A stretch of DNA of 36,476 nt from Bacillota bacterium. Its GTDB lineage: Bacteria > Bacillota > Clostridia > Saccharofermentanales > UBA5734. Position 1 is the stretch's first letter; every line of letters starts with the position of its first letter. This document shows, piece by piece, positions 1 to 36,476 of this stretch. Under the pieces are notes generated by a model. That model had not been told where the DNA came from. It ran no database searches and saw nothing but the letters and a program-made list of their open reading frames with translations. A program made the translations under genes and the position numbers. The stretch lies in assembly GCA_029548445.1 (NCBI GenBank), contig JAKPNJ010000306.1:1-36476 (forward strand). Reading direction: 5' to 3'.

Positions 1-240
1 ACCGAGATCCCCACCCCGTTCCCCACCCCGGACCCGGGCGATCCGGATCCGGCGGACCCCTGGTCCGGCACCCTGTCCATCCGGGAGAAGGCCCTGCTGA
101 CCCTGGTGATCCTGGAAGCCATGCTCATCGTCCTGCTCCTGGCCCTGCCCGGCCTGGCGCCGGGCCGCCGTCGGCGCCGCCGGCGGCCGACCGGGGCCGA
201 CGACCATCCCGAACCCCGCACCGGAGAAGGGAGAACCTGA
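1..240 (+). CDS. C-terminal fragment of a membrane-anchored protein (Pro/Thr/Asp-rich stalk, one TM helix, Arg-rich tail), 5' truncated by window edge
   Basis: Frame 1 open from base 1 to TGA at 238-240: TEIPTPFPTPDPGDPDPADPW...ALLTLVILEAMLIVLLLALPGLAPGRRRRRRR. Confidence 0.7.
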   Translation, partial: TEIPTPFPTPDPGDPDPADPWSGTLSIREKALLTLVILEAMLIVLLLALPGLAPGRRRRRRRPTGADDHPEPRTGEGRT

Positions 241-241
241 C

Positions 242-1525
242 ATGACACCAGCCCTCCGCCTGCCCATGGAATTCCACCAGGAGAACCGCCGTCTTTTCAT
301 GGAACACCTGCCGGACGGGTCCGCCGCCCTGCTGTTCGCCGGGAAGGCGCCTCGCCGCTCGGCCGACGGGCACTATGGCTTCCACGCCAACCGCAACTAT
401 TTCTACCTGGCCGGACTGGAACAGGAGGAGGGAGCCCTGCTGCTGGCGAAGATCGGCGGCGAGCTGTCGGCGACCCTGTTTTCCCTGCCGCCGGACGACC
501 TGGCGGAGCGGTGGCGCGGACGCCGACTGAAGCCCTCGGAACTGGAAGCGGCGTCGGGGATTTCCGCCACGGCGTCGACCCTGGCCCTTCCCGACCGCCT
601 GTCGGGTCTCGTCCGGAGCGGGGACGTGGAGCGGCTCTACCTGGACTTCGATCCGGAGGACAGCCACGCGGCCGTCGATTCCGTCCGGATCCTGGCCCGG
701 GATCTCCGGGAGCGGTTTCCGGCGCTGGTCCTGTCGGATGCCTGGCCGATCCTGGCCGCCCTCCGGGAGCGAAAGCGTCCCGAAGAGATCGCCTGCCTCC
801 GGGAAGCGATCCGGATCACGGGCCTGGGCATCGACGCCATGATGCGGGCCTGCCGCCCGGGGCTCCCGGAACAGCGCCTGGAAGCCGAATTCCTGTATGC
901 CATCGGCCTGGAAGGGGTTCGGGAGCCCGCCTTTCCCAGCATCGTGGCCGCCGGGGATTCCGTCTTCCAGCTCCACTACACGTCCCTGTCCGCCCCCATC
1001 CCGGCCGACCGGCTGGTCCAGGTCGACGTGGGCGCGACGGCGGGGGGGCTGTGCGCCGACATCTCCCGGTGTTTCCCATCCGGAGGCCGGTTCGATGGCC
1101 GGCAGCGGGCCCTGTACGACGGGGTGCGGCGTTGCCTGGAGACGGCCCTGTCCGCCATCGGGCCCGGGGTCCGGTTCGACGAGGTCCGGAGCCGGTGCGA
1201 GGACGTGGCCTGGGAGACGCTTCGGGACATGGGGCACCCGGTGGCCCGGGCCGACATCCGGAACCATTTCTGGCACGGGGTCTCCCACTCCCTGGGGCAC
1301 GATGTCCACGATGTCCTGCGGGAAACCGCCGGCCCCGGAAATCGCCCCCGGATCTACCAGCCCGGCATGGTGGTGTCCGTGGAACCGGGTCTCTACATCC
1401 CGGAATGGGGACTCGGCCTGCGGCTGGAGGAGGACGCCCTGGTGACCGGCACCGGCTGCGAGAACCTGTCCGCCGGCATCCCCGTCGACCCGGAGGCCAT
1501 CGAGGCGTTCATGGGCGCCCGCTGA
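242..1525 (+). CDS. pepP: Xaa-Pro aminopeptidase, M24B family
   Basis: 427 aa; M24 signatures (VDVGATAGGLCADISR, HGVSHSLGHDVHDV, GMVVSVEPGLYIPEWGLGLRLEEDALVT). Confidence 0.9.
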   Translation: MTPALRLPMEFHQENRRLFMEHLPDGSAALLFAGKAPRRSADGHYGFHANRNYFYLAGLEQEEGALLLAKIGGELSATLFSLPPDDLAERWRGRRLKPSELEAASGISATASTLALPDRLSGLVRSGDVERLYLDFDPEDSHAAVDSVRILARDLRERFPALVLSDAWPILAALRERKRPEEIACLREAIRITGLGIDAMMRACRPGLPEQRLEAEFLYAIGLEGVREPAFPSIVAAGDSVFQLHYTSLSAPIPADRLVQVDVGATAGGLCADISRCFPSGGRFDGRQRALYDGVRRCLETALSAIGPGVRFDEVRSRCEDVAWETLRDMGHPVARADIRNHFWHGVSHSLGHDVHDVLRETAGPGNRPRIYQPGMVVSVEPGLYIPEWGLGLRLEEDALVTGTGCENLSAGIPVDPEAIEAFMGAR

Positions 1526-1554
1526 TTCCGTTCCGCGCCGGTCCGCCTGTTCTT

Positions 1555-1563
1555 TGCTACAAT
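1555..1563 (+). promoter_or_regulatory. extended -10 promoter element TGCTACAAT
   Basis: TGnTAYAAT motif about 60 bp upstream of the thioesterase start. Confidence 0.45.
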
Positions 1564-1623
1564 GGGCCCATCGGGAATCCCGGCGGGCCTTTTCCATTCC
1601 GGACCATTCCCGGGAACCGGAGG

Positions 1624-2094
1624 ATGACCATGTCCACACGACATGTCCAGATCGTGATGCCCTGTCATGTCAATGGCAACAACCGGCTGTTCGGCGGCCA
1701 GCTCATGGCCTGGATCGACGTGGTCGGTGCCGTGGCGGCCCGGCGGCATGCCGGGTCCGACGTGACCACGGCGTCGGTGGACCACCTGGATTTCCTGTCG
1801 TCCGTCGCCCTGAACGACACGGTGGTCCTGGACGCCCGGGTCACCTGGACCGGGCGGACCTCCCTGGAAGTCTGCGTGGAGACTTTCGTGGAGCGGCTGA
1901 ACGGGGAACGGCACCTGGTCAACCGGGCTTATTCCGTGTTCGTGGCCATCGACGACCAGGGACGCCCGAAACCCGTGCCGCCCATGATTCCCGAAACCGT
2001 TGCCGAGAAGGTCGAGTGGGAGCGGGCCCTGCGCCGCCGGGCCCTGCGCCGGGAGCGGGGCCATGACCGGGGAAAGGAATCCGGCAAGGGATGA
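1624..2094 (+). CDS. acyl-CoA thioesterase (hotdog fold, YciA-like)
   Basis: MTMSTRHVQIVMPCHVNGNNRLFGGQLMAWIDVVGAVAARRHAG...VTTASVDHLDF; upstream ggaaccggagg RBS. Confidence 0.85.
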   Translation: MTMSTRHVQIVMPCHVNGNNRLFGGQLMAWIDVVGAVAARRHAGSDVTTASVDHLDFLSSVALNDTVVLDARVTWTGRTSLEVCVETFVERLNGERHLVNRAYSVFVAIDDQGRPKPVPPMIPETVAEKVEWERALRRRALRRERGHDRGKESGKG

Positions 2095-3380
2095 ATCCCG
2101 TCGAGCGGATCCTGGCGGTGGTGGGAGGAGGCGCGGCCGGCCTGGCCGGCGCCATCGCCGCGGCCCGGGTCCTGGAGGCGGCCGGTGCCGGCGATTCCGT
2201 CCGGGTCGTGGTGCTGGAGAAGGGCGACCGGGTGGGCCGCAAGATCCTGGCCACCGGGAACGGCCGATGCAACCTGGGGAATGCCCGGATCGAGCCGAAT
2301 CGGTACCACGGGGAGGATCCCCGCTTTGCGGAACCCCTGCTCCATGCCTGGCCCACGGAACGGATCCTGGCGTTCTTCCGGTCCATCGGCCTGCTCTTCC
2401 ATACCGAGGAAGACGGCAAGATCTATCCCATGAGCCTGTCCGCCGCCTCGGTGCTGGACCTGCTCCGCCTGGAGATGGCGAGGCTGGGAGTGGAGGAGCG
2501 ATGCGGCTTTCCCGTGGCCGCCCTGCGGCCTGTTCCGGAAGGGCTTTTCCGGCTGTCGGCCCCGGACGGACGCAGCCTCTTCGCCCACCGGGTCCTGGTG
2601 GCGGCCGGCGGCTGCGCCCATCCCGCCCTGGGATCCGACGGCTCCGGCCATGCCTTGCTCGTATCCGTCGGCCATCGGCTGGTGGAGCCGTTTCCCGCCC
2701 TGGTGCAGCTGCGCTGCGAGCCGGAACGGGTCCGTTCCCTGCAGGGACAGAAAGTCGACGCCGCCGTCACCCTGGTGGCCGGGGATCGCCGGCTGCGGGA
2801 GGAGTTCGGCGAGGTGCTGTTTACTGAGTATGGGCTTTCCGGCCCTCCCGTCCTGCAGGTGTCCCGGCTGGCCGCCGGGGCGCTGCGGGAGCAGCCGGAC
2901 AGGGAGGTCCGGGTATGGCTGGACCTCCTGCCCGATACACCCCTGCCCGCCTGGGAGGCGACCCTTGGGAAGCGGGCCCGGGAGGCTCCCGACCGGCCAC
3001 TGGAGCATTTCCTCACTGGGCTCCTGGCCAAGCGCCTGGCCCACTGGGTCCTCCGGGAAGCCGGTGCGGCGCCCCTGTCCCGTTCCTGGGGTTCCCTGTC
3101 CGCCGGGGACATCGGCCGGATCGCCGCCTGCATGAAACGAATGGAGTTCCGCCTTGTCGGGACCCAGTCCTTCCAGCAGGCCCAGGTCACAGCCGGCGGC
3201 ATCCGGACTTCGGGGTTCCTGCCGACAACCTTCGAATCCCGACGGGTGCCGGGCCTGTATGCCGCCGGGGAAGTCCTGGACATCGACGGCGACTGCGGCG
3301 GCTTCAACCTCCATTGGGCCTGGGCGTCGGGCATGGCTGCCGGTGAAGCCGCCGCCCGTTCCCTCCTGGGAGAGGGCTAG
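2091..3380 (+). CDS. NAD(P)/FAD-dependent oxidoreductase, HI0933/BaiN-like flavoprotein
   Basis: 429 aa; GGGAAGLAGAIAAARV, GRKILATGNGRCNLGN, GGFNLHWAWASGMAAG; 4-bp overlap with the preceding gene. Confidence 0.9.
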   Translation: MNPVERILAVVGGGAAGLAGAIAAARVLEAAGAGDSVRVVVLEKGDRVGRKILATGNGRCNLGNARIEPNRYHGEDPRFAEPLLHAWPTERILAFFRSIGLLFHTEEDGKIYPMSLSAASVLDLLRLEMARLGVEERCGFPVAALRPVPEGLFRLSAPDGRSLFAHRVLVAAGGCAHPALGSDGSGHALLVSVGHRLVEPFPALVQLRCEPERVRSLQGQKVDAAVTLVAGDRRLREEFGEVLFTEYGLSGPPVLQVSRLAAGALREQPDREVRVWLDLLPDTPLPAWEATLGKRAREAPDRPLEHFLTGLLAKRLAHWVLREAGAAPLSRSWGSLSAGDIGRIAACMKRMEFRLVGTQSFQQAQVTAGGIRTSGFLPTTFESRRVPGLYAAGEVLDIDGDCGGFNLHWAWASGMAAGEAAARSLLGEG

Positions 3381-3381
3381 C

Positions 3382-5019
3382 ATGCGGCAGGTGGACGGCG
3401 TCTCCCTGCCGCCGGACCCGCCCCCGGACGAGTCCGTCCTGATTCGGGCCGCCTGCCGGAAGGAAGGCATCCCGCCCGCTGCGGTCCGGCATATGCGGAT
3501 CCTGCGGCGGTCCGTGGACGCAAGGGACCGGAACCGGGTCCGGCTGGTATACAGCGTGGCCCTGTTCCTGCGGGACGAACCAGGCCCCGTTTCGCCCGTT
3601 TCGCCCCCCCTGCCGGCCGGGACCGCCTTCCCCTCCAGCCCGAGTTCCGTTCCTCCCCTGGTGGCCGGTGCCGGGCCGGCCGGGCTTTTCGCCGCCCTGG
3701 ACCTGGCCCTCCGGGGTTTCCGGCCCATCCTGCTGGAGCGGGGATGGCCCGTGGCGCTCCGGTCCCTGGACGTGGCCCGGTTCTTCGCCGGCGGGCCCCT
3801 GGACCCGGAATCCAATGTCCAGTTCGGCGAAGGCGGCGCGGGGACCTTCTCCGACGGCAAGCTCTATACAGGCATCCGGGACCCCCGTGCAGCCCGGGTC
3901 CTGGCCGTTCTCGCGGACTGCGGGGCACCGGCGGACATCCTCTACGACGCCCATCCCCATATCGGGACCGACGGCCTGGTCCCGGTGGTCCAGGCCCTCC
4001 GACAGCGGATCCAGGACGCGGGGGGCCGGATCCTGTTCGGGCACCGCCTGGACGGCCTGGTCCTGGAAGAGGGACGGCTGGCCGGGGTCCGCGTGACCGT
4101 CCGGACCCGGGAAGGCGCCGTCTCCCGCCTGGACCTGCCGGCCCGGGACCTGGTCCTGGCCATCGGCCACAGCGCCCGGGACACCCTGGAGCGGCTCCTG
4201 GCCGACGGCGTTCCCATGGAACCCAAGGATTTCTCCCTTGGCGTCCGCATCGAACATCGCCAGGAATGGATCGACAGCCGCCAATACGGGGCCTTCGCCG
4301 GCCTGCCCGCCCTGGGGGCGGCGGCCTACCGGCTGGCGACCCATCTCCCCGACGGACGCTCGGTGTACACGTTCTGCATGTGTCCCGGCGGCCAGGTGGT
4401 GGCCGCGGCCTCCGAGCCAGGCCGGACGGCCACCAACGGCATGAGCCTGCGGGCCCGGGACGGGGAGAACGCCAACAGCGCCCTGCTGGTGGGGGTTCCC
4501 GCGACCCGGGTGGCGCCGCTGCTCCGGGACCTGGGCCATCCGCCCGACCCCGGATCGCCGCTGTCGGGCATCGCGCTCCAGCGACTCCTGGAGGAAGCTG
4601 CCTTCCGGGCCGGCGGCGGGGATTTCCGGGCCCCGGCCCAGTGCGTGGGGGATTTCCTGGAAAGCCGGCCCTCCTCCGGATTCGGCTCCGTCCGGCCGAC
4701 CTACCGGCCGGGGACGACACCGGGAGACCTGGCCCGGATCCTGCCCGACTGGATCTGCGATGCGCTCCGGGAAGGCATCCGGGACATGGACCGGCGTCTC
4801 CGGGGATTCGCCCATCCGGAGGCCGTCCTGACCGGCACGGAAACCCGGAGTTCCTCCCCCGTCCGCTTGCTCCGGGGTCCCGACGGCTGTTCCCCCGGCA
4901 TCGGGGGCCTCTACCCCTGCGGCGAGGGGGCAGGCTATGCCGGGGGCATCCTGTCCGCAGCGGTGGACGGCCTGCGTTGTGCCGAAATCCTGGCGGCCCG
5001 GAGAGCCGCCTGTCCGTGA
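3382..5019 (+). CDS. FAD-dependent dehydrogenase (COG2509-like)
   Basis: GAGPAGLFAALDLALRGFRPILLERG, ESNVQFGEGGAGTFSDGKLYTGIRDPR, TFCMCPGGQVVAAASE, YPCGEGAGYAGGILSAAVDG. Confidence 0.85.
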   Translation: MRQVDGVSLPPDPPPDESVLIRAACRKEGIPPAAVRHMRILRRSVDARDRNRVRLVYSVALFLRDEPGPVSPVSPPLPAGTAFPSSPSSVPPLVAGAGPAGLFAALDLALRGFRPILLERGWPVALRSLDVARFFAGGPLDPESNVQFGEGGAGTFSDGKLYTGIRDPRAARVLAVLADCGAPADILYDAHPHIGTDGLVPVVQALRQRIQDAGGRILFGHRLDGLVLEEGRLAGVRVTVRTREGAVSRLDLPARDLVLAIGHSARDTLERLLADGVPMEPKDFSLGVRIEHRQEWIDSRQYGAFAGLPALGAAAYRLATHLPDGRSVYTFCMCPGGQVVAAASEPGRTATNGMSLRARDGENANSALLVGVPATRVAPLLRDLGHPPDPGSPLSGIALQRLLEEAAFRAGGGDFRAPAQCVGDFLESRPSSGFGSVRPTYRPGTTPGDLARILPDWICDALREGIRDMDRRLRGFAHPEAVLTGTETRSSSPVRLLRGPDGCSPGIGGLYPCGEGAGYAGGILSAAVDGLRCAEILAARRAACP

Positions 5020-5029
5020 GGTGACGCCC

Positions 5030-5740
5030 ATGTTGGACCGATGGATGGACCTGAGCCTGCCGATCCGCGACGGGATGCCCGTCTATCCCGGCGACCCGCC
5101 TGTTTCGATCCGGGTGGCGAGCCGACATGAGACCCATGGGTACGAACTCCGGATCCTCTCCATGGGCACCCACACGGGCACCCACCTGGACGCCCCGGTC
5201 CACTTCGTTCCGGGAGGCCCCCCCCTGTCGGACCTGCCGCCGGAGGCTTTCCTCGGGCGGGCCTTCGTGGTCCAAACCGAAATCATGCCGCCAATGGCCG
5301 ACCCGGCCGAATGGGCGCGCCTCCGGCTGCCGCCGCTTCCGGCCGGCTTCTCCCGGGGCGATATCCTGTTGCTGTCCACAGGGTGGGAGACCCGGGCGGG
5401 GACGACGGCCTGCTTCGACCGGATCCCCCGTTTCGTTCCCGGTACCGGGAGGGCCCTCGTGGCCGCCGGCGTCCGGATACTGGGCCTCGACCTGCCCACC
5501 GTCCGGGAGGAGGGACCCGACGGGGCCGCCATGCACCGGGAGCTGCTGGGGGCGGGGATCCTCCTGGTGGAAGGACTGGTCCACCTGGAGGGCCTCCTTC
5601 GGGCGGCGGGGACATGCCCGTTCCATTTCCAGGCCCTTCCCCTGCCCATCGAGGGAGGGGACGGGTGTCCCGTCCGGGCCCTGGCCGGACCCCTGCCCGC
5701 CGGGCGCTCCCGAACCGGCCGAACGGGCGGCCGGACATGA
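5030..5740 (+). CDS. cyclase family protein (kynurenine formamidase-like metal-dependent hydrolase)
   Basis: MLDRWMDLSLPIRDGMPVYPGDPPVSI...HTGTHLDAPVHF; HxGTHxDxPxH motif. Confidence 0.88.
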   Translation: MLDRWMDLSLPIRDGMPVYPGDPPVSIRVASRHETHGYELRILSMGTHTGTHLDAPVHFVPGGPPLSDLPPEAFLGRAFVVQTEIMPPMADPAEWARLRLPPLPAGFSRGDILLLSTGWETRAGTTACFDRIPRFVPGTGRALVAAGVRILGLDLPTVREEGPDGAAMHRELLGAGILLVEGLVHLEGLLRAAGTCPFHFQALPLPIEGGDGCPVRALAGPLPAGRSRTGRTGGRT

Positions 5741-5835
5741 AGCCGGACATGGTGTAGAATGGGTCGAGCCCCATCCGCGCCAGTCTTCAATGGCACCCGA
5801 CCGGCGGCCCCTGCCGCGACAAGGAGGAACCTTCC

Positions 5836-6357
5836 ATGCACGACGACACCCCCGCTTCCGCTGCCGCCCTTCCCCGGGTCCGGATCGAGATGGACTCCGG
5901 CGACGCCCTGGTCGTCGAGCTGTATCCGGACCAGGCGCCCCTGTCCGTGGCAAACTTCCTGGCCCTGGTGGACCAGGGCTTCTATGACGGCCTCGTGTTC
6001 CACCGGGTGATCCGGGGATTCATGATCCAGGGCGGCTGCCCCCTCGGAACCGGCACCGGTGGGCCCGGCCATACGGTCAAGGGCGAATTTTCGGCCAACG
6101 GCGTGTCGAATTCCCTGCGGCATGTCCGGGGCGTCCTGTCCATGGCCCGCTCCCGCCATCCGGACTCGGCGGGTTCCCAGTTCTTCATCGTACACCAGGA
6201 CGCGCCCCACCTGGACGGCCAGTATGCGGCCTTCGGACGGGTGGTGGAGGGCCTGGGGACCCTGGACGCCATCGCCTCGGCCAGGACCGGCGCCATGGAC
6301 CGCCCGGTGGTGCCCCAGGCCATGCGCCGGGTGAGCCGGGTCGCCGCGGATTCCTGA
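5836..6357 (+). CDS. cyclophilin-type peptidyl-prolyl cis-trans isomerase
   Basis: YDGLVFHRVIRGFMIQGGCPLGTGTGGPG, SAGSQFFIVHQDAPHLDGQYAAFGRVVEG; aaggagg RBS. Confidence 0.93.
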   Translation: MHDDTPASAAALPRVRIEMDSGDALVVELYPDQAPLSVANFLALVDQGFYDGLVFHRVIRGFMIQGGCPLGTGTGGPGHTVKGEFSANGVSNSLRHVRGVLSMARSRHPDSAGSQFFIVHQDAPHLDGQYAAFGRVVEGLGTLDAIASARTGAMDRPVVPQAMRRVSRVAADS

Positions 6358-6359
6358 GC

Positions 6360-6491
6360 ATGGGGCCCCTGGAGATCCTCCTGGCGGTGGGCATCGCCCT
6401 GGTCCTGGCCGGGGGGGTCGTCGGCTACCGCGTCGCGTTGGCCAGGGCCCGGCGAAAGGGCCTGTTGCCCGGGAAAAGGAAGCCGGACTGA
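6360..6491 (+). CDS. 43-aa single-pass small membrane protein
   Basis: ATG 2 nt after ppi stop: MGPLEILLAVGIALVLAGGVVGYRVALARARRKGLLPGKRKPD, one hydrophobic helix then basic tail; shorter than the ORF-track cut-off. Confidence 0.55.
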   Translation: MGPLEILLAVGIALVLAGGVVGYRVALARARRKGLLPGKRKPD

Positions 6492-6564
6492 GCGCGTCGT
6501 TCGCCGGATTATGTATCATATGGTACGCTTGGCCAGCTGAAACGGGCCTACAGTGTAGCTGTAA

Positions 6565-6592
6565 ATATGAATATATGCTCATATATTCATAT
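6565..6592 (+). promoter_or_regulatory. ArsR/SmtB-type operator: perfect 13-2-13 inverted repeat
   Basis: ATATGAATATATG-CT-CATATATTCATAT in an AT-rich island, 63 nt upstream of arsR start. Confidence 0.75.
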
Positions 6593-6655
6593 AAAAGGGG
6601 AGGGGCCGGCAGGCCGGGAGCCCTTCACGGATCCAAACCGGCCGGAGGGAACGAC

Positions 6656-7069
6656 ATGCCGACACCCGCCCCCAAGCCTCCATCCCGGGCCGACTGCACC
6701 TGCGGGACCCGATCCGCCGCCGCTGAACCTGCCGTCGACCGACCCGGCGGCACCCTGCTGGAGGATGCCGCCGACCTGTTCCGTGTCCTGGGCGACACGA
6801 CCCGGACCCGGATCCTCTGGGCCATCGCCGACGAGGGCCGGTGCGTCTGCGACATCGCCGACCGGCTCGCCATGACCCCCTCCGCCATCTCCCACCAGCT
6901 CCGGATCCTGAAGCAGGCCCGGATCGTCCGACACCGGAAGGTTGGCCGGTCGGTCTTCTATACCCTGGACGACGACCATATCCGGACCCTCCTTCGGGAT
7001 GCCATGGAGCATGCCGCGGAGATGGCCCCGCCGGCCCGGCCGGGCGGAAGGAGGCGAATCAGGACATGA
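6656..7069 (+). CDS. ArsR/SmtB-family metalloregulator (CadC-like)
   Basis: DLFRVLGDTTRTRILWAIADEGRCVCDIADRLAMTPSAISHQLRILKQARIVRHRKVGRSVFYTLDDDHIRTLLRDAMEHAAE; CVCD in alpha-3, DDH...HxxE in alpha-5. Confidence 0.93.
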   Translation: MPTPAPKPPSRADCTCGTRSAAAEPAVDRPGGTLLEDAADLFRVLGDTTRTRILWAIADEGRCVCDIADRLAMTPSAISHQLRILKQARIVRHRKVGRSVFYTLDDDHIRTLLRDAMEHAAEMAPPARPGGRRRIRT

Positions 7070-9096
7070 ACGGATCCGACTGTTCCGACACCTGCCGCAC
7101 ATGCGCCTGTTCCGATACCGCGCCCGCTTCCGTGACGCGCCGCGGCTCGCCGGTCCCCTCTCTCCTGTCGGTCGTTCCCAAGGCCCGGCGGTGGGCCTTC
7201 GGAACGGGGCTCGTCCTGTTCGTCACCGCCGCTTTCCTGCCGGTTGGAGGCCTGGCGGATTGGCTCCGCACCGGGCTGTTTCTCGCGGCATACGCCCTGT
7301 TCGGCACCGATGTCCTGGCCGCCGCGGTCCGCCACGTTTTCCGCGGCCGGGTCCTGGACGAGACCTTCCTCATGTCCCTGGCCACCCTCGGCGCCATCGC
7401 GATCGGGGAATACCCCGAGGCCGTGGCGGTCATGGCTTTCTACCAGTTGGGCGAAATCTTCCAGGGACTGGCCGTGACACGGTCCCGGCACGCCATCTCC
7501 GCGCTGATGGATCTCCGCCCCGACTCGGCCTGGCGCCTCTCGGAAGCCGGGCGGACGGCCGTGGATCCCGCCAGCCTGCAGCCGGGGGACCGGATCGCGC
7601 TGCTGCCAGGGGAACGGGCGCCGGTGGACGCGGTGGTGGACGTCGGCCGGTCCCTGCTGGATGTGTCCATGCTGACGGGAGAGCCCATGCCCCTGGAGGC
7701 GGAACCCGGAGTCGAGATCCTGTCCGGCTCCGTGAACCGGACAGGAAGCCTGGAGCTTCGGGTGCTTCGCCGGTCCGCCGATTCCGCCGCCAGCCGGATC
7801 CTGTCCCTGGTGGAGCAGGCCCAGGCGCGAAAAGCCTCCACGGAGCGCTTCATTACCCGATTCGCCCGGACCTATACGCCGGCGGTGGTCCTCCTGGCGT
7901 CGCTCCTGGCCTTCGGTCCGCCCCTGGCCCTGGGGCTCCCGTTCCAGCCCTGGCTATACAGGGCCCTGGTCTTCCTCGTGATCTCCTGCCCCTGCGCCCT
8001 GGTGATCTCGATTCCCCTGGGCTTCCTTGGCGGCATCGGGGCCGCATCCAGGCGCGGCATCCTGGTCAAGGGCGGCACGGCGCTGGAGCAGATGCGGCAG
8101 CTGGATACGGTGGTTTTTGACAAGACCGGTACCCTGACCCGGGGTCGCTTCACGGTCACATCCCAGGCCCTGGACCCGGCCCTGGACGCTGCCGGACTCT
8201 GCGCTGCCGCCGAATCGGCCTCGCCCCATCCCATCGCCCGGGCGATCCGGGATGCCGCAGCGGAGTCAATCCGCCTCGCGCCCCGGAAACCCCTGGACCA
8301 GTACCGGGTGGAACACCACGAGGAACGCAGCGGATTCGGCGTGTCGGCCATGGTGGACGGCCGCCAGGTCCTGTGCGGCTCCGAGGCCCTTCTCCGGCAG
8401 GAAGGCATCCCGGTTCCCCAGGCCGTTTCCCCGGCATCCGGGACGGACAGCTCCCCCGACCCTGCAGCCGAAGCCGGCACCCTGGTGCATGTGGCGGTGG
8501 ACCGCCGGTATGCCGGCCACCTGGTCGTCGAGGACGAGGTCAAGCCCACGGCCGCGGAGGCGGTCCTCCTGCTCCGGAGGCTGGGTGTCCGGACCGTGGC
8601 CCTGGTGACAGGCGACGGGGAAGCGGCCGCCCGCCACGTGGCCGACCGGGCCGGCATCGGCGCGGTCCACTTCCGCCAGCTGCCGGATCAGAAGGTCCAG
8701 GTCGTGGAAAGGCTGCTGCAGGAAAAGGACGCCCTGCCGGGAGGTACCCGGAAGCGGCTGGCCTTTGTCGGGGATGGCCTGAATGACGCCCCGGTGCTGG
8801 CCCGGGCCGACGTGGGCGTGGCCATGGGCGGCGGCACAGACGCGGCCGTGGAGTCGGCGGATGTCGTCCTGATGCACGAAGACCCCCGCCGGGTGGCCGA
8901 CGGCATCCGGATCGCGAGAAAGACCCACGCCATTGTTGTCCAGAACGTGATCCTGGCCCTGGGGGTCAAGCTGGTCCTGATGGCCCTGGGCACTGCCGGC
9001 CTGTCCGGCCTGTGGGAAGCGGTGTTCGCCGACGTGGGCGTCGCGCTGCTGGCGGTCCTGAACGCCGGGAGGGCCCTGTACGCTCAGATCCGCTGA
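7066..9096 (+). CDS. heavy-metal translocating P1B-type ATPase (Cd/Zn/Pb class)
   Basis: ISCPCALVISIPLGFLGG, DKTGTLTRG, SASPHPIARAI, GDGLNDAPVLARADVGVAMGGGTDAA; Cys-rich N-terminus, no HMA domain; ATGA overlap with arsR. Confidence 0.95.
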   Translation: MNGSDCSDTCRTCACSDTAPASVTRRGSPVPSLLSVVPKARRWAFGTGLVLFVTAAFLPVGGLADWLRTGLFLAAYALFGTDVLAAAVRHVFRGRVLDETFLMSLATLGAIAIGEYPEAVAVMAFYQLGEIFQGLAVTRSRHAISALMDLRPDSAWRLSEAGRTAVDPASLQPGDRIALLPGERAPVDAVVDVGRSLLDVSMLTGEPMPLEAEPGVEILSGSVNRTGSLELRVLRRSADSAASRILSLVEQAQARKASTERFITRFARTYTPAVVLLASLLAFGPPLALGLPFQPWLYRALVFLVISCPCALVISIPLGFLGGIGAASRRGILVKGGTALEQMRQLDTVVFDKTGTLTRGRFTVTSQALDPALDAAGLCAAAESASPHPIARAIRDAAAESIRLAPRKPLDQYRVEHHEERSGFGVSAMVDGRQVLCGSEALLRQEGIPVPQAVSPASGTDSSPDPAAEAGTLVHVAVDRRYAGHLVVEDEVKPTAAEAVLLLRRLGVRTVALVTGDGEAAARHVADRAGIGAVHFRQLPDQKVQVVERLLQEKDALPGGTRKRLAFVGDGLNDAPVLARADVGVAMGGGTDAAVESADVVLMHEDPRRVADGIRIARKTHAIVVQNVILALGVKLVLMALGTAGLSGLWEAVFADVGVALLAVLNAGRALYAQIR

Positions 9097-10031
9097 ATTG
9101 TCAGGTGGGCGCCGGCGCCTTCCTTCCGCATGTTGTTGATCAGGCCGAAGGATCCCAGGCCCGCGAAGAGGATGCCCAGGCCCAGGTCCTTGAGGATGGC
9201 CAACAGGAAGTCGGGCTCTGCCAGCAGGACGATGGGAAGCAGGATCGCGTCGGCGAACCCCCAGGCCGGGTCTTCGAGCATGAGGGAGACACTGATGCCG
9301 AGGAAAGTCGCCAGGACGACGCTGACCAGCAGGACGCCCAGGACGATCCAGGGCATGCCCCGCCCGATCCGTCCCCGGAACAGCCGGTATCCGCGGTCCG
9401 CCAGGAACGCCATGATCAGGCCTGCGAGGGCGGCGATGAACCCCAGCTGGCCGATCAGGATCCAGGGGACGATGCCGACGATGCCGCCGGCCAGGGCGCC
9501 GAAGAAGCCGGTCAGGTAGCTGCCTTCCTTCCGATTGCCCTCCCGGGTGGCGGCCATGGTTTCGGACAGCTCGCCGAAGCAGGTGTCACAGAGTTCCACG
9601 GGACGGCCTCCCAGGGCGGCCGCGGCATGGGATCCCGACGCGGCGCAGCGGTGGCAGGCGGGTTCGAGCCCCAGGGCGTCGAATTCCCGGGCCAGGCCGG
9701 CCAGCAGGTTCGCCACGGCGTCCGGCATGCCGGCGGCCCTGGACAGGGGCGCCTTGGCGGTCACGAAGACCAGGCTGCCGTTTTCAACCATCAGGGTCCC
9801 CTTGACAAGGCTCTCGCGGTTCGTCTTTTCGCCGATCCAGGCCTTGAGCTTCTCGATGGCCTCGTTGGACAGGGGGACTACAGTGGTGCGGATCACCAGG
9901 TTGTCGGGTGTCATGGAGGTGCTTTCCACCCCGAACCAGTGCCGACCCACCCGGGCCAGGAGGCCCGCCTCATGCAGCTTCCAGTTTCGTGTCTCGGACA
10001 GGGTGCGCAGGAACTTGCTCGGCTTTGCCAT
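9084..10031 (-). CDS. zinc-ribbon-containing multi-pass membrane protein, function unknown
   Basis: MAKPSKFLRTLSETRNWKLHEAGLLARVGRHWFGVES...CHRCAASGSH..VELCDTCFGEL... then hydrophobic helices; aaggagg RBS upstream. Confidence 0.75.
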   Translation of the reverse strand: MAKPSKFLRTLSETRNWKLHEAGLLARVGRHWFGVESTSMTPDNLVIRTTVVPLSNEAIEKLKAWIGEKTNRESLVKGTLMVENGSLVFVTAKAPLSRAAGMPDAVANLLAGLAREFDALGLEPACHRCAASGSHAAAALGGRPVELCDTCFGELSETMAATREGNRKEGSYLTGFFGALAGGIVGIVPWILIGQLGFIAALAGLIMAFLADRGYRLFRGRIGRGMPWIVLGVLLVSVVLATFLGISVSLMLEDPAWGFADAILLPIVLLAEPDFLLAILKDLGLGILFAGLGSFGLINNMRKEGAGAHLTIQRI

Positions 10032-10079
10032 AAAAAGGCCCTCCTTGGGATTTTCTCCATCATCCCATGAGAAGGGCCC

Positions 10080-10107
10080 ATTATCAATGTACATCAACGG
10101 AATTCAA
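10080..10107 (-). promoter_or_regulatory. candidate sigma-A promoter TTGAAT-16-GATAAT for the zinc-ribbon membrane protein
   Basis: Minus-strand reading TTGAAT (10107-10102), 16-nt spacer, GATAAT (10085-10080). Confidence 0.4.
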
Positions 10108-11018
10108 TCCGGATGCCCATGGGCCTTCTTCGCCCTTCGAACGTATTCCAGCGCCGAAATGCCGGCGGCGGCCCCCTCCCCCACGGCCACGGACAACTGG
10201 AGGATCCCGCCGACACAATCCCCGGCGCCGAAGATGCCGGGCTGGGCGGTCGCCCCCCGGCGGTCCACCTTCAGGGCGCCGCCCTCGGTTTCCAGGCCCA
10301 GGCTGACGGCGAAAGAAAGGCTGCCGGCCATGCCCTCGGCAATGAAGAGGCCGGACAGGGGCAGGGAGTCCCCGCTGTCGAACGACACGCCGGTGAGGGT
10401 GTCCTGCCCCTCGAGCCGGCGGATGGGCCGCAGGTCGACAGGCCATCCGCGGGAACGGGCCTCGTCGAGATAGGCCTCGGACGGGGTCCGGCCGTTGGCG
10501 AGAAGGGTCACGGAAGACGCGATGGCTGCAAGTTCGCGGGCTTCATGCAGGGCGAAGGCGCCATCCCCCAGGACCGCCACCGGCTTCCCCCGATGGAAGT
10601 AGGCGTCACAGAGGGTGCAGAAGGCAACTCCCCTGCCCGTCAGGGCGTCGAGGCCCTCGATCCGGGGGGCCTTCCGGGCCTGGCCGGTGGCAATCACCAG
10701 GGCCAGGCAGCGGACCGGGCCGGCCGTGGTGGACACGAGAAACGACCCGTCCGTCTCGGGCGCGATGCCCGTGGCCTCCGCGTCGAGAAACGACACGCCC
10801 AATCGGGCGGTGTTCGCCCAGGAGTCTTCCAGGAGCTGCCTGCCGGAAACAGGACCCGGAAAGCCGAAGTAGTTGCCCACCGCGGCGTCCTTCCACAACA
10901 GGCCCGCATCCCGCGACACGACGAGAACGGAGAGACCGCCTCGAACCGCATACAGCGAAGCGGAGATCCCGGCAGGTCCCTTTCCGATGACCAGGAGATC
11001 GGTCGATACCGTCGTCAT
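10104..11018 (-). CDS. thioredoxin reductase-like NAD(P)/FAD-dependent oxidoreductase
   Basis: DLLVIGKGPAGISASLYAVRGGLSVLVV, redox-type CTLCDAYF, GIFGAGDCVGGILQLSVAVGEGAAAG. Confidence 0.88.
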   Translation of the reverse strand: MTTVSTDLLVIGKGPAGISASLYAVRGGLSVLVVSRDAGLLWKDAAVGNYFGFPGPVSGRQLLEDSWANTARLGVSFLDAEATGIAPETDGSFLVSTTAGPVRCLALVIATGQARKAPRIEGLDALTGRGVAFCTLCDAYFHRGKPVAVLGDGAFALHEARELAAIASSVTLLANGRTPSEAYLDEARSRGWPVDLRPIRRLEGQDTLTGVSFDSGDSLPLSGLFIAEGMAGSLSFAVSLGLETEGGALKVDRRGATAQPGIFGAGDCVGGILQLSVAVGEGAAAGISALEYVRRAKKAHGHPD

Positions 11019-11031
11019 GCTGCCGCTCCTC

Positions 11032-11724
11032 TCACGTCACGATCGAGCCGTCAGCCCGGAGCGTCGTCACGGACCAGGGAACGACCCGGCCGCTGACAGC
11101 CATGGCCTGCTTCACCGCGTGGACGAGCCCCCCGCAGCAGGGCACCTGCATCCGGACCACCGTCAGGCTCCGGATGTCGTTCCGACGGAGGATTTCCGCC
11201 AACCGTTCCGAATAGTCGGTGTCGTCCAGCTTGGGGCAGCCGATCAGGGTGATGCGCCCCTTCATGAAATCCTCGTGGAAGAACCCCCGGGCGAACGCTG
11301 CGCAGTCGGCCGCCAACAGCAGGTGGGCCCCTTCCAGGAACGGGGCGTCGGGTGCGACAAGCCGCAGCTGGACCGGCCACTGGGCGAGACGGGAGGGCGC
11401 CTGGCTCCCCGGCCTCCAGTCCGAAGGGGTTTCCGTCCCCGGTTCCGTCCCCGGTTCCTTCATTTCCTCGTGCGGCACTTCCTGTTGACCCGCGAGACGC
11501 GCCTGGACGGCCGCCTCATCGTAAGGATCGGCCTCCCGGTCCTCCAGGGTGATGGCACCCGTCGGACACTCCGGCAGGCAGTTGCCGAGGCCGTCGCAAT
11601 ACCGGTCGGACACCAGCCGGGCCTTGCCGTCCACCAGGCGGATCGCCCCCTCGTGACAGGCGGACACACACAGGCCGCAGCCATTGCAGAGGTCTTCATC
11701 GATGCGGATGATGGTTCTCTTCAT
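11032..11724 (-). CDS. 2x[4Fe-4S] ferredoxin-domain protein with C-terminal Cys-containing domain
   Basis: CNGCGLCVSACHEGAI and CDGLGNCLPECPTGAI; C-terminal GCPKLDD and VPCCGGLVHAV. Confidence 0.88.
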   Translation of the reverse strand: MKRTIIRIDEDLCNGCGLCVSACHEGAIRLVDGKARLVSDRYCDGLGNCLPECPTGAITLEDREADPYDEAAVQARLAGQQEVPHEEMKEPGTEPGTETPSDWRPGSQAPSRLAQWPVQLRLVAPDAPFLEGAHLLLAADCAAFARGFFHEDFMKGRITLIGCPKLDDTDYSERLAEILRRNDIRSLTVVRMQVPCCGGLVHAVKQAMAVSGRVVPWSVTTLRADGSIVT

Positions 11725-11768
11725 GGCCTCGCCTCCTGGGTCGGGTTTCCGGGATGACGGCAGTGTAC

Positions 11769-11774
11769 TATAAT
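11769..11774 (+). promoter_or_regulatory. candidate -10 element TATAAT upstream of the GNAT::AAC(3) gene
   Basis: TATAAT in the divergent intergenic region; no strong -35. Confidence 0.4.
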
Positions 11775-11832
11775 CCTCCCAGGGGAACCGTAGCCCCGGC
11801 TACGGACGACGGTTCGGATCGGAGGCGGCGCC

Positions 11833-13518
11833 ATGGCGCGGACGGACACCCTGGACGCGGGAAAGGGATGGTCGGGACTCGCAGATGCGGTTCCCCCGGT
11901 TCCGCTCCACCTGGGGCCCCGGGATTTCCGATGGATCGAGTCGCCGGACGGGACGGGGAAAGTCCGCCTGGTGCTGAAGGAGATCGACCGCCAGGGAATC
12001 GCCTATGTGGTGGATTTCCGCTGCGAAAACAGGGACCAGGCCCGGCGCCTCCTGGAAACCGCCGCCGCCGAAGCCCGGGCGGCCGGGGCCCGGACCATCC
12101 GGGCCGGATTCCGCCCCTTCCTCTCCTGCGCCTTCCTTCCCGAGGACCCGCCCCCCGGATGGCATCCCGTCGGTACCTTCCACATGATGGCCCTCCGGCT
12201 CGACGCCTCGCCGCCACCCGCCATCCTGTCGGGCCCTCCCGCAATGCCCGGCCTTGCGTTCCGGTCGTTTCTCGACCATCCCGACCTCTACCCCGAGCTC
12301 CACAACCGCTGTTTCGAGGGCGTCTTCAACGCCGCCCGATGCCTGCCGGGTGAACGCGACGAACTGCTGGCCGGCATCCGGGAGGAACGGGAGGAGGCGG
12401 CCGCGGCCCTGCTGGACGAAGAACCCTGCGGGTTCTACCGCATGTCCCTGCCGGACGGGAACCGGTCGGTCCTCCTGGATTCCCTGGGGGTCCTGCCCGA
12501 GCGTCGGCAGCGGGGCATCGGACGGTGCATTTTGGCGGAATCCCTGCGAAAGGCCCGGGACCGGGGCGCCCGGGTGGTCCGCCTGATGGTGGCCGACCGG
12601 AATACTGGCGCCCTGGCCCTCTACCGCTCCGCCGGTTTCGTGGAGGAAAGGGCCTACTCCCATTATTTTGAACCCGACGGGCCGGAACCCGACCCGACGA
12701 CCGGCGAGCGCCTGGCCATCGCCCGGAACCGGCTTTGTACGGTCTCCTCCCTGGCGGAGGACCTGGCCGCCCTCGGCGTCCGGCCCGGCATGGTCCTGGA
12801 GGTCCATGTCTCCCTGCGGCGCCTGGGCTGGGTCTGTGGCGGGGCGGAAGCCCTCATCCGGGCCCTGCTGGCAGTACTCGGGCCGGAGGGAACCCTGGTG
12901 ATGGCGACCCAGAGCGGCGGAAACTCCGAGCCCTCCCGATGGGTGTCCCCGCCGGTGCCGGAGGCCTGGTGGCCGGAGATCCGGGCCGAAATGCCCCCCT
13001 ATGACCCCGCGACCACCCCGACCCGGGGCGTCGGCGTGGTGGCGGAGTGCTTCCGGTCCTGGCCCGGCGTCCGGAGGAGCCGCCATCCCGCGGCTTCCAT
13101 GGGTGCCCTGGGTCCCGCGGCGGACCGGATCGCCGGATCCCAGCCCCTGTCCTTTCCCCTGGGGGAGGGATCGCCCTGCGCGGCCCTGTATGACCTGGAC
13201 GCCCATGTGCTCCTCCTGGGGGTCCGGTACGACCGCTGTACCTCGTTGCACCTGGCCGAGTACCGGGCCGGGGACCGGCCGACGATCGGACAGGGCGCCG
13301 CCATGACGGTGGACGGCCAACGGACCTGGGTGACCTACCGGGACCTGGACCTGGATTCCGACCGGTTTGCGGAACCCGGCCGACTCCTGGAAGCGGAAGG
13401 CCGCATCGCCATGGGCCGGGTGGGAGCGGCGGAAGCCCGGCTGTTCCGGGTCCGGGACGCCGTGGACCTGGCGGTACGGACCTGGAAAATGGATGACGCG
13501 GAAGGGAAGGCACCATGA
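11833..13518 (+). CDS. fusion: N-terminal GNAT acetyltransferase + C-terminal AAC(3)-family (Antibiotic_NAT) N-acetyltransferase
   Basis: 561 aa; GNAT motif A (LLDSLGVLPERRQRGIGRCILAESL, NTGALALYRSAGF); AAC(3) motifs (HVSLRRLGWVCGGAEALIRALL, PTRGVGVVAECFRSWPGVRRSRHPAASMGALGP, TSLHLAEYRA). Confidence 0.88.
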   Translation: MARTDTLDAGKGWSGLADAVPPVPLHLGPRDFRWIESPDGTGKVRLVLKEIDRQGIAYVVDFRCENRDQARRLLETAAAEARAAGARTIRAGFRPFLSCAFLPEDPPPGWHPVGTFHMMALRLDASPPPAILSGPPAMPGLAFRSFLDHPDLYPELHNRCFEGVFNAARCLPGERDELLAGIREEREEAAAALLDEEPCGFYRMSLPDGNRSVLLDSLGVLPERRQRGIGRCILAESLRKARDRGARVVRLMVADRNTGALALYRSAGFVEERAYSHYFEPDGPEPDPTTGERLAIARNRLCTVSSLAEDLAALGVRPGMVLEVHVSLRRLGWVCGGAEALIRALLAVLGPEGTLVMATQSGGNSEPSRWVSPPVPEAWWPEIRAEMPPYDPATTPTRGVGVVAECFRSWPGVRRSRHPAASMGALGPAADRIAGSQPLSFPLGEGSPCAALYDLDAHVLLLGVRYDRCTSLHLAEYRAGDRPTIGQGAAMTVDGQRTWVTYRDLDLDSDRFAEPGRLLEAEGRIAMGRVGAAEARLFRVRDAVDLAVRTWKMDDAEGKAP

Positions 13519-14654
13519 GGGACGAACGACTCCATCAACTGGCCCGCCGGATGCTGCGGCGATCCCTGGACCTGTCGCCCGGCGATGCGTTCCTGGTCCG
13601 GTGCGCCCTCCCGGCGCTGCCCCTGGCCCGGGCGATCCAGGAGGTGGCTGCAGACCTGGGGGTCTTCCCGGTTCTCTCCCTGGAAGACGAAGGTTGCCGG
13701 CGCCTTTCGCTGGCCCAGTTGGAGACGGCCGGCGAGGCGGCCGGGGATTTCCTGCGGAAACAGGCCGCCTGGGAGATGCGCCGGGCCGAGGACCTGGCCG
13801 GCCTGATCACCATCCGGGCACCAGAGAATGACCAGGAGACCGCCGGCCTGTCGCCGGGGGCCCTGCAGCGGCTGGCGTCGAGCCAGCGGGAAGTCCAGGA
13901 CCTGCTGATCAACCGGCGCCGCTGGGTCCTGATGGTCTGGCCCACCCCGGGACAGGCCCAGAACGCCGGGCGCCCCACGGAGGCCTACTTCAACGAGGTC
14001 CTCTCGGTCTGCCTCCTGGATTACGACCGGATGCACGACGCCATGGAACCCCTGGCGCGGCTCATGGAGTCCACCCGGGAAGTCCGCCTCCAGGGGCCCG
14101 GCACCGACCTGTCGTTCTCCATCGAGGGGATGCCGGCGGTCCGGTGCCACGGGCTGCGCAACCTGCCCGACGGCGAAATCTACGCCGCGCCCCGCCTGGA
14201 TTCCCTGGAGGGTCAGGTGACCTACAACGTGCCGTCCACCTTCTGGGGACGGGTCTTCCGGGATGTCCGGCTCGTGTTCCGGAAGGGACGGGTCGTGGAG
14301 GCATCCTGCCGGGGCGAGCCGGAAACGGCCCTCCTGAACCGGATCCTGGATACGGACGAAGGCGCCCGGTCGGTGGGCGAGTTCTCCCTGGGGGTCAATC
14401 CCCTCATCCGGGAGCCTGTCGGCAGCACCCTGTTCGACGAGAAGATCGCCGGCTCCTTCCACCTGACGCCGGGGTCCGCCTACCTCAAGTCCGACAACGG
14501 CAACCGGTCGGCCATCCACTGGGACCTGGTCTGCATCCAGCGACCGGAGTACGGAGGCGGCGAGATCCGGTTCGACGGCCGGCTGGTCCGGAAGGACGGC
14601 CTGTTCGTCCCGGAGGCGCTCCGGGCCCTGAATCCCGACCAGCTGCTGGCCTGA
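13515..14654 (+). CDS. aminopeptidase, M29 (AmpS/thermophilic aminopeptidase) family
   Basis: NLPDGEIYAAPRLDSLEGQVTYNVPSTFWG, GEFSLGVNPLI, LFDEKIAGSFHLTPGSAY, NRSAIHWDLV; 4-bp ATGA overlap with previous gene. Confidence 0.85.
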   Translation: MRDERLHQLARRMLRRSLDLSPGDAFLVRCALPALPLARAIQEVAADLGVFPVLSLEDEGCRRLSLAQLETAGEAAGDFLRKQAAWEMRRAEDLAGLITIRAPENDQETAGLSPGALQRLASSQREVQDLLINRRRWVLMVWPTPGQAQNAGRPTEAYFNEVLSVCLLDYDRMHDAMEPLARLMESTREVRLQGPGTDLSFSIEGMPAVRCHGLRNLPDGEIYAAPRLDSLEGQVTYNVPSTFWGRVFRDVRLVFRKGRVVEASCRGEPETALLNRILDTDEGARSVGEFSLGVNPLIREPVGSTLFDEKIAGSFHLTPGSAYLKSDNGNRSAIHWDLVCIQRPEYGGGEIRFDGRLVRKDGLFVPEALRALNPDQLLA

Positions 14655-14690
14655 CGGCTTCGCAGCCGGCCATTGCCACCGGAGGATCCC

Positions 14691-16115
14691 ATGGATCGAC
14701 TGACCCGTTTCGACGAACCCCTGCCGGAGACGACCCCGCCGGATCCCGCCGACTGGGGGTCCCTGTCCGCTCCCGAAGTCCTGGCCCCGCTGCTGGGCCG
14801 CCGGTTCGCCTGCCCGGCCTGCGGGGCGGTCCACGTCCTCCGGACCCGTCGGATCGAGACCTCGGAGACGGCGCTGGCCCGATCCGGGGAGTTGTTGGAG
14901 GGCATGGGCTTCGCCGGCCAGCCGGTGGTCCTGTTCGACACCCGGACCTACGCGGCCTGCGGCCCGGCCCTGACGGACGGGCTGGCCCGGTTCTCGCCCC
15001 GGCCCATGATCCTCCAGGGAGACGACCTCCACGCCGACGAGCGGCTGGTGGGCAGCCTCCTCATCGCCATGTCCGACGATCCGCCGTTCCTCGTCTCCTG
15101 CGGCAGCGGCTGCCTGACCGACACCACCCGCTATGTGGCCCTGCGATGCCGACTGCCTTTTGTGTCGGTGGCCACGGCGGCGTCCATGGACGGGTACGCG
15201 TCGTCCAACACCCCGCTGATCGTCGGCGGCTTCAAGATCTCGTATCCGGGCAAGGCCCCGGAGGCCATCCTGTCCGATCCCCGGGTCCTGGCGAAGGCCC
15301 CCCGGGCCATGACCGCCGCCGGGTTCGGCGATGTCCTGGCCAAGATCGTGGCGCTGCTGGACTGGAAGCTGGCCCGGGACCTGGAAGGGGAATCCTACTG
15401 CCCCCTGGTGGCCGATCTCGTGGACAAGGCGGTGGGGGAATGCCTGGCCCTGGCGGGGGACCTGGCCGGCGGCAGCCCGTCCGCCGTCGCCCGGCTCCTG
15501 GATGTCCTGTCCCTGACCGGCGTGGCCATGCAAATGATGGGGACGTCCCGGCCGGCTTCCGGCGCGGAACACCACATCTCGCACCTCCTGGAGATGCGGG
15601 ACATCCAGCGGGGCCGCCACGGCAGCCTGCACGGGGACAAGGTGGGCATCGGCACCCTGGTTTCCATGGCCATGTATCTTCGGATGTTCGGGGACGGCGC
15701 CCTGCCGGCCCAGCGGCCCACCCTGCCGGCGGCCGCCTGGGAGCGGGAGGTCCGGCGGGTCTACGGGCCCCTGGCGGACGAGGCCATTGCGAAGAACGCC
15801 CCGGAGCCCCCGTCCGGCGCAGCATGGGAGGCCCAGCGGCGTCGGCTGGCCCGATCCATGGACGAGTATGGGTATGCTGCGGTCCGTTCGTTCCGGACGC
15901 TCCTGCCCAAGGCCCGGGACGACATGGCCGCCCTGGGGGGTCCGACCCGGCCCGACCAGCTGGGATACGGACCCGAGGATACCTTCGATGCCATCTGTTT
16001 CGGAAAGGAAGTGCGGCCCAAGTTTACCCTGCTCCGGCTGGCCGAACGGTTCGGTTGGCTCTACGACCTGGGCCGCGAAATCGCCGACGGCCTGCCCCGG
16101 GGCGTGATATACTGA
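14691..16115 (+). CDS. egsA: sn-glycerol-1-phosphate dehydrogenase (AraM/EgsA family)
   Basis: SCGSGCLTDTTRYVALRCRLPFVSVATAASMDGYASSNTPLIVGGFKISYPGKAPEAILSDPRVL, AAGFGDVLAKIVALLDWKLA, RPASGAEHHISHLLEM; ggagga RBS. Confidence 0.88.
   Translation: MDRLTRFDEPLPETTPPDPADWGSLSAPEVLAPLLGRRFACPACGAVHVLRTRRIETSETALARSGELLEGMGFAGQPVVLFDTRTYAACGPALTDGLARFSPRPMILQGDDLHADERLVGSLLIAMSDDPPFLVSCGSGCLTDTTRYVALRCRLPFVSVATAASMDGYASSNTPLIVGGFKISYPGKAPEAILSDPRVLAKAPRAMTAAGFGDVLAKIVALLDWKLARDLEGESYCPLVADLVDKAVGECLALAGDLAGGSPSAVARLLDVLSLTGVAMQMMGTSRPASGAEHHISHLLEMRDIQRGRHGSLHGDKVGIGTLVSMAMYLRMFGDGALPAQRPTLPAAAWEREVRRVYGPLADEAIAKNAPEPPSGAAWEAQRRRLARSMDEYGYAAVRSFRTLLPKARDDMAALGGPTRPDQLGYGPEDTFDAICFGKEVRPKFTLLRLAERFGWLYDLGREIADGLPRGVIY
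16105..16113 (+). promoter_or_regulatory. extended -10 promoter element TGATATACT
   Basis: TGnTATACT overlapping the last codons of egsA, upstream of the Yip1-like gene. Confidence 0.4.
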
Positions 16116-16204
16116 AATCGAAAAAAAGGCCGCTGAAGAGCCTGTCCGGGGCATTCGGGCCCGCCCGGCCCGCCCGGGCCGAAGTGTAGAAGGAGGGTTG
16201 CCCC

Positions 16205-16879
16205 ATGTCCGAGTTTCAGGGATCCCCAGTCGTATCGGAGGCTCCGGAGAGCCGTCCGACCGGGGTGGGCGCGCTGGTCAAGGGGATGTTCAGGAGACCA
16301 GTCGATACCGTGTATGGCGCCTGGAAGGAGAAATCCCTCCATGCCTTCTTCCTGACCGCCATCCTGGTGGCCTTTTCCTATATGCTGACGGTCCTGGTTT
16401 CCAACCTGGCGGATGTCATTCGGTACAACCTGCCGTTCGGCCGGTTGCTGCTGGGTATTCTGCAAGCCCTGGCCAGTCCCCTGGAACCCCTGGCGGGCCT
16501 GGCTGTCGGCGCCCTGGTCTTCTGGCTGATGGCGCCCGGCGCGCGGCCGCAGGGGTACAAGGCCATGCTGGCCGCCTTCGGCGCCGCGGCCCTGCCCCTG
16601 GCCCTGGCGGAGCTGCTCCTGGTCCTGCCCGATATCCTGTCGAGCATTTTCCAGGTCGGTTTTACAGGGTTCCTGTACAATGTAACGGACCTTCTTTTCT
16701 GGACCCCGGCCGTTGTCCTGCTGTCGGTCCTGACCGCCCTGGCGATGCACCGGGAGATTCCGGAAGGCAAGTCCGAATCCCGCCTGGTCCTGGCCGTCGT
16801 TGTGGCGGTCGCCGCCCAAGCCCTGGCCGAGCGGATCCTGGCCTGGATCATTTATTTATCTGAAAGCCGTGTGCCCTGA
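16205..16879 (+). CDS. Yip1-family integral membrane protein
   Basis: 224 aa with several hydrophobic helices; FRRPVDTVYGAWKEKSLHAFFLTAI...; agaaggagg RBS. Confidence 0.7.
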   Translation: MSEFQGSPVVSEAPESRPTGVGALVKGMFRRPVDTVYGAWKEKSLHAFFLTAILVAFSYMLTVLVSNLADVIRYNLPFGRLLLGILQALASPLEPLAGLAVGALVFWLMAPGARPQGYKAMLAAFGAAALPLALAELLLVLPDILSSIFQVGFTGFLYNVTDLLFWTPAVVLLSVLTALAMHREIPEGKSESRLVLAVVVAVAAQALAERILAWIIYLSESRVP

Positions 16880-16966
16880 TTTTCGCCCGAACCGTCCCGG
16901 CTGCCGCCAGGGAGGTTCAAGACGGTCCGGTCGCCCCGACCGGGCCGAAACCCGAAGGGAGCCCCC

Positions 16967-18259
16967 ATGCTGGATGTCAACCTGATCCGGAAGGATCCGG
17001 ACATGGTCCGGGACTTGCTGTCGCGGAAGGGATTCGAGGTCGATTTTTCCGAATACCTTGAGAAGGACCGGGCCCGCAGGGACCTGATCTTCCGGACGGA
17101 GCAGCTCAAGGCCGAAAAGAACAAGGTGTCGGCCCTGGTCCCTGTCCTGAGGAAGGGAGGCCGCGATGTGTCCGATACCCTGGCCCGGATGCGGCAGGTT
17201 GCGGACGACATCCGGGACGGCGAGGCGCAGATGGCGGCCCTGGACGCCTGGATCCGGGACTTCCTGGACGCGCTGCCCAACCTGCCGGATCCCTCCCTGC
17301 CGGCCGGCGGCAAGGAGAACAACCGGGTGGTCCGGGTGTTCGGTACGGCCCCCGTGTTCGATTTTCCCCCGCTCCACCATGTGGACCTGGCCGAATCCCT
17401 GGGCGTCGTCGACTACCCCCGGGGCGCCAGGCTGGGCGGCAGCGGCCACTGGGTCTACCGCCGGGACGGCGCGCGCCTGGAATGGGCGCTGCTGAACTAT
17501 TTCATCGAGGCCCACCTGGCGGACGGCTACGAGTTCATGCTGCCGCCCCATCTCCTGACCTGGGCCTGCGGGTATACCGCCGGGCAGTTCCCGAAGTTCC
17601 GGGACGATGTATACCAACTGAGAAGCGACGATACCCCGGACGGCTTCACCCACTTCATCCTCCCCACGGCCGAGACCGCCCTGGTCAACCTCCACCGGGA
17701 CGAAATCCTGGACGAGGAGGTCCTCCCGCTCCGGTACTGTGCCTATACCCCCTGCTACCGGAAGGAGGCCGGCAGCTACCGGTCCGAGGAGCGGGGCATG
17801 ATCCGGGGCCACCAGTTCAACAAGATCGAGATGTTCCAGTACGTCCGGCCCGAGGATGCGGACGCGGCCCTGGAAGAGCTCGTGGGCAAGGCGGAACGGC
17901 TGGTGCAGGGCCTGGGGCTCCACCACCGGGTCAGCCGACTGGCCGCCGGTGACTGCAGCGCCGCCATGCGGCGGACCTACGACATCGAGGTCTGGATTCC
18001 CAGCATGAACGACTTCAAGGAAGTCAGCTCCGCCTCCGACGCCGGCGACTACCAGGCCCGCCGGGGCAACATCCGCTTCCGCCGGAAGGAAACCGGCAAG
18101 CCCGAATTCGTCCATACCCTGAACGCTTCGGGGCTGGCCACCAGCCGGATTTTCCCCGCGATCCTGGAATGCAACCAGGACGCGTCGGGCCGGGTCCGGA
18201 TCCCCGAGGTCCTGAGAAAGTGGATGGGCGGCCAGGAGTTCCTGGCGCGCCCATCGTAA
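16967..18259 (+). CDS. serS: seryl-tRNA synthetase
   Basis: MLDVNLIRKDPDMVRDLL N-terminus; class II motifs (TPCYRKEAGSYRSEERGMIRGHQFNKIEMFQY, EVSSASDAGDYQARRGNIRFRR, NASGLATSRIFPAILECNQ). Confidence 0.97.
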   Translation: MLDVNLIRKDPDMVRDLLSRKGFEVDFSEYLEKDRARRDLIFRTEQLKAEKNKVSALVPVLRKGGRDVSDTLARMRQVADDIRDGEAQMAALDAWIRDFLDALPNLPDPSLPAGGKENNRVVRVFGTAPVFDFPPLHHVDLAESLGVVDYPRGARLGGSGHWVYRRDGARLEWALLNYFIEAHLADGYEFMLPPHLLTWACGYTAGQFPKFRDDVYQLRSDDTPDGFTHFILPTAETALVNLHRDEILDEEVLPLRYCAYTPCYRKEAGSYRSEERGMIRGHQFNKIEMFQYVRPEDADAALEELVGKAERLVQGLGLHHRVSRLAAGDCSAAMRRTYDIEVWIPSMNDFKEVSSASDAGDYQARRGNIRFRRKETGKPEFVHTLNASGLATSRIFPAILECNQDASGRVRIPEVLRKWMGGQEFLARPS

Positions 18260-18293
18260 TCCTGCGCTTCGGGAGGACGCCGCGGCCGGCCGG

Positions 18294-19658
18294 CTATTTG
18301 CCGTCGAAGGCCGAGGCGTCGTAACTGGCCCGGGGATTCCAGCAGATCCATTCCTTGAACCCGGCGTCCTGGATGGCCTTGATCTGGGCCTTGATCTCGG
18401 CGGGCCCGTATTCCATGTAATACCCCTTGGGGAGATAGCTGGCGGTAAAGGCCTGGAGATAGGTCCGCACCGCGGCGTAGCCCTCCTGGCTGGCGGCGGG
18501 CTGGGCCAGCACCAGGCAGTTGTACAGGACTTTGTAGGGTTCCAGGTCCGGGTGCGTGAAGTGGACGCCGTTCAGCATGGTCCCCTTGCCGTTGCCGCTG
18601 TAATGGGTCGTGGAGCTGTTGGCATAATGGGAGGGGTAGATCATGGGGGCCACGTTGTCGATGCCCGTGAGGCCCACCGTGGCCCAGTCCTGCCCGATCC
18701 GCTCCCCGTCGCTCTTGCTGGACACGATGATGGCGAACACGTCGGCGCCCAGGGGAACGCCGAACTGGTCGGTCAGCAGCACCCGGGACTTCTGCAGGAA
18801 GCGGTTGATGACCTCGTACCGGGCGGGCACCCAGTCCGTTTCCCCGAAATAGGGCTTTTCGCCGGTGGTGGTGCCGCCGGTGGGGAAGCGGACATAGTCG
18901 AACTGGATCTCGTCGAAGCCCATTTCGATGGCCTCGATGGCCAGGGCGATGTTGTAATCCCAGACTTCCTGGCGATAGGGGTTCACAAAGGGCTTCTTGC
19001 CCTCGTTCGTGAAGTACAGGCTGTTGCCGGCCTTGTCCCGGATGCACAGGTCGGGACGGGCTTCCGCCAGGATGGGATCCTTGAAGACCACGATCCGGCC
19101 GATCAGGGTGATCCCCTTTTCGCGGCAAATCCGGACGAGATTCTCCACATCATAGGCCGCGCCCTTGTACGCCCCGATCTCCAGGGCCAGCTCGTTTTTC
19201 GTCGGGATATAGACGGCGTTGGATTCCTTGATGTCCACCACCAGCGCGTTGAGCAGCGGCGAGTTTTCGACAATCTCCACGTTCTTCGCCAGGTTGCCGC
19301 AGGCGCCGATGTACAGGGCCCGGGCCTCGTTGCGCTTCGGGGGAACCGGGGAGGCGACCACCGGCAGGGGGCCGAAATAATCGTTTACATCATGGAGATC
19401 CTGGCCGGGATCGGGTGTGGGATACGACCCCGGGAGTTCGATGGGCGTCGGCGTCGCGGTAGGCGGCAGGTCCGTGGGGGTCGCCGACGGTGTGCCGTCC
19501 GTGGGGGAGGCGGGATCGGTGGGCTGTCCGCCTGTCGGGCTGCCCGTGGGACTGCCGGAGGGGGTCGGATTCCCCGGGCTTCCGCAGGACGCAAGCAGCA
19601 GGGCCAGGGCCAGAAGGACCAGGAGAGCCGGGATTCCGGCGCGGCGCGGCAGGGACAT
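18294..19658 (-). CDS. putative glycoside hydrolase lipoprotein (DUF4015/GH13-like)
   Basis: Lipobox LLALALLLASC, PT-rich linker, EARALYIGACGNLAKNVEIVENSPLLNALVVDIKESNA, GFDEIQFDYVRFPTGG. Confidence 0.85.
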   Translation of the reverse strand: MSLPRRAGIPALLVLLALALLLASCGSPGNPTPSGSPTGSPTGGQPTDPASPTDGTPSATPTDLPPTATPTPIELPGSYPTPDPGQDLHDVNDYFGPLPVVASPVPPKRNEARALYIGACGNLAKNVEIVENSPLLNALVVDIKESNAVYIPTKNELALEIGAYKGAAYDVENLVRICREKGITLIGRIVVFKDPILAEARPDLCIRDKAGNSLYFTNEGKKPFVNPYRQEVWDYNIALAIEAIEMGFDEIQFDYVRFPTGGTTTGEKPYFGETDWVPARYEVINRFLQKSRVLLTDQFGVPLGADVFAIIVSSKSDGERIGQDWATVGLTGIDNVAPMIYPSHYANSSTTHYSGNGKGTMLNGVHFTHPDLEPYKVLYNCLVLAQPAASQEGYAAVRTYLQAFTASYLPKGYYMEYGPAEIKAQIKAIQDAGFKEWICWNPRASYDASAFDGK

Positions 19659-19763
19659 GGCGTGGCTCCTCCATCACATTCGGTCGTCGGCAACGGCTTC
19701 CATACAGGAGTCAAGATATTCCTCGGACCCCGTCGTGTCAATGTCCCCACGTCTCCTGCGTCA

Positions 19764-19792
19764 TTGCAGGGGGGGACGCCGGATGCTACAAT
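19764..19792 (+). promoter_or_regulatory. sigma-A promoter TTGCAG-17-TACAAT (with extended -10 TGC)
   Basis: TTGCAG 19764-19769, 17-nt spacer, TACAAT 19787-19792. Confidence 0.65.
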
Positions 19793-19877
19793 CAGGTCGG
19801 ATGAATCGACTCGGACCGGCCCGGCCGGGACCGAAGGCCCCCGGTTTGGCCGGGCGGCCTGGGAAAGGGGTGGCTCG

Positions 19878-20291
19878 ATGCTTGTGCGCAACTGTGCCGG
19901 CGGCATCGTCTTCCATGGGGACCGGGTCCTCGTGCTGAAGAACGACAAGGGGGAATGGGTCTTCCCGAAGGGCGTCATCCGGAGCGGCGACTATCCGGAC
20001 GACGTGGCCATCGCCCGGGTCCAGCTGGAGGCGGGAGTCAAGGCCCACATCATCTCCTCCGCCGGCCGGACGAACTACGAATTCTTCTCCGTTTCCCGCT
20101 AACGGCCTGTCTGCAACAAGATCGTGTGGTACATCATGGTGGCGGACAGCGACACCATGACACCGAATCCCGACCAGAACTTCCACGAAGGCGCGTTCAT
20201 GCCGGTGGAGGAAGCCATGGAGAAAGTGACCTACAGCCAGGACAAGTCCCTCCTGATGCTCTCGTACCAGCGGTACAAGGAGCTGTCCTGA
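19878..20291 (+). pseudogene. NUDIX-domain protein gene interrupted by one in-frame TAA (20100-20102)
   Basis: Codons 1-74 MLVRNCAGGIVFHGDRVLVLKNDKGEWVFPKG...NYEFFSVSR, TAA, then same frame RPVCNKIVWYIMVADSDTMTPNPDQNFHEGAFMPVEEAMEKVTYSQDKSLLMLSYQRYKELS, TGA. Confidence 0.75.
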
Positions 20292-20294
20292 CCC

Positions 20295-20957
20295 ATGGGA
20301 GACCCCGTCCGGATCCTGTCCGGCATCGGACGGGTCCGGATCACCGACCGACGGTCGATCTTCATCGCGGAAGCGGCACCGGTCGGGGACGAGGATGCGG
20401 CCCTGCGGCACCTGCGTGGCATCCGGGAGGAATTCCCGGATGCCACGCATCATGTGTACGCCTATCGGACCCGGCTGGACGGCGAAAGCCGGACCCAGCG
20501 CCACTCCGATGACGGCGAACCCCAGGGGACGGCGGGACTGCCCGTCCTGGACGTGCTTCTCCGGAACCGCCTCGATCAGTCCCTGGTCGTGGTGGTGCGA
20601 TACTTCGGCGGTATCCGCCTGGGACCCGGGGGCCTGGTGCGGGCCTATGGGGCCGCCGCAACCCAGGCTGTGGACATGGCGGGCATCGCGGAACTGGTGC
20701 CGGTGCGGACCTATCGCGTCACGATCTCCTACGGGGCGGCAGGTCTCCTGCTCCGGCGGCTCGAACAGGCCGGGTACCCGGTCGGGACGGTCCGCTACGG
20801 TCTCGATGTGGACGCGACGGCTGCCTGCCTCCCGGACGAGGCCGAGGACTTCCTGTCGCAGGTCCGGGACGTCGCGTCGGGTGCGGCCCTGGTCGAGCGC
20901 CTGGAGGATCGGCTGCTGCCCGTCGGACCCGGAGGCCGTCCCTCCTTCGGGACCTGA
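20295..20957 (+). CDS. YigZ/IMPACT family protein
   Basis: DATHHVYAYRTRLDGESRTQRHSDDGEPQGTAGLPVLDVL, LVVVVRYFGGIRLGPGGLVRAYGAAATQAVD. Confidence 0.93.
   Translation: MGDPVRILSGIGRVRITDRRSIFIAEAAPVGDEDAALRHLRGIREEFPDATHHVYAYRTRLDGESRTQRHSDDGEPQGTAGLPVLDVLLRNRLDQSLVVVVRYFGGIRLGPGGLVRAYGAAATQAVDMAGIAELVPVRTYRVTISYGAAGLLLRRLEQAGYPVGTVRYGLDVDATAACLPDEAEDFLSQVRDVASGAALVERLEDRLLPVGPGGRPSFGT
20413..20449 (+). repeat. perfect 16-bp inverted repeat with 5-nt loop inside the yigZ CDS
   Basis: TGCGTGGCATCCGGGA-GGAAT-TCCCGGATGCCACGCA. Confidence 0.9.
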
Positions 20958-21012
20958 CGCCGGTTTTTGGCCGTCCGGCCGGAGACCCGACCGGAGACCC
21001 GGCCGGATGGGA

Positions 21013-21018
21013 TATAAT
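21013..21018 (+). promoter_or_regulatory. -10 element TATAAT upstream of yebC
   Basis: TATAAT 33 bp upstream of yebC ATG; weak -35. Confidence 0.45.
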
Positions 21019-21050
21019 GGAATCGAATCCGCACAAGGAGGGAACGACCC

Positions 21051-21785
21051 ATGTCCGGTCATTCCAAATGGGCCAACATCAAGCATCGAAAGTCCAAGTC
21101 CGACGCCCAGAAGGGCCAGGTCTTCACCAAGCTCGGCCGCGAAATCCAGTTGGCCGTCCGCAGCGGGGGCCCCGACCCCGACGTCAATTCCCGGCTCAAG
21201 GACCTGATCGCCAAGGCCAGGGGCTCCAACATGCCCGGAGACAGCATCCAGCGCAGTATCCGGAAGGCGGCAGGCTCCGAGGACAACGAGCAGATCGAGG
21301 AGATCACGTACGAGGGGTACGGGCCGGCAGGGATTGCGCTGATGATCCGGGCCATGACGGACAACCGCAACCGGACCGCCGGGGATGTCCGGCACATGCT
21401 GGACAAATATGGCGGCAACCTGGGTACCACCGGCTGTGTCTCGTTCCTGTTCCATGAGAAGGGCGTGATCCTGGCCAGTCGGGAAGACAGCCCCGGGGAC
21501 GGGGACGAGAGTGCGGCCATGATGGATGCGCTGGAAGCGGGGGCCGAGGATTTCGACGCCTCGGAGGATCTCTTCGAGATCTACACGCCGCCCCAGGATT
21601 TCTATGTCGTACGGGAGGCCCTGGAGAAGAAGGGATACGCCATCGCGGACTCGTCCATCCGGATGGTGCCCATTACCTGGGTCCGGGTGGAGGACCCGGA
21701 GGTCCGGGAGAAGATGGAGAAGATGCTGGAGGTCCTGGAGGAACACGACGACATCCAGGAGGTCTTCCACAACTGGGAGACCTGA
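21051..21785 (+). CDS. yebC: YebC/PmpR-family DNA-binding regulator or translation factor
   Basis: MSGHSKWANIKHRKSKSDAQKGQVFTKLGREI...GYGPAGIALMIRAMTDNRNRT. Confidence 0.96.
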   Translation: MSGHSKWANIKHRKSKSDAQKGQVFTKLGREIQLAVRSGGPDPDVNSRLKDLIAKARGSNMPGDSIQRSIRKAAGSEDNEQIEEITYEGYGPAGIALMIRAMTDNRNRTAGDVRHMLDKYGGNLGTTGCVSFLFHEKGVILASREDSPGDGDESAAMMDALEAGAEDFDASEDLFEIYTPPQDFYVVREALEKKGYAIADSSIRMVPITWVRVEDPEVREKMEKMLEVLEEHDDIQEVFHNWET

Positions 21786-21816
21786 TCGGACAGGGTTCGG
21801 CGCAGGGAGGACGGAA

Positions 21817-23151
21817 ATGGCGGCATTTCGGGGACCGGACCTCCGGGCGGGGATCGAGGCCGTCCTGCGCCGTCTCCGGAACCTGCGGGATTCTTTCCTT
21901 GCATCCGAAAAATCGGACAATCCGCCCGACGATCCCTCGGACGGGACCGGCATCGGCCTGGCGCCGACGGTCGACGCCGGGGGGGCCTTCACGGCCTTTG
22001 TCCCGAGACCTGCCGAGGAGATCGCCAATCCGCCGGGGAATCCCGCGCCGGCTTCTCCACCCCCTTCCGGTTCTTTCCCCGCTCCCCCCGATGCAGGGGA
22101 AACCGCCGGCGACCGGACGGCCGAACCCCGCAGGCCGGTCATCCGGGAAACCCTGGAACGCCTTGCGTCCATCCGGTCCGCTGCCCGGGCCCGGGCCCAG
22201 TCTGCCCGGACCACCGACGAGGCGGAGGGAGACGCCGGGATCCGCGAGGCCCTGGCCCGCATTTCGGTTGTGGCCTTCATCGGGCCCAGCGGGACCGGCA
22301 AGAGCACCCGGGCCCTGGCTGTGGCCCACCGGGAACAGATCCACCACATCATCGACGACGGCCTGCTGATCCATGGCGGCCGCATCGTGGCGGGCCTGTC
22401 CGCCAAGCGGGCGGCTTCCCGGCTGGAATCGGTGCGCCAGGCCCTGTTCGTGGACGACAGCCGGTCCCGGGGCATGCGCCGCTCCCTGGTAGCCGCCGGG
22501 CCGCAGGTCCTGATGGTGCTCGGTACCTCGGACGCCATGGTGGACAAGATCTGCGAGAATCTCTGGCTTCCCGCCCCGGCCCGCCGGATCCGGATCGAGG
22601 AGGTCAGCTCCGAGGACGAAATCCGCATGGCCATGCACACACGGCAGCGGGAAGGAAAGCACACGATCCCGGTGCCCAGCATGGAGATCAAGCATGAATT
22701 CTCGGGATACTTTTCCGATCCGCTGCACCGGCTCCGGGCGCGCAGGGCCCGGGACCGGGGAGGCCCCCTGCCGGCCGAGACGGAGAGGACCGTGGTCCGG
22801 CCGACTTTCTCGGGGCTCGGTCGGTACAGCATTTCCGACGAGGCCATGCGGGACATGACCCGCCTGGTGCTCCGGAAGGTGCGGGGCGTGGCGGACCTGA
22901 CCGGTTTCGAGATCCATCCCCAGGCCTATGGCGTGGACCTGTCGGCGGAACTCTGCCTGTATTACGGGGCCAATGCCCAGCAGGTCCTCCGGGAAGTCCA
23001 GCAGCGCCTGATTCATGACATCGAGGAACTGACGGCCATCAATGTCCTGAGCGTTTCGGTCCGGGCCCGGAAGGTTGTCCACGCCCCGACGGCCCAGGGG
23101 AGTCCTGTCGGATCGTCCGGCCGACCCTCACGTCGGACGGATGCCGGCTGA
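21817..23151 (+). CDS. P-loop ATP-binding protein with C-terminal Asp23/Gls24 domain
   Basis: Walker A GPSGTGKS, HHIIDDGLLIHGGRIVAGLSAKR, IPVPSMEIKHEFSGYFSDPL; C-terminal YSISDEAMRDMTRLVLRKVRGV...LSAELCLYYGANAQQVLREVQQRLIHDIEELTAINVLSVSVRARKV. Confidence 0.8.
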   Translation: MAAFRGPDLRAGIEAVLRRLRNLRDSFLASEKSDNPPDDPSDGTGIGLAPTVDAGGAFTAFVPRPAEEIANPPGNPAPASPPPSGSFPAPPDAGETAGDRTAEPRRPVIRETLERLASIRSAARARAQSARTTDEAEGDAGIREALARISVVAFIGPSGTGKSTRALAVAHREQIHHIIDDGLLIHGGRIVAGLSAKRAASRLESVRQALFVDDSRSRGMRRSLVAAGPQVLMVLGTSDAMVDKICENLWLPAPARRIRIEEVSSEDEIRMAMHTRQREGKHTIPVPSMEIKHEFSGYFSDPLHRLRARRARDRGGPLPAETERTVVRPTFSGLGRYSISDEAMRDMTRLVLRKVRGVADLTGFEIHPQAYGVDLSAELCLYYGANAQQVLREVQQRLIHDIEELTAINVLSVSVRARKVVHAPTAQGSPVGSSGRPSRRTDAG

Positions 23152-24285
23152 CCCGGCCGACGGCGAGAATCGCGCGAGTCCCGCCGGACCCATGGCCCTG
23201 GCCAGGGAGAATCCCCACAATTGGGCCTGCCCCGCATCCTGCCCGAACCATGAGAGGGCCGTTTCCCGAATGGCTTCCAGGCCGCCGGGACCCGGCTCCG
23301 GCACCACATCCGGATACACAATCCGGAAGAGGCGCTCGATCCAGGTATCCACGGGATACACATCGGTCCGGATGCCGGCATACAGCAGGACGCAGTCGGC
23401 CACCTTGTCCCCCACCCCCGGCAGGGCCTTGAGCCGCCGGGCGGCCTCCCCGGGAGACTCGTCCCGCAGGGACGCCGCGAACGCCGCCATGCCGCCCTCG
23501 CCCTGGGCCGCAGCCCAGTCGGCGACGGCGAAGACGGCGGGACAGCGATACCCCCCGAAGGCTTCGGGACACCGGGCTCCCGGCCGGCAGGCGCCGGGCG
23601 GATTCCCGCGGCAGGAGCCAGGGCGGAAGGCCATGAGCCGTTCGGGATCGGGAAAGCCGAACAGGGGGCCCCGGTCCGGTTCCAGCAGGCGGGCCAGGGG
23701 ACTCCGGACCCGTTCTCCGCAGCCGATGCACAGGGCTTCGACCAGGGACCGGATCCGGGGGATGTGGTTCCGGGCCGATAGGATAAAGGAGACCAGGGTC
23801 TCGAACAGGGGCTGGCGGAGCAGCCGGATGCCGCCGCAGGCCAGGACCGCCTCCCGGTGGAAGGCGTCCCGGGCCACCCGCCGCCGGAGGGCTTCTTCCG
23901 GCTCTCCGAGCCGCAGGGTCCGGATCCAGAATGCCGCATCCTCCGGCAGGACTCCTCTCAGGAGCAGGCGGCCTGGCCTGTCGGGCGAGGCCGGGTCCGG
24001 CCCGGGGGGATCGTATGCCAGGTTGGCCAGTCGGGTACCGCAGAGGCCCGTGACGCTGCCGTCCGGCTCCGGACGGAAGCGAAAGGCCTGTCCGCCCATC
24101 AGTGTGCCGACGGGATCCAGTCGTTCCGCGAGGCCGTCCCCGGTGGGATCCGCGATTTCCAGCGACGGCAGGCGCTCTCCCCGGAAGGCCGCGAAGACCT
24201 CCCGGAAGGGGATTCCTGTATAATCAGGGGGAGCCCGGCGGGGCGCCGGTTCGGAAGGAGTGTCGGAATCCATGAAGGAACGCAT
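23128..24285 (-). CDS. 8-oxoguanine DNA glycosylase (OGG/HhH-GPD family); start uncertain
   Basis: HhH LKALPGVGDKVADCVLLYAG...YPVDTWIERLFR; FETLVSFILSARNHIPRI; FGQDAGQAQLWGFSLAR. Confidence 0.85.
   Translation of the reverse strand: MRSFMDSDTPSEPAPRRAPPDYTGIPFREVFAAFRGERLPSLEIADPTGDGLAERLDPVGTLMGGQAFRFRPEPDGSVTGLCGTRLANLAYDPPGPDPASPDRPGRLLLRGVLPEDAAFWIRTLRLGEPEEALRRRVARDAFHREAVLACGGIRLLRQPLFETLVSFILSARNHIPRIRSLVEALCIGCGERVRSPLARLLEPDRGPLFGFPDPERLMAFRPGSCRGNPPGACRPGARCPEAFGGYRCPAVFAVADWAAAQGEGGMAAFAASLRDESPGEAARRLKALPGVGDKVADCVLLYAGIRTDVYPVDTWIERLFRIVYPDVVPEPGPGGLEAIRETALSWFGQDAGQAQLWGFSLARAMGPAGLARFSPSAGSAGIRPT
24219..24224 (+). promoter_or_regulatory. -10 element TATAAT upstream of the DUF6062-like gene
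   Basis: TATAAT about 48 bp before ATG 24272. Confidence 0.4.
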
Positions 24286-25009
24286 TTACACCATCCCTGT
24301 CAATGACGCGTTTGCGGCGGCCGGCGAATGTCCCCTCTGCTCCCTGGAGGACCGGTTGTCCGAGGACCTCGTGGGCTATTTCCTCGGTCCGTCGCTGATG
24401 GAGCCCGATGTCCGGACCACGACCAACGCCCGGGGTTTTTGCCGGGACCACCTGGCCCGGCTCTACAACCGGCAGGAGAACCGGCTGGGCCTGGGCCTCA
24501 TGCTGCATACCCACCTGGCGGACCTGGACCGGGACATCCTCGACCGGATGAAGCGGTTGGGCGGGGTTGCCGGCGGCCTGTTCCGGCGGAAGGAGGCCAC
24601 GGACCCCCTGCGGAAGCTGGCCGCCCATCTCGAGGAACGCCGGAACGCCTGCGCCCTGTGCGACCGGATCAACGCCACCATGGACCGGTATGTGGACGTG
24701 ATCCTCTGGCAGTATTTCAACGAGCGGGAGTTCCGGGCCCGGTTCGACGCCTGCGAGGGATTCTGTCTTCGCCACCTGTCCCTGCTGCTGTCGGGAGCGT
24801 CCCGGTACCTGGACGCCCGGCAGGCCGGCGAAATGGCGGAAGCCCTCCGGCGGATCCAGGAGGCCTGCCTGTCCCGCCTGGAAGCGGATGTGGAATGGTT
24901 CACCCTGAAATTCGACTACAAAAACCATGACAAGCCCTGGGGCAACTCCCGGGACGCCCTGCCCAGGGCCATCCGGCGCCTTCACGGGACATCGGACCTC
25001 CAGCGCTGA
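24272..25009 (+). CDS. DUF6062-like Cys-rich protein (duplicated CxxC ... CxxH)
   Basis: MKERIYTIPVNDAFAAAGECPLCSLEDRL...GFCRDHL...NACALCDRIN...GFCLRHLSLLL; ggaaggag RBS. Confidence 0.8.
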   Translation: MKERIYTIPVNDAFAAAGECPLCSLEDRLSEDLVGYFLGPSLMEPDVRTTTNARGFCRDHLARLYNRQENRLGLGLMLHTHLADLDRDILDRMKRLGGVAGGLFRRKEATDPLRKLAAHLEERRNACALCDRINATMDRYVDVILWQYFNEREFRARFDACEGFCLRHLSLLLSGASRYLDARQAGEMAEALRRIQEACLSRLEADVEWFTLKFDYKNHDKPWGNSRDALPRAIRRLHGTSDLQR

Positions 25010-26349
25010 GCCCCCATCCAGAGGGCGCCGTACGTCGCGGCCGCCGACTCCAGCGCACCAGACAGGCGATCCGGCGCGTCCGCCGGCGGCAGCACCCCGG
25101 CGCGTCCGGTATGCCGGACCAGCAGCGACGCCAGGGTATCGGGATCGGAAACCTGGAATACAACGGGGGCCTGGACGGACAGTTCCAGGGATTCGGCCGC
25201 CGCCCCGGCTTCCGACGGCGTCCAGGGATGGGATCGCCGGAGGACCAGGGGGCTTCGCCCGTCGGCCGCTTCGTCCGGGAGACCGTCGGCCAGGAGGTCG
25301 GGGGACAGGCCGTCGGCGTCCAGGACCGGGCAGTTGTCCAGGGAATCGGGACGCCGCAGGGCCAGGACCGGGGAAGCCAGCCATTCGTCCGGGGCCAACG
25401 CCGGCAGGCGGAACTGGCGGTCCGCCGCATCCCCCCTGTCCATTCCGTCCGGACGGGACAGCCGGGCGGCCAGGGCAGCCAGGTGGTCCGGGGTCGTGCC
25501 GCAGCAGCCGCCCGCCAGCCATACGCCCTGGCCAACCAGGCCCGCCATGGCATCGGCAAAATCGACCGGTCCCATGGGAAAGACGGCCCGTCCATCCTTC
25601 AGTTCCGGCATCCCGGCGTTGGGCTTGGCGGCCAGGGGCACCCGGGCCGCAGCCAGGGCCCGGCCGAAGGGCCCGGCCATGGCGTCGGGACCGGTGGAGC
25701 AGTTGGCGCCGACGGCATCGGCGCCCAGGGCCTGGAGCGTCACGACGCAGGCTTCCAGCGGATTGCCCGACAGGGTCCGTCCCTCCGGGCCGAACGTGAG
25801 GGTCACCACCACGGGATAATCCCCCGTGTCCCGGACGGCCAATAGGGCGGCCCTGGCTTGGGCCAGGTCCATCATGGTCTCCAGGACGAACAGGTCCGCG
25901 CCGCCGTCGGCCAGGGCCCGGGCCTGGCGCCGGTACACGCCCCGCAGGGCGTCGAACGACAGGTCGCCTCCCGGCGGCAGGAAGGCGCCGGTGGGGGCCA
26001 GGTCGCCGGCGACCAGCCGCCTCCTTCCGGGGAATCCGGCCGTGACCCGATCCCGGACGGAGACCGACAGCGCCGAGAGCGACCGGTTCAGCCGGGCTGC
26101 CTCGTCCGGGTCCGCGCCGTGGTGTGCCAGCTTGATTTCGCTGCCGCCGAACGAGAAGACGTAGACAATCTCGGACCCGGCCCGGAAGTAGGCCTCCTGG
26201 ATTGCGGACAGCCGGTCCGGATGGGCCAGGGCATGGCGCTCCGGGCAGGCGCCGGCCGGCATGCCCTGCTGCTGCAGCAGGGTTCCCGTGGCCCCGTCCA
26301 GCAGGACAGGCCCCGGGGCGATCCACTCTTTCCATTCTTTCCGGTTCAT
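24982..26349 (-). CDS. homocysteine S-methyltransferase family protein (MetH N-domain-like, stand-alone)
   Basis: VLLDGATGTLLQQQGM, TGAFLPPGGDLSF, FVLETMMDLAQA, GANCSTGP, PNAGMPEL, GGCCGTTPDHL. Confidence 0.88.
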   Translation of the reverse strand: MNRKEWKEWIAPGPVLLDGATGTLLQQQGMPAGACPERHALAHPDRLSAIQEAYFRAGSEIVYVFSFGGSEIKLAHHGADPDEAARLNRSLSALSVSVRDRVTAGFPGRRRLVAGDLAPTGAFLPPGGDLSFDALRGVYRRQARALADGGADLFVLETMMDLAQARAALLAVRDTGDYPVVVTLTFGPEGRTLSGNPLEACVVTLQALGADAVGANCSTGPDAMAGPFGRALAAARVPLAAKPNAGMPELKDGRAVFPMGPVDFADAMAGLVGQGVWLAGGCCGTTPDHLAALAARLSRPDGMDRGDAADRQFRLPALAPDEWLASPVLALRRPDSLDNCPVLDADGLSPDLLADGLPDEAADGRSPLVLRRSHPWTPSEAGAAAESLELSVQAPVVFQVSDPDTLASLLVRHTGRAGVLPPADAPDRLSGALESAAATYGALWMGAQRWRSDVP

Positions 26350-27995
26350 GGGTCGTCCCCCCTTGGCTCCCAGTCGTCGGGTCCGTCCGGCACAGCCTCC
26401 CCGTCGGGGGTCGGCGAGGCCTCCGGATCCGGCGTCGGCGCCGCCCGGGATGCTTCCGGCCTGTCCCGCAGGTCCGACAGCGGCAGCACCGATCCGTCCG
26501 GGGACAGAAAACGGAGGAACGACAGCCGGTCGGTCCAACTGCCCGCGATCCGGGACAGGGGATGTCCCATGGGGTTGACCAGGAGGCCCGACAGGCGGCG
26601 ACTGGTAACGAAGGCCTGGCGGCGCAGCGCCACCAGGACCCCGTCGGTGTCGGCCGGAAGGGGGCCGGACCGGCTCGTTTCCACGACGGCGTCCGGCGGC
26701 AGCCGGTTGTCCAGGGCCGCCGGCAACAGGAGCAGGTCATACACGCCGCCATACCAGGCGAGATTCGCCAGGAGGGGAAACCCCTCGTCCGCCAGGATGC
26801 AGGGAATTCCCGCAGCCACCAGCCGATCCTTCATGTCCCGGGCCAGGGCCCCGATCCGGAAGGCCTGGTCCTCTTCCATCTCCCTGGGGTACAGGATTTC
26901 CAGGGGGGCGACTCCCACCCAGGTCCTGCCCACGGTTGCAGAACGACCGGCCGCCACGGCCAGGATTCCGTTCCGCAGGGCGGGATCCGACAGGGGAGAC
27001 GATTCCGGGGCGTCGCGGTTCGCGAACAGGTAGATGTCCGGATTGCCCTCGTAGGGCGTAAAACGGAATCCCGGCATGGCCGGGATCCTGGCCTCGGTCC
27101 GGTCGTCCAGGGGGATCCGGGCCATGTCGATGTCGCCTGACATCAAATCCCGGACCAGGTGGGCGTCATCGGAAAGGACCAGCCGAACCCGCTCCACCGG
27201 ATGGATCCGCCCGTTCCGAAGCACCAGCTCGGCCCCGTTTTCCGACAGGGCATCCAGCCGGAAATCGCCGCTGCCGACCGGTTCCAGCAGGCGTTCCCGG
27301 ATCCGGTAGGCCTGCCCGGGATCATACCGGTAGAACGCCCGGTCCAGGATGCCGAATGAGAAAAGCGAGAAGTCCGGCTCCGGTTCGGGGACTGCGAAGG
27401 TAAACCGGACGACACCGGCGCCGACCGCCCCCGACCCGTTCGCTTCTTCCCCGGCTTCATCCGCCACGACTTCCTCCACCGCGGCCAGGGCGCCGAACCG
27501 GCCCTTGTGGGGACCATCATAGGAGGCATCCATCAGGGTTTGGTATGTAAAGACCACATCGGCGGCCTCCACAGGCCGGCCATCGGGGAAGGTATGGCCT
27601 TCCTCCAGGAAAAAGGACAGGGAGGTACCGCCCGGGGACACCTCCCACTTCCGGGCCAGCCCGGGCAGGAGCCCGCCCTCGGGATCCAGGGTCACGAGGG
27701 GTTCGAAGACCAGGCCGCAGAGGTCCAGTTCCGCTTCCGAGGATGCGTACAGGGGGTTGAGGCTGGCCAGGGGGCCCCGAACGCCTGCCGCCAGGACCCG
27801 TTCCCGTCGGAAGGCCGCGACGGGCACCCGATCCAGGAGCGCCTCCGCTTCCCGAACTCCTTCGGCCTTCCTGGGCAGCAGGAGTCCTGCGGCCGCCGCC
27901 AGGGATCCCGCCAGCAGGACGGCCAGGACGGCGGGAACCCACCGGAACCGTCTCCGGATCCGGCTGGGGGACCGTCCTTTCCTGTGACCGGCCAT
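26346..27995 (-). CDS. ABC-transporter family-5 solute-binding protein, membrane-anchored
   Basis: N-terminal hydrophobic helix; LASLNPLYASSEAELDLCGLVFEPLVTLDPEGGLLPGLARKWEVSPGGTSLSFFLEEGHTFPDGRPVEAADVVFTYQTL. Confidence 0.82.
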   Translation of the reverse strand: MAGHRKGRSPSRIRRRFRWVPAVLAVLLAGSLAAAAGLLLPRKAEGVREAEALLDRVPVAAFRRERVLAAGVRGPLASLNPLYASSEAELDLCGLVFEPLVTLDPEGGLLPGLARKWEVSPGGTSLSFFLEEGHTFPDGRPVEAADVVFTYQTLMDASYDGPHKGRFGALAAVEEVVADEAGEEANGSGAVGAGVVRFTFAVPEPEPDFSLFSFGILDRAFYRYDPGQAYRIRERLLEPVGSGDFRLDALSENGAELVLRNGRIHPVERVRLVLSDDAHLVRDLMSGDIDMARIPLDDRTEARIPAMPGFRFTPYEGNPDIYLFANRDAPESSPLSDPALRNGILAVAAGRSATVGRTWVGVAPLEILYPREMEEDQAFRIGALARDMKDRLVAAGIPCILADEGFPLLANLAWYGGVYDLLLLPAALDNRLPPDAVVETSRSGPLPADTDGVLVALRRQAFVTSRRLSGLLVNPMGHPLSRIAGSWTDRLSFLRFLSPDGSVLPLSDLRDRPEASRAAPTPDPEASPTPDGEAVPDGPDDWEPRGDDP

Positions 27996-28045
27996 GGGGT
28001 CTCCCTTCACGGCGAATTATCGCGGGTTCGGGCCGCTTTTCTGCG

Positions 28046-28054
28046 ATTATACCA
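28046..28054 (-). promoter_or_regulatory. extended -10 element TGGTATAAT for the solute-binding protein operon
   Basis: Minus-strand TGGTATAAT about 50 bp upstream of the 27995 start. Confidence 0.5.
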
Positions 28055-28176
28055 CCGCACCCCGGCTCCGGTATCGTCCGGATCCCGGAAGGGAGACTGC
28101 GGCGCGTGTCGTGGGTGACTGCGGGAGAATGGCGGAGCCTGCATGATGGGAAAATGAGATAAATGGCCGGAATGAT

Positions 28177-28185
28177 GGTACGATG
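28177..28185 (+). promoter_or_regulatory. candidate extended -10 TGGTACGAT for the MacA/MacB-like operon
   Basis: TGnTACGAT upstream of ATG 28240. Confidence 0.35.
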
Positions 28186-28239
28186 GACCGGTCCGGTATC
28201 GGACGGGATATGGGCAGGAAGCGGACGGAGGCGAACGCC

Positions 28240-29754
28240 ATGGATACGGGCAAGACGAGAAACCGGGCCAGGTCCCGCCGGCGCATATTGGCGCTGGTGC
28301 TGGTGCTGGCCGTGGCGGGAGCCGGCACCTGGGTCATCCTCGAGCGACGGAACCGGCTGCCGGAGGTCCGGGTCGGCGTGGTATCCCGGGGGGACATCGT
28401 CTCCCGGATGATGGTGACGGCCGAAATCCGTCCGCGGGAAACCCAGCAGGCCTTTGTGACATCCCAGCGCATCGAGGCCTTTCATGTGGAGGTCGGCGAC
28501 CGGGTCCGGAAGGGCGACCTCCTGGTGACCTTTGACAACAGCTTGCTTGAGGAAGCAGCGGCGGACGCGACGGATGCCCGGGAGACGGCCGAAGCCGCCG
28601 CGGAACAGGCCCGGTCCGGCCTGGAGGCCGCCGAGAAGGCCCGGGCCGCCCGGGAACGCGAACTGGACAACCAGGTCGATGACCTGCAGGCATCCGTTGC
28701 TGCGCTCCAGGCGGAAATCGCGCGGCTGTCCGAGACGGTTTCCGGCCTGCTGGACGATCTTCCCCTGCCCGATGACGGCGGCGGCGACGGCGGCGGCGCC
28801 GAAGACCCGGCCGACAATCCGTCCTCTCCCATTCTCGAGGCCCTGGGGGTGACCCTGGGAGAACTTGGCGATACCATTTCCGTGCTGGTGGGCGTCATCG
28901 CCGGCAGCGGCCTGTCCCAGACCCTGGACCCGACGCTCCAGCTCCAGGCCGTCGTAACCCAGGCAGAAGCCCTGGCGACCCAGGCCCGGGCGGGGGAAAC
29001 CCAGGCCCTGGAAGCCCTCGACAAGGCGGTTCCCGAAATTCGGGCCGAAATGGACGGCATCGTGGTGGAGGTCAACACCAGCGCCAAGGAGACCATGGAC
29101 AACCTGGTGACAGCCGGCAGCACGGTCGGAGACACCTCCGGCCTCGACCTGTCGGCCCTGCTGGGCCAGTACGGCGGATCCTCCCTGTCCGGCCTCGCCG
29201 GGCTCGGGAACCTGTCCGGTTCGTCCCTGTCGGGATCCCAGGCCCCGGTCCCCCTGGTCCGAATCCTGTCGGACCAGGACCTGGTGGCGGCGTTCAAGGC
29301 CAACCGGTACGACGCTGTCCGCATCCGGGAAGGGCAGGAGGTCCAGTACACCCAGGAGGGAAAAGCCTATTCCGGAACCGTGGTCCGGAAAGGCCTGGTG
29401 GCGGTGTCGTCGGCCTCGACCTCCGGCGTGGAGCCCATGCTGGACATCGAGATGAGCCTCGGGGGCGAGGACCTGTCGGCCCTGATCATGGGCTTCACCA
29501 TTGACGCCGAAATCGTCGTGGCCCAGTCCGAGAATGTCCTGAAGATTCCGGCCGAGGCCCTCAAGCGGGAGCGGGACCAGTATTTCGTATTCGTCCTGGA
29601 CGACGAGGGGGTTCTCTCCCGCCGGAACCTTGCACCCGGCATCCAGTCCGACGCGGAGGCCGAGATCCTGTCGGGCCTCGTGGAGGGGGAGCGCATCGTG
29701 CTGAACCCCTCCAACTCCCTGGCCGACGGCCAGCGGGTCCGGGAGCGGCCATGA
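28240..29754 (+). CDS. HlyD/MacA-like periplasmic adaptor (membrane fusion) subunit
   Basis: N-terminal TM anchor, VRVGVVSRGDIVSRMMVTAEIRPRETQQAF, coiled-coil, C-terminal VLKIPAEALKRERDQYFVFVLDDEG; ggagg RBS before ATG 28240. Confidence 0.85.
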   Translation: MDTGKTRNRARSRRRILALVLVLAVAGAGTWVILERRNRLPEVRVGVVSRGDIVSRMMVTAEIRPRETQQAFVTSQRIEAFHVEVGDRVRKGDLLVTFDNSLLEEAAADATDARETAEAAAEQARSGLEAAEKARAARERELDNQVDDLQASVAALQAEIARLSETVSGLLDDLPLPDDGGGDGGGAEDPADNPSSPILEALGVTLGELGDTISVLVGVIAGSGLSQTLDPTLQLQAVVTQAEALATQARAGETQALEALDKAVPEIRAEMDGIVVEVNTSAKETMDNLVTAGSTVGDTSGLDLSALLGQYGGSSLSGLAGLGNLSGSSLSGSQAPVPLVRILSDQDLVAAFKANRYDAVRIREGQEVQYTQEGKAYSGTVVRKGLVAVSSASTSGVEPMLDIEMSLGGEDLSALIMGFTIDAEIVVAQSENVLKIPAEALKRERDQYFVFVLDDEGVLSRRNLAPGIQSDAEAEILSGLVEGERIVLNPSNSLADGQRVRERP

Positions 29755-30527
29755 CGGTGCCGGTTCCCCGCCCGGCCGCGCCGACTCCGGCCCGTGATCC
29801 TTCCCCCGTTCGGGAGGTGATCCGGGCGGAGCATGTCTGGAAGACCTACCGGACCGGCAAGGTGGAGTTCACGGCCCTGAAGGACGTGTCGCTGACCATC
29901 CGGCGGGGGGAGTTCACGGCCATCATGGGCCCTTCCGGATCCGGGAAGTCCACCTTCATGAACATCCTGGGATGCCTGGACAACCTGGACGAGGGGATGT
30001 ACCAACTCAACGGGCAGGATGTATCGCGAATTTCGGGCAATGACCTCTCCCTGATCCGCAACCAGGAAATCGGATTTGTCTTCCAGGCCTACAACCTGCT
30101 GCCCCGGCTCAGCCTGCTGGAGAACGTCGAATTGCCCATGGTGTACGCCGATGTTCCCCGGAGGGAACGCCGGGAGCGGTCCCTGGACGCCCTGGACCAG
30201 GTGGGACTCCGGTCCTGGGCCGAACACCGGCCCACCGAACTGTCGGGAGGGCAGCGGCAGCGGGCCGCCATCGCCCGGGCCGTCGTCAACCAGCCGGCCC
30301 TGATCCTGGCGGACGAGCCCACAGGCAATCTCGACACCGCCTCTTCGCAGGAGATCATGAAGCTGTTCCTCGAGGTGAATGCCCGGGGCGGGACCATCGT
30401 CCTGATTACCCACGAGGCGGACATCGCCGCCTATGCCGGGCGGGTCGTCCGGTTCCTGGACGGCCGGATCGTCAGCGACGTGGACCGGCGCGGCGACGTG
30501 GGGATGGAGGGGCCGCATGCTGTTTGA
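29751..30527 (+). CDS. ABC transporter ATP-binding protein (MacB/LolD-type)
   Basis: GPSGSGKSTFMNILGCLD, LSGGQRQRAAIARA, LILADEPTGNLD. Confidence 0.95.
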   Translation: MTVPVPRPAAPTPARDPSPVREVIRAEHVWKTYRTGKVEFTALKDVSLTIRRGEFTAIMGPSGSGKSTFMNILGCLDNLDEGMYQLNGQDVSRISGNDLSLIRNQEIGFVFQAYNLLPRLSLLENVELPMVYADVPRRERRERSLDALDQVGLRSWAEHRPTELSGGQRQRAAIARAVVNQPALILADEPTGNLDTASSQEIMKLFLEVNARGGTIVLITHEADIAAYAGRVVRFLDGRIVSDVDRRGDVGMEGPHAV

Positions 30528-31737
30528 GAGCCTGAAAATGGCCTGGACCAGCCTCATGGTCAACAAGCTGCGGGCCTTCCTGACCATGCTGGGCATCATC
30601 GTGGGCATCTCGTCCGTCATCACGGTGGTTTCCCTGGGCGAAGGCGGCAAGAACGAGGTCCTGGGCGAGTTCAACAAGATCGGCGCCTCCACCGTGGCGG
30701 TCCGGGTCCTGCGCCAGAACGCCGGCGATTCCGACTACATCCGGCCGGAGGATGTCCAGGCCATCCGGGACAGGCTGGATTCGGTCCGGTACGCCTCCGC
30801 CCGGGCCCAGCGGTTCGGCACGGCCACCGTGGAGGACCTGCGGAAATCCGCCGTGCTTTTCGGCATTGATGACCAGTACACGAACATCGCCGACATGGAA
30901 ATCCTGTACGGCCGCAATTTCACGGAGACGGAGCACTCCGAGGGCCGGGCCGCGGCCCTGGTGGACGTGACGTCCGCCGTCGCCCTCTTCGGGCGGGAGG
31001 ATGTAGTGGGCGAGGAACTGTCCGTGGGCAGCAATTCCAGCCGGCTCCGGGTGCGGATCGTGGGCGTGACGCCCGCCATGGGCAGCGGGCTCCTGGCCGG
31101 AAGCTTCGGCAGTTTCGCCGAGGATTTCCCCGTCTTCGTCTACATTCCCTTCCAGACGGTCCTGCGGATCTACCCCGGTTCCGCCCGCCTGTCGGAAATC
31201 ACGATCATGTCCGTGGATCCCGAGGGCGCCGAGGAGGCCGGGGCCGCCGTGGTCCGGTTCCTCCAGTCCCGACACGGGAATGCCGACCGGGACGTCTACC
31301 GGGCGGAGACCCTGTTGGACGTCCTGGACCAGTTCAACCGGATCCTGGGCATCATCACCGCCTTCATCAGCGCCGTGGCCGGCATCTCCCTGCTGGTGGG
31401 CGGCATCGGGGTCATGAACATCATGCTCGTCTCGGTAACGGAGAGGACCCGGGAGATCGGCATCCGCAAGGCCATCGGGGCCACCTCCGGCGACATCCTG
31501 GTGCAGTTCATCACCGAATCCATGATCCTGACCATGATCGGCGGCATCATTGGGGTCGCCTTTGGCCTGGCCATGGCCTTCGGCATCGGTTCCCTGGCGG
31601 GCATCGTCCCGGTCCTGGGATTCGGGGCCATCGCCCTGGCGGTGCTTTTCTCCACGGCCGTCGGCCTTTTCTTCGGCATCTATCCGGCCCGCAAGGCCGC
31701 CCGCCTGAATCCCATCGACGCGCTGCGGTACGAGTAG
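30517..31737 (+). CDS. ABC transporter permease (MacB/FtsX-like)
   Basis: NKLRAFLTMLGIIVGISSVITVVSLGEG; GGIGVMNIMLVSVTERTREIGIRKAIGA; YPARKAARLNPIDALRYE. Confidence 0.94.
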   Translation: MLFESLKMAWTSLMVNKLRAFLTMLGIIVGISSVITVVSLGEGGKNEVLGEFNKIGASTVAVRVLRQNAGDSDYIRPEDVQAIRDRLDSVRYASARAQRFGTATVEDLRKSAVLFGIDDQYTNIADMEILYGRNFTETEHSEGRAAALVDVTSAVALFGREDVVGEELSVGSNSSRLRVRIVGVTPAMGSGLLAGSFGSFAEDFPVFVYIPFQTVLRIYPGSARLSEITIMSVDPEGAEEAGAAVVRFLQSRHGNADRDVYRAETLLDVLDQFNRILGIITAFISAVAGISLLVGGIGVMNIMLVSVTERTREIGIRKAIGATSGDILVQFITESMILTMIGGIIGVAFGLAMAFGIGSLAGIVPVLGFGAIALAVLFSTAVGLFFGIYPARKAARLNPIDALRYE

Positions 31738-31767
31738 GACCCGCCGCGCCGGACAGGAGACATCCCC

Positions 31768-33183
31768 TTGCATCGAATCCGACGCACCCTCCTATCGGAT
31801 CCCGGGTACTACAGGTCCCTCCTTTCCATCGCCCTGCCCATCGCCCTCCAGGCCCTGATCGGCGCGTCCCTGAACCTGGTGGACAATGTCATGGTGGGCG
31901 GACTCGGCACCGAGGCCCTGGCGGCGGTGGGCCTGGCCAATACCCTGTATTTCGTCCTCAATGTGGCCCTGTTCGGCGTCACCAGCGGCCTGTCGGTCTT
32001 CATATCCCAATACTGGGGCCGGCGGGACACGGCAGGGATCCGGCGGGCCACGGGCCTTGCCTTCCTGGTCTCCCTGGGCCTGTCCTTCGCCTTTTTCCTG
32101 GCCGCCCGGATCGCCCCGGACTTCCTGATGCGCCTCTTTACGGAGGATCCCGCCGTGGTGGGATTGGGCGCGGACTACCTGTCCGCCGTGTCGCCCGCCT
32201 ACCCCATGATGGCCGTTACCATGGTGTTCTACTCGGGCCTGCGCAGCACGGAGCGGGCGGGCCCGCCGGTGGTCACGGCCACCCTCGGCCTTTCCCTGAA
32301 CACGATCCTGAATTATGGGCTGATATATGGAGCGCTGGGGATGCCCGCCCTGGGAGTCCGGGGCGCCGCGGTGGCCACGGTCGTGGCCCGGGCCGTCGAA
32401 TGCGCCCTGATCCTGGCCTATGCCTACGGGAGCCGGGCGGCCTGCGCCGGATCGCCCCGGGCGCTGTTCGACCTGTCCCGACCCTTCCTGAAGGAGGCGG
32501 CCCGGGTGTCCCTGCCGGTCCTGCTGAACGAAAGCATGTGGGTCCTGGGCACCGCCATGTTCCCGGCCGTCTACGCCCGGATGGGCACCGACGTCATCGC
32601 CGCCGTCAACATCCTCCAGACCGTGGACCGGCTGGCCTTCGTCCTGGCCATCGGCATCGGGAACGCGGTTACGATCATGGTGGGCATGCAGGTGGGTGCC
32701 GGCGACAACCGGAGGGCCTTTCTCCACGGCGCCCGGAGCCTCTTTATCGCCCCCCTGGCGACGATCCCGGTGGCCTTGGCCCAGGTGGCGCTGCGACCGG
32801 CCATCCTGGGCTTCTTCTCCCTGACGGAGGCCAGCCGGGCCGACGCCTTCCTGCTCCTCCTGCTGGGGGCCCTTGTCCTGCCGGTCCGGGCCTACAACAT
32901 GGTGAACATCGTGGGAATCCTGCGGGGCGGCGGGGACACCGTCTTCGCCATGTCCATGGAAATCCTGACCCTGTGGGGCGTGGCGGTGCCCCTGGCCTTC
33001 GCCGCGGGCCTGTGGTTCCGCTGGCCTCTCCTGGTCGTTTTCCTGCTTTCCGCTTCCGACGAATTCCTTAAGGTCCTGGTCGGGACGCCCCGGTTCCTGT
33101 CCGGGAAGTGGATCCGGGCGGTCCGGGCGAGCGGCGACGCCGCGGGGACGAAGACGGCGACGGAGGCGGCTCCCTCCGGTTGA
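31768..33183 (+). CDS. MATE-family efflux transporter (TTG start)
   Basis: IALPIALQALIGASLNLVDNVMVGGLGTEALAAVGLANTLYF; about 12 TM helices. Confidence 0.92.
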   Translation: MHRIRRTLLSDPGYYRSLLSIALPIALQALIGASLNLVDNVMVGGLGTEALAAVGLANTLYFVLNVALFGVTSGLSVFISQYWGRRDTAGIRRATGLAFLVSLGLSFAFFLAARIAPDFLMRLFTEDPAVVGLGADYLSAVSPAYPMMAVTMVFYSGLRSTERAGPPVVTATLGLSLNTILNYGLIYGALGMPALGVRGAAVATVVARAVECALILAYAYGSRAACAGSPRALFDLSRPFLKEAARVSLPVLLNESMWVLGTAMFPAVYARMGTDVIAAVNILQTVDRLAFVLAIGIGNAVTIMVGMQVGAGDNRRAFLHGARSLFIAPLATIPVALAQVALRPAILGFFSLTEASRADAFLLLLLGALVLPVRAYNMVNIVGILRGGGDTVFAMSMEILTLWGVAVPLAFAAGLWFRWPLLVVFLLSASDEFLKVLVGTPRFLSGKWIRAVRASGDAAGTKTATEAAPSG

Positions 33184-33212
33184 TTCCGGACGTTGGACGG
33201 AGGGCTCCCCTC

Positions 33213-33241
33213 TTGCAGGGCCGGACCTTCCCGGCTATAAT
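33213..33241 (+). promoter_or_regulatory. sigma-A promoter TTGCAG-17-TATAAT of the ctsR operon
   Basis: TTGCAG 33213-33218, 17-nt spacer, TATAAT 33236-33241. Confidence 0.8.
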
Positions 33242-33250
33242 GAACTTGAA

Positions 33251-33277
33251 GGACAAAGAAAGACAAAGTCAGACAAG
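33251..33277 (+). promoter_or_regulatory. CtsR-like operator: three 10-bp-phased heptads
   Basis: GGACAAA-GAA-AGACAAA-GTC-AGACAAG just after the ctsR promoter; compare canonical RGTCAAA-NAN-RGTCAAA. Confidence 0.7.
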
Positions 33278-33322
33278 GTCGTGTCGCATCTCCTTGCCTG
33301 GCGCCAGGAAAGGAGCGTCCCG

Positions 33323-33868
33323 ATGGCTCGACTGTCCGACATGATCGAGACCGTGATCAAGGAAATGCTGGACCGGAACGACGGGCTGCTGGATACGACC
33401 CGCAGCGCCCTGGCGGACCGGTTCAACTGCGCTCCTTCCCAAATCACGTATGTCCTGTCGACCCGCTTCGGCCAGGATCACGGGTATGTCATCGAATCCC
33501 GGCGCGGCGGCGGCGGCTGGATCCGCATCCAGCGAATGCGGATGGAAGGACCGTCCGACTACCTGGTCCATGCCTTTTTCTCCCTGGGGGACGCCCTGTC
33601 CCAGGAGCAGGCCATGGTCCATATCCAGAATTTTGTCGACCACGGGGCTGCAAGCCCCGACCAGGCCGTCGTGATGCGGTCCGCCGTGTCCGACCGGTCC
33701 CTGGCCCGGGTGAATCCGCCCTGGCGGGACGCCCTGCGGGCCGACATCCTGAAGAACCTGCTGGCCGGCCTGATCCGCTGTCGGAGCCAGCAGCCGGGCG
33801 CCTGCCCGAATCCGGCACCGCCGGAGGCCGGACGTGCAACGCGGGGGGGGGATCCCCATGATCTGTGA
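33323..33868 (+). CDS. ctsR: transcriptional repressor CtsR
   Basis: MARLSDMIETVIKEMLDRNDG...RSALADRFNCAPSQITYVLSTRFGQDHGYVIESRRGGGGWIRI; aaggag RBS. Confidence 0.95.
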   Translation: MARLSDMIETVIKEMLDRNDGLLDTTRSALADRFNCAPSQITYVLSTRFGQDHGYVIESRRGGGGWIRIQRMRMEGPSDYLVHAFFSLGDALSQEQAMVHIQNFVDHGAASPDQAVVMRSAVSDRSLARVNPPWRDALRADILKNLLAGLIRCRSQQPGACPNPAPPEAGRATRGGDPHDL

Positions 33869-34595
33869 CCAGTGCCACAAGCGGGATGCGACAATCCATG
33901 TGACCCAGGCCGTCAATGGCGAGACCCAGGAGATGAACCTGTGCGCCGGATGCGCCATGCGTCTGGGATTTGTGTCGGCCGGCGGGGACCTGTCGGCCCT
34001 GCCGTTCCTGGAGGGCCTCTCGTTCCCCGCCGGCCTGTTCAAGGTGTCCCTGGGATCCCCTGTCAAGGGCGGGACGGCGGTTGGCGAGCGCTGCATCCAC
34101 TGCGGCCTGACCTTCGACGAGTTCCGAAGCGGGGGCCGGATGGGATGCGGCCGCTGCTACGCGGCCTTCGCCCATCGTCTCCTGCCCCTGATGAAGCGAA
34201 TCCAGTCCGGGGACCGGCACACGGGCCTCCGGCCCACCGGTGCCACCGCCAGGGTCATGGAGCAGGACGCCGCCCGGGAAGCCCGGGAGGCCCGGGAGGC
34301 CGCCGCCAGGGAATCCCGCCCCGAGGCCCCGCCGACGGTCAAAAGCCGGCCCAGGGTTCGGCCAGGGCCGCCAGCCGGACCCCCGCAAGCGGGATCGGCG
34401 GACGCGGCACCGGAGAGCGCCGGCCCCGCGGAACCCGGTGTTCCGGAACTTCGGGAAGAACTCCGGAAGGCCGTGGACCGGGAGGACTATGAATCCGCCG
34501 CCCGCCTGCGGGACCGGATCCGGGCCCTGTCGGAACCGGCTGACACTCCCGGGGAGAAGGATCGGGAAGAGAAGAAGGGAGGCCAGGCTCCATGA
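33858..34595 (+). CDS. mcsA: McsA, CtsR/McsB modulator with four CxxC motifs and UVR motif
   Basis: CDQC, CAGC, CIHC, CGRC; C-terminal ELREELRKAVDREDYESAARLRDRIRAL. Confidence 0.92.
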   Translation: MICDQCHKRDATIHVTQAVNGETQEMNLCAGCAMRLGFVSAGGDLSALPFLEGLSFPAGLFKVSLGSPVKGGTAVGERCIHCGLTFDEFRSGGRMGCGRCYAAFAHRLLPLMKRIQSGDRHTGLRPTGATARVMEQDAAREAREAREAAARESRPEAPPTVKSRPRVRPGPPAGPPQAGSADAAPESAGPAEPGVPELREELRKAVDREDYESAARLRDRIRALSEPADTPGEKDREEKKGGQAP

Positions 34596-35701
34596 CCGCA
34601 CGGGATACGGATGTCGTCATCAGCAGCCGGGCCCGCCTGGCCCGCAACCTGGCCGAGTTCGCCTTCCCCGGCCGCCAGGATCCCGTGTCCGCCGGCAAGG
34701 TGGCCGACCGGGTCCGGGAGGCCCTGTTCGCGGGGAGCGACCACATGGCCCGGGCCTTCCGCCGCATGGCCATCGCCGACCTGCCGCCCCTGGACCGGTC
34801 CGCCCTGGTGGAGCGGCGCCTGATCAGCCGCGACCTGGCCCAGGACGGGCCCGGCCGGGAAGTCCTGGTCAGCCGGGACGAGCACCTGTCCATCATGGTC
34901 AACGAGGAGGACCATGTCCGGATCCAGGCCATCACACCGGGGTTCAGCGTGGACGAAGCCTTCGACCTGGCCCTCCGGACCGTCCGCTACCTGGAGGAGA
35001 ACCTGGCCTTCGCCTACCACGAGCGGTTCGGGTACCTGACAGCCTGTCCCACCAATGTGGGCACCGGGCTACGGGTCTCGGTCATGGTCCACCTGCCCGG
35101 CCATGTGCTGGGAGGCGCCATCGAGCCGCTGGTGGACAGTCTCCGGAAACTCCGGTTCGCGGTCCGGGGCATGTACGGCGAGCACAGCGAAGCCGGCGGC
35201 GCCCTGTACCAGGTCTCCAACCAGGCCACCCTGGGCCTGTCCGAGGACGAAATCCGCACCGAGCTCCGGCGGGTAGCCGCCTCGGTGGTGGAGCGGGAGC
35301 GGACCTTGCGGCGGGAACTCCACCGGGTCCAGCCCCTGGCCCTGGAGGACCGGGTGGGCCGTTCCCTGGGCATCCTGCGGAACGCCCGGCTGCTGACCGC
35401 CGAGGAGGCCCTCCAGCGCCTGTCGGACCTTCGGCTGGGCGTGGCCCTGGGCCTGTGTCCCGACCTGGACGCGGGAACCGTGGACGACCTGGTGAACCGG
35501 ATCGGCCCCGCCAGCCTGCAGAAGGCGCGGAACCGGGACCTGCCGCCCCAGGAACGGGACGCCGTCCGGGCCGAGGAGATCCGGACCCGGCTGGCCTCCG
35601 GGGGCGCAGCGCCTCCCATGACCCCCACCGCCCCGACGCCTGCCGACCCGACGCCACCCGGCCCCGGGACTCCGCCGGATCCCGGCCCATCCGCACCCTG
35701 A
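34592..35701 (+). CDS. mcsB: protein-arginine kinase McsB
   Basis: VVISSRARLARNLAEFAFPG, LVSRDEHLSIMVNEEDHVRIQ, LTACPTNVGTGLRVSVMVHLP. Confidence 0.96.
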   Translation: MTARDTDVVISSRARLARNLAEFAFPGRQDPVSAGKVADRVREALFAGSDHMARAFRRMAIADLPPLDRSALVERRLISRDLAQDGPGREVLVSRDEHLSIMVNEEDHVRIQAITPGFSVDEAFDLALRTVRYLEENLAFAYHERFGYLTACPTNVGTGLRVSVMVHLPGHVLGGAIEPLVDSLRKLRFAVRGMYGEHSEAGGALYQVSNQATLGLSEDEIRTELRRVAASVVERERTLRRELHRVQPLALEDRVGRSLGILRNARLLTAEEALQRLSDLRLGVALGLCPDLDAGTVDDLVNRIGPASLQKARNRDLPPQERDAVRAEEIRTRLASGGAAPPMTPTAPTPADPTPPGPGTPPDPGPSAP

Positions 35702-35741
35702 CATACCCGGACCCTGACATTCCCGCAAGGAGGACACGACC

Positions 35742-36476
35742 ATGATGATCCGCTTTTCCGAACGATCGTCCCGGGTGTTCCAGAAGGCCTACGAAGCCTC
35801 CCTGGAACAGTCGGTTCCCTACATCGGCACCGAGCACATCCTGCTGGGCATCCTGGACGAGGAGGACGGCATGGCCTATACGGTCCTGTCGGCCGGGGGT
35901 GCCGACCCCGCCCGGATCCGGGAGGCGGTCCTGTCCCTGGGGGCCGGCAAGACCGAGGAATCGCCGGAGCCTGTCGACCCGTCCGACCCGGAGGCCATCC
36001 TGTCCCGGATGATGCCCCGGACCAAGCGGCTGGTGGAGCTGGCTGCCCACGAGGCCCGGAAAATGAACCAGGAGGTCATCGAGCCGGAGCACCTCCTCCT
36101 GGGCATGATCCGGAGCGGCGAGAGCATCGCCCTGCGGATCCTGGCGAGCATGGGCCTCAACATCAAGATGATTTATGAACAGGTCCGGCAGGGTACGGCG
36201 AACCCGCCCGGAGGCGGGGACGGCCGGGAGCGTGAGCCATCCGGCGAGACCCCGGGCGAGACCGGGGCGGGATCCGGGGACCCCGCCGTGGACGAGATCA
36301 ACCGGAACCTTGAAGGACGGGCCAAGGCCGGCGGAACGGGCACCCCCACCCTGGACAAGTTCGCCCGGGACCTGACGGCGGATGCGAAGGAGGGACGGCT
36401 GGACCCCATCATCGGCCGACAGGAGGAAATCGAGCGGGTGATGCAGATCCTCTGCCGCCGGACGAAGAACAATCCC
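35742..36476 (+). CDS. clpC: ATP-dependent Clp protease ATP-binding subunit ClpC, 3' truncated by window edge
   Basis: [35 protein letters not shown] (Clp N repeats), [43 protein letters not shown]; open to end. Confidence 0.96.

Follow-up and report, generated by a model that had tools for sequence, protein, structure and literature searches.

The window, a stretch of 36,476 nucleotides, encodes a 444-residue protein in which a kinase-like P-loop domain is fused to an Asp23 domain. As judged from alignments, this fusion is widespread and its ATP site is under strong purifying selection. To our knowledge, few unexplained proteins are as common in Gram-positive bacteria as those of the Asp23 family, and a widespread, normally single-copy member combining an ATP site with an invariant linker offers a biochemical handle on the action of the Asp23 domain. 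We tentatively favour the view that the protein is soluble and acts as an ATP-dependent kinase or switch, which its Asp23 domain would dock to Asp23-type partners and whose target would belong to envelope or lipid homeostasis.

Architecture and distribution of the fusion protein

The features of the gene, its product and its immediate neighbours are collected in Table 1. All motifs quoted in the original prediction were found in the translation: the Walker A and IIDDGLLI motifs are placed in Table 1, AGLSAKR occupies residues 192-198 and IPVPSMEIKHEFSGYFSDPL residues 284-303.

Table 1. Coordinates in the window of the fusion gene, the parts of its product and the adjoining genes
Feature	Position	Strand	Evidence
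yebC, directly upstream of the fusion gene (31-bp gap)	21051..21785	+	NCBIfam/Pfam match
Shine-Dalgarno-like AGGGAGG, 6 nt 5' of the ATG	21804..21810	+	read directly in the sequence
P-loop-Asp23 fusion gene, 444 aa	21817..23151	+	translation; start ATG at 21817 and stop codon ending at 23151 read directly; homologues in 56/58 relatives; full-length in 108/250 phylum genomes
N-terminal extension, residues 1-139, Pro-rich, unconserved	21817..22233	+	homologue matches begin at about residue 75-140; missing from alignments
P-loop kinase-like core, residues 145-265	22249..22611	+	AlphaFold2 block-mean pLDDT 84-97; Foldseek matches
Walker A GPSGTGKST, residues 156-164	22282..22308	+	G156, G159, G161, K162, S163 invariant 45/45
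IIDDGLLI motif, residues 178-185	22348..22371	+	D180, D181, G182 invariant (alignment); strand placement (model)
Linker R..GKHxIPVPxxExKxxFSG...VVRPxFSxxG, residues 276-335	22642..22821	+	R276, H282, P285, V327, P329, G335 invariant
Asp23 domain, residues 333-425	22813..23091	+	PF03780; alpha-beta-beta-alpha-beta model fold; Foldseek match to MamM
OGG-like DNA glycosylase, convergent with the fusion gene (24-bp overlap)	23128..24285	-	TIGR00588, E 1e-22
DUF6062 gene	24260..25009	+	PF19538, E 7e-82

The homologues in sampled relatives of the same family and order are normally present in one copy, and their full-length matches display 46-66% identity. Across the phylum, every full-length match is a fusion (E <= 2.6e-43), and the next-best matches in the same 250 genomes are ordinary Asp23-only proteins (E >= 1.7e-8). 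This clean gap separates the fusion homologues sharply from Asp23-only proteins and indicates that both halves travel together and that the observation is no chance finding. The predicted union of a P-loop with an Asp23 domain is thus real, with a Walker A motif in one half and a PF03780 match in the other.

Among 45 aligned family sequences, sharing 27-69% identity with the window protein, the residues that never change include, besides those listed in Table 1, A166, L184, S195, K197, A209, F211, S238, M241, L249 and A272. The P-loop residues and the Asp-Asp pair are invariant again in a separate alignment of 44 sequences. Since Lys162, Ser163, Asp180, Asp181, Ser195, Lys197 and His282 never vary among the 45 members, the ATP site is under selection.

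A contig scan with the single sequence as query returned no match, and an alignment-based scan returned 570 related stretches. The named contigs carrying the fusion are mostly clostridial metagenome assemblies of the Saccharofermentans/Mageeibacillus type. A search of a plasmid collection gave one homologue, from Monoglobus, whose RefSeq entry (WP_158648977.1) has the same architecture and bears the name 'Asp23/Gls24 family envelope stress response protein'. This homologue was matched by tblastn with a distant family member as query at 95% query coverage and 42% identity. Database names thus mask a second, nucleotide-binding half in about two fifths of the sampled phylum. In the open-access literature searched, neither a publication on the P-loop-Asp23 architecture nor a published function for it was found; the work on Asp23 proteins found there deals with YqhY, YloU and Asp23. 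The protein, proposed as undescribed, can therefore be called so as to its function, but it is already catalogued in RefSeq under an Asp23 name.

The disordered Pro-rich N-terminus that had been predicted is indeed rich in proline in the window protein, with 18 Pro in residues 30-110, but it is no feature of the family. Most members begin just ahead of the P-loop, and typical distant members count about 270-320 residues. The N-terminus was rejected as a functional module because the region is unconserved among homologues. No transmembrane segment was found in the fusion protein, the maximal 19-residue hydropathy being 1.39, and it lacks the N-terminal transmembrane helices of AmaP-type proteins.

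The broadly clostridial distribution, together with some distant loci in which the fusion lies beside ymdB/RNase Y genes (read by eye), would suit a sporulation-related ATPase. Yet a Spo0A scan of the 250 genomes shows no association, the fusion being equally present in genomes with a Spo0A match (95/219) and in those without (13/31; Fisher p = 1.0). The sporulation link is therefore rejected as largely refuted, and we consider it very improbable.

A kinase-like P-loop domain outside characterised families

Modelled alone with AlphaFold2, the P-loop domain has a core of some 120 residues predicted with confidence, in which the Walker A motif (GxxxxGK[ST]) lies on a strand-loop-helix modelled at high confidence and the Asp-Asp of IIDDGLLI closes the second strand. 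A fold search with Foldseek brought matches to FtsY, adenylate kinase 5 and gluconate, APS and thymidylate kinases, with TM-scores all of about 0.41 or less and a similarity restricted to the P-loop core. In a profile-profile comparison with five families, whose sequences came from sampled relatives, the best and nearly equal scores went to adenylate kinase, MiaA and shikimate kinase and the worst to HprK and PEPCK, only the region from the P-loop to the second strand being convincing. Because the fold matches are that modest and the profile similarity is so limited, the domain is kinase-like at the level of class and belongs to no characterised family. The original prediction, which would have fallen had the region matched a known enzyme family, holds on this point.

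Searches against curated models agree in detail. No score of the adenylate, shikimate or gluconate kinase families exceeds its curated cut-off, the core alone being aligned (14.4 bits against 262 for the NCBIfam adenylate kinase model). Upstream of the Asp23 domain, Pfam gives generic P-loop matches only, all sub-threshold, such as ABC_tran (16.8 bits against 25) and AAA (16.3 against 21.2). The ABC signature LSGGQ is absent from the sequence, NCBIfam holds no specific model for the fusion protein, and PDB sequence searches returned generic P-loop matches only.

With adenylate, shikimate, gluconate and APS kinases, the domain shares the Walker A motif, the strand-loop-helix core and the Asp-Asp that closes the second strand, whereas the fusion has a beta-hairpin after the Asp-Asp and a linker without counterpart in these small kinases. 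HPr kinase and PEP carboxykinase also display a Walker A motif followed by a DD motif and a hairpin. Kinship with them, prompted by the DD-hairpin-GxSAK pattern, was rejected: their profile scores are the lowest, 16-32 columns align, no joint alignment of P-loop, DD and GG(C)YAK was obtained, and the GxxAK likeness is superficial.

The dependence on a nucleotide that had been proposed is well supported by the invariant Walker A and Asp-Asp residues, which argue for a genuine ATP site.

The linker, the Asp23 domain and a candidate mechanism

The linker is almost invariant in the family, yet it has low pLDDT in both AlphaFold2 models. The model of residues 100-425 shows two well-modelled domains joined by this poorly modelled linker, with a mean pLDDT of 74.7 and a pTM of 0.46. 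Both models rest on shallow alignments of 43-44 sequences (43 for residues 100-425).

Of the two halves, the Asp23 domain diverges more, and few of its residues are invariant across the phylum. On the full protein, PF03780 matches residues 377-420 with 26.6 bits, just below its 28-bit cut-off; on the domain fragment, it reaches 28.3 bits, and it matches 45/45 family members (best E 2e-14). The AmaP profile matches 33/45 members, presumably via AmaP's own Asp23 part. The best PDB match of the domain by Foldseek is the C-terminal domain of MamM, a cation-diffusion protein, with a TM-score of about 0.8 on the target. In MamM and other CDF proteins, this C-terminal domain is a dimerisation domain.

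The Asp23 domain is common to the fusion and to Asp23, YqhY, YloU, AmaP and Gls24 (PF03780/DUF322). The fusion differs from these proteins in having a P-loop domain at its N-terminus, an invariant linker unique to it and no transmembrane helix, and its gene lies outside an accBC, yloV or efp-type setting. The same genome encodes, on another contig (C300), an ordinary Asp23 protein beside a second Asp23 protein with hydrophobic N-terminal segments, AmaP-like.

Where Asp23 proteins have been characterised, their action concerns lipid synthesis or envelope stress: acetyl-CoA carboxylase is held in check by YqhY (PMC5437119), and Asp23 of S. aureus is envelope-linked according to work cited in PMC6459899. 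By analogy, mainly with YqhY, the fusion would have its target in envelope or lipid processes. The envelope role that had been predicted for the protein is only inferred, from its Asp23 label.

According to the mechanism that we propose, the N-terminal small-kinase-type P-loop domain would bind ATP, while the C-terminal Asp23 domain would dimerise or dock. ATP binding, probably with phosphoryl transfer or hydrolysis via Lys162/Ser163 and Asp180-Asp181, would alter the conformation of the linker, which would act as a switch and change how the Asp23 domain pairs. Through this domain, the enzyme might then reach ordinary Asp23-type proteins on the inner membrane face and there modify or regulate a target involved in envelope or lipid homeostasis. 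ATP-dependent docking is favoured because the P-loop and Asp-Asp are invariant, the fold matches are kinase-like and the Asp23 domain is found in 45/45 members, and also because that domain is MamM/CDF-like, the AmaP profile matches most members and the genome holds two other Asp23 proteins. Its envelope or lipid part is favoured because YqhY and S. aureus Asp23 act there. The proposal is weakened by the lack of a recurrent envelope or lipid neighbour and of a transmembrane segment, by the divergence of the Asp23 half, by the confinement of the kinase match to the P-loop core and by the low confidence with which the coupling linker is modelled.

The same kinase-type fold matches and the resemblance to a dimerising MamM domain would also suit a cytosolic small-molecule or protein kinase without envelope role, in which the Asp23 domain serves for dimerisation only, as in CDF proteins; the missing transmembrane segment and the lack of envelope neighbours across the phylum point the same way. 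However, the Asp23 domain is kept in every member found, which a replaceable dimerisation module would not need, and known Asp23 proteins cluster in envelope and lipid functions. We regard this reading as rather unlikely. Somewhat more doubtfully than the mechanism proposed above, the fusion may represent the first branch of the Asp23 family to be enzymatic, in the form of an ATP-driven kinase or switch controlling Asp23-type scaffolds or their lipid-synthesis targets. Such a branch would span a large part of the clostridia-type Bacillota and work by a hitherto undescribed phosphorylation or ATP-gated mechanism.

Gene neighbourhoods of the fusion

No partner gene recurring phylum-wide was found around the fusion loci, nor any recurrent envelope or lipid gene. 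Adjacency to yebC, pointed out from the sequence, is true of the window and of all 78 loci of the order with enough DNA, in which yebC lies directly 5' of the fusion, but of none of 40 loci elsewhere. Co-transcription of both genes is probable within the order, and a partnership with YebC as a general family feature was rejected.

DUF6062 is the gene that follows the fusion in the order, downstream of it in 66/67 loci; in the window the DNA-glycosylase gene intervenes. With the window's proteins as queries, the 40 loci outside the order gave no match to yebC or DUF6062 at the corresponding positions. A separate DUF6062 profile search found the gene adjoining the fusion, convergently, in three distant-family genomes (L172 7618-8379, L278 and L279). 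DUF6062 as an obligate partner was rejected, as only 9/29 genomes with DUF6062 hold the fusion (p = 0.17). The DUF6062 protein carries paired CxxC and GFCxxH motifs.

The constant position of yebC in the order would fit a translation or RNA factor, in which the Asp23 domain would bind RNA in the manner of a KH domain and the P-loop domain would be MiaA-like. YebC helps ribosomes across proline stretches, according to PMC12234827 and PMC11990639. The IPT profile weakly matches 20/45 members (best E 6e-6), and Foldseek weakly matches the KH-domain GTPase Era. Against this stand the absence of yebC beside the fusion outside the order, the Era match itself (TM-score 0.2, rmsd 20) and the MiaA similarity, which spans about 100 columns and then ends. 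No full-length MiaA/IPT match including the transferase region was obtained (PF01715, PF01745): the stretch from the P-loop through the second strand is similar, with IISADS..Y...DIGTAK in MiaA/IPT against IIDDGLLI...GxSAK in the fusion, but a real MiaA is encoded elsewhere in the same genome. A role in translation thus has a slim chance, slightly below that of the genome-maintenance or redox role considered hereafter.

On contig C300, the Asp23 and AmaP-like genes are preceded by an EF-P-like gene and followed by a nusB-like gene, both read by eye. With the EF-P-like gene and yebC as neighbours, both Asp23 loci of the genome would adjoin a proline-stretch translation factor.

Besides the window, close relatives, Monoglobus and family f69 have an OGG-like glycosylase gene adjoining the fusion, and it may or may not belong to one unit with the fusion gene. 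The orientation of the pair in Monoglobus and family f69 differs from that in the window. In Monoglobus (NZ_OY725741.1, L282 4352-6687), rex, the fusion and a DNA glycosylase gene are lined up, overlapping or separated by short gaps, the fusion lying between rex and the glycosylase and not after yebC; this row is possibly a redox-stress operon.

A role in genome maintenance or redox stress, as an ATP switch working with OGG-like glycosylase, Rex or DnaD/DnaC-type neighbours, would account for these pairings, for rex directly upstream in Monoglobus and near the fusion in locus L151, and for about eight distant loci in which the fusion lies beside dnaD/dnaC-like genes (identities read by eye). 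However, most genomes with both genes have the glycosylase elsewhere, the neighbours were noticed after the fact and the dnaD arrangement is usually divergent, so that this reading is improbable.

Other genes of the window were recorded in passing. A DUF4015 putative glycosyl hydrolase is encoded at 18294-19658 (-), and its family also adjoins the fusion in the distant loci L153, L154, L158 and L163. A Nudix-like ORF at 19875-20290 (+), MLVRNCAGGIVFHG..., is broken by an in-frame stop at about 20100-20102 and is intact in relatives; it is either a decaying gene or an assembly error. At 11833-13518 (+), a GNAT acetyltransferase is fused to an aminoglycoside 3-N-acetyltransferase-type domain (PF02522). 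Finally, ctsR, a gene for a UVR-motif protein and one for an ATP:guanido phosphotransferase stand in a row at 33281-35701 (+) and match the ctsR-mcsA-mcsB stress operon.
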